A stretch of 64,000 nucleotides of DNA. Source: Mesorhizobium loti. GTDB lineage: Bacteria; Pseudomonadota; Alphaproteobacteria; Rhizobiales; Rhizobiaceae. The DNA is taken from positions 3,201,501 to 3,265,500 of the forward strand of contig NZ_CP033334.1 in assembly GCF_013170705.1 (NCBI RefSeq), read 5' to 3'. Both the position numbers and the translations under genes were made by a program. The notes under the pieces were generated by a model, which ran no database searches, had not been told where the DNA came from, and was given only the letters and a program-made list of their open reading frames with translations. This document shows positions 1-64,000 of this stretch, piece by piece; the first letter of the stretch is position 1; every line of letters begins with the position of its first letter.

Positions 1-1567
1 ACAGCCAGCGCAGCTCGCCGGTGTCGGGCCGCCTGATGCGGTATTCCACGGCGGGCACAGCGGTGCCCTTCTCGCGCGTTTCCGGGTTGGAGCGGACGTC
101 CTTGTCGGCGGGAATGACGATGTTTTCCAGCACGGAGATGTGCACGCTGTCGCGCGGCGAAAGCCCCCAGAGACCCCAGAAGCCCTCGGAGCCGACCACG
201 GTTCCGCTGGCGATGTCGAGTTCGAGGGCCGCGATACCGGCTGCGTTCTGCGACAGCTGCAGGCGGCGCTCGCTCTGCAGCAGGGCCTGGGCCGCCTGCT
301 TCTGGTCGTCGATATCGGTGTTGGTGCCGATCCAGCGCAGGATGGCGCCGTCGGTATCGCGGATCGGAACGGCGCGCGCGATGAACCAGCGATAGATGCC
401 GTCATGGCGGCGCAGCCGGAACTCGGTCTCGTAGAATGTGCCGGCGGCCACCGTCTGTTGCCACTTGTCCGAGGCCGCGGCGATGTCGTCGGGGTGCAGG
501 ATATCGGCCCAGCCATGACCGTCAAGCTCGCCCGGCCTGGCGCCGGAATAATCATAGACACGGGGGTTGAACCAGTCGAGCAACCCCTCCGGCGTGGCTG
601 TCCAGACGTGGTTGGGCATCGCCTCGGCGAAGGTGCGGAACTGCGTCTCGCTCTGGCGGAGCGCCTGTTCGGCAATCAGCCGGTCGGTGACGTCCACACC
701 TTGCACGAAGATGCCGAACACCTCGCCCGCGGGGTTGCGCACCGGCTGGTAGACAAGGTCGATGAAGCGGTCTTCGATCGCCGCGCCCGGCGTGCGCTGC
801 AACTCCGCCTTCAAGGCGTAGCCGATGAATGCCTCGCCGCTGGTGAAGACCTGGTCGAGCAGCTCGAAAAAGCCCTGGCCCTCCACCTCCGGCAAGGCTT
901 GGCGGATCGGCAGGCCGATGATGTCGCGGTGGCCGACGAGCTGCATGTAGGCGGCATTGGTCAGTTCGACGACATGCTGCGGACCGGACAGCATGGCCAT
1001 GAAGCCCGGCGCCTGTTCGAACATCTGGCGCTGGCGGTCGCGCTCGCCGGCGCGCCAGCGCTCGGCGGCGACCTTGGCGGTCGTCTCGATGACGATGGCG
1101 ATGACGCCGGCCGGCTCGCCGCTTTCGTCGAGCACCGGTGAGTAGTCGAGATCGAGCCAGACCTGCTCGGGCTTGCCGGTACGGTTCAGGGTCAGCACCT
1201 GTTCGCGATAGGCAAGCGTGCCGCCTTTGCCCAGACACACCTTCATGATGTTGTCGTTGAAGTCGGCCACCTCGGGCCAGCCTTCCCGCACTTTCGAGCC
1301 GAGCAATTGCGGATGGCGGCCGCCGGCGAACTCCGAATAGCCGTCATTGTAGATCATGACGCCGTCCTCGCCCCACAGCATGACGATCGGCACCCTGGAG
1401 CGCAGGATCAGCGAGATCGCCGTCTTCAGGCTCTGCGGCCAGCCCCCGATCGGTCCGATCGACGTCGAGGCCCAGTCGAACGCGGCGATCAGGCGGCCAA
1501 GCTCTCCGCCGCCCGACAGGAAAGCGAGGTGAGGATTGCCTACGGTCGCTGTGCTGGTTTGCGGCAT
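1..1567 (-). CDS. Multi-PAS sensor protein, C-terminus outside window
   Basis: A minus-strand reading frame stays open from an ATG at 1567 to the window edge, giving 522 residues with no stop. The N-terminus (FDWASTSIGPIGGWPQSLK, about residues 30-48) is the lead-in commonly found in rhizobial HWE-type histidine kinases. PAS-like units follow at about 55-160, 170-295, 300-420 and from 430 onward; the recurring Y-RI/FRLRRPDG type strands, such as YRIRRPDTGELRWL near the cut end, mark PAS_3 folds. No transmembrane segment is visible, so it is probably a cytoplasmic sensor. The catalytic output domain would lie left of position 1. A histidine kinase is likely by family, but a diguanylate cyclase or phosphodiesterase output cannot be excluded. 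GGGA lies just upstream of the ATG. Confidence 0.8.
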   Translation of the reverse strand, partial: MPQTSTATVGNPHLAFLSGGGELGRLIAAFDWASTSIGPIGGWPQSLKTAISLILRSRVPIVMLWGEDGVMIYNDGYSEFAGGRHPQLLGSKVREGWPEVADFNDNIMKVCLGKGGTLAYREQVLTLNRTGKPEQVWLDLDYSPVLDESGEPAGVIAIVIETTAKVAAERWRAGERDRQRQMFEQAPGFMAMLSGPQHVVELTNAAYMQLVGHRDIIGLPIRQALPEVEGQGFFELLDQVFTSGEAFIGYALKAELQRTPGAAIEDRFIDLVYQPVRNPAGEVFGIFVQGVDVTDRLIAEQALRQSETQFRTFAEAMPNHVWTATPEGLLDWFNPRVYDYSGARPGELDGHGWADILHPDDIAAASDKWQQTVAAGTFYETEFRLRRHDGIYRWFIARAVPIRDTDGAILRWIGTNTDIDDQKQAAQALLQSERRLQLSQNAAGIAALELDIASGTVVGSEGFWGLWGLSPRDSVHISVLENIVIPADKDVRSNPETREKGTAVPAVEYRIRRPDTGELRWL

Positions 1568-1967
1568 GAAGTCCCGGATCGGTCGGCGTTGTTCGAGGGG
1601 TCGATTGTGCTGGCTAACGTGCCGGATTCTGTCGATCGTTCGCTCTATCCCGGGCCGCGCGACATCGCGGCACGGGCGACCGTGGCCATGACAGATAGTA
1701 TTCTGGCGAGACGTGAACCGGCATTTCCTCCCCCGATCGCCACAACCCCGGGACAGGCCCTTAGGTTCCCGGTGCCTGTCGATTTTCCTTCGACAGGGTT
1801 GTCGGATCGAGGAGGGAAAGCCGGCTATTTGATCTAATTTCTTTGCAAGCCGTTAATTCGGCCATGCTGTTAATAAGTTCATTCTAATGCATGTCCACCG
1901 AAACCTCGTGACGGTTTCGGGATAACGATATGCGCGAAACTGATTGGTTTGGCGCGCGGGGTACGCA
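1568..1967. other. Intergenic region without recognised gene
   Basis: About 400 bases between the divergent sensor gene and a small membrane-protein gene. Frames crossing it show no recognisable protein and no convincing ribosome site. Composition turns AT-rich near 1836-1890, as expected of a promoter region for the rightward gene. The only clear structure is the perfect 8-bp inverted repeat at 1898-1920. Confidence 0.5.
1898..1920. promoter_or_regulatory. Perfect 8-bp inverted repeat upstream of small membrane-protein gene
   Basis: CCGAAACC at 1898-1905 and GGTTTCGG at 1913-1920 are exact inverted complements around a 7-base loop. It lies 48 bases before the ATG at 1968 and has no T-tract, so it fits an operator or a 5'-leader hairpin better than a terminator. 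Its role is unknown. Confidence 0.4.
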
Positions 1968-2111
1968 ATGACCAAGAATCTCGGCAATGCACGCTATATG
2001 CCGCCCAAGGACACGAAAGCGTCCTTCATCAGCAAGGCCGCGCCGGCGCTGTTCCCGCTCGTCGTGGCGGCGCTGGGCTACATGATCGGGCGGCAGTTCT
2101 TCGGCATATAG
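1968..2111 (+). CDS. Small single-pass membrane protein, 47 aa
   Basis: A 47-residue frame runs from an ATG at 1968 to TAG at 2109. The first 25 residues are basic and polar (MTKNLGNARY...KDTKASF), followed by one hydrophobic helix of about 17 residues (ALFPLVVAALGYMIGRQFF) reaching almost to the C-terminus. This is the layout of a tail-anchored small membrane protein. A GGGG run stands 5 bases before the ATG. It sits alone between a leftward sensor gene and a leftward antiporter gene. I do not recognise a family. Coding status is supported by the start signal and protein character only. Confidence 0.55.
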   Translation: MTKNLGNARYMPPKDTKASFISKAAPALFPLVVAALGYMIGRQFFGI

Positions 2112-2135
2112 GTTCCAGCACACCGGGCGAGGGTA

Positions 2136-4469
2136 TCAGGCGCCGATTTCGGCCGCCGTCTGTTCGGCGCTGGCGTCAGCCCGCCTGACGCGTTCGCTGG
2201 CCAGAAGCACGACCGGGCAGGCGACCGCGGCCAGTACCGCTGTCGCCGTGTCGCCGAAGAATAGCTCCTCGCCCGGCCGTTGGGTGACGCCCATCACCAC
2301 AATGGCGGCCCCCTTGGCCACTTCCCTGGCGATCGATCTGTCCGCCGTGGCCCGGGTGCGGATCGCGGTGTCGACGGCAACGCCGTAGCGGTCCGCGAGA
2401 TCGGCGACGTCCTTGAGCACGGCTTCCTCCCGGCGGTGCGAAACCGAGCCGGGCCGGTTGCCCTGCCTGGCTTGCGAGACATAGAGCACCTTGACGCGGG
2501 CCTGGTGCGGCCGCGCCAGCGCCAGCGCGAAATCGGCGGCGCGGCGCGCGACCTCGGTGCCGTTGACGGGGACCAGTATCGTCGTTCCGGCGCGCAGCAC
2601 GGGCATCTTTCCATTCGCCTTGGCGCCGTTCAGCACGAGGCAGAGCGGGCCGTCGAAGCCACTGCTGATGTCCTTCAGCGTGCCGCTGAAGGTACCTTCG
2701 TCGCTCACAGTGTTCTCCAGCCCAACCAGCAGAAGCCCATAGCCCTTGCGCGCTTCCGCCGCGATTGTCTCGGCGCTGGCTTCAAGCTCGGTACGGGCTG
2801 TGAGATGAACCTTGTCGACAGGCGTGTCCTCGGCCTTGCTGACGGCCTTTGCACTCCTGGCGGCACCTTTCTTGACTTCCCTGGACGCGCGCTCCGGACC
2901 TTGGTCGCTGACCTGCCGGGCGAGCTTGCCATCCTGGAGATGAAGCAGTGTGGTCGGCATGCCGCTGCCGCCGCCGACCAGGCCTGCGAGGTAAGCTGTG
3001 AACTTGCCGGCCGGGCTGTCGTCGACCAGCAGCAGCAGCCGCTCCAGCCTGGAGACGAAGCCGCGCTCGTCGAGCAGTTCGCGCTCGACGCGCTGCTTCT
3101 CGGCATCGTCGACGGGCAGGCGGCCGAGCGCCCAGCGCAACATGGGCGGCATGGCGAGCGTGGTGATGACGGCCATGGTGACGATCATTGTGAACAGATT
3201 GTGGGACAGGATGTTCATCGACAGGCCGATGCTTGCGATGATCACCTCGGTCGAGCCGCGCGCGTTCATGGCGCTGCCGACGGCGGTGGCTTCCTTCAGC
3301 GACATGCCGGCCAGCCGGCCGCCGAGGAAGGCGCCGCCGAACTTGCCGACGCTGGCGATCGCCACCAGCGCAAGCGTCAGCAACGCAAGCGTCGGGTCGG
3401 TAAGCACGGTGAGGTCGGCCGAGAGGCCGGCCATGCCGAAGAACACGGGCATGAACAGAGCCGTGATGAGGCCGCGCAGCTGGCCCTCGATGTGATCGGA
3501 CAGGATCGGCGATTCCCCGACCAATATGCCGGCGACGAAGGCGCCGAGCACGGTATGGACGCCGATCAGGTTGGTGATCAGCGCCATCACGCCCATGATG
3601 ATCAGGATGACCGTGATGACGGCGTATTCGCTGCGGAAGGAGTCATTGCTCCAGCGGATCAGCGTGAATACCAGGCGACGGCCGATGGTGAAGGAAAACA
3701 CCATGAACAGCGCCACCTCGGCCACCGTGGTGAAGAGCGGCAGTACCTGCAGGCTGCCATTGGTGGCGATGCCGAAGGTGACGGCGACGATCAGCCAGCC
3801 GATCGTGTCCTCGATAATGGCCGAGGAGATGATGACCTGGCCTAGATTGCGGCGCATGAAGTTCATCTCGCGCACCACCATGGCGACGATCTTGACCGAG
3901 GAGATCGACAGCGCCGTGCCGATGAACAGGCCGGCGACGACGCGCTGCGTTGGGTCCGGCAAGAGCGAGTCCGGCAGGAACCGCGCCAGCGCGAAGCCGC
4001 AGGCGAAAGGTACGACGACGCCCGTGATCGAGATCGAGAAGCAGGCTGCGCCCACCCGGCGCACCAGGCGCAGGTCCGTCTCCATGCCGGTCAGCAGCAG
4101 AAGGAGAAGGATGCCGAGCTGGGAGACGGCATCGATCATGCTCTTTTGCGCCGGGTCGTTGGAGAAGATATGGTGCTGGGCGTCGGGCCATATCCAGCCG
4201 AACAGCGATGGCCCGAGCAGGATGCCGCCGATCAACTGCCCCATGATCGCCGGCTGGCCATGGCGCTGGAAGATTTCGCCCAGGCCCCGGCCGACCAGCA
4301 GGAGAAGAACGATCTCGGCGACGAACACGCCTTCGGCCGAGCCGCCCATGCCCGAGGCATGTCCGGCCGGTTGCGCGGCCAATGCCTGGCTTGCCGGCGC
4401 CAGCACGACAAGGGCGGGCAGAAGGGCGGCCACGATGCCGTGTGACCTTGTAGCCGGTTGACGGTTCAT
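2136..4469 (-). CDS. Cation:proton antiporter (CPA2/KefB type) with C-terminal universal stress domains
   Basis: A 777-residue protein. Residues 1-35 form a basic start and signal-like helix. A CPA2 sodium/proton exchanger domain of about 11-12 membrane helices spans roughly 40-460, including GMETDLRLVRR, GTALSISSVKIVA and GAFVAGILVGE, which are typical of the family. The remaining 300 residues are cytoplasmic. They contain two universal-stress-protein-like units, the second at about 635-765 with TTILVPVNGTEVARRA and a closing VACPVVLLAS strand. The usual role is exchange of K+ or Na+ for protons at the inner membrane. The ATG at 4469 is chosen because GAGGGA lies 5 bases upstream; the frame could extend 34 codons further, but that part is low in quality. 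The USP tail suggests nucleotide or stress control of transport, which is inference. Confidence 0.85.
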   Translation of the reverse strand: MNRQPATRSHGIVAALLPALVVLAPASQALAAQPAGHASGMGGSAEGVFVAEIVLLLLVGRGLGEIFQRHGQPAIMGQLIGGILLGPSLFGWIWPDAQHHIFSNDPAQKSMIDAVSQLGILLLLLLTGMETDLRLVRRVGAACFSISITGVVVPFACGFALARFLPDSLLPDPTQRVVAGLFIGTALSISSVKIVAMVVREMNFMRRNLGQVIISSAIIEDTIGWLIVAVTFGIATNGSLQVLPLFTTVAEVALFMVFSFTIGRRLVFTLIRWSNDSFRSEYAVITVILIIMGVMALITNLIGVHTVLGAFVAGILVGESPILSDHIEGQLRGLITALFMPVFFGMAGLSADLTVLTDPTLALLTLALVAIASVGKFGGAFLGGRLAGMSLKEATAVGSAMNARGSTEVIIASIGLSMNILSHNLFTMIVTMAVITTLAMPPMLRWALGRLPVDDAEKQRVERELLDERGFVSRLERLLLLVDDSPAGKFTAYLAGLVGGGSGMPTTLLHLQDGKLARQVSDQGPERASREVKKGAARSAKAVSKAEDTPVDKVHLTARTELEASAETIAAEARKGYGLLLVGLENTVSDEGTFSGTLKDISSGFDGPLCLVLNGAKANGKMPVLRAGTTILVPVNGTEVARRAADFALALARPHQARVKVLYVSQARQGNRPGSVSHRREEAVLKDVADLADRYGVAVDTAIRTRATADRSIAREVAKGAAIVVMGVTQRPGEELFFGDTATAVLAAVACPVVLLASERVRRADASAEQTAAEIGA

Positions 4470-4576
4470 GGGTTCCCTCGAGATGCGCCGCGGCGGACTG
4501 GCCATCACAACGCGCGATCGGTGTTTGCGTTGCAGCCGCGTGGCCTGTTGCAGCCGCGTGGCCTCAGGCATCGAAC

Positions 4577-5269
4577 TCAGACATGGACATCGCCGAAGGA
4601 GAGTTCGCCGTCGTCGCCCGCCGCGAAAAGGACGATGGCGAGCAGTCCCACATAGAACGCGGCCACGATCGCGACGATGGCGACGCCTGGAATGGGACCA
4701 AGGGCGGCGCTGTCGACCGCCTCGCGCAGCGAGCCGACAAAACCGGTCCTGACGCCGACGGACTGAAGGCTGGGTGTCGATATTTTCAGCACCCAGGCCA
4801 GCAGCAGGATGAGGAGCAGGTAGATGTAATTCCGGCGCAGGCGGCGCGCCAGGGCGGCACGCTGCGACAGCAGGAACTTCGGCGCACGCAGACCTTCACC
4901 GACAATGAGCAGCCAATCCGAGGCGAAGTCGGGCTGCGGAGAGAATATCTGCGCGAAATAATGGCGTTCGAACTGGCGCACGCGTGCCCGGTAGAAGTCG
5001 AAGAAGCGGTAACGGCGCGCCTCGATCCACAACAGCAGCAGGATCAGGAGCATGGCAAACAGCAGCACGCCATGATGGGCGCTGGCCGTCGACAGCGACA
5101 CCGACAGCATGGCCGCCACGACGGTGATCGCCCAGTTCGTCGTCCTGTCCAGACGATCGCGCCATCCGGCCATGCGCGCGATCTCGGCACGGTGGAAATG
5201 CGACAGCGTGTTCACGCGCTCCGTCGATGAAAGGGCGGGGCCAGCAGGCTTTGCCGACGCGTCGTTCAT
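4577..5269 (-). CDS. DUF2270 family membrane protein
   Basis: 230 residues. The N-terminal 45 residues are soluble. A pair of helices lies at about 45-90 (TNWAITVVAAMLSVSLS and GVLLFAMLLILLLLW). The family signature RRYRFFDFYRARVRQFERHYF follows directly. Two more hydrophobic segments are at about 145-165 (YIYLLLILLLAWVLKI) and 195-220. This four-helix layout and the arginine-rich RYRFFD block fit DUF2270, an uncharacterised inner-membrane family. The ATG at 5269 has GGAGG 5 bases upstream and is preferred to an ATG 15 bases earlier. The gene is transcribed toward the antiporter with about 107 bases between them, so the two may be co-transcribed. Confidence 0.75.
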   Translation of the reverse strand: MNDASAKPAGPALSSTERVNTLSHFHRAEIARMAGWRDRLDRTTNWAITVVAAMLSVSLSTASAHHGVLLFAMLLILLLLWIEARRYRFFDFYRARVRQFERHYFAQIFSPQPDFASDWLLIVGEGLRAPKFLLSQRAALARRLRRNYIYLLLILLLAWVLKISTPSLQSVGVRTGFVGSLREAVDSAALGPIPGVAIVAIVAAFYVGLLAIVLFAAGDDGELSFGDVHV

Positions 5270-5929
5270 GGCATCCTCCGGCAAGGACTAAAACAGTTTG
5301 CCGGCAATATCGTTCCGGGCGTGCGCGGCCAGCGCCCAGATCGCCGATCGGCGCGATAAAGGAGCGATTCTGTCCCGGCGACAGCGCCGTGACGGCAATC
5401 GCGAGCCGGCGACCGTTCCCATGACGGCCAGTTCGCCCCCGGGGCCATGGAGAACGCCTTCAAGGCAAGCTTCTCGACGCGGTTCTGAAGACGGAAAGAC
5501 ATTCCCCCGCGGTGGGGAGCGCCGTTTGCTTTGGGAGAATCCGGAAATTCGTGCCGAGAGGCCGTCCGGAAAGATACAGTCAGGTTCTATTCCAGTGGAT
5601 TTTCCACTCGCGGAAGTCAAAGCGACGATTTTACTGCCTCAACTTGCACGCCGCCCCTGCTTGTTGGATAGTGACGCCAACGAACTGGGGTTCGAGTGAA
5701 AATCAGGTGGGTCGCCAGGAGGCTTCTGGCCCTGGCTGCCTCATTCCAGACCCGGCGCGCAGGCGCGGCATGTCCATTGCCGTTCGCAGGACAGGATAAA
5801 GGGCGAGCCGTGCGCATCCGTGTTGCGCGGCTGGGTATCGGCGGCGCGGCCGATTGATGGCTTGAAGCCGGCAGCGCCGGCGATCGAACAGGAGTGGCAA
5901 AGCAGTGTAACGTCTTGGAGGGGCAGGAG
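5270..5929. other. 660-base intergenic region, no gene recognised
   Basis: The divergent promoter region of the DUF2270 and DUF2235 genes. Both strands carry frames of 60-130 codons, but all are arginine- and serine-rich with no domain character and no ribosome site. The stretch 5560-5640 is clearly less GC-rich than its surroundings. The last 30 bases hold GGAGG (5917-5921) for the next gene. I see no repeat, tRNA or strong palindrome. Confidence 0.5.
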
Positions 5930-8557
5930 ATGGGCAGGAACATCGTCGTCTTCGCCGACGGCACCGGCAACAGCGCCGCCAAGGCGTTCAAGACCAATGT
6001 CTGGCGCCTCTACCAAGCGCTGGACCTCACCGGGGGTGATCAGATCGCCGTGTTCAGCGACGGCGTCGGGACCTCGCAGTTCAAGCCGTTCGAGATCATC
6101 GGCCTGGCGCTTGGCTTCGGCGTCAAGCGCCGCGTGCTGGCGCTCTACAAGTTTCTCTGCCTCAACTATGAGCCGGGCGACAGGATCTTCGCCTTCGGGT
6201 TCAGCCGCGGCGCCTTCACCATTCGCGTGCTGGTCGGGATGATCGCCCGCGAAGGGCTGGTCAACTTCAAGTCGGAAGAGGAACTCGACCGCAACGCGCT
6301 CGCCACCTATCGGGCATACCGCCCCCAGGCCTTCGGTTCCTCGCTGCCCTGGGTCGTGTTCGCCCGCTTCGTGCGCGACAGGGCGGTCGACCTTTGGAAT
6401 GAGATCACGGGGAGCCGCCCCTACAGCGCGGTCAAACCCGGGAATGACGAAGACCGTTCCGCCACCAGGATCCGCGTCGCCTTCATTGGTGTGTGGGACA
6501 CCGTCTCCGCCTATGGCCTGCCGGTCGACGAGCTGACCAAGGCGGTGGACAAATGGGTCTGGCCAATGACATTCGCCAACAGGGACCTTCTCGGTGCCGT
6601 CGATTGTGCCCGGCAGGCCTTCAGCATCGACGATGAGCGGCGCACATTCTTTCCGATTCCCTGGAATGAGCGCGCGGCGGCAATGGCCGATCCGCGCCTG
6701 CTGCAGGTCTGGTTCGCCGGCTGCCATGCCAATGTCGGCGGCGGCTACCCGGACGACAGGCTTGCCCACATACCGCTGTGCTGGATGATCGGCGAAGCCG
6801 CGGAGCAGGGGCTGCAATTCAAGAAGGACCTGGTCGCCGACTATTGGGACTACGCGTCCGAGGCCGGGCGCATCTACGATTCGCGATCCGGCGTCAGCGT
6901 CTTTTACCGCTACCATCCGCGCGACGCCCAGGATCTGATGCAGCGTGACGGCCAGCGCATCAATCATGGCGTAAAGCCGCTGGTCGATGCGAGCGTCATA
7001 ATCCGGATGGCCAAGGGATGCGACGACTACGCGCCGATCGCGCTGCCCGAACATATCGACGTGCTGTCGCCGCTCGGCGCGCGGATACCTTTTACCGGCC
7101 TGCCGGACAATCGCTTGACGCCGATGAGCGAGGCCGCCCCGATCGACAAATTGCCGCTCCCGGCCGGACGCAGGCGCGATCTGGCCGACATGGAAAACAA
7201 CTTCCGCGAAGCGCTGGGCAAGCTTCAGGAGAACGACAATGGCGAGGCGCCGGCGCCCGGCGAAAAGAACGCCGCCGGCCGCGATCATTCGAAGGGCCGC
7301 CTGGAACGCGCGCAGCTGATGCGCGACACCGTGTGGTGGCGCCGTGGGCTGTATTATGCGCTGTTGTCGATCGGGGTGCTGTTCCTGGCGTTTCCGCTGT
7401 TTGCCGGCTACGTCACGCTCGATGTCGGCGGTGAGCTCGGAAAGTCCGCCTCCGGCCTCATCGGGCCGATCTTTGGCCTGGTCAGCGGCTTGCTGCCTGG
7501 TTTTGCCGCGCCATGGATCGATGCGGTGGTCAATCATCCGCCGGCGGCCGCAATCCTGGCCGCGCTGCTTGGCATTCTCCTTTGGGTCAACGGCGTGTTG
7601 CGCACGCGTATCAACGACCGTGCGCGGGCCGCCTGGAATGTCAACGCCGGGCGCAGCGCGACAATGCTGCAATCGAGCAGGAATGATGCGCATCGCCGCA
7701 CGTCGCTGTTGGGAGCGGTCAGCCTCGGCATCGGCGCCTTGGCCGTGTGGCTTGGCGGAAATTACTACACCGGCTGGGTCTTCGCCGCAGGCGCGCTCGG
7801 CTCGTTCGCGACCTATCTCCTGCTGACCCGCAGGGGACCGCGCCACGGGGTCGCGCCGACCCCGGTTTCGCTCCGCTTCGCCCGCGCCGTGCGGACGAAC
7901 CCGCTCGCCCAGTGGGTCTACGACAAGCTGAGGGAGTTCGTGCTGCCGGCGGTATTCCTTATCCTGTCGATCGGCCTCATCCTGTTTGCCGTCAACAAGG
8001 CCACATTCGAGGTCGCCGATTCGATGGGCGCCTTCTGCGCCAAACCCGGGCTTGGCGACCCGCCGGAAGGCGAAAGGCTGACGGGCACACCCTATCTCCT
8101 CCACACCGCCGACATGTGCGGCGACACCGGCAACTGGCTACAGCAAGGGGTTCGCTACGAGGTGGAGATTTCCATCATCGCAGGGGACCCATGGATCGAC
8201 GGCGACGGGGACAAGGTCAAAGCGTGTGCCGATACACGCGGCGTCGCCAGCGGCGGTGTCGCGCATTATCTGGGAACGCTGATGAAACGCTGGTGGGCGG
8301 AGCCCTATTTCAAGCCCATCGCCCGCGTCGGCCGCTTCGGCAATGACGAGTATGTCCTCAACGCCGTCGAGCCGGTGATCCCCGGCCAATGCGCGAACAT
8401 GAAGCTGACCGCCGAGATCAAGCCCAAGGCATCGGGTGAGCTCTATGTCTATGTCAACGATGCCGTGTTCGGCCTGCCTTGGGTCTTCGACTTCTTCTAC
8501 CGTCACAACCACGGATCGGCCGAGGTGAAGGTCAGCAAGGTGAACGTGTTTCCCTGA
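5930..8557 (+). CDS. DUF2235 alpha/beta-hydrolase-fold protein with membrane-anchored C-terminal half
   Basis: 875 residues. The first 400 or so form a DUF2235 domain: NIVVFADGTGNS at the start, the nucleophile elbow GFSRGAF (GxSxG) at about 90, and GVWDTVSAYGLP at about 190. This fold is shared with Tle1-type phospholipase effectors of type VI secretion. Here the domain is followed by about four hydrophobic segments between 475 and 700 and a 170-residue C-terminal region of soluble type with several cysteines. No signal peptide and no VgrG or Hcp neighbour is present, so a secreted effector role is unlikely. A membrane-associated lipase or esterase is a reasonable guess. The ATG at 5930 has GGAGG 8 bases upstream. 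It ends 12 bases from the convergent MFS gene. Confidence 0.8.
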   Translation: MGRNIVVFADGTGNSAAKAFKTNVWRLYQALDLTGGDQIAVFSDGVGTSQFKPFEIIGLALGFGVKRRVLALYKFLCLNYEPGDRIFAFGFSRGAFTIRVLVGMIAREGLVNFKSEEELDRNALATYRAYRPQAFGSSLPWVVFARFVRDRAVDLWNEITGSRPYSAVKPGNDEDRSATRIRVAFIGVWDTVSAYGLPVDELTKAVDKWVWPMTFANRDLLGAVDCARQAFSIDDERRTFFPIPWNERAAAMADPRLLQVWFAGCHANVGGGYPDDRLAHIPLCWMIGEAAEQGLQFKKDLVADYWDYASEAGRIYDSRSGVSVFYRYHPRDAQDLMQRDGQRINHGVKPLVDASVIIRMAKGCDDYAPIALPEHIDVLSPLGARIPFTGLPDNRLTPMSEAAPIDKLPLPAGRRRDLADMENNFREALGKLQENDNGEAPAPGEKNAAGRDHSKGRLERAQLMRDTVWWRRGLYYALLSIGVLFLAFPLFAGYVTLDVGGELGKSASGLIGPIFGLVSGLLPGFAAPWIDAVVNHPPAAAILAALLGILLWVNGVLRTRINDRARAAWNVNAGRSATMLQSSRNDAHRRTSLLGAVSLGIGALAVWLGGNYYTGWVFAAGALGSFATYLLLTRRGPRHGVAPTPVSLRFARAVRTNPLAQWVYDKLREFVLPAVFLILSIGLILFAVNKATFEVADSMGAFCAKPGLGDPPEGERLTGTPYLLHTADMCGDTGNWLQQGVRYEVEISIIAGDPWIDGDGDKVKACADTRGVASGGVAHYLGTLMKRWWAEPYFKPIARVGRFGNDEYVLNAVEPVIPGQCANMKLTAEIKPKASGELYVYVNDAVFGLPWVFDFFYRHNHGSAEVKVSKVNVFP

Positions 8558-8569
8558 GCCGGCTGGCCG

Positions 8570-9793
8570 TCACCGCGGCCCGCCGATCCAGTCGACCAGC
8601 AGGGCGGCAAGGCCGAAGGTCGCGCCGATGGCACAGACACAGGGCCATCCGCCCCAGCTCCAGGCCATGCCGGCCAGCAAGGAGCCGACGGCGCCGCCAA
8701 GGAAGAAGATGCCGACGAACAGGCCGTTCAGGCGCCCGCGCGCCCTGGGCTGCAACAGGTTGATGGCGCGGCGGCCGAGCGTCTGGTCGCCGGTGACGCC
8801 GATGTCGAGCAGCACGGCGCTGGTGCCCATCAGCATAAGCGGTTGCCAAGACGCTCCGGACTGGGAGGAGCCGGCCCAGGCGGCGAGCGCCATCGCGCCG
8901 ATCAGCACGAGATGGCAGAAAATGGTTGCGGATCGCGTCCAGCCTTGGTCGCCGGCGCGGCCGAACAGCGGCGTGACCACGGCACCGCCGGCGCCCACCA
9001 ATGCGAACAGCGCGATGCCGCGCTGGCCAAGGGCGAAGGGCGGCTCCGCGAGGCGCAAGGCCACCGCGGTCCAGAACAGGCTGAACGCCGCCATCACCAG
9101 GGCCGCCGTCAGTGCGCGGCGCCGCAGCATCGGCTCGTCGCGCAGCAGGTCGAACAGTGAGGCGATCAGCGCGCCGTAGGAGGACTTCGCCTCCGGGCGC
9201 CGGCGCGGCAAGGTGAAGGCGAGCACGCAGGCGAGCAGGACGAGTGCCGCGGCGCTGAGGCCGTAGAAGGCTCGCCAGCCCCAGGCGCCGGCGACAAGGC
9301 TGGCCAGCGGCCGCGCGAGCAGGATGCCTATCATCAACCCGCTCATCACATCGCCGATGACGCGGCCTGCCGCGCCGGGCGGCGCCATCGAGGCGGCGAT
9401 GGGCACCAGGATCTGGATCGCCGAACAGGCGGCGCCGAGGACGAACAGGACGATCAGCAGCGAGGCGATCGTGGGCGCGAAGGCGGCGATGCCGGCCGCA
9501 AGGGCGGCCGCCAGGAGCATGCGCAGGATCAAGGCGCGGTTCTCGGCGAGATCGGCCAGCGGCACCAGGAAGAACAGGCCGGCGGCATAGCCGAGCAGCG
9601 TGGCCATGGCGACGAGACCGACGCTCGCGGCACTGGCGCCGAGCGACGGGCCGATCAGCCCGACCAGCGTCTGCGGCGCGAACAGGTTGGTGACGATGAT
9701 GCCGGTCGAGGCGGCAAAAAGCAGCGTCTGCGGACCGGTGATGGTGCCGGCGGGCAGCCGCTCGCACAATTGGCCGTCATTGGTGTCGAGCAT
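8570..9793 (-). CDS. MFS transporter, drug/metabolite exporter type
   Basis: 407 residues with 12 predicted membrane helices and the short central loop at about 205-225 (PRRRPEAKSS) typical of major facilitator permeases. Helices 1-6 open with TLLFAASTGIIVTNLFAPQTLVGLIG, a form seen in YnfM/arabinose-efflux-like MFS exporters. It lies head to head with a LysR gene 98 bases away, the usual arrangement for an efflux gene controlled by its neighbour. The substrate cannot be read from sequence. It probably exports small organic compounds across the inner membrane by proton antiport. Confidence 0.85.
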   Translation of the reverse strand: MLDTNDGQLCERLPAGTITGPQTLLFAASTGIIVTNLFAPQTLVGLIGPSLGASAASVGLVAMATLLGYAAGLFFLVPLADLAENRALILRMLLAAALAAGIAAFAPTIASLLIVLFVLGAACSAIQILVPIAASMAPPGAAGRVIGDVMSGLMIGILLARPLASLVAGAWGWRAFYGLSAAALVLLACVLAFTLPRRRPEAKSSYGALIASLFDLLRDEPMLRRRALTAALVMAAFSLFWTAVALRLAEPPFALGQRGIALFALVGAGGAVVTPLFGRAGDQGWTRSATIFCHLVLIGAMALAAWAGSSQSGASWQPLMLMGTSAVLLDIGVTGDQTLGRRAINLLQPRARGRLNGLFVGIFFLGGAVGSLLAGMAWSWGGWPCVCAIGATFGLAALLVDWIGGPR

Positions 9794-9841
9794 AAGGTCC
9801 TCAATGAAGTTGCATATTGAGCGAGGACTTTATGCCGAAGG

Positions 9842-9874
9842 ATTATCATGCTACAATTCAATCAATTCGATAAT
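9842..9874. promoter_or_regulatory. Candidate LysR operator in MFS/LysR divergent promoter
   Basis: ATTATC (9842-9847) and GATAAT (9869-9874) form an inverted pair inside an AT-rich stretch that also holds the repeated half CAATTCAATCAATTCG. The stretch ends 18 bases before the LysR start. AT-rich interrupted palindromes in such divergent regions are typical LysR binding sites. Exact bases bound are not known. Confidence 0.35.
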
Positions 9875-9891
9875 GATTATGCGAGATACGC

Positions 9892-10800
9892 ATGAATATC
9901 CATGATCTCGAAGCCTTTATCGCGGTGGTTGAGACCGGCTCGATCGTCGGCGCCTCGGCAAGGCTCAACCTCACCCAGCCGGGCGTCACGCGCCGCATCC
10001 AGAACCTCGAGGACGGGCTGGCGACGGCACTGCTCGACCGCCAGTCGAAGCCGCTGAAGCCGACCGCCTCGGGGCGCCAGGCCTATGAGCATGGAAGGCG
10101 CGTGCTGCGTTCGCTGGAGGATCTGAAGGCCGGCGTGTCGCCGCAAGGCGAATTGAACGGCGAGTTCCGGCTGGGGATCATGCCCTACCTGTCGGATGCG
10201 GCCCTCGCGCTGCCGCTCGACCGGCTGCGCGCGGCGTTTCCGGACCTCACCTTGCGCATCACGTCCGGCTGGTCGCCACGCCTGGTGGAGCAGGCGGTGC
10301 GCAGCGAACTCGACGCGGTCGCGGTCTGTCTTCCCGACGGCGTCAAGCCGCCGGACGAACTGGTCTGCGACGATCTCGGCCTGCAGTCGGTGCTGCTGGT
10401 CGCCGCACCTGGTCTCGGCGTGCCGAAGCCCGTTGATCTCGCCATGCTTTCGCGCTTTCCCTGGGTGATGAACGAGAATGGCTGCGGCTTCCGCGCCTTC
10501 ATCCGCCACACGCTGGAGGCGGCGCGGCTGCCTTTCCAGGTCGGGGTCGAGGCGATGAGCGCGGACCTGCGCATGTCACTGGTGGCGCGCGGCCATGGCA
10601 TCGGCCTCGTCACCCCGGCCGCTTTCGCCGACAGCCCGTGGCGCGACAAGGTCGAGATCATCGACTGCACCGATTTCAGGCCGCGGGTGCGTGCCTGGAT
10701 GCTGCATCGCCCACCCGCCGGACGGCTGAGCCGGCCGATCACGCTGTTTCGCGACGCGTTGCTGGAGGGGCTGGAGGCGCCGGTGCCGGTGCTGTCGTAG
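9892..10800 (+). CDS. LysR-family transcriptional regulator
   Basis: 302 residues. The winged-helix domain is at 1-60 (MNIHDLEAFIAVVETGSIVGASARLNLTQPGVTRRI, split here only as description: helix-turn-helix around ASARLNLTQPGVTRRI). The type-2 periplasmic-binding-like sensor domain covers about 90-295. The protein is transcribed away from the MFS gene and is likely its activator or repressor, responding to the exported compound. The ATG at 9892 follows directly on the AT-rich promoter. It ends 83 bases before the convergent dehydratase gene. Confidence 0.9.
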   Translation: MNIHDLEAFIAVVETGSIVGASARLNLTQPGVTRRIQNLEDGLATALLDRQSKPLKPTASGRQAYEHGRRVLRSLEDLKAGVSPQGELNGEFRLGIMPYLSDAALALPLDRLRAAFPDLTLRITSGWSPRLVEQAVRSELDAVAVCLPDGVKPPDELVCDDLGLQSVLLVAAPGLGVPKPVDLAMLSRFPWVMNENGCGFRAFIRHTLEAARLPFQVGVEAMSADLRMSLVARGHGIGLVTPAAFADSPWRDKVEIIDCTDFRPRVRAWMLHRPPAGRLSRPITLFRDALLEGLEAPVPVLS

Positions 10801-10883
10801 TTTTGGCCGATCAACTGGCAGTCGGCAGGACAGAGCGGGCGCGAAGGACTGAAGCGTGTCCATTCTCGCATCGCCACTCGCCA

Positions 10884-11828
10884 TCATCCCAGAATAGCAT
10901 CCGGGCCGGCGCCGCAGACGATGGCGCAGACGCGCTCGCCTTGCTTTATCCGCACGCGGTCCTCGGCAAGCGCCGCGATGGCGGCGGCGCCGCTGAGGTC
11001 GGCGGCGAGGCCCATCTCGAACCACAGGCTTCTGGCGGCGCGCAGCATCTCGTCGTCGTCGACCAGCACGATCTCGTCGACCTTGTCGCGGACGATGTCG
11101 AAGATGCGGTCGTCGGTTTTGGCGCAGGCCATGGTCGCCACCGAGGTCGTCACTCTGTCCAGCGCGACATTGCTTCCGGCCTCGAGCGCGCGCAGCAGCA
11201 CCGGCGAGCCCGTCGCCTCGATGCCGACGACGCGCACATGCGGCGCCAGCGCCTTGATCGCTGTCGCCACGCCGCTGACCAGACCGCCGCCGCCCATGGC
11301 GACAAGCACCGTGGTGACATCCGGCATCTGGTCGAGGATTTCGAGGCCGACCGTGCCTTGCCCGGCGACCACCGCCGGGTCGGCGAAGGGATGGAAATAG
11401 ACGGCGCCGGTTTCGCGGACGAAGGCTTGCGCGGCCTCGTTGGACTCGTGCCAGGCCGAGCCGACGATGCGGGTGGCCGCGCCCCAGGCGCGCAGCTTCT
11501 CGATCTTGGCCGGCGAGGCGTTGGTCGGCAGGAAGATGGTTGCCGGCACACCGGCCATGAAGCCCGCGCGGGCGGTGGCTATGCCATGGTTGCCACCCGA
11601 CGCGGTGACGATGCCATGCGCAAGCGCGGCGGGGTCGAGCGAGAGCAGCCTGTTGGTGGCGCCGCGCGCCTTGAACGATCCGGTGACCTGCAGCAGTTCG
11701 AGCTTCAGCGTCAGGTCGACGCCGCCGGCCAGCGGCGTCTTGAGGTTGCCGGCGGCGATCATCGGCGTGCGCCTGACATTGCCTTCGATGCGCGCGGCGG
11801 CAGTGCGGATGTCTTCCAGCGCGATCAC
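10884..11828 (-). CDS. PLP-dependent threonine/serine dehydratase-like enzyme (EutB-like)
   Basis: 314 residues, fold type II PLP enzyme. The Schiff-base lysine sits in GSFKARGA (about residue 52), the substrate loop is TASGGNHGIA (about 84), and the phosphate-binding glycine loop is MGGGGLVSGVA (about 175). It lacks the C-terminal ACT regulatory domain of biosynthetic IlvA, so it is of catabolic size. Related enzymes named EutB occur in ectoine/hydroxyectoine utilisation clusters. Here it is the last gene of an operon with a DoeB/EutE-like deacylase, overlapping it by 4 bases (ATGA), and an amino-acid ABC importer. It probably eliminates water or ammonia from a hydroxy- or diamino-acid released by the deacylase. 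The exact substrate is unknown. Confidence 0.85.
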   Translation of the reverse strand: MIALEDIRTAAARIEGNVRRTPMIAAGNLKTPLAGGVDLTLKLELLQVTGSFKARGATNRLLSLDPAALAHGIVTASGGNHGIATARAGFMAGVPATIFLPTNASPAKIEKLRAWGAATRIVGSAWHESNEAAQAFVRETGAVYFHPFADPAVVAGQGTVGLEILDQMPDVTTVLVAMGGGGLVSGVATAIKALAPHVRVVGIEATGSPVLLRALEAGSNVALDRVTTSVATMACAKTDDRIFDIVRDKVDEIVLVDDDEMLRAARSLWFEMGLAADLSGAAAIAALAEDRVRIKQGERVCAIVCGAGPDAILG

Positions 11829-12841
11829 GCCAGCTCTCCTTCATAGCGCGTGGCGACGGTGACGCAGCAATTGCCGACAACGACACGGCCGGGCTGGCGG
11901 CGGCCATAGACGATGCCGTCCGACAGGTAGCGCACGGTCTCGGGCGCGCGGCCGGGGTCGGCCAGATTGTGGATGCGGCCGGCGTCCTCGCCGGCATGCA
12001 CCTCGGCGCCCAGCGCGTGGAACGGTTCGAACACGCCATTGGTGGTGGCCAGCACATAGCCGTCATGGCCGGGAATGCGCAGGATGTTTTCGGGCCTCGC
12101 GGCAGGCGGCCCACCTGTCGGCGGCAGCACGCCGAGGTGGCTCAGCACATTGCGCACGCCCTTGCGGCAGATGCCGAGCGCGTCGAGCGAGACCGTGCCG
12201 GCGCCGGCCATCTCGGTGCCGACCGTGGTCAGCCCGGCCCGCACCGATGTGGCCGTGGAGGTGCGCGGCTCGCCGAGATTGTCGATGACGACGGTGAGCG
12301 GAGCGTCGAAGGCGAGCACCGCTTCCATGTTGCGCTTGCGGTGGGCGGCGTCGGGCGCCGGCTCGATGATGGCGCTGGGCAGAATGTTGAGCGAGGAACC
12401 GCCGGAGTGAAGATCCACATAGGCATGTCCAAGCGGCATGACGACGTCGCTGACATAGGCCGAGATCTGCTGGGTGATGGTGCCGGTCGGATCGCCCGGG
12501 AACGTGCGGTTGAGGTTCAGCCCGTCGACGGGCGAGGTACGGCGGCCGGCCAGCACGGCCGGCAGGTTGATCGCCGGCAGGAAGATGATGCGGCCACTGA
12601 CCATGCCAGGGTCGAGATCGCGGATGAGTTCGCCGAGCGTGATCGGCCCCTCATACTCGTCGCCATGGTTGCCGGCCTGCAGGATGACGGTCGGCCCGTT
12701 GCCGTTCCGGATCACCGCGAGCGGAATGCGGGTCGCGCCCCAGGCATCGTCATGCGGCGAATGCGGAATGTCGACGAAGCCGATCTGCTTGCCGGAACGG
12801 TCGAAATCGATGGTGGTGCGGGCGGTGGACATGCGGGCCAT
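11825..12841 (-). CDS. Succinylglutamate desuccinylase/aspartoacylase-family deacylase (DoeB/EutE-like)
   Basis: 338 residues of the zinc carboxypeptidase-like AstE/AspA family. The metal motif GNHGDEYEG (H-x-x-E, about residues 57-65) and the third ligand in DLHSGGS (about 143-149) are present, as is NLNRTFPG (about 109), which binds the substrate carboxylate. Members of the DoeB/EutE subgroup remove the acetyl group from N-acetyl-diaminobutyrate in ectoine degradation. This context (importer upstream, dehydratase downstream, creatinase-like hydrolase in the adjacent unit) fits a related role. GAG lies 8 bases before the ATG at 12841. A second ATG three codons later is possible. Confidence 0.85.
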   Translation of the reverse strand: MARMSTARTTIDFDRSGKQIGFVDIPHSPHDDAWGATRIPLAVIRNGNGPTVILQAGNHGDEYEGPITLGELIRDLDPGMVSGRIIFLPAINLPAVLAGRRTSPVDGLNLNRTFPGDPTGTITQQISAYVSDVVMPLGHAYVDLHSGGSSLNILPSAIIEPAPDAAHRKRNMEAVLAFDAPLTVVIDNLGEPRTSTATSVRAGLTTVGTEMAGAGTVSLDALGICRKGVRNVLSHLGVLPPTGGPPAARPENILRIPGHDGYVLATTNGVFEPFHALGAEVHAGEDAGRIHNLADPGRAPETVRYLSDGIVYGRRQPGRVVVGNCCVTVATRYEGELA

Positions 12842-12919
12842 GTTTCTCTTTGAAACTCTAGGGATGGAGGTGGCGAGGGAGAGGCGGCGAGGGCGGGAAG
12901 GCCCCCGCCGCCGAAGACG

Positions 12920-13708
12920 TCAGATCGGCGGCAGGGTCGGCAGCGTGGTGCCGATCCACTTCTGCGACAGCGCCGAAAGCGAGCCGTCGAGCATGCCGAG
13001 ATGGATGTAGGTGTCGAGCCAGCGCAGCAGCTCCGGGCTGCCATGCTGGATGCCGATGTAGCAGGGCGAGAATTGCAGGATGAATTTGGGCTTCAGCTGC
13101 ACCTTGGCGTCCTTGTCCATCAAATCCTTGGCCACGACATCGGCGGTGGCCAGCAGTTGCGCCTGACCGGAGGTGAAAGCGGCCGCGGCGGTGGCGTCGT
13201 CGTCGAAGCGCACGATCTTGGCGTTGGGCGCGGCCTTGGTCAGTTCGAGATCCTGCGTCGTGCCGCGCGCCACCGCGATGGTCTCGTCCTTGAGTTCGGC
13301 CGGGCTCTTCACCGTGATGCTGTCGGGGCCGAAGACGCCGATCGAGAGCGCCGCATAGGGCGAGGTGAAGGCGATCTGCAGCGCGCGTTCCGGCGTCGCG
13401 CCCATGGCGGCGATGACGATGTCGAGGCGGTCGGTGACCAGGTAGGGCACGCGGTTGGCGCCGGTGATCTGCTGCAGCTCGAGCCTGACGCCCAGCGCCT
13501 CGGCGATCTTCCTGGCCATGTCGACATCGAGGCCGACCGGCTCGTTCTTGGCGTCGACCGAGCCGAAGGGCGGCACGTCGATCGGCACGCCGATGCGCAC
13601 CGTGCCGGCGGACAGGATTTTCTGCAGGTCGGCCGCTCGCGCCGGCATCGCCGAGACGGCGCCGGCCAGGAGCACGGCTGTGACGATCCTGGTGAGATGC
13701 TTGAACAT
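12920..13708 (-). CDS. Periplasmic polar amino-acid-binding protein of ABC importer
   Basis: 262 residues, family 3 solute-binding protein. A signal peptide of about 25 residues ends at MPARAAD. The mature protein opens with LQKILSAGTVRIGVPIDVPPFG and has the family block VGLDVDMARKIAEALGV (about 60-76). It is larger than the leader-trimmed average by little, so it looks complete. It binds the substrate in the periplasm and hands it to the two permeases encoded upstream in the operon. Its position between the ATPase gene and the deacylase gene ties transport to catabolism. Ligand not readable; EhuB-type ectoine binders are a related possibility. Confidence 0.88.
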   Translation of the reverse strand: MFKHLTRIVTAVLLAGAVSAMPARAADLQKILSAGTVRIGVPIDVPPFGSVDAKNEPVGLDVDMARKIAEALGVRLELQQITGANRVPYLVTDRLDIVIAAMGATPERALQIAFTSPYAALSIGVFGPDSITVKSPAELKDETIAVARGTTQDLELTKAAPNAKIVRFDDDATAAAAFTSGQAQLLATADVVAKDLMDKDAKVQLKPKFILQFSPCYIGIQHGSPELLRWLDTYIHLGMLDGSLSALSQKWIGTTLPTLPPI

Positions 13709-13743
13709 GGAACTTCCCCTTTTTCTGGTTGGACTTTCTTTTC

Positions 13744-14475
13744 TTAGTGAAGGACGGCGCTCAGGAAGCTCCTGAGTTCGGCCGTACGAGGCTCGAGCAA
13801 GGTCTCACGCGCTGGCCCATCCTCGTGGATGCGGCCCTCGTGCATGAAGATCACGCGATCGGCGACGTTCTTGGCAAAGTTCATCTCATGGGTGACGAGC
13901 ATCATGGTCATGCCTTCGCTGGCGACGCTTTCGAGCACGCGCAGCACTTCGCTGACCAGTTCGGGGTCGAGCGCGGAGGTGATCTCGTCGAACAGCATCA
14001 GGGTCGGCTGCATGGCCAGCGAGCGCGCGATGGCGACGCGTTGCTGCTGGCCGCCGGACAATTCGTCGGGATAGGCAAGCAGCTTGTCGGCGAGGCCGAC
14101 CTTGGCGACCACGGCGCGGGCGACTTCGCGGGCGGCCGGCGTGTCGAGCTTGCGCACCAGCTTCAGCGCCAGCGTGACATTGCGCTCGACATTGAGGTGC
14201 GGGAACAGATTGTAGCTCTGGAACACCATGCCGGCGCGCTGGCGCAGCAGGTTGAGGTCGGCCCTGGGCGCGGTGACGTCGATGCCGTCGACGACGATGC
14301 GGCCGGCCTGCACCTTCTCCAGCCCGTTGATGCAGCGAAGCATGGTCGACTTGCCCGAGCCCGAGCGGCCGATGACGGCGACGATCTCGCCTTTCTCCAC
14401 GTTGAGCGAGATGCCCTTCAGCACCTCGACGGCGCCGAAGCGCTTGCGGATGTCGGCGATCTCAACGAGCGACAT
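13744..14475 (-). CDS. ABC importer ATPase, polar amino-acid type
   Basis: 243 residues, GlnQ/HisP type. Walker A GRSGSGKST is at about 37-45, the signature LSGGQQQRVAIARSLAM at about 137-153, and Walker B LMLFDEITSALDPE at about 157-170, followed by the switch histidine in VTHEM. It energises the importer formed by the two permeases just upstream and the binding protein downstream. The start overlaps the end of the permease gene by 14 bases, so translation is probably coupled. Confidence 0.93.
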   Translation of the reverse strand: MSLVEIADIRKRFGAVEVLKGISLNVEKGEIVAVIGRSGSGKSTMLRCINGLEKVQAGRIVVDGIDVTAPRADLNLLRQRAGMVFQSYNLFPHLNVERNVTLALKLVRKLDTPAAREVARAVVAKVGLADKLLAYPDELSGGQQQRVAIARSLAMQPTLMLFDEITSALDPELVSEVLRVLESVASEGMTMMLVTHEMNFAKNVADRVIFMHEGRIHEDGPARETLLEPRTAELRSFLSAVLH

Positions 14476-15112
14476 GAAGTCTCCTTTCCAGCATGCGGGC
14501 GAGCTGGGAGAGGGAAAAGCAGATGACGAAATAGATGGCGGCGGCGGTGAGGTAGACCGGCAGCGGGGCGAACGTCGCGCCGCTGATGATCTGGCTGGCG
14601 CGGGTCAGTTCGACGAAGCCGATCAGCGCGGTGAGCGAGGTGTTCTTCACCAGCTGGACGAGGAAGCCGACGGTCGGCGCGACCGAGATGCGGATCGCCT
14701 GCGGCAGCACGACATGGCCGAGGCGCTGCGCGTAGGTGAGGCCGAGCGCGGCGCCCGCCTCCCATTGCCGCTGCGACACCGATTGCAGGCTGCCGCGCCA
14801 GATCTCGCCGAAGAAGGCCGAAGCGTAGATCGACAGGGAAAGTGCCGCCGCCGTCCAGGCGTCGACCGAGAGGCCGACCAGCGGCAGGCCGAAGAAGAAG
14901 ACGAAGAGCTGGCCGAGCAGCGGCGTGCCCTGGATCAGGTTGATCCAGGCGATCGCCAGCCAGTTGAGCGGCTTGAACGGGATGACGCGCAGGACGGCGA
15001 CGACGATGCCAAGCAGCCCGCCGCCCACGGTGGCGGTGAGCGCCAGTAGCAGCGTCCAGCGCGCGGCCTCGATCAGGTAGACGATATCGGTGCCGCCAAA
15101 TTCGCGGATCAT
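14462..15112 (-). CDS. ABC importer permease, polar amino-acid type (second)
   Basis: 216 residues with about five membrane helices. The EAA loop characteristic of HisM/GlnP permeases is at about 135-160 (EAGAALGLTYAQRLGHVVLPQAIRI in context; core EAGAALGLT and LPQAIR). It forms a heterodimer with the permease encoded directly upstream. The ATG overlaps that gene's stop by 4 bases (ATGA), which indicates coupled translation. Confidence 0.92.
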   Translation of the reverse strand: MIREFGGTDIVYLIEAARWTLLLALTATVGGGLLGIVVAVLRVIPFKPLNWLAIAWINLIQGTPLLGQLFVFFFGLPLVGLSVDAWTAAALSLSIYASAFFGEIWRGSLQSVSQRQWEAGAALGLTYAQRLGHVVLPQAIRISVAPTVGFLVQLVKNTSLTALIGFVELTRASQIISGATFAPLPVYLTAAAIYFVICFSLSQLARMLERRLHVAR

Positions 15113-15780
15113 CGGCGCGGCCTCCTGACGAAGACCATCCAGTAGACGCCGGCGAAGAAGGCCCGGAAGCCCAGCGTCAGCACGAGATAGGAAACGGTGA
15201 TCAGCGTGTAGGTCTCGAAGGAGCGGTAGGTGCGCGAGTCGATGAAGGCGGCCTGGTGGAACAGCTCAGTGGCGCCGATGGAGGAGACGACGCTGGTGGT
15301 CAGCATGATCAGCACGAACTGGCTGGCCAGCGCCGGATAGATGGTCTTGATCGCCTGGAACAGCACGACATGGCGGAAGGTCTGGCCGGCGGTGAGGCCG
15401 AGCGAGCGGCCGGCCTCGACCTGGCTCTGGCGCACCGATTGGAAACCGGCGCGCAGGATTTCCGCGCCATAGGCGCCCATGTTGATCGACAGCGCGATCA
15501 GCGCGGCGGTGTTGGCGCCAAGCTTGATGCCGATCGAAGGCAGGCCGAAGAAGACGATGAACAGCTGCACCAGCAGCGGCGTGTTGCGCAGCGCCTCGAC
15601 ATAAACGCGGGCGCAGGCGCGCAGCGGCATCAGCGGGCTGATCGAGGCCATGGCGACGATCAAGCCGATGGCAAGGCCGCAGAGCATGGTGACGACCGAG
15701 AACTGCAAGGTCAGCAGCACGCCTTGCACGATCTCGGGGATATAGCGCAGCAGGACATCAAATTTGAAATTATAGCTCAT
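15109..15780 (-). CDS. ABC importer permease, polar amino-acid type (first)
   Basis: 223 residues, five hydrophobic segments, with the EAA-loop core EAGRSLGLTAGQTFRHV at about 125-142. This is the first gene of the operon that runs down to the dehydratase at 10884. The ATG at 15780 (MSYNFKFD) is preferred because this is where permeases of the family begin; an in-frame extension of 23 codons lacks family character. A G-rich stretch (AGGGGAC) lies about 13 bases upstream, farther than usual. The promoter is shared with the divergent IclR gene. Confidence 0.88.
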   Translation of the reverse strand: MSYNFKFDVLLRYIPEIVQGVLLTLQFSVVTMLCGLAIGLIVAMASISPLMPLRACARVYVEALRNTPLLVQLFIVFFGLPSIGIKLGANTAALIALSINMGAYGAEILRAGFQSVRQSQVEAGRSLGLTAGQTFRHVVLFQAIKTIYPALASQFVLIMLTTSVVSSIGATELFHQAAFIDSRTYRSFETYTLITVSYLVLTLGFRAFFAGVYWMVFVRRPRR

Positions 15781-15868
15781 GGATGCAGAGCGTCCCCTAT
15801 GCAACTCCAGGCAGATCGCTATTTTCCGCTCGGATTTGCTGGACACCACGCTATCGTCGCTTCATATG

Positions 15869-15883
15869 TGACGTCAAGCGTCA
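15869..15883. promoter_or_regulatory. Candidate IclR operator between importer operon and iclR-type gene
   Basis: TGACG-TCAAG-CGTCA is a perfect 5-bp inverted repeat with 5-base spacer, sitting 4 bases before the regulator start and about 89 bases before the first permease gene on the other strand. A 6-base palindrome CATATG immediately precedes it. The position fits autoregulation and control of the importer operon. Binding by the IclR protein is inference. Confidence 0.4.
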
Positions 15884-15886
15884 TCT

Positions 15887-16663
15887 ATGAAGCGGATACA
15901 AATGACGGACGACAAGCTCAATTACAGCGCGCCGGCCCTTGAAAAGGGGCTGGATATCCTCGAATTGCTGGCCAATGCCGGCCAGCCCATGGGCACGCGC
16001 CAGATCGCGGAGGAACTGGGGCGATCGAAGAACGAGATCTTCCGCATGGTCCATGTGCTGCTTGCGCGCGGCTACCTCCAGCGCGATGAGGGCGGCGAGG
16101 GGCTGATGCTGTCGAACAAGCTGTTCGGGCTCGGCATGCAGACGGCGCGCGCCCGCGACCTGGTCAGCACGGCGGCCCCCATCGTCGAGCGTTTCGCCGA
16201 GGAGGTGCACCAGGCGGCGCACCTGGTCGTCGCGCATCGCGGTGAAACCGTCATCATCGCGGCGGCATCGGGCGGGGCGGACATGAACTTCTCGCTCAAG
16301 CTCGGCTATCGCCGACCGCTGGCGGATGCCCATTCCGGCCTGGTGCTGATGGCGTTCCAGCCCAAGCCCGTGCGTGACCGGATGATCGCCGAATGCCTGA
16401 TGCTGATGCGCGAGCCGCCGGATCCGACGACGCTCGCCGCCGAACTCGACGCGGTGCGCGAGCGCGGTGCCATCATCCATGAGAGCCGCGACATCATCGG
16501 CGTGACCGACGTCGTCTGCCCGATCATCGCCGGCGACGGGCGCGCCGTGGCCTGCGTGACGGTGGCGGCGGTCAGCCGGCGCAGCGCCGCGCCCAATTTC
16601 GAGGCCATGCTGGCGCGGCTGAAGCTCGCTTGCGCCGAGATCGCGCATGAGCTTGGAGGGTAG
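15887..16663 (+). CDS. IclR-family transcriptional regulator
   Basis: 258 residues. The winged-helix DNA-binding domain is at about 12-75 (ALEKGLDILELLANAGQP, then ELGRSKNEIFRMVHVL as recognition region), and an IclR effector-binding GAF-like domain at about 85-255 (GYRRPLADAHSGLVLMAF and VVCPIIAGDGRAVACVTV). It is transcribed away from the importer operon and converges with the M24 gene 5 bases beyond its stop. It probably controls both flanking leftward units. The start could also be the ATG at 15902; no strong ribosome site distinguishes them. Confidence 0.9.
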   Translation: MKRIQMTDDKLNYSAPALEKGLDILELLANAGQPMGTRQIAEELGRSKNEIFRMVHVLLARGYLQRDEGGEGLMLSNKLFGLGMQTARARDLVSTAAPIVERFAEEVHQAAHLVVAHRGETVIIAAASGGADMNFSLKLGYRRPLADAHSGLVLMAFQPKPVRDRMIAECLMLMREPPDPTTLAAELDAVRERGAIIHESRDIIGVTDVVCPIIAGDGRAVACVTVAAVSRRSAAPNFEAMLARLKLACAEIAHELGG

Positions 16664-16668
16664 GGGGC

Positions 16669-17826
16669 TCAGCCCGCGACGATGATGTCGCGCGGCGTGC
16701 GCGACAGCACCTGCGCACCGGTCGCGGTGACAAGCACATTGTCGATGATGCGGGCGCCAAGGCCCTCGGCGCCGATATAGACCGGCGGCTCGATGGTGAC
16801 CACCATGCCGGCCTTCAGAATATGCGGGCTGTCGCCGATCATGTGCAGCGGCTCGGCCCAGCTCGGCGGAAAGCCCGGCCCCAGCGCATAGCCGGACGTG
16901 TGGACGCGGCAGGCTTCGAGCCCGGCCTCGCCGATGACGGCGCGAGCCGCCTGGTGCGGCACGGTTGCCGGCACGCCGTCGCGAATGGCCGCGATCATGG
17001 CGTCGCCGGCGCGCAGCACGATGTCGTGCAGTTCGGCCATGCGCGGCGTCGGCTTGCCCAGCGCGAAATTGCGGCCGATGGTGGCTGTGTAGCGGTTGAA
17101 GGTGGCGCCGAATTCGATGTTGCCGAAATCGCCATGTTCAAGCCGGCGCGCGGTCGGCGCGCCGTGGCTGTAGGCGGAGCGCGGGCCGGAGACGAGGTTG
17201 ATCGGGCTGGCGGCGATGCCGCTGCCATTGCGCAGCAAGGTCTCGTGGATGCCGCCGGCCAGCGCCAGTTCCGACAGGCCCGCCGCGAGCTCGCCGGCAA
17301 AACGCTCCATGCCAAGGTCGGCAAGGGCCGCCGCGCGCCTGATATAGTCGATCTCGGCCGGCGACTTCACCAGCTTCAGGCCGGCGATCAGCTCGGTCGC
17401 CTCGGTGAGCAGTGCATCGCCGATGACGGCGCGAAGGCCGAGATAGTGATGCGGGTGGAGGTAGTAGGCCGGCACTTCGAGGCCGACGCGCCTGCCGAGC
17501 ACGCCGTGGCGCCGCGCCATGCAGGCGAAGGCCGCGACCGGATCCTCGTTCTCGCCGCCGCCATAGCCTTGTACCTCGCCGGCAAGGGCGTCCGTCTCGA
17601 ATTCATGCACCTCGCCCTGGCGTGTCAGCACGACGAGCGGCTCGTCACGCGCGCCGACCAGCAGGCATTGGAATTCCTGGTAGCTCTTGGCGTCGCTGCC
17701 GGTCAGCCAATGGATGGAGGCGGGGTGGACGGCAACCAGCCAGTCGAGGTCGCGTGCGGCCATGGCGGCGCGCACGCGCGCCAGCCGATCGGCGAATTCG
17801 GCGGCGGTGAAATCGTGTTTCGACAT
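16669..17826 (-). CDS. M24-fold hydrolase, creatinase/ectoine-hydrolase-like (DoeA/EutD-like)
   Basis: 385 residues. An N-terminal creatinase-type domain covers about 1-150 (VHPASIHWLTGSDAKSYQEFQ) and a pita-bread M24 domain about 160-385. Where metal-dependent M24 peptidases carry the two aspartate ligands, this protein reads IEFGATFNRYTATIGRNF, so Asp is replaced by Glu and Thr/Ala and the metal site looks lost. This is the pattern of creatinases and ectoine hydrolases, which open C-N bonds of small molecules without metal. It overlaps the stop of the Rid-domain gene by one base (TGATG), so the two are coupled. It is likely to act on the compound taken up by the neighbouring importer. Confidence 0.8.
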   Translation of the reverse strand: MSKHDFTAAEFADRLARVRAAMAARDLDWLVAVHPASIHWLTGSDAKSYQEFQCLLVGARDEPLVVLTRQGEVHEFETDALAGEVQGYGGGENEDPVAAFACMARRHGVLGRRVGLEVPAYYLHPHHYLGLRAVIGDALLTEATELIAGLKLVKSPAEIDYIRRAAALADLGMERFAGELAAGLSELALAGGIHETLLRNGSGIAASPINLVSGPRSAYSHGAPTARRLEHGDFGNIEFGATFNRYTATIGRNFALGKPTPRMAELHDIVLRAGDAMIAAIRDGVPATVPHQAARAVIGEAGLEACRVHTSGYALGPGFPPSWAEPLHMIGDSPHILKAGMVVTIEPPVYIGAEGLGARIIDNVLVTATGAQVLSRTPRDIIVAG

Positions 17827-19034
17827 CAGTCTCGCGTCACCGCCATCGCCTCGATCTCGATCAGCAGGTTCTCGAAGGCAAAGCCGGCGACGCGGATCGC
17901 GGTCACCGCCGGACCAGGCTCGGGGTAGAATTCGCGCTGCACGCTGGCAATCACCGCGCGCGTCGCCTCGATCCCGGCCCAGCTGCCTTCGGCATGATAG
18001 TAGATATAGAGCTTGGCGACGTCGCTTTCGTCGAGCCCGCCTTCGGCCAGCGTGCGGCGGATGAACTCGAAGACGTTGCGGGTCTGCGTTTCCATGTCGT
18101 CGCCGACGGCCTGCGCCTTGTTGTCGGCCGAGATCTGGCCGCCGATGAAGGCGAGCCCACCGATCTTCCAACCTTGCGTGAACTGGGTGTTGGGAATGCT
18201 CCAGTCCCAATGGTTGGCCGGCTGCAGGCGCTGCTTGTCGTCGCCGAGCATGCCGATGCCCTCGACCTGGATCAGTTCGTCGGCATTGCCCATGCCCTGG
18301 ATGCGCAGTCCGGCACCGGCCGCCGAAGGCACCGACATGTAGCGGCGGCGCACATTGGTCATCTTCTCCCAGTAGTCGGTGACCTCGCGGCCCTCGCCGA
18401 AAAAGCGGAAATAGGTGTTCTGGCGCATCAGGCTGTGGCGGTCGCCGCCACCCGACCGCAGCATGGTGTCGAGATTGCGGAAGGCCTCGTCGGTCTGCAC
18501 CTCGATATCGCCGAGCCCAAGCACATTGCCTTCGGCATCGAGCGAGCGCTGGCCGCCGACAAACAGCATGTCGCCGACCTTCCAGCCATGGACGAAGGGC
18601 AACTGCCTGCGCCAGCGCCAGTGACCCGGCGGGTCGAGCTGTTCGCGCTTGCCGCCGACCACCACCCAGGCGTCGACCATCAGCAGCGCGCCCTCGCGGT
18701 CGAGGCCGCAGCGGATTTCCGTGGTGGTCGGGCCGGGGGCGGCGAAACAGCCGGCGCGCACGGCATCGAGTTCGTCGAGGAAGGCGCCGACGGCATCGGC
18801 CTCGCAACTGAAATAGATGTTGTGCTTGACCACATCGGCCATGCCGGCGCCGGCCTGGGCGAGAAGGGCCGCCAGCCGGTCGAAAATAACGCGCGCCTGA
18901 CCCGTTATGCCGGTTGCAACGATATTGCCGCTGGCGTCCGTCGCCATCAGCCCGCCGATGAAGACCAGATCACCGGCGCGGACGGCCTGCGGCGCCGATC
19001 CCTCGATATCGCTGAATGTCTGCATCCGCACCAC
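17826..19034 (-). CDS. Triple Rid (YjgF/YER057c) domain fusion protein
   Basis: 402 residues made of three successive Rid units at about 1-126, 127-262 and 263-402. Each has the core strand pair: AGDLVFIGGLM, VGDMLFVGGQR and IGGLAFIGGQI. Units 2 and 3 also share an introductory stretch (DPPGHWRWRRQLPFVHGWK versus QPANHWDWSIPNTQFTQGWK). Single-domain RidA hydrolyses reactive enamines from PLP dehydratases using a conserved arginine near the C-terminus. Here the corresponding positions read PGPTTTEI, PSAAGAGL and PGPAVTAI, so the arginine seems absent in all three. Enamine deaminase activity is therefore doubtful. Typical Rid proteins are 120-150 residues, so this is three times normal length. 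The start is GTG at 19034 with GGGAGG 4 bases upstream; GTG at 19031 is an alternative. Confidence 0.8.
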   Translation of the reverse strand: MVRMQTFSDIEGSAPQAVRAGDLVFIGGLMATDASGNIVATGITGQARVIFDRLAALLAQAGAGMADVVKHNIYFSCEADAVGAFLDELDAVRAGCFAAPGPTTTEIRCGLDREGALLMVDAWVVVGGKREQLDPPGHWRWRRQLPFVHGWKVGDMLFVGGQRSLDAEGNVLGLGDIEVQTDEAFRNLDTMLRSGGGDRHSLMRQNTYFRFFGEGREVTDYWEKMTNVRRRYMSVPSAAGAGLRIQGMGNADELIQVEGIGMLGDDKQRLQPANHWDWSIPNTQFTQGWKIGGLAFIGGQISADNKAQAVGDDMETQTRNVFEFIRRTLAEGGLDESDVAKLYIYYHAEGSWAGIEATRAVIASVQREFYPEPGPAVTAIRVAGFAFENLLIEIEAMAVTRD

Positions 19035-19140
19035 GTATCCTCCCGCCGATTTTCTACTTACTTACCTGCAAGTCAGTGTTCCGTCAAATGCTGGGGATGC
19101 CGCAAAGCTTCGGCGTCCAAGGCCAACGCATTTGGCTATG

Positions 19141-19752
19141 ATGGAAGGCATGGACGAGACCGACACCAGACAGGCGATCAAGGATACGGCGCTGGAGCTT
19201 CTGGTGCGCCATGGCTATCGCGGAACCAGCTTCGGGGATATTTCGGCGGCGCTCGGCACGACGCGCGCCAACATCCACTATCATTTCGGCAATAAGCAGA
19301 CGCTGGTCGACGAGGTGCTTGGCGACTACATGCAGGAGACGCTGAGCGGCTTGCGCGCGGTCTGGTCGGCGCAAGGATCCAGCCTCTCGGATCAGGTCGA
19401 GGCGATGATCGCCTACAGCCGCGCGCGTTTCAGCCATTTCAATCCGACCGGCACCGAAGGGCGCGGCTGGAGCCTGATCTCGCGGCTGCGCCAGGATGCA
19501 GATCTGCTGGGCGACCGCGGCCGGCAGATGCTCGGCCATTTCGGCGTCGAGCTCTCGGCGCTCTTCGCGGAGGCGCTGTCGGCGGCGGATCGGCGCGGCG
19601 AGCTTGCGCCCAATGTGGTGCCGGCCGATGCCGCGCTGCTGTTCGCGGTGATAGCCGACAATGCCGCGCCGATCACGCTTGCCGAGGGCGGTTTCGAGCG
19701 GCTGGAGCGGACCTATCGCAGCTTGCGGCAGATGATCGAGAACCGGCCCTGA
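19141..19752 (+). CDS. TetR/AcrR-family transcriptional regulator
   Basis: About 203 residues. The N-terminal helix-turn-helix is plain: AIKDTALELLVRHGYRGTS, then the recognition region LGTTRANIHYHFGNKQTLVDEVL (core TTRANIHYHFGNK). The C-terminal ligand domain is of the TetR_C type seen with YxaF/AcuR-like repressors. It is divergent from the Rid/M24 unit with 106 bases between starts, suggesting it represses that unit. The ATG at 19138 or 19150 could also be used. Confidence 0.85.
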   Translation: MEGMDETDTRQAIKDTALELLVRHGYRGTSFGDISAALGTTRANIHYHFGNKQTLVDEVLGDYMQETLSGLRAVWSAQGSSLSDQVEAMIAYSRARFSHFNPTGTEGRGWSLISRLRQDADLLGDRGRQMLGHFGVELSALFAEALSAADRRGELAPNVVPADAALLFAVIADNAAPITLAEGGFERLERTYRSLRQMIENRP

Positions 19753-19754
19753 AC

Positions 19755-19783
19755 GATTCAAGGTACGGCTCTATCCGCTTGTT
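19755..19783 (+). repeat. Short intergenic repeat, copy 1
   Basis: A 29-base segment between the TetR stop and the PanB-like gene end matches 24 of 29 positions with 25827-25855 in the same orientation (shared core GGCTCTATCC). Both copies lie between genes. It looks like a minor dispersed element of this genome. Confidence 0.4.
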
Positions 19784-19788
19784 TATCC

Positions 19789-20622
19789 CTAGCTAATCTC
19801 GCCCGACTCGAGACGGGTGCGAAATTCCTCCAGCTCGGCATCGGCAATGCCGGCGATCTCGGCCTCGGCCGGGTAGCTGCCGGCGGCGACCTCCTTGCGA
19901 AAGCCTGACAGCGCCGCGACGCGGGCTTCGCGGACGGCCTTGTGGAGGGCGGCCAGATTGCCCCAGGCGCGGGCGTGGCGGGGCAGGCGGGCGCTTTCGC
20001 CTGATATGTCCGAGGTGAACAGGAACACCACATCGGCTGATGGACCGGACCCTAGCGAGACCGTGACCAGCCCGGTGCGGCGGTTGATCTCGGCCATGAC
20101 CTCGGCTGGAATGATCTCGCATTCGACGGCGAAGGCGCCGGCATCTTCCAGCCGGCGGAAGCGGTCCCACAATTCGAGCGCCTCGGTGGCGGTCTTGCCG
20201 ACGGCGCGGATGCCGCCGACCCAGGTCGATTTGCGCGGCACGAAGCCGAGATGGCCCATCACCGGGATCTGCTCGTTGGCGAGCATGCGCACGGTCTCAT
20301 GGCCGCGTCCGGTGATGACGGCGTCGGCGCCGGTCGTGATCGCGCTGAAAGCGGTGCGCAGGATCTCGTCCGATGTCACCGCGTCGGCGAAGCCGAGGGC
20401 GGCGGTGACGAAGACACGGCGCGAGCCTTCACGCACGCGCGCCACATTGGCGGCACGGCAGACGACCATCTCGATGCCGGCGGCCTCCGCCGCCGCGGCC
20501 TCGTCCGCCGTCTCGGCCGTCACCTGCGCGACGTGCCGGCCGCTGCCCTTCAGCGCCCGCAGGCTGGCGACGGTTGCGGAGCGCTCGACCTCGCGGCCGC
20601 CGAAGTCGAAGATGCGGGGCAT
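19789..20622 (-). CDS. PanB-like (ketopantoate hydroxymethyltransferase family) protein, active site altered
   Basis: 277 residues with clear similarity to PanB across the TIM barrel, best at IPVMGHLGFVP, TWVGGIRAVGKT and DAGAFAVECEIIP, which align with PanB's IPVMGHIGLTPQ, LGGY and the conserved Glu region. But the magnesium-binding Asp45 and Asp84 regions and the Lys112 strand of E. coli PanB read IEMVVCRAAN, VTAALGFADAV and ADAVITGRG, so those residues are not conserved. It is therefore unlikely to make ketopantoate. It is the last gene of a ribose-type uptake operon, one base after RbsD (stop and start nearly abut). A role in cleaving or isomerising the imported compound is inference. Confidence 0.7.
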   Translation of the reverse strand: MPRIFDFGGREVERSATVASLRALKGSGRHVAQVTAETADEAAAAEAAGIEMVVCRAANVARVREGSRRVFVTAALGFADAVTSDEILRTAFSAITTGADAVITGRGHETVRMLANEQIPVMGHLGFVPRKSTWVGGIRAVGKTATEALELWDRFRRLEDAGAFAVECEIIPAEVMAEINRRTGLVTVSLGSGPSADVVFLFTSDISGESARLPRHARAWGNLAALHKAVREARVAALSGFRKEVAAGSYPAEAEIAGIADAELEEFRTRLESGEIS

Positions 20623-20623
20623 G

Positions 20624-21085
20624 TCAGCCTTTCAGCTTCTTCGCGTAGTAGTCGGGCGCGACAACGCCGGGCTTGGAGAACCAGGCCGGCACGTCGACGC
20701 CGGAATAGATGAGGATGTTGCCCCAGGGGTCGAAGGCGCCGGTGCGCACGATGACCTTGGCCTTTCTGGCCATCTCGCCGAGGATGGTCTCGTGCGTGGT
20801 CGTCTCGAAATCGGCGTCGGGAAACAGGCGCTTGAGCTTCGCCAGCAGCGGCGCGTTGTGCACCGGCAGCGTGTCGGCATAGCCGACGCGCTCGGCAATC
20901 AGGTTCGCCGCGATCGGGCCGAGCACCGTTTCCAGGTCCGGCACGTCGGGCGAGATGGCGAGGTCGATGCGCCAGGCGCTCGACGGGATCGGAAAGCCCG
21001 CGTCGCAGACGATCATCAGATCGCCGTGGCCCATCGAGGCGATGGCATGCGACAGTTCGGCGTTGAGCAGGCGGTTCCGGTTCAT
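20624..21085 (-). CDS. RbsD/FucU-family sugar mutarotase (ribose pyranase)
   Basis: 153 residues, slightly longer than E. coli RbsD (139). It begins MNRNRLLNAELSHAIASMGHGDLMIVCDAG, of which the block ELSHAIASMGHGD is the family signature with the catalytic histidine. It converts pyranose and other ring forms of the imported sugar. GGAAGGA lies 8 bases before the ATG at 21085. It sits between ribokinase and the PanB-like gene in the same operon. The exact sugar is not determined; it may be ribose or another aldopentose. Confidence 0.88.
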   Translation of the reverse strand: MNRNRLLNAELSHAIASMGHGDLMIVCDAGFPIPSSAWRIDLAISPDVPDLETVLGPIAANLIAERVGYADTLPVHNAPLLAKLKRLFPDADFETTTHETILGEMARKAKVIVRTGAFDPWGNILIYSGVDVPAWFSKPGVVAPDYYAKKLKG

Positions 21086-21101
21086 CTCTTTTCCTTCCGT
21101 G

Positions 21102-22061
21102 TTATTTCTGGGGCCATGTCGTCTTGAGGGCTTCGGCGAACAGCGCGTCGGCCTGACCACGTTCGGGCAGGCCGGGGATGACGCCGAGCCTTGTGCAGGC
21201 TATGCCGCCGCAGACGACGCCGAAGCGCACGGCGTCGACAATGTCGCGGCCCTCGGCCAGCGCCACGGCGAAGCCGGAGTTGAACGCGTCGCCGGCGCCG
21301 GTGGTGTCGACCACCTCGACCGGCACGGCCGGCACCATGATGTCGAGTTCGTCGGTGAGGATGAGCGCGCCGCTGCGGCCAAGCGTCACCACGACGTTGC
21401 GCACGCCACGGCGGCGCAGTTCGCCGGCCAGTTCGCGTGACGAGCGCGGATCGTCGGCGGGCAGGCCAAGCAGGATGCGCAATTCGCTTTCGTTGGGCGT
21501 GAGATAATCGACATTGGCGAAGATCGCGTCGGGAAGCTGGCGCGCGGGCGCTGGATTGAGGATGGTGCGGGCGCCGTGCCTGCGGCCAAGCTCCATGGCG
21601 CGGGCGGCGGCCGGTATCGGCACTTCGAGCACGGTCATCACCACATCGCTCTGCGCAATGCGCTGTTCGGCGGTGTCGACGACCGCCGCGTCCATCAGCT
21701 CGTTGGCGCCCATGTCGAGGATGATGAAATTCTCGCCCTTGTCGTTGAGGATGATGAAGCCGACGCCGGTGGCGCGTTCCGTCCGTGTCGTCACAAAGCT
21801 CGCATCGACGCCCTCGGCGGCATAGAGGTCGGTGGCGATGCCGGCCAGCTTGTCGGTGCCGATGATGGCGACCAGCGAGGAGGCGGCGCCGAGCCTGGAT
21901 GTCGCCACCGCCTGGTTCGAGCCCTTGCCGCCGGCGCCCATGTCGAAATCGGTGCCAAGCATCGTTTCGCCGAAGATCGGCAGTTTCGGCGCCCGCATGG
22001 TCAGGCCGACAGCGAAGCTGCCGACGATGGTGATCCTTGGTGCGGTCTGGGGTTTGCTCAT
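21102..22061 (-). CDS. Ribokinase-like PfkB-family sugar kinase
   Basis: 319 residues. The substrate-binding signature GAGGKGSNQAVATSRLG is at about 40-56 and the ATP/active-site signature DTTGAGDAFNSGFAVAL at about 250-266, with Asp255 as likely catalytic base. It phosphorylates the imported sugar in the cytoplasm. The N-terminal motif ITIVGSFAVGLTMRAPKLP departs from ribokinase's GSxNxD: the Asn and Asp that bind the ribose hydroxyls are not seen, so the substrate may differ from ribose. ATG at 22061 has GAGGCG 6 bases upstream. Confidence 0.85.
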   Translation of the reverse strand: MSKPQTAPRITIVGSFAVGLTMRAPKLPIFGETMLGTDFDMGAGGKGSNQAVATSRLGAASSLVAIIGTDKLAGIATDLYAAEGVDASFVTTRTERATGVGFIILNDKGENFIILDMGANELMDAAVVDTAEQRIAQSDVVMTVLEVPIPAAARAMELGRRHGARTILNPAPARQLPDAIFANVDYLTPNESELRILLGLPADDPRSSRELAGELRRRGVRNVVVTLGRSGALILTDELDIMVPAVPVEVVDTTGAGDAFNSGFAVALAEGRDIVDAVRFGVVCGGIACTRLGVIPGLPERGQADALFAEALKTTWPQK

Positions 22062-22073
22062 CAATCGCCTCGT

Positions 22074-23591
<1,518 letters not shown>

Positions 23592-23671
23592 GAACCTGCT
23601 GGCTTGGGGCTGGCTGAATGCGTGCAAGCGGCCGCCGGTCCACTGGGATCGGCGGCCGTGCGGGCTGTCGA

Positions 23672-24643
23672 TTACTTTTTCTTGGCGACTTCGGCGATGT
23701 TCTCCTTGGTGTAGATGCCGACGCCGGTGTCGACATTGTCGATCGGCTGGCCCTTGAGGAACTTCACCAGCAGGTCGACGGCGGCAAAGCCCTGCTTTTC
23801 CGGCGCCTGGTCGATCGTGGCATCGACATTGCCGTCCTGCACGAGCTGCACCGTCTGGTCGAGCAGGTCGAAGCCGACCACCTTGACCTTGTCGGCGGCC
23901 TTGTTGCGTTCCACCCAGGTGCCGGCGGCCGGCGTCGAGCAGCATTCGAGCGACAGCACGCCCGAGATCGACGGGTTGGCGAGCATGGCGTTCTCGATCG
24001 CCGAATAGATCTTCTGCGGGTCGGTGCCGGTGTTGAGCGTGTTGACAACTTCGATGCCGGGCTCGGCCTTGAGCGCTTCGCGAGCGCCTTTCTCGCGGTC
24101 GAGCGACCATTGCGCGGCGGCGTCGATGGTGGTGATCATCACCTTGCCCTTGCCGCCCAGCACCTTGGACATCAGCTTGCCCGCCTCGCGGCCGGACTGG
24201 ACGAGGTCCTGGCCGGCGAAGGCGAGGCGCTTGCTCTGGGGATTGTCGGTGTTGAAGGTGACGACCGGGATACCGGCGGCAATGACGCGGTCGATCACCG
24301 GCGCCAGCGCGTCGGTCGAGACCGAGGAGATCGCCAGGCCGTCCATCTTGCCCATCAGCGTCTCGATCTCCGAGATCTGGCCGTCGGCATCGGCGCCGAC
24401 CGGGCCGATGAACTGAGCGCCGACCTTGTCCTCCTTGGCGGCGCGCTCGACGCCCGCCTTCATGAACGGCGCGAATTCGTTGGAGACGTCATGGTAGGAG
24501 ACGTAGAAGTCGAGCGGCTGGCCGGCATCGATCTTGGCCTTGATGCGGGGCGCAAGCTGGAAATCGGCGAGCTTGGATTCGGCATGGGCCGAGAGCGGAA
24601 GAAGGCCGATCGCTGCCGCGAGAATGACGTGTCTGATGTTCAT
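23672..24643 (-). CDS. Periplasmic sugar-binding protein, ribose type
   Basis: 323 residues. A signal peptide of about 21 residues ends in AHAES. The mature protein is a type 1 periplasmic binding protein (Peripla_BP_4): MDGLAISSVSTDALAPVIDRVIAAGIPVVTFNTDNP in the first lobe and GKVMITTIDAAAQWSLDREKG, KVVGFDLLDQTVQLVQ in the second. The short pieces TFNTDNP and GFDLLD carry typical ligand-binding aspartates and asparagines. It delivers the substrate to the permease encoded just upstream. Confidence 0.9.
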   Translation of the reverse strand: MNIRHVILAAAIGLLPLSAHAESKLADFQLAPRIKAKIDAGQPLDFYVSYHDVSNEFAPFMKAGVERAAKEDKVGAQFIGPVGADADGQISEIETLMGKMDGLAISSVSTDALAPVIDRVIAAGIPVVTFNTDNPQSKRLAFAGQDLVQSGREAGKLMSKVLGGKGKVMITTIDAAAQWSLDREKGAREALKAEPGIEVVNTLNTGTDPQKIYSAIENAMLANPSISGVLSLECCSTPAAGTWVERNKAADKVKVVGFDLLDQTVQLVQDGNVDATIDQAPEKQGFAAVDLLVKFLKGQPIDNVDTGVGIYTKENIAEVAKKK

Positions 24644-24688
24644 GGATAGTCCTCCCTTTTTGGTTCTGGTTGCTTCTGTCTTCTGCGA

Positions 24689-25711
24689 TTAACCCGCTCG
24701 GCGCGTGCTCCATTTGTCGATGCCGACCGCGATGATGATGACCAGGCCGATCATCAGTTCCTGCACGAAGGGCGACACGCCGAGCAGCACAAGGCCGTTG
24801 CGCATGACGCCGATGATGAGCACGCCCAGGATGGTGCCGAGGATCGTGCCTTCGCCGCCCGACAGCGAGGCGCCGCCGACAATGGTGGCGGCGATGACGT
24901 CGAGCTCGAGGCCAAGGCCGGTGCGTCCGGCCTGGCTGGACGGCAGGAAGGCAAGGCCCAGAATGCCGGCGAAGGCGGCAAGCACGCCCATCAGGATGAA
25001 GGCCGATATCTTGACCTTGTTGACGGAGATGCCGGAAACGCGCGCAGCCTTGGCGCTGCCGCCGACGGCATAGACCCGGAAGCCGAAATTGGAGAAGGAC
25101 AGGACAAGCCAGGCCAGCACCGCGACGATGACCAGGAACACCAGCTGCATGGGAATGATGGTGAAGAGATAGCCCTGGCCCATGAAGGAGAAGGCCTGCA
25201 GCACATCGGGCAGCGCGCCATTGCGGGCGTTGACCGTCACCGGCTGGCCGTTGGTCAGGATCAGCGCCGCACCGCGCACGATGGACAGCATGCCGAGCGT
25301 GGCGATCAGCGAGGGCAGGCGGCCATAGGTGGAGAGCACGCCGTTGATGAGGCCGATGACGACGCCGGTGGCGAGGCCGACGCAGATCGCCGGCAGCAGC
25401 GCCCAGCCGGCGATGATCAGCATGCCGGTGGAGAGGCCCGAGAACGCATAGGTCGAGCCGACCGACAGGTCGACCTCGCCCGCGATCAGCACGAACGTCA
25501 TGCCGACCGCCATGATCCCGAGCAAGGAGATCTGGCGCCCGACATTGAGCAGGTTGAGCGATGTCAGGAATCCATCGGTGGCGAAGGACAGGAACAGGCA
25601 CAGCACGAGCAGGGCGATGAACACACCTGCCTCGCGCGCCCGCAAAAGCCGCGCCAGCGTGAATCGGTCCGTGGCTGGCGCGCGCGCGCCGGTCCTGACC
25701 GCATGGGCCAT
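24689..25711 (-). CDS. Ribose-type ABC importer permease
   Basis: 340 residues, about ten hydrophobic segments, BPD_transp_2 family (RbsC). The conserved loop ELDVIAATIVGGASLSGGEGTILGT (core VIAATIVGGASLSGG) is at about 265-285. This is the first gene of the operon running leftward to the PanB-like gene. The same operon carries binding protein, tandem ATPase, ribokinase, mutarotase and PanB-like protein, but no regulator lies next to it. Confidence 0.9.
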   Translation of the reverse strand: MAHAVRTGARAPATDRFTLARLLRAREAGVFIALLVLCLFLSFATDGFLTSLNLLNVGRQISLLGIMAVGMTFVLIAGEVDLSVGSTYAFSGLSTGMLIIAGWALLPAICVGLATGVVIGLINGVLSTYGRLPSLIATLGMLSIVRGAALILTNGQPVTVNARNGALPDVLQAFSFMGQGYLFTIIPMQLVFLVIVAVLAWLVLSFSNFGFRVYAVGGSAKAARVSGISVNKVKISAFILMGVLAAFAGILGLAFLPSSQAGRTGLGLELDVIAATIVGGASLSGGEGTILGTILGVLIIGVMRNGLVLLGVSPFVQELMIGLVIIIAVGIDKWSTRRAG

Positions 25712-25826
25712 ACAGCATCCTCCCTCAGCGTGATCGGCCGGTCCTCACCAGCGTGACCACTCTTCCATTCCATCGACCCGAGCCGAGCTCGTGCGCGGGC
25801 CGATGCATTCGTGCCGATCCCAAACT

Positions 25827-25887
25827 GATTCAGGGTCGGGCTCTATCCCCCTGTTCGGCCATGATCTTTCGAAAAGGGATCATGGCC
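25827..25887. repeat. Composite intergenic palindromic repeat, copy 2
   Basis: Positions 25827-25855 match the short element at 19755-19783. It is followed at once by an inverted repeat: GGCCATGATC (25857-25866) and GATCATGGCC (25878-25887) around TTTCGAAAAGG. Palindromes with a GATCAT core and TTTCGAAAA loop are common between genes in rhizobia. This one may also serve as a terminator for the dioxygenase gene's opposite neighbour, but it has no T-tract. Confidence 0.5.
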
Positions 25888-25928
25888 ATGGCGTGGGCGT
25901 CGCCGCCCATGCCGCTATTCTCGCCGCG

Positions 25929-26693
25929 TCAGGACGCCTGGCGGAACGAACCGGCCGGCACCTTGCGCAGCTCGTCGAAATTCCCGTATTCGCGAACCTT
26001 CTTGAACGGCGCGTTCTCGACGGCGTTGTAGGAGCAGATGTAGCCCCAGCGATAGGTGTCGGACCGGTTGGCATCGGAGCGGTGCAGGAGATTGCCGTCG
26101 AAGATCAGCGCGTCGCCGGCTTCCATCTCGACATAGATGTGCTCGTAGCGCTTGAGTGCTGCTTCCAGATGTTCCTGCTCGACATTGGTCTGGTCGTTCT
26201 CGCGGATATGGTTGAGGCGGCCGAGCTTGTGCGTACCCTTCAGCACCTGCAGGCAGCCATTCTCCCGTGTTGCCTTGTCGAGCGCGACATAGATGCTCAT
26301 CATCTCCGGCGCCAGGCAGCCGTAATTGTACCAGTAGCCGAAATCCTGGTGCCATTCCCAAGCGCCGCCCTCATTGGGCTGCTTCATCGTCATCTTGTGG
26401 CTGTAAAGGTAGATCGGCTTGCCGACGGCGTCTTCCGCCAGATCGACCATGCGCTCGTCGCGGGCGAGCAGCCCGTATTTGTCGTCCTCGGCCTTGGTCC
26501 ACATCTTCAGAAGGGTGGTCTTGCCCTCCTTGTCGCCCTTGGCCATCACGGCGCCATTCTTGTTTTCCGCTTCCAGCTGCGCACGGGCATGGTCGCGAAA
26601 ATCCTCCACTTCCGCCACGCTGAGCAGTCCCCTGCGGATAATATAGCCATCACGGGCGTAGTCTTCCGCCTCTTTCCTCGTCATCGCCAGCAT
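25929..26693 (-). CDS. PhyH-family Fe(II)/2-oxoglutarate dioxygenase
   Basis: 254 residues, phytanoyl-CoA dioxygenase family. The iron triad is visible: H-x-D in EWHQDFGYW (about residue 121) and the distal His in LLHRSDANRSD (about 206), with the Arg of NRSD suited to bind 2-oxoglutarate. Families of this size hydroxylate small soluble compounds such as ectoine, or secondary metabolites. GGGAGG lies 7 bases before the ATG at 26693. It is divergent from an AraC regulator, which probably controls it. It is not close in sequence position to the ectoine-like cluster, so a link to it would be speculation. Confidence 0.85.
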   Translation of the reverse strand: MLAMTRKEAEDYARDGYIIRRGLLSVAEVEDFRDHARAQLEAENKNGAVMAKGDKEGKTTLLKMWTKAEDDKYGLLARDERMVDLAEDAVGKPIYLYSHKMTMKQPNEGGAWEWHQDFGYWYNYGCLAPEMMSIYVALDKATRENGCLQVLKGTHKLGRLNHIRENDQTNVEQEHLEAALKRYEHIYVEMEAGDALIFDGNLLHRSDANRSDTYRWGYICSYNAVENAPFKKVREYGNFDELRKVPAGSFRQAS

Positions 26694-26870
26694 CGTCTTG
26701 CCTCCCTGGACTGTCGGGCCGCCAGCGGCGCAAGGCGCCGGGAAAACCCGTGAAACTGGGGTTCTCGGTAAAAGCCCGCAGAAATCCCCGACCTCATGCG
26801 AGCAACCATAGCGACGCTGGGCGGCGAACAAAATGGACAGCAAGACGCTTGTTTTGTATAAAACGCGCAT

Positions 26871-27722
26871 ATGAACAAGACGGATGTTTTCGAGAGTTTC
26901 CACTATGTGCCGGCCGCCGGCTGGACGCGCACGGCCTTCAGCGTGCTGCGCGCCGGCAAGGTGGCGGCGGCGCGCGATTACCGCATAGAACGGCCGGTCT
27001 ATCCCGGCCAGGACATCCTCTACTGCCTGTCGGGGAGGGGCCATGTCGAGACGCTTGGGCAGCGGCTGGACGTGCGTGCTCACCAGCTGGTGTGGATGGC
27101 CAACGAGGCGCCGCATGTGCATTGCGCCGATCCGGACGAGCCGTGGACGCTGCTGTGGTTTCGGCTCGACGGCCCGGACCCGGCGATCCTGCGGCGCAAG
27201 CTGTTCGGCGAGGGCGTGTTGCGCACCGGCTTCACGGAAGCGACCAGCCCGGCGCCATGGTTCGAGCGGCTGTTTTCGGCGCTGCGCCGGCGCGACGCCG
27301 GCCTCGACCTGCGGCTGAACCAGCTGGTCGCCGAGTTCCTGCTTCTGGTCGACCGCGCGGTGAACGGCGCCGGCAATGACGATCTGCCGAAGCCGCTTGC
27401 CTCGGCGCTCGACGCCATGCGCGCCGAACCCGGCTTTGCGTGGGCGGCATCCGACCTTGCCGCCGTCACCGGGCTCGGCGCCTCGCAGGTGCGGCGGCTG
27501 TTCCAGAAACATCTGCGCACCAGCCCGCACCAATGGCTGATGCGCGAGCGGCTGATGCAAGCGCAATCGCTGCTGGTGCAGGGTGATCAGCCGCTGGCCG
27601 AAGTGGCGGAAGCCTGCGGCTTCTGCGACGTCTACCATTTCGGGCGCGAGTTCAAACGCTCTGTGGGCATTTCGCCGGCCGCCTGGCGGCGCAGCGAGCT
27701 GAGTGCCGCGCCGGGGCGGTAG
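26871..27722 (+). CDS. AraC-family transcriptional regulator
   Basis: 283 residues. An N-terminal cupin sensor covers about 20-130 (ILYCLSGRGHVETLGQRL, HQLVWMANEAPH). The C-terminal double helix-turn-helix is at about 185-280: WAASDLAAVTGLGASQVRRLFQKHLRTSPHQWLM (core TGLGASQVRRLFQKH) and LAEVAEACGFCDVYHFGREFKRSVGISP. It is transcribed away from the PhyH dioxygenase gene over a 177-base shared promoter region. It is likely the local activator, sensing the dioxygenase substrate. Confidence 0.88.
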   Translation: MNKTDVFESFHYVPAAGWTRTAFSVLRAGKVAAARDYRIERPVYPGQDILYCLSGRGHVETLGQRLDVRAHQLVWMANEAPHVHCADPDEPWTLLWFRLDGPDPAILRRKLFGEGVLRTGFTEATSPAPWFERLFSALRRRDAGLDLRLNQLVAEFLLLVDRAVNGAGNDDLPKPLASALDAMRAEPGFAWAASDLAAVTGLGASQVRRLFQKHLRTSPHQWLMRERLMQAQSLLVQGDQPLAEVAEACGFCDVYHFGREFKRSVGISPAAWRRSELSAAPGR

Positions 27723-27797
27723 GAGAGCAGAGTCTTTTCAGGGGCTTGGGCCAGGCGGCTCAGGTTTTGAGTCTGCGCGGTCGTCCCCGATTGTCAG

Positions 27798-27988
27798 CGT
27801 CAGCGCCGCCCCTCATTGCCCTGCCGGGCATTTCTCCCCGTATAGGGACGGGGAGAAAGGGGCTGGCCGCGATGCCGCGCTCTTCTTGCAAACGTCGGTG
27901 ATTGGCGAAAGCGGCGATGACAGCGCCCCTCTCCCCGTCCCTATACGGGGAGAGGACGCCGGCAGGCAGGTGAGGGGCGGCGCTGACG
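27798..27988. repeat. Long inverted-end intergenic repeat, family A copy 1
   Basis: A 191-base element between the AraC and ChaC genes. Its ends mirror each other: CGTCAGCGCCGCCCCTCA at the left and its complement TGAGGGGCGGCGCTGACG at the right. Inside, CTCCCCGTATAGGGACGGGGAGA and its mirror TCTCCCCGTCCCTATACGGGGAGA (core CTCCCCGTCCCTATACGGGG) form a second nested pair. The centre holds GGTGATTGGCGAAA. The same plan recurs at 31351-31558 and 49252-49450. Confidence 0.85.
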
Positions 27989-27996
27989 TCTGTTGA

Positions 27997-28797
27997 ATGT
28001 CACAGCCGAACTCGAAACCGAAAGAGATTGCCCGGCGGCTTGCCCTTGAGAATCCCTCTGCCTTCAGCAACATGACGAACATGCACAAGCCGACTTCCAC
28101 CCCACCGCGCAAATCGCAAATGGCGCTGACCGAGGAACTCGTCGCGCGCACCATGCGGGTGGTCGAGGATGCCGGGCCGACGCCGGGCATGGTCTATATG
28201 CTGGACGCCGACTATGCGCGGTTTCGCGACGAGATCCTGGCCTCGGCGCCGCCTGGACCGCTGAAGCTGTTTGCCTATGGCTCGCTGCTGTGGAAGCCGG
28301 CCGGCGAGGTGCGGGGTGGCGAACGGGCGGTGGCGCGGGGCTGGCACCGGTCGTTCTGCTTCACGGTTCAGCGCTTTCGCGGCACGCTCGAGCAACCCGG
28401 CCTGATGATGGCGCTCGACCGTGGTGGCCAGTGCCAGGGCATGGTGTTCGAGATCGCCGAGCCGGTCGCGGCCAATCTGGAGGCGCTGCTGCGCCGCGAA
28501 ATGACCATCCTGCCCGCCGTCAACGTGCCGCGCTGGCTGCGGGTCAGCACGGAAGGCGGGGCGAGCCGGGCGCTGGGCTTCGTCGTCGATCCGGCCAATC
28601 CGCGCTATGCCGGCAAGCTGGACAAGGCCGCGGTGGCGGCGACTTTGGCCAGGGCCGTCGGCCATTGGGGCTCAGGCGCGCAATATCTGTTCGAGACGAT
28701 CCGCCACCTCGACGCCTGCGGCATACGCGATCGCAATCTGTGGCAGCTGCAGGAACTGGTGGCGCAGGAGATCGGGCGTACCCAAGCGGCTCTCTAG
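27997..28797 (+). CDS. ChaC-family gamma-glutamylcyclotransferase
   Basis: 266 residues if read from the first ATG. The family motif YGSLLWKP is at about residue 93 and the catalytic-Glu region LLRREMTILPAVNVPRWL at about 163. ChaC enzymes cleave gamma-glutamyl groups, chiefly of glutathione, giving 5-oxoproline and a dipeptide. The long N-terminal extension is polar and poorly conserved in character, so ATG at 28072 or 28120 could be the true start; no ribosome site decides this. The first ATG lies only 8 bases beyond the family A repeat. Its stop overlaps the NmrA remnant on the other strand. Confidence 0.82.
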   Translation: MSQPNSKPKEIARRLALENPSAFSNMTNMHKPTSTPPRKSQMALTEELVARTMRVVEDAGPTPGMVYMLDADYARFRDEILASAPPGPLKLFAYGSLLWKPAGEVRGGERAVARGWHRSFCFTVQRFRGTLEQPGLMMALDRGGQCQGMVFEIAEPVAANLEALLRREMTILPAVNVPRWLRVSTEGGASRALGFVVDPANPRYAGKLDKAAVAATLARAVGHWGSGAQYLFETIRHLDACGIRDRNLWQLQELVAQEIGRTQAAL

Positions 28798-28952
28798 CCG
28801 CCCGCGGGACTTGCGGGGGCCACGCGAACCAGGAAATCCCGAAAGCTTTCCGGCGGCTTGCCGGTAAGCGCGGTGAAATCGCTGGAGATACGGCCGGTGG
28901 CTCCGGTGACGAGGATCATTCCTGCCGCTCCAATCTCGCTCTTGACGGACAT
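28794..28952 (-). pseudogene. NmrA-type NAD(P)-binding oxidoreductase, large internal in-frame deletion
   Basis: A 52-residue frame. Residues 11-20 are GMILVTGATGR, the Rossmann start of NmrA/SDR-like reductases. Residues 24-42 are SDFTALTGKPPESFRDFLV, which matches the typical C-terminal end of the same family (DFxxLTGRPPxSxxDF). The 200 or more residues normally between them are missing, with the frame kept. It is divergent from an ArsR gene 51 bases away, a common position for such reductases. I read it as a decayed gene. A functional 52-residue product is unlikely. Confidence 0.7.
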
Positions 28953-29003
28953 ATATCCCTGCGGTTATACATCAACCAATAGCCAACGGGTTATCGATCC
29001 GAC

Positions 29004-29327
29004 ATGCCGGACGCTCATGACATGCTCTTCAGGACACTCGCCGATCCGACCAGGCGGGCGATCTTCGAACGGCTGTGCCGGCAGGGCGAGCAGACGGTGG
29101 GGGCGCTGACGAGCCAGTCCGGGGTCTCGCAGCCGGCGGTGTCGAAGCATCTCGGCGTGCTCAAGCAGGCCGGTCTGGTGCGCGACCGCCATGAGGGCCG
29201 CCAGACGCATTACAGCGCGCAGCTTGGCGCGCTGGCGCCGCTGATGGACTGGACACGTGAGATGGCCGGGTTCTGGGAAAGCCGGTTCGACGATCTCGAG
29301 GATTTGCTCAAAAGGATGGACCATTGA
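29004..29327 (+). CDS. ArsR-family transcriptional regulator (SRPBCC-linked)
   Basis: 107 residues, winged helix: LFRTLADPTRRAIFERL at 8-24, the recognition helix VSQPAVSKHLGVLKQAGLV at about 47-65, and the wing EGRQTHYSA. No metal-binding cysteines are present, so it is not a metal sensor. Its last codons overlap the TTG start of an SRPBCC gene. This ArsR-plus-AHSA1 pair is a widely conserved gene couple. It probably represses this cluster and formerly the divergent NmrA gene. Confidence 0.9.
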   Translation: MPDAHDMLFRTLADPTRRAIFERLCRQGEQTVGALTSQSGVSQPAVSKHLGVLKQAGLVRDRHEGRQTHYSAQLGALAPLMDWTREMAGFWESRFDDLEDLLKRMDH

Positions 29328-29755
29328 ACGATAGTGCCCAGGAGACCCGCACTGTCGTCGTCGAGCGGCAGATTTCCCATCCGCCGGAAAAGCTCTGGCG
29401 CGCGCTGACGCAACCGCATCTGATCGAGGAGTGGCTGATGAGGAATGATTTCAAGCCCGCTGTCGGCCACCGCTTCAACATCAGCGCCGATTGGGGCGGC
29501 GTGCTGGATTGCGAGGTGCTGGCCGTCGAACCGAACAAGACGCTGTCCTACAGCTGGAACCTCGTGCATCAGGATCCGGCGTTCGATCTCAGGAGCGTGG
29601 TGACCTTCACGCTCACCCCTACGCCAACGGGAACGCATCTACGCATGGAACAATCCGGCTTCCGGCCCGAGCAGCGGCGCGCCTATGGCGGCGCAAGAAC
29701 CGGCTGGCCGCAATTCTTCGAGAAGCTGGAGCAGCTTCTCGACCGGACGGACTGA
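29324..29755 (+). CDS. SRPBCC (AHSA1-like) domain protein
   Basis: 143 residues starting at TTG 29324, which overlaps the ArsR stop; AAAGGA lies 8 bases upstream. It is an AHSA1/START-like fold: VVVERQISHPPEKLWRALTQPHLIEEW (core PPEKLWRALTQPHLI) at the start and GWPQFFEKLEQLLD at the end. Such proteins form a hydrophobic ligand cavity. Partner and ligand are unknown. It is translationally coupled with the regulator. Confidence 0.88.
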   Translation: MNDSAQETRTVVVERQISHPPEKLWRALTQPHLIEEWLMRNDFKPAVGHRFNISADWGGVLDCEVLAVEPNKTLSYSWNLVHQDPAFDLRSVVTFTLTPTPTGTHLRMEQSGFRPEQRRAYGGARTGWPQFFEKLEQLLDRTD

Positions 29756-29829
29756 GCTCCGGCCGAACGAACCCAACACCTGACTTCACCGGGCGGCCTG
29801 GCCGCCAGCAAAGCCTATGGAGGAAGACG

Positions 29830-30222
29830 ATGAAGATCAAACTGACCAGCATCCATGTCGACGACCAGGACAAGGCGCTTGCCTTCTACACCGGCGTGCT
29901 CGGCCTGGCCAAGAAGGCCGATTTCAGCAATGGGCCGTTCCGCTGGCTGACGGTCGCCTCGCCGGATGAGCCCGAAGGCACCGAGCTGCAGCTGGCCCTC
30001 AACAACCAACCGGCCGCCAAGGCCTACCAGCAGGCGATGTTCGAGCAGAGCCAGCCGGCGGTGATGTTCTTCACCGATGACATCAAGGCTGACCACCAGC
30101 GCATCACGGCCAATGGCGGCACGTTCGCCATGGCGCCGACCGAGGTGACCGGCTCGACCATCGCCAAGCTCAACGATGGCTGCGGCAATCTCATCCAGAT
30201 CACACAGCTGGCGCGTTGGTAG
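29830..30222 (+). CDS. VOC-superfamily (glyoxalase-like) protein
   Basis: 130 residues: KLTSIHVDDQDKALAFYTGVLGL at the N-terminus and KLNDGCGNLIQITQL at the C-terminus mark the paired beta-alpha-beta-beta-beta units of the VOC fold. The usual metal ligands His (in IHVDD) and a distal Glu are partly present (QITQ instead of xxEl), so metal catalysis is uncertain. GGAAG lies 4 bases before the ATG. It follows the SRPBCC gene by 74 bases, in one probable operon. Confidence 0.87.
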   Translation: MKIKLTSIHVDDQDKALAFYTGVLGLAKKADFSNGPFRWLTVASPDEPEGTELQLALNNQPAAKAYQQAMFEQSQPAVMFFTDDIKADHQRITANGGTFAMAPTEVTGSTIAKLNDGCGNLIQITQLARW

Positions 30223-30259
30223 CCGCGCACGGTTTCACGCGTTTTCACGGGAGGTAAGA

Positions 30260-30505
30260 TTGGACTGGAGCAAGTGGATCAGGCAGGCGCATCGCTGGCT
30301 GTCGATCATCTTCACGGCGACCGTCGTCGCCAATTTCGTCACCATGGCGTTTGGACAGCCGCCCGCCTGGGTGGTCTATTCGCCACTGCCGCCGCTTTTC
30401 CTTATGCTGTTCAGCGGCCTCTATATGTTCGTGCTGCCCTATGTCGGGAAAGGACGCGGGATAGGAAGGGAAGGGTATGGCCAAGTCGACCGGCATCAAG
30501 CCTGA
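30260..30505 (+). CDS. Small two-helix membrane protein
   Basis: 81 residues from a TTG at 30260, chosen because GGGAGGT lies 4-5 bases upstream. Two hydrophobic helices: about 14-34 (LSIIFTATVVANFVTMAF) and 40-62 (VVYSPLPPLFLMLFSGLYMFVL). The C-terminus is basic and overlaps the start of the next gene by 29 bases. No family name recognised with certainty, but similar small proteins accompany ArsR/DUF1801 clusters in rhizobia. Confidence 0.72.
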   Translation: MDWSKWIRQAHRWLSIIFTATVVANFVTMAFGQPPAWVVYSPLPPLFLMLFSGLYMFVLPYVGKGRGIGREGYGQVDRHQA

Positions 30506-30905
30506 GCCGAAGCTGCTTTCCGGCGGCAACCCACAGATCGCCAAGGGCCATGGCGATGCCCCGGTGCAGGCCTATATCGCGGCCATGCCGGGCTGGAAGC
30601 GCGCAATGGGCGGTCGCCTCGACACGCTCATCGAGCGCGCCGTGCCCGGCGTGCACAAGGCGGTGAAATGGAATTCGCCGTTCTATGGCATCGAAGGCGA
30701 GGGCTGGTTCCTCAGCTTCCATTGCTTCACCAGGTATATCAAGGTGGCCTTCTTTCGCGGCATGTCGCTGGATCCGGTGCCACCGGGCGAATCCCGGAGC
30801 CGTGACACGCGCTACCTCGACATCCGTGAGGACGAGCCGTTCGACGAGGCGCAATTCAGCGCCTGGGTGAAGCAGGCCAGCCAATTGCCTGGCGAGCGCA
30901 TGTGA
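30477..30905 (+). CDS. DUF1801 domain protein (first)
   Basis: 142 residues of the YdhG/DUF1801 type: VQAYIAAMPGWKRAMGGRLDTLI, then HKAVKWNSPFYGIEGEGWFLSF with the conserved KW-x-x-P-FY core. The function of the family is unknown; the fold is a small soluble alpha/beta unit often linked with ArsR and SRPBCC genes. AAGGG lies 7 bases before the ATG. It overlaps the upstream membrane-protein gene. Confidence 0.85.
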   Translation: MAKSTGIKPEPKLLSGGNPQIAKGHGDAPVQAYIAAMPGWKRAMGGRLDTLIERAVPGVHKAVKWNSPFYGIEGEGWFLSFHCFTRYIKVAFFRGMSLDPVPPGESRSRDTRYLDIREDEPFDEAQFSAWVKQASQLPGERM

Positions 30906-30936
30906 GTGCTATTGTTCATTTTTTGAGGAGAACGGC

Positions 30937-31329
30937 ATGACCGGATCGCAGGAGAGCAAATCCCCCTCCGAACTGATCGACGGCAGGATCACGGAACTCG
31001 GCGACTGGCGCGGCGAGATGCTCGGCCGGCTGCGCGCGCTCATCCACCAGGCCGATCCCGATGTGGTCGAGACGTGGAAATGGCGCGGGGTTCCGGTGTG
31101 GGAGCATGACGGCATGATCTGCACCGGCGAGACCTACAAGAGCGTCGTCAAGCTGACCTTCGCCAAGGGCGCGGCGCTGCCCGATCCCGCGGCCCTGTTC
31201 AACTCCAGCCTCGAAGGCAACACGAGGCGGGCTATTGATTTTCAGAAGGGCGAGGAGGTCGACGAAGAGGCCTTCAAGGCGCTGGTGCGGGCTGCGGTGG
31301 CGCTGAACAAGTCGAAGGGCAGAAAGTAG
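30937..31329 (+). CDS. DUF1801 domain protein (second)
   Basis: 130 residues. The DUF1801 core is at about 25-110: RLRALIHQADPDVVETWKWRGVPVWEHDGMICTGE, with W-KWRGVPVW corresponding to the KW-x-x-P-F block of the first copy. The two neighbouring proteins share only the family pattern, so duplication would be old. GAGGAG lies 6-10 bases before the ATG. It is the last gene of the cluster; a family A repeat follows. Confidence 0.85.
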   Translation: MTGSQESKSPSELIDGRITELGDWRGEMLGRLRALIHQADPDVVETWKWRGVPVWEHDGMICTGETYKSVVKLTFAKGAALPDPAALFNSSLEGNTRRAIDFQKGEEVDEEAFKALVRAAVALNKSKGRK

Positions 31330-31350
31330 CTGCGTCGTAGATTGTTATCG

Positions 31351-31558
31351 ATCTTCCGACGTCAGCGCTGCCCCTCACTGTCCTGCCGGACACCTCTCCC
31401 CGTATAGTGACAGGGAGAGGGAGGCTGTTATCGGTGATTTCGCCAATCTCCAACGCCGCAAGAAAAGCGCCGACAGCGCGTCAAGCCCTCTCTCCCCGTC
31501 ACTATACGGGGAGAGATGTCAGGCAGGACAGTGAGGGGCAGCGCCGACGCCGGAAGAT
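31351..31558. repeat. Long inverted-end intergenic repeat, family A copy 2
   Basis: A 208-base element. Left end ATCTTCCGACGTCAGCGCTG mirrors right end CAGCGCCGACGCCGGAAGAT with a few mismatches. The nested pair CTCCCCGTATAGTGACAGGGAGAGG and CTCTCCCCGTCACTATACGGGGAG (cores CCCCGTATAGTGAC and GTCACTATACGGGG) is present, as is the centre GTGATTTCGCCAATC. Same plan as copies 1 and 3. Confidence 0.85.
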
Positions 31559-31672
31559 TGGGCCGCCAGCCACTCCACAAAACCAGCCGCGTTTACGATC
31601 TGGGAAGCTTGATGGTGCTAGACATCTCGGAATGATGGCTGGCCGCCTTGGCCGGCCCCGGATGGATTTGCC

Positions 31673-32767
31673 ATGAACAGCCCGATGCGCATGCCGTGGG
31701 TGGACACGGCCAAAGGCCTCTCGATCATCCTCGTGGTCATGATGTATTCCGCCTACAACACCGGCGAGTACACGGGCGGCGTCGGCTTCCTGCACTATGT
31801 CATCGGCTTCGCGACGCCGTTTCGCATGCCGGAATTCTTCCTGATCTCCGGACTGTTCCTGTCGCAGGTGATCGACCGGCCGTGGCGGCGCTATGTCGAC
31901 CGGCGCGTCGTCCATTATCTCTATTTCTACGTGCTGTGGGCGATCATCTCGATCGGGCTGAAGATCGGCATCTTCAGCCGGGATCCCGGCGGCATGCTGC
32001 ACGATCTCGCAATGGCCGTCGTCCAGCCCTATGGCGTGCTGTGGTTCATCTACATGCTGGCGGTGTTCGGCCTCGTCGCGAAGCTTTTGCGGCAATTCCG
32101 CGTGCCGGCCTGGATCGTCATCCCGGCCGCTGCCGGCCTGCAGATGTGGGCGCCGCATCCCGACAGCTACGCGCTTGAACAATTCGCGGCCTATTTCGTG
32201 TTCTTCTATCTCGGCTTCGTGCTGGCGCCGTTGATTTTCCGCCTCGTCGAGTGGACGCAACCGCGCCCAATGCTGGCCGTCGGCGGCCTGCTCTTGTGGG
32301 CTGTCGTCAACGGGCTGCTCGTCTATTCGCCGGGCTATGCCATGCAGCCGGTCGGCATGCAGATGGGCCTGGCGGCATGGCCGCCGCTGCATCTCACTCT
32401 GGCCGTCGCGGGCGCCGTGGCGCTTTGCGTGCTCGGCGGCTTCCTGTCGCAATTTGCCGCCATGGAGTGGCTGCGCTGGCTCGGCGAACATTCGCTGGTC
32501 GTCTACGTCGCCTTCACCATCCCGATGTCACTCTTCCGCGGCGCCGCACTCGCGAGCGGCCTGCTGACCGACACCGGCATGCTCAGCCTGGCGGTGCTTT
32601 TGGTCTCGATCATCAGCCCTGTCGTGCTCTACCTCATCATCCAGCGCGTCGGCTTCGGCATGTTCCTGTTCGAGCGGCCGGCCTGGGCGCATGTCGACAA
32701 CAGCGCGCCGCAAGCTGTATCGAAGGCGGCTCTGCCTGCCGCCGCCGCCCAATCAAGCCGGCCATAG
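31673..32767 (+). CDS. Acyltransferase 3 family membrane protein (OpgC-like)
   Basis: 364 residues with about ten membrane helices. It opens with MPWVDTAKGLSIILVVMMYS, the acyltransferase-3 start (WVDTAKGxxIxLVVxxH) although the catalytic His of helix 1 reads Met-Tyr. FRMPEFFLISGLFLSQV is the second conserved block (about 50-66). Such proteins transfer acyl groups to glucans, polysaccharides or other periplasmic acceptors. The acceptor cannot be inferred. The last 35 residues are polar and alanine-rich. It stands alone between a repeat and a palindrome-rich intergenic region. Confidence 0.82.
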   Translation: MNSPMRMPWVDTAKGLSIILVVMMYSAYNTGEYTGGVGFLHYVIGFATPFRMPEFFLISGLFLSQVIDRPWRRYVDRRVVHYLYFYVLWAIISIGLKIGIFSRDPGGMLHDLAMAVVQPYGVLWFIYMLAVFGLVAKLLRQFRVPAWIVIPAAAGLQMWAPHPDSYALEQFAAYFVFFYLGFVLAPLIFRLVEWTQPRPMLAVGGLLLWAVVNGLLVYSPGYAMQPVGMQMGLAAWPPLHLTLAVAGAVALCVLGGFLSQFAAMEWLRWLGEHSLVVYVAFTIPMSLFRGAALASGLLTDTGMLSLAVLLVSIISPVVLYLIIQRVGFGMFLFERPAWAHVDNSAPQAVSKAALPAAAAQSSRP

Positions 32768-32973
32768 TCGAGCAACGGGAGGCCGGCCCAGCCGTCCCGC
32801 AGCCACACCAGCATCTCGCTGGGTTCGCGAAATGAGGCTCGGCGCACGGCCAAGCCCGATCGACGATGGGTTCCACTATGCCATGCACGCATCTTCGGTG
32901 ACTGGCGGGACTGATCGGTGCGAGGCTTGATTGCCACGTGGTTCCCCCAATCCGTCGATGCTTCGCAGCGCCA

Positions 32974-33125
32974 CCTTTCCCCCTTCGGAGGGAAAGGAAG
33001 GGAGCTTTGCCGAACGAGCGTTGATGACGGAAAGCCTGGCACCTTCCTCTACCCCGTCGATCGGGGGGCCGAAGGACGGGCGAGACCCGTGGCTCGCCCC
33101 GGCTAGGTGGCTCGGCGAAGCCGAG
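32974..33125. repeat. Mosaic of three hairpin units in a 470-base intergenic region
   Basis: The gap 32768-33240 holds no gene I can support. Within it are three separate inverted repeats: CCTTTCCC/GGGAAAGG at 32974-32997, GGGCGAG/CTCGCCC at 33078-33099, and CTCGGC/GCCGAG at 33111-33125. Pieces such as ACCCCGTCGATCGGGGGG lie between them. The pattern is that of mosaic palindromic elements common between rhizobial genes, here apparently eroded. Confidence 0.5.
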
Positions 33126-33240
33126 ACGGGGTGGGGGTCGACCAGCGCAGCCATTGCCACTCTCGTGGAGGCGAGGACGGCTTGTCAGCGAAGTTTTAAG
33201 GGCTGTTGCGCCATGGTGGTCGCCCGCCAGGAGTTTCTCC

Positions 33241-34302
33241 ATGCCCGATACATCATACACCCCGAAAGGCCCGGCCCCGCAGCCCGGCAAGCGGGTGGGG
33301 CAGGGCAGCGCCGACGAACCGCGCCGCGACGCCGCAACCATCGCCAGGCTCAAGGCGGAACTCGCCGCGCAGGCCGCGCTGATCGCCACGCAGCAGGTTT
33401 CGCTGGCCCACAGCCGCAAGATCTTCGACCGGGCGTCGGTCGCGGCGCGCATCGGCGTTTGGGAATGCAGCCTGCCCGACGAGCGGCTGACCTGGACCGA
33501 TGTGATCTATGATCTGTTCGATCTGCCGCGCGGCGCGGCGCTCGATCGAAGCGAAATCATCAAGTGCTATCCGGCGGAGTCGCGCAAGGCGCTGGACAGT
33601 CTGCGCAGCCACGCCATCGCCGAACGCAGCGGTTTTACCCTCGACGCGGAGATCACCACTTTCGCGGGACATAGCCGCTGGATCCGTATCACCGCGAGCG
33701 TCGAGTGCGAAGCCGGCGAGCCGGTGCGCATCTTCGGCATGAAGCAGGATATCACCGAGGAAAAGATCCTGTCGGACCGGATGCGCTATCTCGCCGAATT
33801 CGACGCCATGACCGGGCTTGCCAACCGCGCCCGCTTCCAGGCACGGCTGGCGCATGCGGATGAAGCACGTCCGCTCGGCGCGCTGCTTTTGATAGACCTC
33901 GACGGCTTCAAGGCCGTCAACGACACGTTCGGCCACGTCATCGGCGACGAGTGCCTCAAGGCGGCGGCCGAGCGCCTTGCCGGCGGGTGCGGCGAGGCGG
34001 AACTGGTGGCGCGTGTCGGCGGCGACGAATTCGCGGTGCTGGTCGGGTCGCATCTCGACCGCGGTGCCGTCTCCGGCGTGGCGCGCGACATCATCGAGGC
34101 GATGAGCAGGCCGGTCGCGATCCGCGGCCAGTCGCTGCGGCTCGGCGCCTCGGTCGGCATCGCGTTCGCCGGGGCGGGCTTGCCTTGCGACCTGTTCGCG
34201 CAGGCCGACACCGCGCTCTATGCCGCCAAGGCGGCGGGCCGCAACACGTTCCGCATCTTCAAGGCGGAAACCGGCGCGAAAGGCCGCAGTGCCGCCGCGT
34301 GA
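33241..34302 (+). CDS. PAS-GGDEF diguanylate cyclase
   Basis: 353 residues. A coiled-coil-like stretch lies at about 25-58 (ATIARLKAELAAQAALIA), a PAS domain with PAC tail at about 60-185 (AARIGVWECSLPDERLTWTD ... FGMKQDITEEK), and a GGDEF domain at about 188-345. The active-site motif RVGGDEF is intact, so it should make cyclic di-GMP. No R-x-x-D inhibitory site precedes it (the residues are EAELVAR), so product feedback is not expected. No membrane segment is seen. AGGAG lies 8 bases before the ATG at 33241. Confidence 0.9.
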   Translation: MPDTSYTPKGPAPQPGKRVGQGSADEPRRDAATIARLKAELAAQAALIATQQVSLAHSRKIFDRASVAARIGVWECSLPDERLTWTDVIYDLFDLPRGAALDRSEIIKCYPAESRKALDSLRSHAIAERSGFTLDAEITTFAGHSRWIRITASVECEAGEPVRIFGMKQDITEEKILSDRMRYLAEFDAMTGLANRARFQARLAHADEARPLGALLLIDLDGFKAVNDTFGHVIGDECLKAAAERLAGGCGEAELVARVGGDEFAVLVGSHLDRGAVSGVARDIIEAMSRPVAIRGQSLRLGASVGIAFAGAGLPCDLFAQADTALYAAKAAGRNTFRIFKAETGAKGRSAAA

Positions 34303-34513
34303 GGGGCAAGCTGCAGCCGCCTGCCAGAGCCGCGTTTTCTTTTGTCATGCGGGTGCTCGCGAAAAGGATGCGTTGGCAGGGATGCAAATATCGTGCGCGG
34401 ATTGTCGCTGCTGCCGGTGATGACGACCCGGGAAGGCATTTTGCAACGTGCCGACAGAACGCGCTCCACGCTTAACTTTTCCGCAAGCATTTGCCGGTTA
34501 GGTCGACCGCGAT

Positions 34514-34589
34514 GGCCTCGTGGCGGAGCGGCGACGCTGGAGACTGCAAATCTCTGAAGCCTCGGTTCGATCCCGAGGCGAGGCCTCCA
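34514..34589 (+). tRNA. tRNA-Cys (GCA)
   Basis: A 76-base cloverleaf with encoded CCA. Acceptor GGCCTCG pairs with CGAGGCC, then discriminator T and CCA; T8 is present. The D stem is GCG/CGC with G13:A22 opposed, as in bacterial tRNA-Cys. The anticodon stem GGAGA/TCTCT closes loop CTGCAAA with anticodon GCA. The T arm is CTCGG-TTCGATC-CCGAG, but one extra G (34578) stands between it and the acceptor strand, extending the T stem to 6 bp with the preceding C. U73 is the cysteine identity base. No integrase or other att-associated gene follows. Confidence 0.85.
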
Positions 34590-34777
34590 AAATCATTTAG
34601 AGAGACCCGGCGCCGGACCCTTGTCGCGGCCGATTTGCGCGTTCCGGCCACGAAGGCGCGGGGCCGAGCTTAAAACCATCTATTTGAATTTGGCATGCAG
34701 GGCGCTCGCCAAAAGAGTGCTATGGCAAGGGGCGGGCATGCTTGCTCGGATTTTCCCCGACATTCGAGGTCGTTTTC

Positions 34778-34984
34778 GTGCGTGAACCGTCGCTGCTGCC
34801 TGTCTTTGGAAAACTTGGCACCAAGCCGTCCGTCGCGGTCAAGGCGACGCCGGCCGCTTCGACGGGGATCGTGTCGCGCTTGCGCGAGGCAATGGCCACG
34901 CATGGCGGCATGGCGCTGAAGCTGTCGGTGATTGCCTGGACGATATTGGTCCTGGGCACGGTGTTTTTCATGATGCAGGGCTGA
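34778..34984 (+). CDS. Small C-terminally anchored membrane protein
   Basis: 68 residues from GTG at 34778, preferred since GAGG stands 8 bases upstream; a TTG at 34742 would add 12 codons. The first 45 residues are soluble and the last 22 are one membrane helix (LKLSVIAWTILVLGTVFFMM), so it is probably tail-anchored. It is followed after 5 bases by another small gene, so the two are probably co-transcribed. No known family recognised. Confidence 0.55.
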   Translation: MREPSLLPVFGKLGTKPSVAVKATPAASTGIVSRLREAMATHGGMALKLSVIAWTILVLGTVFFMMQG

Positions 34985-34989
34985 CCAGC

Positions 34990-35181
34990 ATGGCAAATCG
35001 ATACGCACTGCGCATGGACTTGCCCCAGAGTTGGGCCATCATCGATGTCTTCACCGGCCAGCCGGTCGAGGTCAGGCAAAGAGTCATGGTCGGCATGAAC
35101 CCGCGCGACGCCCACGCCATGCTCGATCAGATGAATGTCCGCGACATCAAGCGCCGGGAGAGGGCCGAGCGCAAGCCCTGA
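34990..35181 (+). CDS. Conserved small hypothetical protein, 63 aa
   Basis: 63 residues, MANRYALRMDLPQSWAIIDV at the start and a basic end (RDIKRRERAERKP). Composition suggests a compact soluble protein; the phrase SWAIIDVFTGQPVEV looks like one beta hairpin. It follows the small membrane protein gene by 5 bases. The start region ends GACCAGC before ATG, a weak ribosome site. I do not know its function. Confidence 0.6.
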   Translation: MANRYALRMDLPQSWAIIDVFTGQPVEVRQRVMVGMNPRDAHAMLDQMNVRDIKRRERAERKP

Positions 35182-35218
35182 CCTCTGGCCGTCCCGGGCC
35201 ATCTGGACCGTTGCAGCT

Positions 35219-35485
35219 TCAGCCGAAGTCGGCGGCCGTCAACACATACATGCTCTTGCGGGTGCGGTCGTAAGCCTTCGACGCCACGTCGCGGATGGTG
35301 CTGCTTTGCGTGTCGAATGTGGCGAGGTAGCCTGCCTCGTTGGCGGCGGTCGCCGGTTGCATCCGGGTCATCGCATCGGCCGCGACCGAGAAGGAAATCT
35401 GGAACATGCCGTCATGGCCGACGAAACGGATGCGCTTGCCGGCTTCGTCATAGCTGCGGCTGCGATTGGGGAAGGTGAGGCTCAT
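35219..35485 (-). CDS. DUF1488 family protein
   Basis: 88 residues beginning MSLTFPNRSRSYDEAGKRIRF and continuing VGHDGMFQISFSVAADAM, which is the DUF1488 pattern (SRSYDxxxxxVRFxGxDGMxEVxF). The family is of unknown function and common in rhizobia. Its ATG overlaps the stop of the upstream gene by 4 bases (ATGA), so the two form a unit. GAGGTCA lies before the start. Confidence 0.75.
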   Translation of the reverse strand: MSLTFPNRSRSYDEAGKRIRFVGHDGMFQISFSVAADAMTRMQPATAANEAGYLATFDTQSSTIRDVASKAYDRTRKSMYVLTAADFG

Positions 35486-35736
35486 GTCTTGACCTCCGTT
35501 GCGGCGGCCTTCTTGGTCGCCCGCTTCTTCTTCGGCGTCGGGTTCAGGGCTTCGGCGACGCGGTCGGCTTCTTCCTTGGCCAGCCGCAATTCCCGCAGCC
35601 TTGCCGTCTTGATCTCCCTTGCCCTTGCCTCGGACATATATTCGGCGGTTGCCTTGTTGCGCTCGGCCGTCTTCTTCTGCTTGTCGACAAAGCGGGCTTC
35701 AGCTTTTTCCATGATCGTCTGATTGCCATCGGCCAT
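35482..35736 (-). CDS. Small charged helical protein, unknown
   Basis: 84 residues, almost wholly charged: the stretch 8-62 (KAEARFVDKQKKTAERNKATAEY...REIKTARLRELRLAKEEADRVAEA) predicts a long helix or coiled coil, and the tail PKKKRATKKAAA is lysine-rich, as in nucleic-acid-binding tails. GGGAGA lies 8 bases before the ATG. It is divergent from groES across an AT-rich 246-base region. Similar small proteins are widespread in Hyphomicrobiales, but no function is known to me. Confidence 0.65.
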   Translation of the reverse strand: MADGNQTIMEKAEARFVDKQKKTAERNKATAEYMSEARAREIKTARLRELRLAKEEADRVAEALNPTPKKKRATKKAAATEVKT

Positions 35737-35901
35737 AGAGCAAATCTCCCTAGTGTGTGAAATCGTGAAAATGAACTTGTCCGATAAATAGGCACTCGAC
35801 CGGCAAAATTCAATTTTTTGAATTATTTATGCCATGGGCGATATCACGAAACGGCTTCCCGAAATAATACTTTTAAATATTTCATCGGCTCGCGAATAAT
35901 T

Positions 35902-35930
35902 TTTGGCACTCCTATCTATCGAGTGCCAAA
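35902..35930. promoter_or_regulatory. CIRCE operator of groESL
   Basis: TTGGCACTC-N9-GAGTGCCAA is a perfect inverted repeat with the exact 9-base spacing of CIRCE (consensus TTAGCACTC-N9-GAGTGCTAA); it extends by one T/A on each side. It stands 52 bases before the groES start. It is the known binding site of the repressor HrcA, which would make this operon heat-inducible. The preceding 100 bases are AT-rich, as expected for its promoter. Confidence 0.95.
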
Positions 35931-35982
35931 GCGCCTATAGCAGAGCAGCGGCCGCCTATGCCGGCCCCAGAAAGAAGTTTTC

Positions 35983-37990
<2,008 letters not shown>

Positions 37991-38002
37991 GGCTCAGCTG
38001 GC

Positions 38003-38033
38003 CGAAAGGCGGCTTCATGAAAGCCGCCTTTCG
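38003..38033 (+). terminator. Stem-loop terminator of groESL
   Basis: CGAAAGGCGGCTT (38003-38015) pairs perfectly with AAGCCGCCTTTCG (38021-38033) around CATGA: 13 bp, 13 bases after the groEL stop. The T-tract after it is poor, but its stability and place fit the end of the operon. Confidence 0.7.
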
Positions 38034-38135
38034 ACCTGACCTGAATCTCGCCAAGTCGGCTCTTCTGTGAGCCGGAAGACTACCGCCGGGGGATTGCCTC
38101 CCGGCGCACAGGCCTCTAGCCCAGGAGATCGATCC

Positions 38136-38294
38136 ATGATCGTGTTCGCGCAGAAGCCACAGACGGTCGTCACGACCGAAACCACCGAGGAAAGCCGCTT
38201 CGACCGCATCCGCAGGATTGCCGCCGACAAGCACAAGAAATCCGATTCCGATACGGCAACGCCACAAAAGGGCGAACCGAAGCGCCCGATGTAA
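38136..38294 (+). CDS. Small hydrophilic protein, 52 aa
   Basis: 52 residues, MIVFAQKPQTVVTTETTEESRF then a basic, polar tail (RIRRIAADKHKKSDSDT). AGGAG lies 8 bases before the ATG at 38136, which is the main support for coding. The protein looks soluble and possibly disordered in its second half. It follows the groESL terminator by about 100 bases. I recognise no family. Confidence 0.5.
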   Translation: MIVFAQKPQTVVTTETTEESRFDRIRRIAADKHKKSDSDTATPQKGEPKRPM

Positions 38295-38582
38295 GGCTGC
38301 GCCACGGCGCTGCCGGCCGTTCAACCTCAAAGACCACATCGCGGGTCAACGGCGCGGGTTCGATCGTCGCGGGCCGAGCGTGGTCCAGCCAGACACCTTC
38401 CTGCCGGCGGTGTCGGCGTGTCCGGTATTGTCATTATATTAGCTTAAGCGCATATTTATCCGGCGGTGTGCCCTTGGCCGCCAACGCGTCGAAGGGCGCC
38501 TGCAATTGTTCCGAAAAATAAATCGCTCCGTGACGCTCGAACTGTCGAGCAGCACGAGACATGACATTTGGAGGAAATACCC

Positions 38583-38897
38583 ATGAAAGTGACTATCCTG
38601 GCAAACTATGCGCCCCATGCCGCCAAAGGATTGATGCAAGGCTCGGACAGGCAGGCCGCGGTCAAGGCGCTTTTTGAAAGCGTTGGCGGCAAGGTGACCA
38701 GCGTGATGTTCACGCGCGGCATCTATGACGTCGTTGTCAATGGCGAGGTGCCGGACCAGTCGGCTGGGATTGGCATGTCCCTTGCGGTGCGGGCGAGCGG
38801 CTCGCTGACCGAGATGGTCGTACTGGAAGAACTCGACATGAAGGCAGTGCTCGCGGCCGCCAAAAAGGCTGCCGGCGCGTACAAACCCGCCGGCTGA
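38583..38897 (+). CDS. GYD-domain protein
   Basis: 104 residues. The GYD domain family (dimeric alpha/beta barrel-like) is indicated by MKVTILANYAPHAAKGLMQ, then GGKVTSVMFTRGIYDVVV, where RGIYD is the equivalent of the GxYD core. The function of the family is unknown. GGAGG lies 7-8 bases before the ATG. It is monocistronic by spacing: 288 bases upstream and 175 downstream without another gene. Confidence 0.8.
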   Translation: MKVTILANYAPHAAKGLMQGSDRQAAVKALFESVGGKVTSVMFTRGIYDVVVNGEVPDQSAGIGMSLAVRASGSLTEMVVLEELDMKAVLAAAKKAAGAYKPAG

Positions 38898-39072
38898 TGG
38901 ACTTGCCTTCCTGATCAAGGCAGCACGGCTCGATGCCGTGCTGCCGAGCACCGGACAGGGCATCTTGTTTCGACTTCGCGGCGACGTGAATTCAAGATAG
39001 TATCGCCCGGTGGTCGTTTGGTGCACAGAGCTTGCGGAAACGGAACCGCGATTCTCAGTTCGGAGACAAGCC

Positions 39073-39570
39073 ATGTTTGCGGCCAAGGCCATCGACATCA
39101 CGGACAAGGCCGCGTTCTACCGCGACCTCGCCGTTCAACTGAAGGCGCTGCTCGAAGGCGAAAGTGATTCGATCGCCAATGCCGCCAACACCGCGGCGCT
39201 GATCTTCCAGATGGTGCCCGACCTCAACTGGGCCGGCTTCTATTTCCTGGCCTCGGACGAGGAACTGGTGCTCGGACCATTCCAGGGCAAGCCGGCCTGC
39301 GTGCGCATCGCCGTCGGCAAGGGTGTGTGCGGGACGGCGGTCGAACTCGGCACCTCCATGCTGATCAAGGACGTGAACGATTTCCCCGGCCACATTGCCT
39401 GTGACGCCGATTCACGCTCGGAACTGGTCGTTCTTCTGGAAGACGAGGAAGGTGTGTTCGGCGTGCTCGATCTCGACAGCCCGCTGCCTGGCCGCTTCGA
39501 CAAGGCCGACCAGGCCGGCATCGAGAAGCTCGCGGCGATCTATGCCGCGTCGAGCTCGTTCGAGGATTAG
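39073..39570 (+). CDS. GAF-domain free methionine-(R)-sulfoxide reductase (fRMsr type)
   Basis: 165 residues, a single GAF domain of the YebR/MsrC type. The three catalytic cysteines fit: two in KPACVRIAVGKGVCGTA (about 77 and 87) and one in GHIACDADSRSE (about 111). NWAGFYFL and GVLDLDSP are further signatures. It reduces free methionine-R-sulfoxide, an oxidative-damage product, with thioredoxin. GGAG lies 7-8 bases before the ATG at 39073; an earlier in-frame start adds 21 codons of no family character. Confidence 0.88.
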   Translation: MFAAKAIDITDKAAFYRDLAVQLKALLEGESDSIANAANTAALIFQMVPDLNWAGFYFLASDEELVLGPFQGKPACVRIAVGKGVCGTAVELGTSMLIKDVNDFPGHIACDADSRSELVVLLEDEEGVFGVLDLDSPLPGRFDKADQAGIEKLAAIYAASSSFED

Positions 39571-39692
39571 TCCGCGCCCTGACCGGCCCTTGGTATCGGC
39601 CATTGGAAACGGCGAGGGTTGGCGGATGGCCATAGCTCTGGCAGGCCGTGCCCGCCAGTTATGAGCGCCGAAATCGCAGGAAACAGCGAATC

Positions 39693-40649
39693 TCAAGCCT
39701 TTTTTGCCGGCGGCTCCAACTTGATAAGGTTGGCTTTAGCAGTTGGATCACCTTGATCAGCGGCCTTGCGAAATAAGATAAGAGCTTGGGCGGTGTCCTG
39801 CTTTACACCACGGCCTTCGAGGTATGCTACTCCGAGGCTATTCTCAGCTTTAGCGTATCCTTGCTCGGCAGCCTTTCTTACCCAGGCCACGGCCTGCACA
39901 TAGTCTACAGGAACCCCTAGCCCCTTAAAGTACGAAATACCAAGGTCGTACTGAGCACCTGCATCTCCTTGGTCCGCTGCCTTCTGGAACCACGAGTCGG
40001 CTTGGGCATAGTCGAGCGTAACGCCGAGACCCTCCCCATAGGCCACACCAAGATCATGCTCGGCGAGGGCATTCCCTTGCTCCGCTGCTTTGCGATACCA
40101 TGCGATTGCATCAGGATAATCCTGGGCGACACCTTGACCTTTGAAATAAGCCAAACCCAGAAAGTACTGGGCAACGGATGTTCCTTGTTCAGCGGCCTCA
40201 CGGAACCAAGTGGCGGCTTCTCGATAGTCCTGCGGGACGCCCCTTCCATCTCTGTACAGCAACCCGAGATTGGTTTGAGCGTCCGCTAGTCCTTGACTAG
40301 CCGCTTTGCGATACCAAATTTCAGCCTCGGCATAGTCCTGCTTGACGCCCAGCCCACGGTCGTAGAGGTAGGCGAGATTGTGCTCTGCCTGAGCATCACC
40401 CTGGTCCGCTGCCTTACGGTACCAAGCGGCAGCTTGAACGTAATCCTCTGTAACACCGTGGCCTTCGGCGTAGGCGGTGCCAAGATTGTCCTGCGCTTTG
40501 GGGTCACCGGTGTTAGCAAGGACGCGCCACAACAAGACAGCCGCTGCGTAGTCTCCTCTCTTATAGGCCCGTTCCGCTTGCCCAGCATTGGCGACGCCGG
40601 CCACCAGCATGCCGGAGATGAAACAAAGCAACTTGGACAAGCTCTGCAC
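39693..40649 (-). CDS. Secreted Sel1-repeat protein
   Basis: 318 residues. A signal peptide of about 22 residues (MQSLSKLLCFISGMLVAGVANA) is followed by seven Sel1-like repeats of 36 residues, each with a LGxxYxxGxGV core: NLGTAYAEGHGV, NLAYLYDRGLGV, NLGLLYRDGRGV, FLGLAYFKGQGV, DLGVAYGEGLGV, DLGISYFKGLGV and SLGVAYLEGRGV. Such solenoids bind protein partners, here in the periplasm or outside. Base composition is visibly lower in GC than its neighbours, with codons such as TAT, GAT and AAG in place of the GC-ending ones, which suggests recent acquisition or an atypical history. Confidence 0.88.
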   Translation of the reverse strand: MQSLSKLLCFISGMLVAGVANAGQAERAYKRGDYAAAVLLWRVLANTGDPKAQDNLGTAYAEGHGVTEDYVQAAAWYRKAADQGDAQAEHNLAYLYDRGLGVKQDYAEAEIWYRKAASQGLADAQTNLGLLYRDGRGVPQDYREAATWFREAAEQGTSVAQYFLGLAYFKGQGVAQDYPDAIAWYRKAAEQGNALAEHDLGVAYGEGLGVTLDYAQADSWFQKAADQGDAGAQYDLGISYFKGLGVPVDYVQAVAWVRKAAEQGYAKAENSLGVAYLEGRGVKQDTAQALILFRKAADQGDPTAKANLIKLEPPAKKA

Positions 40650-40858
40650 GGTGGCCTCCGATTAAGCGACGAAGTCCGGATTAAGGTCTGACTTTTTGCC
40701 ACGGTCAACTCTGGGCTAATTGGGCGCGCTATCATCTCTATGCGGCCAGCCGGTGGCTGACTGCCTGATACAGCAATTTTGGCTGGCGCCCCGTCGGCAG
40801 GGTGGAGGTGTCCGGACGATGTTCGACGTGATGAAGAGGCCGCTATAGCAAGCTGAAA

Positions 40859-41935
40859 TTAGACCAACTTCACCAGCATCAGGCTGAAGCCGCCGATGAA
40901 CAGGAAGGCGCAGAAGGCGAGCGCCAGCGGGCGCAGGCCGCGCGAGCGCAGTTGCGAGATGTCGGCCTGCAGGCCCATGGCGGCGAGCCCCATGGTCAGC
41001 ATGATGGTGGTGGCGAGCGCCACCGCCGACTTCACTTCGGCGGGCACGGTGACCAGGCTGTTCAGCGCCACGATGGCGACGAAAGCGGCGACGAACCATG
41101 GCATGGGCGGACGCGCCCCGGATTGATCGCCTGGCTGGCTGCTGCTCGTCTTGCGGCGCGCCATCAGGCCGAGCGCGATGACCATCGGCGCCAGCATGGC
41201 AACGCGCGTCAGCTTCGCCACAGTGGCGATCTCGCCGGACTGGGTGCCGTTCTGGAAGCCGGCGCCGATGACCTGCGCCACCTCATGGATGGACGCGCCG
41301 GCCCACAGGCCGAAAGCGTGCTGGTCGAGGCCGAGCAGCGGCGCCAAAAGCGGGAAGCCGAGCATGGCGACGGTGCCGAACAGCGTGATCGAGGCGACGG
41401 CGTAGGTCACGTCCTCATCGCGTGCATCGGTGACGATGTTGGTGGCGACGATGGCCGAGGCGCCGCAGATCGAGGTGCCGGCGGCGATCAACTGCGCCAG
41501 CTTGCGGTCGACGCCGATCAGCCGGCCGAGCGTGGTGGTGAAGACGAACGTGGCGCCAAGGGTCAGGGCAACGATGCCGACGCCGCTGGCGCCGATCGAG
41601 ACGACCTGGCCGAGCGTCAGCTGGAAGCCGAGCAGCACGATGGCGAAGCGCAGCAGGCGCTTTTGCGAGAAGGCGATGCCGGCCTTGGCATGGGCGGGCG
41701 TGCCGAGCACGTTGGAATAGATCATGCCGGCGACGACGGCCAGGATCATCGGGCTGAACAGGGCAAAGCCGGAGACATTGTGCGCCGAGAAGGCGACCGC
41801 CGTGATCATCGCCACCAGCACGATGCCGGGGATGATGCCGTTCGACATCGAATCGAGGCGCTTGCGGCCGGCGGCCAGGTCGGCGGAAATCGTGGTTTTC
41901 GGAATATCGTTCGCGATGCGGGCGGCGGAAGACAA
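40859..41935 (-). CDS. YeiH/UPF0324-family transporter (putative sulfate/organic anion exporter)
   Basis: 358 residues, about ten membrane helices, Cons_hypoth698 family. Signature pieces: [42 protein letters not shown] and [16 protein letters not shown] (short cores SICGASAI and SIHEVAQV). Members are inner-membrane proteins proposed to export sulfate or similar anions. Start is TTG at 41935 with GGAG 7 bases upstream; it gives a conserved-looking N-terminus [16 protein letters not shown] longer frame to 42073 crosses the promoter region. No regulator adjoins it. Confidence 0.82.
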
Positions 41936-41977
41936 TGCAATTCTCCAGGCGGGTATGCCGGAGGAATGCCATTTCAC

Positions 41978-42020
41978 AATCGATCTTTCCAACGAATTGT
42001 TGTGGTTAGAATGATCGATT
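41978..42020. promoter_or_regulatory. Inverted repeat upstream of YeiH-type transporter gene
   Basis: AATCGATC (41978-41985) and GATCGATT (42013-42020) are exact inverted complements spaced by 27 bases, followed by another ACGATCGT palindrome. This AT-rich 120-base gap precedes the transporter start and the end of the parE remnant. It is a plausible operator region; the regulator is not in the window. Confidence 0.3.
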
Positions 42021-42054
42021 TTTACGAACGATCGTAGTGGGGGACCAAGTCCGG

Positions 42055-42335
42055 CTACAACAATTCCTGCCACCGACGCGCGCCATGAACCACGCGCACG
42101 ATCTCCGCGCCGTCGTCAATCTGGCGATAGAGGATCAGGTAATTTCCTGCAGGGTGCGCAAGCCCCGCCGCACGTCCGGCCGGGCAACACCCATTCCCGG
42201 CATGTCGGCGATCCGCTGGCAATGGGCATGGATTTCGTCATACCAGCGCAGTGCCGCCGAGGGACTATGCTCGGCGATATAGAGCGCGATGGCTTCGATA
42301 TCCGCTTCGGCTTCCGGCCGTAGGCGCAGCGTCAT
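42055..42335 (-). pseudogene. parE: ParE-family toxin, frameshifted
   Basis: The first 60 residues (MTLRLRPEAEADIEAIALYIAEHSP...) are the ParE/RelE start, ending GLRTLQEIT and a stop at 42135. The missing C-terminal part, [32 protein letters not shown] (cores [10 protein letters not shown] and VVHGARRW), continues directly in another frame to a stop at 42055. So a net loss of one base (mod 3) near 42145 splits the gene. Intact ParE toxins poison DNA gyrase. The truncated product lacks the last strands and helix needed for this. A sequencing error is the other explanation. Confidence 0.82.
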
Positions 42336-42613
42336 CGCGACGTGCGCTCGGCGATCCTGGCGTCGAGCTTGCTTTTGATCCGGGCGAAGGCTTCGCCACC
42401 GTCGACGGCGTTGCCGCTTGCCATGCCTTCATCCCAAAGCCGGCCCAACTCGTCGACAGCCTGATCACGCTGCATCCGGCGAAATTTCCATTCGCGCAGC
42501 GCCTCACGCATGACTTCGCTCGCCGAGGCGTATTCGCCCGCCGCAACGACCTGGCGCATCATGCGTGCCATTTCAGGGGTGAGGGCAACGCTCACTTTCT
42601 CGACATTGGCCAT
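42332..42613 (-). CDS. parD: ParD-family antitoxin
   Basis: 93 residues. The ribbon-helix-helix start MANVEKVSVALTPEMARMMRQVVAAGEYASASEVMREALREW (core SVALTPEMARMM and ASASEVMREALREW) is intact, followed by a toxin-binding C-terminal part. It overlaps the toxin gene by 4 bases (ATGA). ParD neutralises ParE and represses the operon. GGAGACAC lies before the ATG. Here it is intact while its toxin is broken, so it may be a relic or an anti-addiction factor. Confidence 0.9.
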   Translation of the reverse strand: MANVEKVSVALTPEMARMMRQVVAAGEYASASEVMREALREWKFRRMQRDQAVDELGRLWDEGMASGNAVDGGEAFARIKSKLDARIAERTSR

Positions 42614-42687
42614 CTGTGTGTCTCCTGCGACGCAAGGTAGGCAAGTTTACCACCAGCTGCGAGGAGAGACATTCATCGCACCTGAAA

Positions 42688-43065
42688 TCAGAGCTGCGCT
42701 TCGATCGCCGCCTTGTCGATGACCGACCAGACGTTCCTGATCCGGTCGTTGAGAAATTCATAAAACACGTTCTCGCTGAAGGAGACCTTTTTGCCGTTGA
42801 TGGGCAAGCCGAAAAAGGTCCCCTTCGGCGTGCAGTTGAACCGAAGGCGGCTGGCGATGAACGGTGGCTCGGCAATCAGCAGCTGGACGTCGAAATAGAG
42901 ATCCGGGATTTCCCGGAAATCCCGTTCCAGCATGGCGCGGTAGCCCGAAAGGCCGACCCGGTCGCCATTATAGTGCACCTCGTCATGGACGAAGCGATGC
43001 AGCCTTTGCCAATCCTGGTTGTTGAGGCAGTCGATATAGCCTCGATAGAGGTCGGTTTGGGTCAC
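42688..43065 (-). CDS. SnoaL-like / ester-cyclase NTF2-fold protein
   Basis: 125 residues from GTG at 43065 (GGAG 9 bases upstream). It starts MTQTDLYRGYIDCLNNQDWQRL and has the fold's core FVHDEVHYNGDRVGLSGYRAMLERDFREIPDLYFDVQLL (pieces HDEVHYNG and SGYRAMLERDF). NTF2-fold cyclases of this type form a cone-shaped pocket that binds small hydrophobic molecules. The reaction is unknown. It lies downstream of the LysR gene by 71 bases on the same strand and may share its transcript. Confidence 0.8.
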   Translation of the reverse strand: MTQTDLYRGYIDCLNNQDWQRLHRFVHDEVHYNGDRVGLSGYRAMLERDFREIPDLYFDVQLLIAEPPFIASRLRFNCTPKGTFFGLPINGKKVSFSENVFYEFLNDRIRNVWSVIDKAAIEAQL

Positions 43066-43136
43066 GGCAACGGCTCCGGGTTCGTCAGATCCGGCAAAGA
43101 TAGAACGACCGTGGAGACAGTCCAGATGGAGCGGGA

Positions 43137-44030
43137 CTATTCCCTGTGCCGCAGCGCGTCGACCAGCAGCGAGAAGGCCGGCGTCGCCTGGCGGCGGCTG
43201 GGGTAGTAAAGGTGGTAGCCGGGGAAGGGCGGGCACCAGTCGGCCAGCACCCGCACCAGTCGGCCGTCGGTCAATTGCGCCTTCACCTGATCCTCCGGCA
43301 GGTAGGCAAGGCCGAGGCCTGCCAGCACGGCATTCATGCGCAGCCCCGCCGTGTTGAAGATCAACTGTCCCTCGACGCGCACTTTCAGCTCGCGCCCGGC
43401 CTTTTCGAATTCCCAGGCATAGAGCCCGCCATAGGTCGGCAAACGCAAATTGATGCAATTGTGAGTGGTCAGGTCCTGCGGCGTGCGGGGCTTTGGGCGC
43501 CGGGCGAAGTAGGCCGGCGAGCCGACCACGGCCATGCGCATGTCGGGACCGATGCGAACCGCGATCATGTCGTACGCCACCTGTTCGCCAAGCCGCACGC
43601 CGGCATCGTAGCGCTCGGCGACGATGTCGGTCAGGCCGTAGTCGACGATGATCTCGACCCTGATGTCGGGATAGTCGGGCAAAAGCCTTGATATCGCCGG
43701 CCACAACACGGCGTCGGCCGCGTGCTCGCCGGCGGTGACGCGGATGGTGCCGGCGGGCTTTTCACGCAAGGCGCTCAAGGCGGCAAGTTCGGTCTCGATC
43801 TCGTCAAGCCTCGGCCCGACGGAGCGCACCAGGCGCTCGCCGGCCTCGGTGGGCGACACGCTGCGCGTGGTGCGGGTGAGCAACCGCACGCCCAGCCGCT
43901 CCTCCAGCGCGCGCACCGTGTGGCTGAGCGCCGATTGCGACACGCCAAGCTGTGCCGCCGCCCTGGTGAAGCTTTTTTCGCGCGCAACCGCAAGGAAGGC
44001 GGTGAGCTCGTTGAGGTTGTCTCGCGGCAT
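43137..44030 (-). CDS. LysR-family transcriptional regulator
   Basis: 297 residues. Helix-turn-helix at about 1-60 (LTAFLAVAREKSFTRAAAQLGVSQSALSHTV, core SFTRAAAQLGVSQSALS), effector domain at about 90-290 with the phrase GLYAWEFEKAGRE common in the PgrR/YafC-like group. It is divergent from the cupin/aldo-keto reductase/SDR genes with 144 bases between, and so is their likely regulator. The start at 44030 (MPRDNLNE) is where the family begins. Confidence 0.9.
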   Translation of the reverse strand: MPRDNLNELTAFLAVAREKSFTRAAAQLGVSQSALSHTVRALEERLGVRLLTRTTRSVSPTEAGERLVRSVGPRLDEIETELAALSALREKPAGTIRVTAGEHAADAVLWPAISRLLPDYPDIRVEIIVDYGLTDIVAERYDAGVRLGEQVAYDMIAVRIGPDMRMAVVGSPAYFARRPKPRTPQDLTTHNCINLRLPTYGGLYAWEFEKAGRELKVRVEGQLIFNTAGLRMNAVLAGLGLAYLPEDQVKAQLTDGRLVRVLADWCPPFPGYHLYYPSRRQATPAFSLLVDALRHRE

Positions 44031-44174
44031 TGATGAGCCTGTCTCATAAGTACATGCCGGATATAGCACCTAATCCAGGCCAATCGCAGCCGCTAAATAA
44101 GCGCCATCGGCTGCCCGAGGACGGCGGCCTTGAAAACCGGCGGCGTCCTGCCCCGGCTTCGAAAGGGAAAACCC

Positions 44175-45576
<1,402 letters not shown>

Positions 45577-45600
45577 GGCGGAACAGGAAGGAAAATCATC

Positions 45601-46341
45601 ATGACCGAGAACATCAAGGGCAAGGTCGTCGTCATCACCGGCGCCAGCAGCGGGCTGGGTGAAGCCGCCGCGCGGCTGCTGGCGAAAGAGGGTGCCAAGC
45701 TGGTGCTGGGCGCGCGCCGCCTCGACCGGCTCGAGGCACTGGCTGGCGAGTTGTCGCTCGGCAAGGATGCCGTCCTGGCAACCGACGTGACCGATGTCGG
45801 CCAGGTCCGGCGGCTCGTCGACCAGGCGGTGAAGACGCATGGCCGCGTCGACGTCATCATCAACAATGCAGGCCTGATGCCGCACTCGCCGCTGGAGCGC
45901 GGCAAGGTCGAGGACTGGGACCGCATGATCGATGTCAACATCAAGGGCGTGCTCTACGGCATAGCCGCCGCCTTGCCGCATATGAAGACGCAGAAGAGCG
46001 GCCATATCATCAACGTGTCTTCCGTGGCAGGCCACAAGGTCGGGCCGGGCGGTGCGGTCTATGCCGCCACCAAGCACGCGGTGCGCATCATCTCCGAAGG
46101 GCTGCGGCAGGAGGTAAAACCCTACAACATCCGCACCACCATCATCTCGCCCGGTGCCGTGGCGACGGAGCTGCCCGACAGCGTCACCGAGGCCGATGTC
46201 GCGGCGGGCGTGCGCGCGCTCTATGACCGGGTGGCCATCCCCGCCGATTCGTTCGCCAGGACGGTGGTGTTCGCCATGAGCCAGCCCGACGAGGTCGACA
46301 TCAACGAGATCCTGTTCAGGCCGACGGCGCAGGAGTATTAG
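45601..46341 (+). CDS. Short-chain dehydrogenase/reductase
   Basis: 246 residues, classical SDR. The nucleotide motif [17 protein letters not shown] is at about 13-29, NNAG at about 90, the catalytic Ser in INVSSVAG (about 140) and Tyr-x-x-x-Lys in YAATKHAVR (about 154-158). It resembles the YdfG/SDR65C group often co-transcribed with an aldo-keto reductase. GGAAGGAAAATC lies before the ATG. It ends the LysR-controlled operon. Confidence 0.92.
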
Positions 46342-46402
46342 GGCGCGGCAGGGATGTTTGACGCTCGCTCGCATTGAAGCGCCGCACGCCTTCGGTGATT
46401 GG

Positions 46403-46495
46403 CGCAAACGTCCAACACTTCGTCATCCTCGGGTCTGCGCCGCGTCGCTTCGCTCCTTGCTCCGCCCGTGGATGACGAAGTGTTGGGGGCGTTGC
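46403..46495. repeat. Palindromic intergenic repeat, family B copy 1
   Basis: CCAACACTTCGTCATCC (46412-46428) is mirrored exactly by GGATGACGAAGTGTTGG (46470-46486), and pairing continues imperfectly outward to 46403 and 46495. The middle holds CTCGGGTCTGCGCCGCGTCGCTTCGCTCCTTGC in pieces. The same plan (TTCGTCATCC... GGATGACGAA around GGGTCT and GCTCCT) is found at 57084-57151. Confidence 0.8.
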
Positions 46496-46544
46496 AAATT
46501 TCCAAACCTTGACAGCAATGCCTTTCCTGCTCCAGCTTGGCGCC

Positions 46545-46637
46545 ATGTTCACCCTCGCGCCCACCAACACCAACCGACGCCGCCGCCCTGCACGGAGCGG
46601 CAAGCTGAGTGCGCGACGACGAAGGCCGGCAGGATAG
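46545..46637 (+). CDS. Candidate arginine-rich leader peptide, 30 aa
   Basis: ATG at 46545 opens a 30-codon frame ending at TAG 46637: MFTLAPTNTNRRRRPARS..., with nine arginines including two runs of four (46575-46586 and 46617-46628). No Shine-Dalgarno precedes it, but a perfect TTGACA stands at 46509-46514, so a transcript would begin at or next to the ATG. The leader would then be leaderless, as known for the trpL attenuator of Sinorhizobium meliloti. A terminator hairpin follows 21 bases after the stop, then an acetyltransferase gene. The -10 region is not recognisable. The role as attenuator is inference. Confidence 0.5.
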   Translation: MFTLAPTNTNRRRRPARSGKLSARRRRPAG

Positions 46638-46658
46638 ATCCGGTTCGTTCGTTTCCAG

Positions 46659-46689
46659 CCCCGCCCGCGACAACGCCGGCGGGGTTTTT
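46659..46689 (+). terminator. Intrinsic terminator, possible attenuator before GNAT gene
   Basis: CCCCGCC (46659-46665) and GGCGGGG (46678-46684) pair around CGCGACAACGCC and are followed at once by TTTTT (46685-46689), a classical rho-independent terminator. It stands between the arginine-rich mini-frame and the acetyltransferase start 18 bases on. GCCGGC at 46625-46630 can pair with GCCGGC at 46675-46680, which overlaps the 3' arm, so an alternative antiterminator is possible. Confidence 0.75.
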
Positions 46690-46707
46690 CATGCCTGGAG
46701 CCTTGTG

Positions 46708-47172
46708 ATGACAAACAATTCCATCCGGTTTCGGCCGGCCGAAACCGCCGACGCCGCCGCGATCCGGGACATCGTGCGCGCAGCCTATGCGAAATGGGTG
46801 CCGGTGATCGGCCGCGAGCCGCTGCCGATGCGCGCCGACTACGACAAGGCCGTGGCCGAGCATCCGTTCGATCTTGCAATCGCGGACGGCCGCGTCGTGG
46901 GCATGATCGAAACCGTGCTGGCCGACGACCACCTGTGGATCGAGAATGTCTGCGTGGCGCCGCAGGCGCAGGGCAGGGGCATCGGGCGGCTGTTGCTGGA
47001 GCGGGCTGAACAGAAGGCGCTCGAAGCCGGTCGCCCGGAGCTGCGCCTGCTGACCAACGGTGCTTTCGCCGCCAATGTGTCGCTGTACAAATGGCACGGC
47101 TATGTGATCGACCGGGAGGAGCCGTTCATGGGCGGCATGACGGTCTATATGAGCAAGAAACTGGCGCGATAG
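46708..47172 (+). CDS. GNAT-family N-acetyltransferase
   Basis: 154 residues. IRFRPAETADAAAIRDIVRAAYAKW at the start, the acetyl-CoA loop VAPQAQGRGIGRLLLERAE (Q-x-x-G-x-G/A at about 88-94), and the closing strand GGMTVYMSKKL. It transfers acetyl from acetyl-CoA to an amine. GGAG lies 7 bases before the ATG. The substrate is unknown; if the leader is a real arginine attenuator, an arginine-related amine is possible. It is 22 bases before an ACT-domain gene, so they form an operon. Confidence 0.87.
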   Translation: MTNNSIRFRPAETADAAAIRDIVRAAYAKWVPVIGREPLPMRADYDKAVAEHPFDLAIADGRVVGMIETVLADDHLWIENVCVAPQAQGRGIGRLLLERAEQKALEAGRPELRLLTNGAFAANVSLYKWHGYVIDREEPFMGGMTVYMSKKLAR

Positions 47173-47194
47173 CGGGCAAGCGGAGGAAACGACG

Positions 47195-47581
47195 GTGGCT
47201 GCCAGGGTCAAATTGAAGCAACTTCCCGGGCTGTACGCGATTTCACGGCTCGGGGCGGGCGACGGGATTCCCGGCTGGGCGGATGGGCCGGGCTTCGTCA
47301 GCATCACCAGGACCGATGACGAGCTTTCGGTCACGTGCCTGCAGGATCGCGTTCCCGGCACGGTCAAGCACGATCGCGACTGGGTCGCCTTCAAATTGCA
47401 GGGGCCCTTTGCTTTCGACGAAACCGGCATCGTGTTGTCGGTCATCCAGCCGCTGTCTGAGAACGGACTGGGCATCTTCCTGGTATCCACCTTCGACGGC
47501 GATCATCTGCTGGTGAAAGCGGCGGATCAGGAAGCGGCGAGGCGGCTGTTGGGCGAGGCGGGACATACGCTTGCAATTTGA
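47195..47581 (+). CDS. CASTOR-like ACT-domain protein
   Basis: 128 residues from GTG at 47195 with GGAGGAAACGAC upstream. The pattern is that of COG3603-like double ACT proteins: LKQLPGLYAISRLGAGDGIPGWA, FVSITRTDDELSVTC, then KLQGPFAFDETGIVLSVIQPL and ENGLGIFLVSTFDGDHLLV (cores TDDELSVTC, LSENGLGIFLVST). ACT domains bind amino acids; the eukaryotic CASTOR relatives sense arginine. Following the GNAT gene directly, it may sense the same metabolite. Ligand identity is not shown by sequence. Confidence 0.8.
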   Translation: MAARVKLKQLPGLYAISRLGAGDGIPGWADGPGFVSITRTDDELSVTCLQDRVPGTVKHDRDWVAFKLQGPFAFDETGIVLSVIQPLSENGLGIFLVSTFDGDHLLVKAADQEAARRLLGEAGHTLAI

Positions 47582-47763
47582 GCGAATACTGGCGTGATGC
47601 AGGTAGCCGTCGAGCCGCTACATGGCCCGACGTCTGTGGCTCAATCACTGGCGTGCTGGCTCAACCACTTCGGGGGTTGCGTTTGACACCGGCGTTTGTG
47701 CATCGTTATCTCTAGCTGGATATCACGGCCGGAACGGCCCCGCGGCCCCCCAAGGAGAAAACC

Positions 47764-49197
47764 ATGTCACACAATCTGCAGTTCTATATCGATGGCGCGT
47801 GGGTCGATCCTGTCGTGCCCAACACGCTCGATGTCATCGATCCCTCGAACGAGGATGCCTTCGCGCAGATCTCGCTCGGCTCCAAGGCCGATGTCGACAA
47901 GGCGGTGGCCGCCGCCAAGCGCGCCTTCAATACGTTCGGTTTCACCTCGGTGGAAGAGCGCCTCGATATCCTCAACCGCGTCATCGAGGTCTACAAGAAG
48001 CGCAGCTCCGATCTGGCTCTTGCCGTATCGCGCGAAATGGGCGCGCCGCGCCAATTCGCGCTCGACAGCCAGGTTGGCGTTGGCCTCGCGCATCTGCAGA
48101 AGATGGCCGAAACGCTGAAGACGTTCCAGTTCCGCCACGTCAAGGGCAGCGCGCTGATCGTCAAGGAGCCGATCGGCGTCGTCGGCCTGATCACCCCGTG
48201 GAACTGGCCGCTGAACCAGATCACCTGCAAGGTCGGCCCGGCGCTCGCCGCCGGCTGCACCATGGTGCTGAAGCCGTCTGAGATCGCGCCGCTCGACGCC
48301 ATCATCTTCGCCGAGATCATCGACGAGGCCGGCGTGCCGAAGGGCGTGTTCAACCTCGTCAACGGCGACGGCCCAGGCGTCGGCCAGGCGCTGTCCAGCC
48401 ATCCCGACATCGACATGATGTCGTTCACCGGTTCGACCCGGGCCGGCATCCTGGTGGCCAAGGCCGCCGCCGACACGGTCAAGCGGGTGCATCAGGAGCT
48501 TGGCGGCAAGTCGGCCAACATCCTGTTCCCGGATGTCGACCTCGCCACCGCCGTCTCCAAGGGAGTCGCCGGCTGCTTCGGCAACTCAGGCCAGTCCTGC
48601 AACGCGCCGACGCGCATGTTCGTGCCGCGCGATCGCCATGACGAGGCCGCTGCTCACGCCAAGGCGGCAGCGGAAAAGTTCGTGGTCGGCCCGGCCGACG
48701 GCGCCAACACCAAGCTTGGCCCTGTCGTCAGCCAGGTCCAGTTCGACAAGATCCAGGACCTGATCCAGAGCGGCATCGACGAGGGTGCGACGCTGGTCGC
48801 CGGCGGCCCCGGCCGCCCGGCCGAGCTGAACCGCGGCTATTACATCAGGCCGACCGTGTTCGCCGACGTCACCCATGACATGCGCATCGCGCGCGAGGAG
48901 ATCTTCGGGCCGGTGCTGGCGATCCTGCCCTATGACACGGTCGAACAGGCGGTCGAGCAGGCCAACGACACCGTCTACGGCCTTGCCTCCTACATCCAGG
49001 CCAAGGACATCCAGAAGGCGCGCGACGTCGCGGCACGCATGCGCTCCGGCAATGTTTACATCAACTACCCGACCTGGGACGCCGGCCTGCCCTTCGGTGG
49101 CTACAAGCAGTCCGGCAATGGCCGCGAATACGCCGAATATGGCCTCGAGGATTTCCTCGAGATCAAGGGCATCGCGGGGTATGAGGCGGCTGAGTAA
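47764..49197 (+). CDS. Aldehyde dehydrogenase family protein
   Basis: 477 residues. Catalytic Glu is in HQELGGKSAN (about 245) and the nucleophile Cys in NSGQSCNAPTRM (about 279); the cofactor strand PWNWPLNQITCKVGPALAAGCTMVLKPSE (core TPWNWPLNQI and KPSEIAP) is intact. It oxidises an aldehyde to an acid with NAD(P)+ in the cytoplasm. The GQSCNAPTR form is common in the DhaS-like and betaine-aldehyde-like groups. AAGGAG lies 6 bases before the ATG. It is followed by a family A repeat; no regulator is adjacent. Confidence 0.92.
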   Translation: MSHNLQFYIDGAWVDPVVPNTLDVIDPSNEDAFAQISLGSKADVDKAVAAAKRAFNTFGFTSVEERLDILNRVIEVYKKRSSDLALAVSREMGAPRQFALDSQVGVGLAHLQKMAETLKTFQFRHVKGSALIVKEPIGVVGLITPWNWPLNQITCKVGPALAAGCTMVLKPSEIAPLDAIIFAEIIDEAGVPKGVFNLVNGDGPGVGQALSSHPDIDMMSFTGSTRAGILVAKAAADTVKRVHQELGGKSANILFPDVDLATAVSKGVAGCFGNSGQSCNAPTRMFVPRDRHDEAAAHAKAAAEKFVVGPADGANTKLGPVVSQVQFDKIQDLIQSGIDEGATLVAGGPGRPAELNRGYYIRPTVFADVTHDMRIAREEIFGPVLAILPYDTVEQAVEQANDTVYGLASYIQAKDIQKARDVAARMRSGNVYINYPTWDAGLPFGGYKQSGNGREYAEYGLEDFLEIKGIAGYEAAE

Positions 49198-49251
49198 GGA
49201 CCGATAGAGCCCCTACAGGCGGCGCGCGACTTTGTGGGACTTGGGCAATCG

Positions 49252-49450
49252 CCCGAGGCCGGTGCTGCCCCTCACCTGCCTGCCGGCATCCTCCCCGTAT
49301 AGTGACGGGGAGAGGGGTGCTGTCATAGCCGGTTTCGCCAATCACCAGCGTTGCAAAGGTGGACGCCAGCGTTGCGGCCAGCCCCTTCTCCCCGTCACTA
49401 TACGGGGAGAAGTGCCCGGCAGGGCGATGAGGGGCGGCGCCAGCTTCGGC
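49252..49450. repeat. Long inverted-end intergenic repeat, family A copy 3
   Basis: A 199-base element: left end GCCCGAGGCCGGTGCTGCCCC mirrors right end GGGGCGGCGCCAGCTTCGGC imperfectly. The nested pair CTCCCCGTATAGTGACGGGGAG and CTCCCCGTCACTATACGGGGAG is nearly exact, and the centre has GTTTCGCCAATCACC as in the other copies. It stands between the aldehyde dehydrogenase and the toxin-antitoxin pair. Confidence 0.87.
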
Positions 49451-49577
49451 GATGGGTGGCCTTCATCACAAGCCAAAGCGATCGTTGATCCGGAGCAATC
49501 GCCTTTTGAGCTCCGCTAGCCGTTTCTTGCCAATTGGCAAATACATGCTATATGTATGCCAATAGCAGGGTGAGCAA

Positions 49578-49988
49578 ATGCAGCTTCAATCGATCGTCAC
49601 GACGCCGGCCACGGTCGGCAGCGCCATCTCGGATGAGGAGGCGGGGGCGCTTGCGCGCACCACGGTCAATTTGTTCAAGGCGTGGGGCCTCACCGACCTC
49701 GAGGCCTGCATCCTGCTCGGCGGCATGTCGGCGCGCACCTGGGCGCGGTGGAAGGAGGGCGGCATCGGGCGGATCGACCGCGATTTGCGCACCCGCATGG
49801 CGCATCTGATGGGCATCCACAAGGGCCTGCGCTATCTCTTCACCGAGCCGGCGCGCGGCTATGCCTGGATCCGCAAGCCCAATGCCACTTTCGGCGGCCA
49901 GTCGGCGCTCGACCTGATGCTGCGCGGCGAAATCTCCGATCTTGCCGCCATGCGCGAATGGCTCGATGCGGAGCGTGGTGCATGGTGA
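49578..49988 (+). CDS. Xre/MbcA/ParS-type antitoxin (DUF2384)
   Basis: 136 residues. A helix-turn-helix-like N-terminal half (LTDLEACILLGGMSARTWARWKEG) and a C-terminal toxin-binding part (RMAHLMGIHKGLRYLFTEPARGYAWIRKPNATFGGQSALDLML; cores RYLFTEPARGYAWI and FGGQSALDLML) match DUF2384 antitoxins. It overlaps the RES toxin gene by 7 bases. These proteins block the NAD-consuming toxin and repress the operon. The AT-rich promoter just before it holds palindromic half sites (GCCAATTGGCAA near 49529) suited to self-repression. Confidence 0.88.
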   Translation: MQLQSIVTTPATVGSAISDEEAGALARTTVNLFKAWGLTDLEACILLGGMSARTWARWKEGGIGRIDRDLRTRMAHLMGIHKGLRYLFTEPARGYAWIRKPNATFGGQSALDLMLRGEISDLAAMREWLDAERGAW

Positions 49989-50680
49989 GTGGACTCGCGG
50001 TCCGGCGCCGCGTCCACTGGCCCCAGACCTATCGCATCATCCGTTCCATCCATCCGCCGATCGACCTGTTCGAGGACATCGCCGATCCGCGCGACTGGGA
50101 GGCGCTGGCCTCGGTCGAGGAGAAGACCAATCCGCGGATCCGGCTTGAGATCGGCGACCTCGGCAAGGTCGCGGCGGCAAGGCGGGTGTCCGGCCCCGGC
50201 GCCAGCTTCGTCATGGCGCCCTTCGTGCATTGTTCGACGCTGCGGCCCGGGCGCTTCTCGGATGGCAGCTACGGCCTCTATTATGCCGGCGACAGCGAGG
50301 ATGTGGCGCTGGCCGAAACCATCCACCATCACCAGAATTTCATGCGCGCCACCAAGGAAGATCCGGGCTGGACGGCTGACTTTCGCGTGCTGATCGGCAG
50401 CGTCGACCGCGATCTCGATGACGTCAACGCCGTGCCCGGCGTGCTCGACCCGGACGATTACACCGCCTCGCAGGCGGAAGGGCAGGCGCTGCGGGCGCAA
50501 GGCAGCGACGGGCTGGTGTGGAACAGCGTGCGCATGCCTGGGGGGCAATGCATCGGCATCTTCTGGCCTGATGTCATCCCTGTTCCGGTGCAGGGCCGGC
50601 ATTACAGCTACCACTGGGACGGTGCGCGCGTCGACTTCGTGCGCCAGCACGATACCGGCAAGGTGCTGGCGGTCGTGTGA
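49982..50680 (+). CDS. RES-domain toxin (NAD-degrading)
   Basis: 232 residues. The RES family is marked by the residues Arg, Glu and Ser: YRIIRSIHPPID, FSDGSYGLYYAGDSEDVALAETIHHHQNFM (cores SYGLYYAGDS and ALAETIHHHQ), and LVWNSVRMPGGQCIGIF. RES toxins cleave NAD+ and halt growth when the antitoxin is lost. It begins at ATG 49982, overlapping the antitoxin's stop, so translation is coupled. It appears complete and intact, in contrast with the ParE of the other module. Confidence 0.88.
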   Translation: MVSGLAVRRRVHWPQTYRIIRSIHPPIDLFEDIADPRDWEALASVEEKTNPRIRLEIGDLGKVAAARRVSGPGASFVMAPFVHCSTLRPGRFSDGSYGLYYAGDSEDVALAETIHHHQNFMRATKEDPGWTADFRVLIGSVDRDLDDVNAVPGVLDPDDYTASQAEGQALRAQGSDGLVWNSVRMPGGQCIGIFWPDVIPVPVQGRHYSYHWDGARVDFVRQHDTGKVLAVV

Positions 50681-50810
50681 CTGCATGGCGGCGCGTTTCG
50701 CCGCTGGCGGCGGCAATTCCGGTTCGTGCCCTGGCCGGAGATCAATATGCCGTGATTGCCGCAAATAAGGGCATGGATTTCCTGCCATATCGCCTCCGCC
50801 CGATCTATAT

Positions 50811-50826
50811 ATCGATCGAGATCGAT
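50811..50826. promoter_or_regulatory. Candidate operator before ArsR-type gene
   Basis: ATCGATCGAGATCGAT is a near palindrome just 10 bases before the ArsR start and follows an ATATAT stretch. This overlaps the expected promoter, as usual for autorepression. Binding is inference. Confidence 0.35.
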
Positions 50827-50836
50827 GCGGGTGAAG

Positions 50837-51127
50837 ATGGAACATGACATCATATTGAAGGCGCTGGCGCATCCGGTTCGGCGTGATGTCCTGGCGTGGC
50901 TGAAGGAGCCTGAAAAGCACTTCACCGCGCAGGAGCATCCGCTCGAAATGGGCGTCTGCGCCAGCCAGTTCGAACGTTGCGGCCTGGCGCAGTCCACCGT
51001 GTCGGCGCATCTGGCGACGCTTGCGTCGGCCGGCCTCGTCACCACGCGGCGGGTCGGCCAATGGGTGTTCTACAAGCGCAACGAAGAAACCATCGCCGCC
51101 TTTCAGGCCGCCTTGTCCGATCTCTGA
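50837..51127 (+). CDS. ArsR-family regulator with two cysteines
   Basis: 96 residues. Winged helix: ILKALAHPVRRDVLAWLKEPEKHF, then recognition helix LAQSTVSAHLATLASAGLV and the wing RRVGQWVFYKRNEE. An unusual loop ahead of the recognition helix holds two cysteines, GVCASQFERCGLAQ, spaced by six residues; this could sense electrophiles or oxidants. It is 46 bases upstream of an old yellow enzyme gene on the same strand and is its probable repressor. Start at 50837 chosen by family length; a start at 50825 is possible. Confidence 0.85.
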   Translation: MEHDIILKALAHPVRRDVLAWLKEPEKHFTAQEHPLEMGVCASQFERCGLAQSTVSAHLATLASAGLVTTRRVGQWVFYKRNEETIAAFQAALSDL

Positions 51128-51172
51128 CGATCCTCCCCGCTTCCTCCCCCGAATGCATGAAAGGCATTTCTC

Positions 51173-52288
51173 ATGGCTACCCTTTTTGATCCCCTGCGGG
51201 TCGGCGACCTGGCGCTGGCGAACCGCATCGTCATGGCGCCGCTGACGCGCAATCGCTCACCCAATGCGGTGCCCGGCGACCTGTCGGTGACTTATTACAG
51301 CCAGCGCGCCACGGCCGGGCTGATCGTGACGGAGGCCACCGCCATCAGCCATCAGGGCCAGGGCTACGCCGACGTGCCCGGTCTCTATGGCGCGGATCAG
51401 CTTGCCGGCTGGAAGCGCGTCACCGACGCCGTCCATAAAGCCGGCGGCAAGATCGTGGTCCAGCTCTGGCATGTCGGGCGCATCTCGCACACCGCGTTGC
51501 AGCCCGGCGGCGGCAAGCCGGTGGCGCCGTCCGCGATCAGGGCGAACTCCAAGACTTTCCTGGTCAAGCCCGATGGCAGCGGTGAGTTCGTCGAGACCTC
51601 CGAGCCGCGCGCGCTCGATGCGGCCGAACTCCCCGGCATCGTCGATGATTTTCGCCGCGCCGCCAAAGCGGCGATCGAGGTGGCGGGTTTTGACGGCGTC
51701 GAGATCCATGGCGCCAACGGCTATCTCATCGACCAGTTCCTGCGTTCCGGCACCAACCATCGCACCGATGATTATGGCGGCTCCATCGAGAACCGGACGC
51801 GATTCCTGTTCGAGGTGGTCGACGCGGTGACGGGCGCTGTCGGTGCCGGCAGGACCGGGATCAGGCTGTCGCCGGTGACGCCCGCCAACGACACTTCGGA
51901 TGCCGATCCGCAGCCGCTTTTCAACCACGCGGTGGCAGGCCTGGGCGGCCGCGGCCTGGCCTATGTCCATATCGTCGAAGGCGCGACCGGCGGCGCGCGC
52001 GATTTCAGCCAGGGCGACAAGCCGTTCGACTACGAAGAACTCAAGGCCAGCTATCGCAAGGCCGGCGGCACAGGTGCCTGGCTGGTGAACAATGGCTACG
52101 ACAAGGAGTTGGCCGAAAAGGCTGTCGCCGACGGCTATGCGGACCTTGTCGCGTTCGGCAAGCTGTTCATCGCCAATCCCGACCTCGTCAGCCGGCTGAA
52201 GCGCAATGCCGACCTGAACACCCCGGACAAGGCGACGTTCTATGGCGGTGATGCCAAGGGCTATACGGACTATCCGACGGCGGCCTGA
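51173..52288 (+). CDS. Old yellow enzyme family alkene reductase (NemA-like)
   Basis: 371 residues, FMN-binding TIM barrel. FDPLRVGDLALANRIVMAPLTRNRS at the start, LWHVGRISH (about 100), the substrate His-Asn pair in EIHGANGYLIDQFL (about 180-183), and the TDDYGGSIENR loop are all present. It reduces activated alkenes, such as maleimides and enones, with NADPH. Its control by the cysteine-bearing ArsR gene would fit an electrophile response. A hairpin terminator follows. Confidence 0.93.
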   Translation: MATLFDPLRVGDLALANRIVMAPLTRNRSPNAVPGDLSVTYYSQRATAGLIVTEATAISHQGQGYADVPGLYGADQLAGWKRVTDAVHKAGGKIVVQLWHVGRISHTALQPGGGKPVAPSAIRANSKTFLVKPDGSGEFVETSEPRALDAAELPGIVDDFRRAAKAAIEVAGFDGVEIHGANGYLIDQFLRSGTNHRTDDYGGSIENRTRFLFEVVDAVTGAVGAGRTGIRLSPVTPANDTSDADPQPLFNHAVAGLGGRGLAYVHIVEGATGGARDFSQGDKPFDYEELKASYRKAGGTGAWLVNNGYDKELAEKAVADGYADLVAFGKLFIANPDLVSRLKRNADLNTPDKATFYGGDAKGYTDYPTAA

Positions 52289-52302
52289 GCCGCCCATCGG
52301 AA

Positions 52303-52330
52303 CGGCCGGCTCTCGATGGGGAGCCGGCCG
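52303..52330 (+). terminator. Stem-loop after old yellow enzyme gene
   Basis: CGGCCGGCTC (52303-52312) and GAGCCGGCCG (52321-52330) pair perfectly over 10 bp around TCGATGGG, 15 bases after the stop. It has no T-tract, so termination strength is uncertain. Confidence 0.55.
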
Positions 52331-52514
52331 CCATCGCGCTGATGCGCGGCCGGATTTGGCCGAGACGCGCGGGCATTGAACTGGCCTGACTTGACCGGAT
52401 TTCTTTTCCACGGTGACTTGCGGCGATAGGGAATTTGCCTGATCAAGTCGACATGGGGCTCTATCGCATTTGACCGGAGAAGCATGCTTGATCCCTGTGA
52501 CGAGGAAGGGGGCA

Positions 52515-52976
52515 ATGGCGGACCACCTCGTCGGCGACTGGAGAGTCCGCCGCACCATGATCGATTTCCTGACCGGCGCGACCCATTGCTTCGCCGGTGA
52601 CGCCGTCGTCACGGCCGATGCCTTCACCGAGTATGGAACCATGCGCATCGGATCCCAGGAAATGCCGGCAAGCCGGCGCTACCGGCTCGAGCCGGGCGAG
52701 CGCTCGGTGCGCATCCTTCATGCCGACGGCCGCGACTTCATCGAGCTAGGGCCGGAGCCGGCGCAGACCGTCCGCCATCTCTGTGGCGCCGATCTCTATG
52801 TCGGGCGTTTCTTCTTTCGCGGCCGGGACGAATGGGTGGAGGCGTGGCGGGTCAAGGGGCCGCGCAAGAACTATGCGAGCCTTGGGTGGTTTCGCCGACA
52901 GGCCGATTCATCGTCCCGCTTGGGCGAAGGGCATAGGGCAAAAGTCCATGCCTTGCAGAACGCTCTCATTGCCTGA
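52515..52976 (+). CDS. DUF6314-like protein
   Basis: 153 residues: LVGDWRVRRTMIDFLTGATHCFAGDAVV, YRLEPGERSVRILHADGRDFIEL and HLCGADLYVGRFFFRGRDEWVEAWRVKGPRKNY (cores GDWRVRR, ADGRDFIEL, HLCGADLY). These suggest a lipocalin-like beta barrel of the DUF6314 family, of unknown function. GGAAGGGGGC lies just before the ATG. It stands alone between the NemA-like gene and a small gene. Confidence 0.75.
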   Translation: MADHLVGDWRVRRTMIDFLTGATHCFAGDAVVTADAFTEYGTMRIGSQEMPASRRYRLEPGERSVRILHADGRDFIELGPEPAQTVRHLCGADLYVGRFFFRGRDEWVEAWRVKGPRKNYASLGWFRRQADSSSRLGEGHRAKVHALQNALIA

Positions 52977-53001
52977 GAATCATTCGCCATGGAGATGTGC
53001 G

Positions 53002-53202
53002 ATGAGTGACAAGACCTCGGGCCGGCCCGGCATCCTTGAAAGCGCGGCGATCGTGCTGGCGGTCGCGGTGGCCTCGCTTGCCGTGGCGCAGGCGCAGCCT
53101 GGTTTGCGGGAATGCACGGCATCGGCCGTTGCCGTCAGCCGCGATGCCGCGCCAAGACTCAGCCCTGATGCCGACGCGGCGGACATGCTGCAGCATGACT
53201 GA
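53002..53202 (+). CDS. Small membrane or exported protein, 66 aa
   Basis: 66 residues from ATG 53002, with GGAG 8 bases upstream. A hydrophobic helix at about 12-31 (ILESAAIVLAVAVASLAVAQAQ) could be a signal peptide or an anchor; the rest (LRECTASAVAVSRDAAPRLSPD) is polar, with one cysteine. It is 21 bases ahead of the TSUP transporter gene and so probably co-transcribed. No known family. Confidence 0.6.
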   Translation: MSDKTSGRPGILESAAIVLAVAVASLAVAQAQPGLRECTASAVAVSRDAAPRLSPDADAADMLQHD

Positions 53203-53223
53203 TCCCGCGGAGAAGGTGCGGTC

Positions 53224-53973
53224 GTGCTGAGCGCCGGCGTCATCGCGTGGATCGGCGGCGTTTTTCTGGCCGCCGGCTTCGTCAAGGGCATCGTCGGCAT
53301 GGGGTTGCCGACCGTGGCGATAGGGCTGCTGGCGGTGACGATGCCGCCGGCCGAGGCCGCCGCGCTGCTGCTGATTCCGTCGCTGGTCACCAATCTCTGG
53401 CAGTTGTTCACCGGTCCTTCCTTCGGTGGGCTCATCAGGCGGCTGTGGACGATGATGGCCGGCATCATGCTGGGCACCGTCGCCGGGGCAGGGGTGCTCA
53501 CCGGCGCGCATTCGGGCGCTGCCTCGGCAGGGCTCGGCGCGGCGCTGGTGCTCTATGCCTTGCTCGGCCTGTTCAAGTCTGGCTTCACCGCGCCGGCGCG
53601 TCACGAGGTGTGGGCCTCACCACTGGTCGGCTTGGCGACCGGGCTGGTCACCGGCGCCACCGGTGTCTTCGTCATCCCGGCGGTGCCCTATCTGCAGTCG
53701 CTGCGGCTGGAGAAGGAGGACCTGATCCAGGCGCTCGGCCTGTCCTTCACCATATCGACGGTCGCGCTCGCCATCGGCCTGCTGCGGACAGGCGCCCTGG
53801 CGTCGCCGGCGACGCAACTGACGGGATCGGTCCTGGCGCTGGCGCCGGCGCTGGCCGGCTTGTTCATCGGCCAGGCACTGCGCCGGACAATGAGCGTCGA
53901 GACGTTTCGCACGGTGTTCCTGATCGGCCTGCTGGTGCTGGGCGCCTACCTCGCGGGGGAGGCGCTGCACTAG
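53224..53973 (+). CDS. TSUP (TauE/SafE) family sulfite/organosulfur exporter
   Basis: 249 residues, about eight membrane helices from GTG at 53224 (GGAGAAGG upstream). Pieces of the TSUP pattern: AAGFVKGIVGMGLPTVAIGLL, and GLATGLVTGATGVFVIPAVPYLQSL (cores GIVGMGLP and GLVTGATGVFVIP), related to the two repeated glycine-rich motifs. These proteins move sulfite, sulfoacetate or similar anions over the inner membrane. It converges with the universal stress protein gene 16 bases on. Confidence 0.87.
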   Translation: MLSAGVIAWIGGVFLAAGFVKGIVGMGLPTVAIGLLAVTMPPAEAAALLLIPSLVTNLWQLFTGPSFGGLIRRLWTMMAGIMLGTVAGAGVLTGAHSGAASAGLGAALVLYALLGLFKSGFTAPARHEVWASPLVGLATGLVTGATGVFVIPAVPYLQSLRLEKEDLIQALGLSFTISTVALAIGLLRTGALASPATQLTGSVLALAPALAGLFIGQALRRTMSVETFRTVFLIGLLVLGAYLAGEALH

Positions 53974-53989
53974 CCGCGCTTGCGGCGCT

Positions 53990-54439
53990 CTATCGAACGA
54001 CCAGCACCGGGATTGCGGTGTAGGACAGCACTTCCGCCGTCTGGCTGCCCAGAAGCAGCTTGCCCAGTCCGCGGCGGCCATGCGAGGCCATCACGATCAG
54101 ATCGCAGCCCAGCGCCTGCGACAGGTCCAGGATCGCCTCGGCGGGCCTTTTGTCCTCGACATGGACCACCTCGGCGGAGACGCCGGCCGCATCGGCCGAA
54201 GCCTTGCACTTGGCCAGAACCTCCTTGCCGTATTTGCGCGATTCTTCCTGGTAGACGGCCAGTTCATCGCCGGCGGCATAGCCGGCCATGGCTCCGCCCC
54301 AGGCGAAGATCGGGAATTGTTCCGAGACGGTGACGAAGGTGACTGTGGCGCCGATGCCCTTGGCCAATGTGAGGCCATGGGCGATGCCCTTGTCCGCCAG
54401 TTCCGATCCGTCGGTGGCGATGAGCAGATGTTTGTACAT
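53990..54439 (-). CDS. Universal stress protein UspA family
   Basis: 149 residues, one Usp domain. It opens MYKHLLIATDGSELADKGI and carries the ATP-binding motif ASHGRRGLGKLLLGSQTAEVL (G-x2-G-x9-G-S). ATP-binding Usp proteins act in stress survival in the cytoplasm. The ATG at 54439 is chosen by family start; no membrane segment is present. The upstream gap to 54715 carries a terminator for the next gene and otherwise nothing I can identify. Confidence 0.92.
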   Translation of the reverse strand: MYKHLLIATDGSELADKGIAHGLTLAKGIGATVTFVTVSEQFPIFAWGGAMAGYAAGDELAVYQEESRKYGKEVLAKCKASADAAGVSAEVVHVEDKRPAEAILDLSQALGCDLIVMASHGRRGLGKLLLGSQTAEVLSYTAIPVLVVR

Positions 54440-54658
54440 GGTGATCTGACCTGTTGTGCAAGGGCCGATGCCCTTGGGGTGGCGGGAGCCTTGGAACGGC
54501 TTGGCCTGATATAGTTGCGCGGTGGGCCTCCTCACAGGGCCAGCTTCATGTGGATCAGGGCCAGGCGAGGAGGGCCTGAAGCCAGCGTCGGGCCGGTCCG
54601 ATGCAGCCTGCCATTGGCGATGCGGTCGCCTTTGCGCAAACAATGCCGGTCGCAAACA

Positions 54659-54688
54659 ATTGGCCGCCGGGCAGGCCCGGCGGCCAAT
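54659..54688 (-). terminator. Stem-loop terminator of phosphatase gene
   Basis: ATTGGCCGCCGGGC (54659-54672) pairs perfectly with GCCCGGCGGCCAAT (54675-54688): 14 bp with a two-base centre, 27 bases after the leftward gene's stop at 54716. The following bases on that strand are TGTTTG, a weak T-tract. Confidence 0.7.
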
Positions 54689-54715
54689 GTGAAACCGCAT
54701 GATCCCGTTCCAGGC

Positions 54716-56248
54716 CTAGAACGGCGTCGCCGGCAGCTCCTGGGTGCCTTCGAGCTTCACGGCCTGGAGCTCGTTCGGGTCATAGCCAAGGGCCCGCAGG
54801 ATGGTGGGCGCCACCTGCGTCGTCTGCACCAGGGCTGGCACCGACCTCGGCTTGAGCGAAGGACCGCTGATGAGGAGCGCCACGTTGCGATCGTTCGCAT
54901 TGGCGCCGCCATGCTCGGCAATCTTCGAACCAGATGTGTAAACCACACCCGGATTGACCGTGGCTATGAAGTCCGGCGTACGGCTGTCGGTGGCTGGATC
55001 CTGATAGGCGAGAGCCAGCGCATTCGGCGGCTGGATCTGGGCGATGCCTTCAGCCTTGCTCGATTTCTCGAGATAATCCTGCGCCGCCGCCAGGTTCTTC
55101 ACCCTGTCTTGCGGCTTGAGCCAGATCAGCGCGGCGTCGTCGGCGATGTGGAAGGCATAGCCCGGCGTCTTCGTGTATGGATCATCGTCCAGTGGCTGGA
55201 ACGTCGCCGGGTCGATCGGCGACTGGCCATGCTTCGAGGCCAGTATGATCAGGGTCGAGTCGGCGAGATGATTGCCCTTGAGCGCGGCCATCAGTTCGCC
55301 GAGGGCGCCGTCGACATAGGCGAGCTGCCCCGCAAGACCACTGCCCGGCGCGCCGCTGGCATCGACATAGCCGCCGACCAGACCGGCCTCGTCGCCAGGA
55401 CCGGCCTTGGGAAGCTTCTGCCCCACGCTTACCGCCTGGAAATTCATGCCGAAAAGCGCGGGAACCGCAACGTGATGCGCGCCGGTGCTGTCGAGGCCCT
55501 TGATTTCGTTGATCACCGCCTGGACCCGCGCTTCGTCAAAGTCACGTTCGGCCTTGAAGCTGCCCGTCGTCTTGACCTTCGTACCGGGGATCAGGCTGTC
55601 CTGTTCCAACGCGTAGAGGTCGTCGACACCTTTGCCCGAAGGTCCGTTCAGCCATTCGTAGGCCGGGTGCTTGTCGGACCAGGCTGTGCGGCCACCATGG
55701 GCTTTCACGATCTCGAAGACGTTGTTGACCCGCACGAAATCATGCGGATAGACCACCGAGCACTTGCCTTTGACCAGCGTCATCGGCAACTTTGCCGGGT
55801 CGATCTGGCTGCGGAAATCGCCCGGCCTGCCGCCACCATCAAGGCGCGTCGGATCGACGTCGATATTCTCGGCGAAGGCCACTTCGGCACCCGGCTCGCC
55901 CTTGCAATCCGAAGCCGGGGCGAAATAGGTGCGGTCGTAGCTGTCGTCGTAGAACACGCCCGTCGATTTGGGCGTGCCGCCGGTCACCTGTGCGACAAAA
56001 CCGGGGAACGAGTCGGACGGGGCGCTGGTCAGCGCGTTGGGATAGAAAATCCCCGTATGGGCGAGCGTGGCGAACGAGCTTTTCGGATTCGCGGCGACAT
56101 AGTTTGCCAGATCGAGCGCATGGAGCCCGTCGATACTGATGAGCAGTACGTGCTTGTAGGGTGCGGCGACGGCGCTGGAATCAGACAGCGCGCCAGCGAA
56201 CGCCGCCGTCAGCGTGCCCGCCGCCAGCGCCAGAGATAGCATTTTCAT
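54716..56248 (-). CDS. Secreted alkaline-phosphatase-superfamily phosphodiesterase
   Basis: 510 residues. A signal peptide of about 28 residues ends AVAAPYK. The mature protein has LLISIDGLHALD (metal Asp), the nucleophile region SAPSDSFPGFVAQVTGGTP, LASKHGQSPID (metal Asp/His) and AEHGGANANDRNVALLI (metal His). This is the type I phosphodiesterase/nucleotide pyrophosphatase branch of the alkaline phosphatase superfamily, acting in the periplasm or outside. Substrate is unknown; phosphate scavenging is likely. The ATG could also be two codons later. A pho-box was looked for in the 200 bases upstream and not clearly seen. Confidence 0.88.
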   Translation of the reverse strand: MKMLSLALAAGTLTAAFAGALSDSSAVAAPYKHVLLISIDGLHALDLANYVAANPKSSFATLAHTGIFYPNALTSAPSDSFPGFVAQVTGGTPKSTGVFYDDSYDRTYFAPASDCKGEPGAEVAFAENIDVDPTRLDGGGRPGDFRSQIDPAKLPMTLVKGKCSVVYPHDFVRVNNVFEIVKAHGGRTAWSDKHPAYEWLNGPSGKGVDDLYALEQDSLIPGTKVKTTGSFKAERDFDEARVQAVINEIKGLDSTGAHHVAVPALFGMNFQAVSVGQKLPKAGPGDEAGLVGGYVDASGAPGSGLAGQLAYVDGALGELMAALKGNHLADSTLIILASKHGQSPIDPATFQPLDDDPYTKTPGYAFHIADDAALIWLKPQDRVKNLAAAQDYLEKSSKAEGIAQIQPPNALALAYQDPATDSRTPDFIATVNPGVVYTSGSKIAEHGGANANDRNVALLISGPSLKPRSVPALVQTTQVAPTILRALGYDPNELQAVKLEGTQELPATPF

Positions 56249-56467
56249 TGAAGTGTCCCTCGTCTCGCAGCCTCGCGATGGATCAAGGATAGGCGCGTTG
56301 ATATGACAGGTTCATGAAAACGCGCTGGCGAGGACCTTACGGATTTGTAAGCCAGCGGTGATGCAGCGCAAAGATTGCCCCGGCCAGCGCCGCCATTGCC
56401 GCCGGGCCTTTCGCTGTGCCGTACGGACCGCTACAGCTTGGCCCGACATCCACGAAAGGCCGAGCGT

Positions 56468-57049
56468 ATGAGCAGCGCGTTTCCGCAAATCCATCTGGTC
56501 CGGCATGGCGAGACGGCGTGGAGCCTTTCGGGGCAGCATACCGGCCGCACCGACATGCCGCTGACGCCGGCCGGCGAGGCCGCCGCGCGGGGCGTGGCGG
56601 AGCGGCTCAAGGGCCTTTCGTTCTCGGCGGTGTGGTCGAGCCCGTCGCAGCGCGCCTACAACACCAGCGTGCTGGCCGGCTTCGGCGCGCGGAGCGTCAA
56701 GATGGATGACCTGCAGGAGTGGGACTACGGCGCCTATGAAGGACGCACCACCAAGGACATCCTGGCCGAGCGGCCGGGCTGGACCGTCTTTCGCGACGGC
56801 TGCCCGCAAGGCGAGACGGCGGCCGATGTCGGCGTCCGCGCCGACAGGATCATCAGGCGGCTTCGCGACGCCGGCGGCTCGATCCTGATCTTTTCCAGCG
56901 CGCATTTCCTGCGCGTGCTCGCCGCCCGCTGGCTCGGCCTGCCGCCAGAAGGCGGCGCGCTGTTCGTGCTCGATACGGCCAGCATCAGCGTGCTCGGTTA
57001 CGAGCATGACCTCAGCGAGCCTGTCGTGCGCAAGTGGAACCTGAAGTAG
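56468..57049 (+). CDS. Histidine phosphatase family protein (phosphoglycerate mutase-like)
   Basis: 193 residues. The catalytic RHGET motif (HLVRHGETAWS) is at about 10-14, the second acid in QEWDYGAYEGRT (about 81), and the second catalytic His in FSSAHFLRVLAARW (about 142). This is the GpmB/CobC branch of small-molecule phosphatases. AAAGG lies 8-12 bases before the ATG. It stands alone; a family B palindrome follows its stop. Confidence 0.9.
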   Translation: MSSAFPQIHLVRHGETAWSLSGQHTGRTDMPLTPAGEAAARGVAERLKGLSFSAVWSSPSQRAYNTSVLAGFGARSVKMDDLQEWDYGAYEGRTTKDILAERPGWTVFRDGCPQGETAADVGVRADRIIRRLRDAGGSILIFSSAHFLRVLAARWLGLPPEGGALFVLDTASISVLGYEHDLSEPVVRKWNLK

Positions 57050-57083
57050 CGGCAGCGGCGCAGGCTCGGCGCGGACGTCTCCT

Positions 57084-57151
57084 CGCGTTCGTCATCCCAG
57101 GGTCTCCGCGACGGAGCTGCGCTCCTGCTTCGCCCTGGGATGACGAACGCG
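57084..57151. repeat. Palindromic intergenic repeat, family B copy 2
   Basis: CGCGTTCGTCATCCCAGGG (57084-57102) and CCCTGGGATGACGAACGCG (57133-57151) are exact inverted complements, 19 bp, around GTCTCC...GCTCCTGC. It lies between the convergent histidine phosphatase and VOC genes. It matches copy 1 (46403-46495) in plan and in the TTCGTCATCC ends. Confidence 0.85.
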
Positions 57152-57215
57152 TTGGTGGCTTCGGCTAATTCCAGATGCCGGGCGCTGAAGCAACTCAAAC
57201 CGCACGGCCCGCCTC

Positions 57216-57617
57216 CTACTTGTCGAACTTCCGGATGGCTTCCGCCGTCACCGGCGTGAAGAAGTTCACCAGGTTGCCGTCGGGGTCGCGGAACAGCAGC
57301 GAGCGGTTGCCCCAGGGCATGGTGGTCGGCTTCTGCACGGTCACGTTCCTGATCAAGTCGGACAGCCTGGCGAATTCGGCATCGACGTCGCCGACGCGGA
57401 ATTCGAGGATGGCGGTGTGGTTGTCGGCGGGGCGGGCGATGTCGCCGCCGAACAGCATCAAGGTGCGCGTGCTGCCGATCGCCAGCGTGCAGGAAGGCGT
57501 CGCCAGTTCGGCGAAGTCCTCGGTGTAGACCGTCGCCGGCATGCCGGTAATCTCGCCGTAGAAGCGCACGAGGCGCTGGACGTCGGATGTGATGATGCGG
57601 ACAGAGACGAAATTCAT
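57216..57617 (-). CDS. VOC-superfamily protein (glyoxalase/bleomycin-resistance type)
   Basis: 133 residues. The VOC start MNFVSVRIITSDVQRLVRFYGEITGM and end SLLFRDPDGNLVNFFTPV (FRDPDGNLVNF is the usual C-terminal signature) are clear; AILEFRVGDVDAEFARL lies between. AAGGAG is 7 bases before the ATG at 57617. It is downstream of the ECF41-like sigma factor gene on the same strand, 97 bases away, and could be part of its regulon. Reaction unknown. Confidence 0.9.
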   Translation of the reverse strand: MNFVSVRIITSDVQRLVRFYGEITGMPATVYTEDFAELATPSCTLAIGSTRTLMLFGGDIARPADNHTAILEFRVGDVDAEFARLSDLIRNVTVQKPTTMPWGNRSLLFRDPDGNLVNFFTPVTAEAIRKFDK

Positions 57618-57714
57618 CGCAGGGCTCCTTGATCGTCGAAGCCGCGGCCGGGCTCCCGGCCTCCCTATAGGCCAGGCCTCCTGCCACCTTTCCGTCAGGA
57701 GAGAGATGCGGGCT

Positions 57715-58767
57715 TCACGCCTCCGGTTCGGACCAGGTCGGCGGCAGGCCGAAGGCGGCGAACAAGCCGGCGCCGAGCGGGCCGACATAGACGGTCAGCG
57801 AGGCGATGGCGCCTTGGGCGGGCTCGATGACGTGCAGCGATTGCGCGCGCCATTCCGGGTCCTGGCGGCGCCGCGCGTAGATCGCGACGGCGGGCTGGCC
57901 GTTGGCCCGCGTGGCCACGGCGCGGTAGCCGGCGAAATTGCCCCAGACGGTCTTGAAGAAATCGTGGATCGCGGGGCGGCCCCGATACCAGTCGTGCCAT
58001 GGCGGCATGTGGTAGGTGGCGTCCTCGCGCAGCAGTTCGATGAAGCCGTCGAGATTGGCGGCCCGCCAGGCCCTGACATAGCGTTCGAGCAGCCGGCCCT
58101 CTTCGGGGTTGGGTTGCGATCGCTGCAAGGGACGTCCCTGCGGATAACGCTTGCCAAGTGTCGCCCGCGCCCGCTGCAGGGCGCTGTTGACCGAGGCGGT
58201 CGTGCCGCCCAGCAATTGCGCCGTCTCCAGCGCCGACCAGCCCAGCACATCGCACAGCAGAAGCGCCGCGCGTTGCCGGGGCGGCAGCAGCTGGATGGCG
58301 GCGACGAAGGCCAGTCGCACGGCTTCGCCGGTCTCGTAGCGCGCGTCCGGGCCGGGCTCGCCATCGACAAGGTCCGGCAACTCGGCGTCGGGGTAGGGCT
58401 CCAGCCAGGAAAGCCCGGCGGCCGGCCCGGCCGCGGCGGGCCCTTCGGTCGGCGGCCGTGCGGGCTCTTCGAGAACGCGGTGCGCCGACGATCGTGCCTT
58501 TATGGCGTTGAGGCAGGCGTTGGTGGCGATCGTGTAGAGCCAGCCGCGCGGCGAGCCGCGCCCGTCGAATTGCATGCGGCCGCGCCAGGCCTTGAGGAAC
58601 GTTTCCTGGACGAGATCGTCGGCCTCGTGCAGCGAACCCATCATCCGGTAGCAGTGGAGCTTGAGTTCGCGCCGGTGGGTCGTCGCCAGGCGCTCGAAGG
58701 CCGGCCGGTCGAGAACCGGCCGGCCTATCCGATCCTGGGGCTCGGAAGCGCCGGGAGCGTCTGTCAT
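57715..58767 (-). CDS. ECF41-like sigma factor with C-terminal SnoaL domain
   Basis: 350 residues. Sigma region 2 is at about 25-95 (LATTHRRELKLHCYRMMGSLHEADDLVQETFLKAW, core HEADDLVQETFLKAWR), sigma region 4 at about 150-205 (AIQLLPPRQRAALLLCDVLGWSALETAQLLG) and a SnoaL/NTF2-like domain at about 225-340. In ECF41 proteins, that fused domain regulates the sigma activity instead of an anti-sigma. Its genomic partner in such groups is an oxidoreductase or carboxymuconolactone decarboxylase; here an SDR lies 42 bases upstream on the same strand. Confidence 0.88.
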   Translation of the reverse strand: MTDAPGASEPQDRIGRPVLDRPAFERLATTHRRELKLHCYRMMGSLHEADDLVQETFLKAWRGRMQFDGRGSPRGWLYTIATNACLNAIKARSSAHRVLEEPARPPTEGPAAAGPAAGLSWLEPYPDAELPDLVDGEPGPDARYETGEAVRLAFVAAIQLLPPRQRAALLLCDVLGWSALETAQLLGGTTASVNSALQRARATLGKRYPQGRPLQRSQPNPEEGRLLERYVRAWRAANLDGFIELLREDATYHMPPWHDWYRGRPAIHDFFKTVWGNFAGYRAVATRANGQPAVAIYARRRQDPEWRAQSLHVIEPAQGAIASLTVYVGPLGAGLFAAFGLPPTWSEPEA

Positions 58768-58809
58768 GTCGAACCCGCCATGCTCATTGCGGCCGGCATC
58801 CTGCGCGCC

Positions 58810-59556
58810 TCACGCGGCGGCGGCAAGGCCGCTGCCGCTCACCGTGAAGGCCGTGCCCGGCATCTTGCCGCCAGCCATCGCGACCACCGCGCGCCCGACA
58901 TCGGCGGGTGTCTGCACATCGCTCATGCTGGCCAGGAAATCGGCCGGGCTGATGCCGAGATAAGCGGAGACGCCCGCTATGCCGCGCTCGCCGACGCCGG
59001 TGCTGGCCATGATGCGCATCGGCGCCAGCGCCATGAAGCGCAGGCCAAGGCCAAGCCGGTCGGCTTCCTTCTGGCTGTGGGCGGCAAGGATCATCTGCAT
59101 GCGCTTGGCGCCGGAATAGCCGCCGGAGTTCGGGGGGCCGCCGCTCAGCGCCGCGCCGCTGGAAATCAGCACCACGCGGCTGCCCGGCTTCAGCCGGCCC
59201 TGGAGGGCGGCCCTGCAGAACAGGAACGAGGCCCTGACGTCGGTCTCCCAATTCGCCGAGAAGTCTTCCCAGCTCTGGTCCTGGATCGGGGCCGACGGGG
59301 CGAACGCGCCGGCCGAGATCGCCAGCACGTCCGGCTCCAGCGCGGCGAACACCCTGTCGGGCGCGGTGTCGTGCGTGGCGTCGGCGGCCAGCGTCCTGAC
59401 CCCGGACGCCTCCCAGGAAAGCTCCTTCAGGGCTTCCGCGCCGCGGGCGACGGCGAGCACGGTCGCGCCTTCACCCAGGGCAGCTTCCACGATCGAGCGG
59501 CCGACACCCCGGCTGCCTCCGACCACGACGACATTTTGACCTTGCAACGATCCCAT
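58810..59556 (-). CDS. Short-chain dehydrogenase next to ECF sigma factor
   Basis: 248 residues, SDR fold. The nucleotide motif VVVGGSRGVGRSIVEAAL is at about 9-26 and Tyr-x-x-x-Lys in SGGYSGAKRMQ (about 150). The NAG motif reads SAG. The C-terminal PADVGRAVVAMAGGKMPGT(A)FTVSG is typical. It is the first gene of a probable two- or three-gene operon with the sigma factor and VOC gene, so it is a likely target or partner of that sigma factor. The substrate is unknown. Confidence 0.87.
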   Translation of the reverse strand: MGSLQGQNVVVVGGSRGVGRSIVEAALGEGATVLAVARGAEALKELSWEASGVRTLAADATHDTAPDRVFAALEPDVLAISAGAFAPSAPIQDQSWEDFSANWETDVRASFLFCRAALQGRLKPGSRVVLISSGAALSGGPPNSGGYSGAKRMQMILAAHSQKEADRLGLGLRFMALAPMRIMASTGVGERGIAGVSAYLGISPADFLASMSDVQTPADVGRAVVAMAGGKMPGTAFTVSGSGLAAAA

Positions 59557-59772
59557 GGATCACCTCGCTTTTCCGGCCCGGACAATTCCGGCGCCTGATG
59601 ATCAGGACAGTCGAGGCGGGTGGAAATCATCGGTGCGACGGTAAAAAATCTTTTGCGGGCGCCTGTCGGGCGGCTCTCATTCGTTCGCGGGTTTGCCAGG
59701 GGCCCGATTGGGGCGATAAACTGGACGGCCCATCGTCGATCTCTTGGGCGCAACGGTAACTGGGAGGAATGG

Positions 59773-60045
59773 ATGATGACGACTTTGTTCGTGAGACATA
59801 CCGTGTCCGACTACAAGGCCTGGCGCAAAGTCTATGACGGGTTCGCGCCGGTGCAAAAGGCCGGTGGCGTGAAAGCCGAGACCGTCTATCAGGCGGCGGA
59901 CAACCCCAACGACGTCACCGTGACGCATGATTTCGCCAGTGTCGCCGAGGCGCAGGCCTTCATCAAAAACCCAAAATTGAAAGAGGCGATGGCGAGCGCC
60001 GGCGTGGTCGGCGCGCCAAGCATGTGGATCACCAACAAGGCTTGA
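59773..60045 (+). CDS. Small dimeric alpha/beta-barrel-type protein, 90 aa
   Basis: 90 residues from ATG 59773, with GGGAGG 5-8 bases upstream. TTLFVRHTVSDYKAWRKVYDGF and VTVTHDFASVAEAQAFIKNP suggest a ferredoxin-like unit as found in antibiotic-biosynthesis monooxygenases and related cyclases. It is divergent from the SDR/sigma unit. Function unknown. The 250 bases that follow contain no gene I can identify. Confidence 0.75.
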   Translation: MMTTLFVRHTVSDYKAWRKVYDGFAPVQKAGGVKAETVYQAADNPNDVTVTHDFASVAEAQAFIKNPKLKEAMASAGVVGAPSMWITNKA

Positions 60046-60299
60046 TTGATCGCCCGGCCTGTCCGATTGCACATGCGCACTGAACGGCCCAGGCCGCTTC
60101 CGGCCTGGCCGGTGCGACGCTGTTCGTCCGTCGGAGGCGCCAGGGCGGATTTATTGTAAAAATCAAAATGCATCAGCGTCGTATCAGGGCTCTATTCTGA
60201 TAACCAAGAATTGATTGGACGTACCGCTTCCGTGATTGGCCGTTTGCTTGGCGTCATCATAGCGTCGTCGGTGGAGAATTCATCGGCTGAGGGGGTGAC

Positions 60300-60713
60300 A
60301 TGGTTTTCCGTACGACAAGTGTCATTGCGGGGCTTGCGCTTCTGGGATTTGCGGCCTTCCCCGCGGCTGCCTACACCCACTCGTCCACCTACCAGAAGAC
60401 CGCGCTTTCGGGTCAGGAGATCTATGTCTTCGGCGGTACGACCCTGAACCCGGACTGTTCCAGCGCCGGCAAGGATGACGTGCGAGTGGTCTCCGGCCCG
60501 AGCCATGGAAATGTAAAACTCGTTCACGGCAAGGTGCATCCGTCTTATGCCAAATCGAACGAGCGTTCAAAATGCAATGCCCGCATGGCGGATGGCGTCA
60601 AGGCGCTTTACCGGTCGAAACCCGGTTTCACGGGGTGGGACCAGGTCACGTTCTCGGTCCACACCTATGAGGGCAATGCCTTCAGATTTGTCGCCAACAT
60701 CAAGGTCGAGTAG
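60300..60713 (+). CDS. Small secreted protein, paralogue 1
   Basis: 137 residues. A signal peptide of about 24 residues (VFRTTSVIAGLALLGFAAFPAAA) precedes a mature domain with KTALSGQEIYVFGGTTLNPDCSSAGKDDVRVVSGPSHG (cores ALSGQEIY, NPDCSSAG, GPSHGNVKLVHGK) and ending WDQVTFSVHTYEGNAFRF. Two cysteines (about 57 and 94) probably form a disulfide. The repeated strands suggest an immunoglobulin-like domain. GAGGGGGTGAC lies before the ATG. It is followed by a damaged copy of itself. I do not know a named family. Confidence 0.72.
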   Translation: MVFRTTSVIAGLALLGFAAFPAAAYTHSSTYQKTALSGQEIYVFGGTTLNPDCSSAGKDDVRVVSGPSHGNVKLVHGKVHPSYAKSNERSKCNARMADGVKALYRSKPGFTGWDQVTFSVHTYEGNAFRFVANIKVE

Positions 60714-60782
60714 CGGCGGTGCCGCAACCGCCCGCCTCTCGGCCGGGAGGAGACTTCATGCAGCCAGGGAGATCGCTGAAAG

Positions 60783-61189
60783 ATGGTGCGTAAAACCGCA
60801 GGCTTCGTCGCCGCATTGACGGTTCTGGGATTGGCGGCCTGGCCCGCGGCCGCGGGGACGGAGAGCTATCGAAAGACGGCGCTGTCCGGACAGGAGATCT
60901 ATATCCTCAGGGATGTGAGCCTCAATGAGGATTGTTCGAGCGCGGGCGCCAACGATGTCAGGGTCATCGCCGGCCCAAGCCACGGCAAGGTCAGGCTTGT
61001 GCACGCAAAGCTCTATTCCGGTTTCCCCAAATCGAACGAGCGCTGGAAATGCAACACGCACAAGGTCGATGGCATCAAGGGGCTCTACCGGTCGAATCCT
61101 GGGTTCAAGGGCATGACGAGGTCACGTTTTCGACCCATACCTATATGGGAAATGCCCATAAGACGGTCGTGAGCATCGACGTCGAATAG
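60783..61189 (+). pseudogene. Small secreted protein, paralogue 2, frameshifted
   Basis: The first 110 residues match paralogue 1 closely (KTALSGQEIYILRDVSLNEDCSSAG, GPSHGKVRLVHAK, KSNERWKCN) up to SNPGFKG at 61110. The expected ending, HDEVTFSTHTYMGNAHKTVVSIDVE (core HDEVTFSTHTY), continues in the next frame to a stop at 61189. One base is missing near 61111, so the native frame runs on to an unrelated tail, MTRSRFRPIPIWEMPIRRS. It is a recent tandem duplication that has lost its C-terminal strands, unless the base loss is a sequencing error. Confidence 0.78.
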
Positions 61190-61208
61190 TGCTTCGCGAC
61201 CTCGCCGC

Positions 61209-61958
61209 TCAGCCCGCCAGCAGCGCCAGTTCCTCCGGCGTCAGATGCCGCGCCGCGCCCTTGGCGAGGTCGCCCAGCGGCAGCCGGCCGATGGCGATGC
61301 GGATAAGGCGCTTGACCTCGATGCCGTGCGCGGCGAGCAACCGGCGTATGTGGCGGTTGCGGCCTTCATCGAGCACGATCTCCAGCCAGGCGGTGCGGCC
61401 GCCGCTGCGCAAAAGCGCGATCGAATTGGCCGTCAGGGTCTCGCCGTCGACGGTGACGCCCGCGCGAAGTTTGTCCAGCATCGCTTCGTCGGGCACCGCG
61501 CCGATCTGGACGTGGTAGGTCTTGGGCAGGTGCGAGCCCGGGTCCATCAGCCGGTTGGCGAAATGCGTGTCGTTGGTCATCAGCAGCAGGCCTTCGCTCG
61601 CCTTGTCGAGGCGGCCGACCGGCGAGACGAAAGGCAAATCGAGCCCTTCCAGGCAGGCATAGACGGTGTCGCGCTGCTGCGGGTCGTCGCGGGTGGTGAC
61701 CAGCCCGCGCGGCTTGTTGAGCATGACATAGACCTTGCGCTCGGCGACCACATGCTCGCCATCGACGACGATGCGGTCGCGGCCGAGGTCGACGCGCAGC
61801 GAGGCATCGCGCACCACCTTGCCGCCGACGCGCACGCGGCCCGCGGCGATCAGCACCTCGGCCTGCGTGCGCGAGCACAGGCCGAGCTTGGAGAGCGCGC
61901 GGTTCAGGCTGACGCCGGCTTTGGACGGCCTGCCGGTGGGTGGTGGTCTTGATGCCAT
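61209..61958 (-). CDS. RsuA-family pseudouridine synthase (16S/23S rRNA)
   Basis: 249 residues. An S4 RNA-binding domain is at about 14-65 (LNRALSKLGLCSRTQAEVLIAAGRVRVGG), then the catalytic domain with the Asp in VGRLDKASEGLLLMTND (about 108) and the LNKPRG start. It isomerises uridine to pseudouridine in rRNA, the RluB/RsuA group. The N-terminus is short in basic tail. The ATG at 61958 is chosen as it gives MASRPPPTGR; an in-frame ATG at 62012 would add 18 residues. It converges with the pseudogene before it. Confidence 0.88.
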   Translation of the reverse strand: MASRPPPTGRPSKAGVSLNRALSKLGLCSRTQAEVLIAAGRVRVGGKVVRDASLRVDLGRDRIVVDGEHVVAERKVYVMLNKPRGLVTTRDDPQQRDTVYACLEGLDLPFVSPVGRLDKASEGLLLMTNDTHFANRLMDPGSHLPKTYHVQIGAVPDEAMLDKLRAGVTVDGETLTANSIALLRSGGRTAWLEIVLDEGRNRHIRRLLAAHGIEVKRLIRIAIGRLPLGDLAKGAARHLTPEELALLAG

Positions 61959-62082
61959 GCTGATCCGGGTCGGTCGGTTGCATCGGACAGATGGCACGGG
62001 TGATGTGGGCATCGCAAGCGGACCTCATGTTGCCACAATCGGACAATGCGATAGAGCCAGCATCAGCTATGGATCCAACAAG

Positions 62083-62568
62083 TTGAAGAGCGCCGTATTT
62101 CCTGCCGCCGTGCTACTTGCCGGTATGACGGTGCCGGCGTGGGCCGATGCGGTATGCATGGCTAACATCGGGCGGTTTGAACCCGGGCAATATGCCTGCC
62201 TGGGGGTCGGCGGGGCGAGCCACCTGGCCCGCTGCGAGGTGAACCTCAATATCCTGTCCTGGAAACAGGTCCTCGACCATTGCCCGGGGGGCGATCCGGC
62301 GCCGGGGCCCGCTCCGGCTGCATCGGTCTGCCGGGCCAACGGCCAGTTCATCCCGGGCGGCGGTTTTGCCTGCCTCGTCGTGGCCGGCGGCGCGCACCTG
62401 GCGCGCTGCGACACCGTGCTCAATGCTTCGTCCTGGACCAAGGTTCAGGACGGCTGCCCCGGCCCGCCGCTACCTAAAGTCATTCCGGATTCGCAGATGC
62501 CTCCATTGCTCGAGCATCCGTTGTCTGGTCCTCGACGCCTGATTGAACGATTGCGTGACGCGCTTTGA
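62083..62568 (+). CDS. Secreted two-repeat, cysteine-rich protein
   Basis: 161 residues from TTG at 62083; no ATG is in place, and GGA stands about 9 bases upstream. A signal peptide of about 21 residues ends at VPAWADA. Then two copies of a 45-residue unit follow: VCMANIGRFEPGQYACLGV... LARCEVNLNILSWKQVLDHCPGG and VCRANGQFIPGGGFACLVV... LARCDTVLNASSWTKVQDGCPG. Each has four cysteines at like positions. The C-terminal 30 residues are polar. No family recognised. The minus-strand neighbour pseudouridine synthase starts 124 bases away. After the stop, 123 bases hold nothing I can assign. Confidence 0.65.
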   Translation: MKSAVFPAAVLLAGMTVPAWADAVCMANIGRFEPGQYACLGVGGASHLARCEVNLNILSWKQVLDHCPGGDPAPGPAPAASVCRANGQFIPGGGFACLVVAGGAHLARCDTVLNASSWTKVQDGCPGPPLPKVIPDSQMPPLLEHPLSGPRRLIERLRDAL

Positions 62569-62691
62569 TGTCGGTAAAGGCGAGATTGGCGTCGACATCA
62601 AGGTGAAGGACGTTGTCTGAAGTTGACCTTATGGCTCAATGGCATCGCCTCAACCACCCACGCATCGATGCGGGCCGCGACTGTCGGGCGT

Positions 62692-63387
62692 CTACACCGC
62701 CGTGCCGACCAGCGCGCCGATGCCGGCGGTGAGCGCCATGGCGAAGGCACCCCAGAAGGTGACGCGCAGCGTTGCTCGAAGGATGTTGGCTCCGCCCGCC
62801 CTGGCGCCGATGGCGCCCAGCAAGGCGAGGAAAAGCAGGGACGCCACCGAGACAGCCGGCACCAGCATGGAGGCGGGCGACACCAGCACCATGAGCAGTG
62901 GCATGGCCGCGCCCACGCTGAAGGTCGCCGCCGAGGTCAGCGCCGCCTGGATCGGCCGCGCCGTGGTCATTTCGGAGATGCCGAGTTCGTCATGGGCATG
63001 CGCGGCCAGAGCATCCCTGGTCATCAGCTGCTCGGCGACCTGGCGCGCCAGGCCTGCCTCCAGCCCGCGCTTGACGTAAATCTGCGCCAGTTCCTCGCGC
63101 TCGAATTCGGGCTGGGACCTGAGTTCCTCGCGTTCGCGGGCGAGGTCGGCATTCTCGGTGTCCGACTGGGAGCTGACCGAGACATACTCGCCAGCCGCCA
63201 TCGACATGGCGCCCGCCACCAGGCCGGCTATGCCGGCGACCAGAACCTGCGAAGTCGGTGCCGCGGCCGACGCCACGCCGACGATCAGGCTGGCGGTCGA
63301 GACGATCCCGTCATTGGCCCCCAGCACGGCGGCGCGCAGCCAGCCGATGCGTGACACCAAATGGTTTTCGACATGCAGGCGGCTCAT
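62692..63387 (-). CDS. VIT1/CCC1-family iron/manganese transporter
   Basis: 231 residues. The VIT1 start HLVSRIGWLRAAVLGANDGIVSTASLIVGVA, with the ligand-region GANDGIVS, and helix 2 LVAGAMSMAAGEYVSVSSQSDTENAD, with the metal-binding AAGEYVSVSSQ, are clear. A cytoplasmic charged stretch lies at about 78-140, and two more helix pairs follow. It moves Fe2+ or Mn2+ out of the cytoplasm. It overlaps the OsmC gene by 4 bases (ATGA), so metal export and peroxide defence are expressed together. Confidence 0.9.
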   Translation of the reverse strand: MSRLHVENHLVSRIGWLRAAVLGANDGIVSTASLIVGVASAAAPTSQVLVAGIAGLVAGAMSMAAGEYVSVSSQSDTENADLAREREELRSQPEFEREELAQIYVKRGLEAGLARQVAEQLMTRDALAAHAHDELGISEMTTARPIQAALTSAATFSVGAAMPLLMVLVSPASMLVPAVSVASLLFLALLGAIGARAGGANILRATLRVTFWGAFAMALTAGIGALVGTAV

Positions 63388-63788
63388 GCTTTTCTCCGGA
63401 TCGTGCCTTCGAGTTTCGTGGCGACGGCGACTGTATTGGAAATCGTGCCGTATTTGCGGACGTTCTTGTGCAGCAGCTCCAGCCGCTGGTCGGTTTCATC
63501 GGTGTCGACGACAAGCTCATAGTCGATGGAGGCAATCCCCGGCGGGCTGTCGCGCCGAACGGCATGCAACGCGACCCTGACGCCGCGCAGCTTGAAACCG
63601 AGCATCGGGGTGACGCGCTCGATGCCCTTGATCATGCAGGCGCCAACGGCCGCCAGAAGCAGTTCGGCCGGATTGAAGGCATCGGCCCGGCCCTCGAGAC
63701 AGGTGTCGAGAACAAGCGCGGCGTTCTTGGTCGTGGCCACGCTGCCTCGCGCATCGGTCCGTCTGGCTTCAATGCTGTATTCGAACAT
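63384..63788 (-). CDS. OsmC-family peroxiredoxin-like protein
   Basis: 134 residues. The OsmC pattern NPAELLLAAVGACMIKGIERV holds the conserved Cys (ACMI, about residue 51). The second cysteine of true OsmC/Ohr (in the xxCPV motif) is not visible: the C-terminal region reads LLHKNVRKYGTISNTV, with no Cys. So hydroperoxide reduction by the classical pair is doubtful; YhfA-like members lack it as well. It is translationally coupled with the metal transporter downstream. Confidence 0.85.
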   Translation of the reverse strand: MFEYSIEARRTDARGSVATTKNAALVLDTCLEGRADAFNPAELLLAAVGACMIKGIERVTPMLGFKLRGVRVALHAVRRDSPPGIASIDYELVVDTDETDQRLELLHKNVRKYGTISNTVAVATKLEGTIRRKA

Positions 63789-63897
63789 GGTGCCACCTGC
63801 TTCGCAGCCCGCCTGGCGGGCGCCGTTCCAGTGTTTCTAGCCTCTTTGCAGGAAGCAGAAGTTGATCCAGGTCAGAATCAGGTCGCCCTGACCCTTT

Positions 63898-64000
63898 TTA
63901 CGTGCGCAGCACCCGGTAGATCGCGGGGATGACCAGCACCGTCAGCAGCGTCGAGGAGGCCAGGCCGAACAGTAGCGAGATCGCCAGCCCCTGGAAGATC
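63898..64000 (-). CDS. RND efflux transporter, C-terminal end only
   Basis: The minus strand reads IFQGLAISLLFGLASSTLLTVLVIPAIYRVLRT and stop (TAA at 63898-63900) from the window edge. LLFGLxxSTLLTLLVIPAIY is the last helix of AcrB/CusA-type RND pumps, inner-membrane transporters in three-part efflux systems. Only 34 residues are in the window, so drug or metal type cannot be told. It stands on the same strand as, and upstream of, the OsmC/VIT pair. Confidence 0.8.
   Translation of the reverse strand, partial: IFQGLAISLLFGLASSTLLTVLVIPAIYRVLRT

Follow-up and report, generated by a model that had tools for sequence, protein, structure and literature searches.

A probable arginine-codon attenuator upstream of a GNAT–ACT operon in Mesorhizobium loti

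The stretch of Mesorhizobium loti DNA analysed here (64,000 nucleotides, hereafter the window) contains a short, arginine-rich open reading frame followed by a terminator and two genes, which raises the question of whether this frame is a regulatory leader and, if so, which signal it reads. The initial annotation of the locus proposed an arginine attenuator in front of an operon encoding a GNAT acetyltransferase and an ACT-domain protein; amino-acid attenuators are textbook regulation. Comparative tests and the presence of similar leaders upstream of argC uphold this proposal. We consider with good confidence that the element is a ribosome-mediated transcription attenuator reading arginine supply before the GNAT–ACT genes, a reading drawn from the conservation of Arg codons, the covariation of the terminator, the refolding computed for a stalled ribosome and the argC leaders.

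All parts of the locus lie on the plus strand and were found, base for base, where they had been annotated (TTGACA, ATG, ORF, terminator, both genes and both copies of GCCGGC, at 46625-46630 and 46675-46680). A −35-like box TTGACA (46509..46514), read directly from the sequence, is followed by a weak −10-like region CCAGCTT (46532..46538) that is kept across the genus, and then by the leader ORF of 30 codons (46545..46637), which starts with the ATG at 46545 and encodes MFTLAPTNTNRRRRPARSGKLSARRRRPAG, a product with nine arginines and two runs of four. In 80 of 85 leaders (search range 31-38), the ATG follows TTGAC at a distance of 35 or 36 nt; judged solely by this promoter spacing, the leader mRNA is probably leaderless. 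The first Arg run, CGA CGC CGC CGC (46575..46586), provides the proposed sensing codons, and the second (46614-46625) falls within the 5′ arm of a predicted stop-codon hairpin (46611..46652). Further downstream are located an intrinsic terminator (46659..46689, with a stem at 46659-46684 and the T-run TTTTT at 46685-46689), the motif TGGAG (46696..46700), likely the ribosome-binding site of the GNAT gene, and the genes for the GNAT-family N-acetyltransferase (46708..47172, 154 aa) and for the ACT_7 protein (47195..47581, 128 aa).

Taken from this single sequence alone, the evidence is weak, because a simple scanner calls nothing at the leader and the fold of the entire leader shows no gain over shuffled sequences (z 0.14). 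The scanner reported neither a sigma-70 promoter nor a terminator there; the −10 region is weak, and the mismatch and loop of the hairpin lie outside the scanner limits. At gathering scores, Rfam detected only a tRNA within the 64 kb window, no model matching the leader. The locus could then be an ordinary terminator preceded by a chance ORF between neighbouring genes, as the full-length fold and the ease with which high-GC DNA gives CGN runs would allow. How often such an arrangement arises in the source genome was assessed with a detector that required TTGAC, the spacing, an ATG/GTG ORF of 8-45 codons in which any one residue occurs three times in succession, and a terminator. It covered both strands of 1.264 Mb, made up of 60 stretches of 20 kb (about 18% of the source genome) and the window, which overlap by 10.5 kb. 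Before the terminator test, this detector gave 16 residue runs behind TTGAC, 7 of them Arg, a number that favours chance; with the terminator included, it gave one match, the leader of the window.

A covariance model of the leader also found a single copy in the source genome, the next best match having an E-value of 0.12. This bears on the idea of a function in trans, as known for rnTrpL/peTrpL, exerted by the leader transcript after termination or by the leader peptide, attenuation being secondary. The closest leaderless precedent does have a second role (PMC10117765), but the single-copy state of the element in the source genome argues against such a function, which we regard as less likely and give very little credence.

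The GNAT is encoded in 92 of 146 genomes of the genus (E <= 1e-30) at 94 places, 86 of them orthologous (at least 73% identity) and 8 paralogous (57-63%), and all these loci were read. A leader, defined by TTGAC, a start codon 34-38 nt further on and a short ORF, is present at 83/86 orthologous loci, and an in-frame Arg core at 82/86, under a rule that tolerates His, Cys or Gly instead of Arg in the second and third core positions. A strict Arg-Arg-Arg within the first 20 residues occurs at 74 of 85 loci, plus G393, and one of the eight paralogs (L131) also has an Arg leader. For the position of the Arg block we rely on the translated ORFs, since a pattern used in a separate frame test put it in the wrong place in 6 of 84 rows. 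The conservation of Arg codons among relatives, which the initial annotation had suggested as a check, is thus borne out for the first run, whereas the second run is not required, being absent in frame in one Mesorhizobium clade. The opposite pattern, in which the Arg run is lost and a terminator-like hairpin kept, and which the initial annotation had named as counting against its proposal, does occur, at four of the 86 loci, either through a frameshift (L063) or with loss of the leader (L087, L089 and L114).

Among 84 distinct leaders (81 orthologs of the genus, two from another genus and one paralog), the first, second and third core codons specify Arg in 84, 81 and 81 cases, respectively. 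The first core codon is CGA in 83/84, a codon that accounts for 177 of the 1457 Arg codons in the long ORFs of the window. Changes in the core Arg codons affect the third base 22 times versus 6 times for the first or second base (uncorrected for relatedness), and the core starts at codon 9, 10 or 11 in 83/84 leaders, and at codon 30 in L124. Lys, Gln, Asn, Thr and further residues occur immediately before the run, most other leader positions are likewise variable, and the spacing between Arg core and terminator does not preserve the reading frame. Conservation of the core, and of CGA at its first position, speaks against a chance ORF, as do the single match with a terminator and the occurrence of similar leaders before other gene families (see below), which makes an accidental arrangement very improbable.

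Covariation was examined on two alignments, A1 (72 sequences) and A2 (37 sequences). The terminator is paired in 95% of cells on A1, with 67 double-change cells versus 19.8 in shuffled alignments (0/500 shuffles), controls slid along the alignment reach at most 64% paired cells, and covariation on A2 is similar. The terminator described in the initial annotation is therefore strongly supported. The motif TGGAG is nearly invariant in A1. The competing stem barely covaries: the pairs between 46593-46607 and 46656-46667 are conserved (88% of cells on A1), but the 2 double-change cells compare with 1.9 after shuffling and up to 6 in slid controls. On A2, with one more pair included, the signal is modest (8 cells versus 3.4, 6/500). 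Double changes in the stop-codon hairpin (89% of cells paired on A1) were no more frequent than in slid controls, and a hairpin of the Arg codons with the following segment (the 1:2 hairpin, 46582..46601, a predicted fold expected when no ribosome is stalled), paired in 83% of cells on A2, showed no covariation beyond shuffles.

Based on the folds of cut transcripts and the alignment, the best-supported candidate for the antiterminator is nevertheless the predicted pairing of segment 2 (46593..46607, CGGAGCGGCAAGCTG), its 5′ side, with segment 3 (46656..46667), its 3′ side, which overlaps the terminator stem on its 5′ side; the pairing would enclose the stop-codon hairpin. The pairing put forward earlier, between the two copies of GCCGGC, did not hold as an antiterminator, the first copy closing the stop-codon hairpin in the predicted stalled folds. 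An upstream helix proposed by RNAalifold (columns 57-63 with 112-118) was also set aside in favour of the 2:3 pairing, covariation proving neither. Swapping segment 3 between species gave −17.6 kcal/mol, compared with −18.8 for native and −16.6 for shuffled segments, a difference too small to argue from.

Folding with stalled-ribosome constraints, another check proposed at the outset, gave a clear shift towards this antiterminator. Transcripts were truncated ahead of the 3′ terminator arm, to match what the polymerase would have synthesised by then, and the stalled ribosome was represented by a mask extending to 12 bases beyond the start of the first Arg codon. In a set of 81 leaders (without L086, which has a run of N, L063, L124 and L113), the terminator 5′ arm was sequestered by segment 2 with a mean probability of 0.75 with the ribosome stalled and 0.23 with the RNA free. 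This probability was higher in the stalled state in 81/81 cut-transcript leaders and in 84/85 of a wider set, where L240, a distant leader, was alone in showing no rise (0.36 free, 0.30 stalled); the folding values of L251 (terminator misplaced) and L185 (none given) were not used. For leaders with dinucleotide-shuffled middle parts, the mean probability in the stalled state was 0.29, and 7.5% of the shuffles reached the native value. In the leader of the window, the antiterminator probability rises from 0.06 free to 0.83 stalled; the value of 0.00 obtained for a ribosome placed at the stop codon follows from the design of the test, in which the mask then covers segment 2. When eight leaders were folded whole, the terminator formed with and without a stalled ribosome; the switch must therefore be kinetic, with timing deciding the outcome.

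These data make it very likely that the operon is controlled by attenuation through translation of the leader. In the mechanism that we propose, the first transcribed nucleotide would be the A of the leader ATG or one adjoining it, and the ribosome would load on the 5′ end of the transcript. With ample Arg-tRNA, it would reach the stop codon and cover segment 2, so that the terminator hairpin (3:4) could form and RNA polymerase would stop short of the GNAT gene. Under a shortage of Arg-tRNA, the ribosome would wait on the first Arg run, leaving segment 2 free to pair with segment 3 around the stop-codon hairpin; the terminator would not form in time, and the GNAT and ACT genes would be transcribed. 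Without translation, the 1:2 hairpin would hold segment 2, making termination the default.

The order of an acetyltransferase gene followed by an ACT-domain gene was confirmed by Pfam, with PF00583 (9.8e-15) in the first product, and PF13840 (ACT_7; 55.8 bits, cut-off 27) together with PF21631 in the second. The pair described for the window is adjoining at 58 of 85 loci of the genus, but not at the rest. Eight NCBIfam families align with the GNAT, all with scores far short of their cut-offs, and it only weakly resembles GNATs of solved structure. Its assignment as an N-acetylglutamate synthase was not retained and remains a guess (28.5 bits versus a cut-off of 180 for NF005921, i.e., PRK07922, which we take to be an amino-acid N-acetyltransferase with an ArgA-like role).

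The ACT protein is a homolog of Atu0741 (PDB 1zhv, 1e-51), and its ACT domain is related to those of human CASTOR1 and CASTOR2, with values of 4e-9 to 3e-8 over the whole sequence and of only about 0.0006-0.003 for single stretches. It keeps the CASTOR motifs F-D-E-x-G-I-V and S-T-F-x-x-D-H, including the equivalent of Asp304. According to PMC5187391, Asp304 is required for arginine binding in CASTOR1, and CASTOR2 keeps the motif yet showed no arginine binding; the motif therefore does not prove the ligand and is only a lead. An amino acid, perhaps arginine, may be the ligand of the ACT protein, and the operon product is most likely part of a putative arginine-related function.

We searched for leaders of this type outside of the genus. 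Among 25 GNAT loci (L035-L059), two have one (L036 and L037), both from one other genus of the family with GNATs 60-61% identical. Among 66 ACT loci outside the operon of the genus, a leader is present at six, corresponding to five distinct places (L181 being the same as L231); other pairs among these 66 loci may also be duplicates. In Pleomorphomonas oryzae (L231), the leader MNLAPTSLIRRRRRALVQ.. precedes a different GNAT (31% identity with that of the window over 85 residues), an ACT gene and a SnoaL-like gene, and in a Beijerinckiaceae bin (L240) the leader ..IRRRRRMTVQ.. precedes GNAT and ACT genes. By eye, the L240 GNAT looks like that of L231, a second type of GNAT distinct from that of the window. 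In Bosea sp. WAO (L251, ..IARRRRCINLQ..), the ACT gene is the first gene; in an alphaproteobacterial bin (L260), MPLSQQNRRRRIKL.., with TTGAC outside the usual distance, precedes ACT and a GNAT 56% identical to that of the window; and in G654 (L185), MSPYAINRRRQ.. precedes a RidA-like gene and ACT.

Two further leaders came from a model search that matched 13 of 297 genomes, 5 strongly and 8 weakly. Five of the weak eight were scanned, and two hold an Arg leader: in G665 (L292), MINLATSIIARRRRIL.. precedes an FMN_bind_2 gene, which we take to be PaiB-like, and argC; in G566 (L295), VFQNRPFVDRRRRRAT.. precedes a SnoaL-like gene that shares its Pfam family with the Pleomorphomonas one. Two others of the eight (L147 and L148) were seen in part, and L146 was left out of the reading. 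The distant leaders have runs of 3-5 Arg at codons 8-12, in which synonymous codons differ and Arg stays. A separate search of the 297 genomes gave 50 matches at E <= 0.01, all of those beyond four genomes of the genus and G718 scoring at most 30.3 bits, many of them covering only the terminator end; in the weak matches inspected (L145, L147, L148, L153, L154 and L159), no Arg leader was noticed. In a third search (13 of 277 genomes, 6 strong and 7 weak), no Arg leader was present in the six weak matches scanned, L147 being seen in part. No leader of this kind was found at the Agrobacterium, Rhizobium, Neorhizobium and Paracidovorax loci scanned.

L039, matched by the model at E 1.1e-5, was rejected as a terminator behind a coding sequence. 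In the ACT scan, a loose detector gave upstream matches at L186, L243 and L258, which we take as chance, as well as one downstream (L261) and nine opposite-strand matches, so that the background of this detector is not zero.

The most direct link to arginine comes from argC. ArgC identity was established with TIGR01850 (290 bits versus a cut-off of 233.6), and six of the ten genomes searched have a match; with the query used, the source genome gave no match at E <= 1e-20. Arg leaders lie directly upstream of argC in three genomes, all from a single genus: MFSTVTTRRRRILIQR in L300, MNTISTSTRRRSLILR in L298 and MSPAFTRSRRSIFIQR in L299, the last with Arg-Ser-Arg-Arg. In each case, TTGACA is located 35-37 nt before the ATG, and a hairpin with a T-run follows. 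One of these three genomes, G720, is rated 6% contaminated. In a fourth genome, that of L292 (also listed as L296), the leader is separated from argC by the PaiB-like gene. A 30 kb search with model R2 recovered L296 (E 6.6e-7), L300 (E 1.5e-5) and L298 (E 1.4e-4) and left L299 unmatched. No leader was seen upstream of argC in G512 (L297), L301 begins inside the gene, L302 was left out of the reading, and the loose ORF scan of these loci also lists chance ORFs. The strict detector used for the source genome passes L231, L240, L251, L295, L298, L300, L036, L037 and L131, and rejects L292/L296 (by the terminator rule), L185, L260 and L299. Since Arg leaders precede argC, arginine is the likeliest signal; together with the Arg codons themselves, this comparison of sequences makes it likely that arginine is what the leader reads.

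Other signals can be imagined. Macrolides are known to arrest ribosomes at Arg-X-Arg motifs, and resistance enzymes are common among GNAT proteins, so that the leader could be a sensor of antibiotics or of general translation stress, with a GNAT that could modify a drug. The weak NCBIfam matches of the window GNAT would suit such a role, and a leader ORF sensing ribosome inhibitors is known in toiL (PMC12121999). The same type of leader, however, also precedes argC, a gene of arginine synthesis, as well as SnoaL-like and RidA-like genes, and we hold a stress sensor to be decidedly unlikely. A nascent peptide could instead cause the arrest, the Arg-rich product, once bound to a small molecule such as arginine, ornithine or a polyamine, stalling the ribosome, with an unchanged RNA switch downstream. 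The PaiB-like gene of L292 hints at polyamines, and control through the arginine codons of a leader ORF is known for orf34 of Salmonella speF (PMC6386406). Against it, the residues around the Arg run are poorly conserved, and 3-5 Arg with varying neighbours fit the counting of codons better than a specific arrest peptide; we judge peptide arrest unlikely.

The reading that we prefer, attenuation by arginine codons, would have consequences beyond this operon. There is somewhat better than an even chance that the arginine-codon attenuator marks a hitherto unrecognised regulon in the order of Mesorhizobium (presumably Hyphomicrobiales), joining argC to GNAT, SnoaL-like, RidA-/PaiB-like and CASTOR-related genes, CASTOR being the arginine sensor of mTORC1. 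One leader layout is in any case placed before several unrelated genes. If the regulon exists, production of a bacterial relative of CASTOR would mainly coincide with arginine shortage, and argC of Mesorhizobium relatives would have a direct, testable control. For ACT_7 proteins, this would provide a first handle, as expression tied to arginine shortage suggests a ligand to test.

Comparison with known systems helps to place the element. The arginine attenuator peptide of fungi is also a leader peptide that reports the arginine level, as proposed here, but it acts in eukaryotic translation control by peptide arrest, not through transcription termination. Among the matches listed for open-licence papers (titles and beginnings of abstracts), none describes a bacterial arginine transcription attenuator of this kind or combines arginine with an intrinsic terminator, and a term search of the main text of a genome-wide attenuator survey (PMC2965389) returned neither arginine nor rhizobia. 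On the protein side, the ACT product aligns with the ACT domain of CASTOR1/2 (PDB 5i2c and 9kpb) and with Atu0741 (1zhv); unlike CASTOR1/2, it is a protein of 128 aa, with no GATOR2. The toiL leader of Escherichia coli topAI-yjhQ shares the short leader ORF on which a stalled ribosome refolds the RNA, but it senses ribosome-targeting antibiotics via translation and Rho control, the portion of the source available mentioning no intrinsic terminator (PMC12121999). Ribosome pausing at consecutive Arg codons of Salmonella speF orf34 (PMC6386406) also selects an RNA fold, the outcome there being Rho-dependent termination, masking of a ribosome site and RNase G action, whereas the present locus has an intrinsic terminator. 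The rnTrpL/peTrpL system of Sinorhizobium meliloti (PMC10117765) resembles our locus in having an ORF that starts at the first AUG of the transcript and attenuation before the first gene; it involves tryptophan and trpE instead of arginine codons and a GNAT–ACT operon, and differs from the predicted antiterminator described here, which would enclose a stop-codon hairpin. Of these systems, two come closest as precedents: trp attenuation in S. meliloti, with its leaderless leader, and Arg-codon pausing in speF orf34.

The first Arg codon of the leader (46575-46577 in the window) is CGA in 83 of the 84 leaders compared (81 orthologs from the genus Mesorhizobium, two leaders from another genus and one from a paralog); CGA accounts for 12% of the Arg codons in the long ORFs of the window. 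This codon is kept less strictly as the first Arg codon in distant leaders. It is possible that the first Arg codon is sensed in a codon-specific manner, by way of the inosine-reading Arg tRNA.

At three Mesorhizobium loci (L087, L089 and L114), the Arg leader is absent and a hairpin with a T-run still precedes the GNAT gene, making these loci natural test cases for the loss of regulation. An Arg leader is also present at L131 (positions 263-441), where it belongs to a GNAT paralog of 62-63% identity, whereas the other seven GNAT paralogs read in the genus have no Arg leader.

Immediately 5' of the leader promoter lies a dispersed palindromic repeat (46412-46486) with inverted arms of 17 bases (CCAACACTTCGTCATCC / GGATGACGAAGTGTTGG), whose core has numerous near-identical copies in the M. 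loti genome and in other genomes of the genus. Close to the GNAT-ACT operon, an Xre/MbcA/ParS-type antitoxin gene, labelled from a domain search, is followed by an ORF that we take to resemble a RES-domain toxin; together (49578-50680) they likely form a toxin-antitoxin pair.

Beyond the genus, SnoaL-like genes occur together with Arg leaders in two families (L295, 1678-2067, and the Pleomorphomonas oryzae locus L231, 2919-3281). At the relative's locus L292 (1678-3122), the Arg leader is followed by a PaiB-like FMN-binding gene and then by argC. PaiB is usually partnered by PaiA, a GNAT that acts on polyamines, and the PaiB-like gene at this locus may therefore hint at polyamine metabolism.
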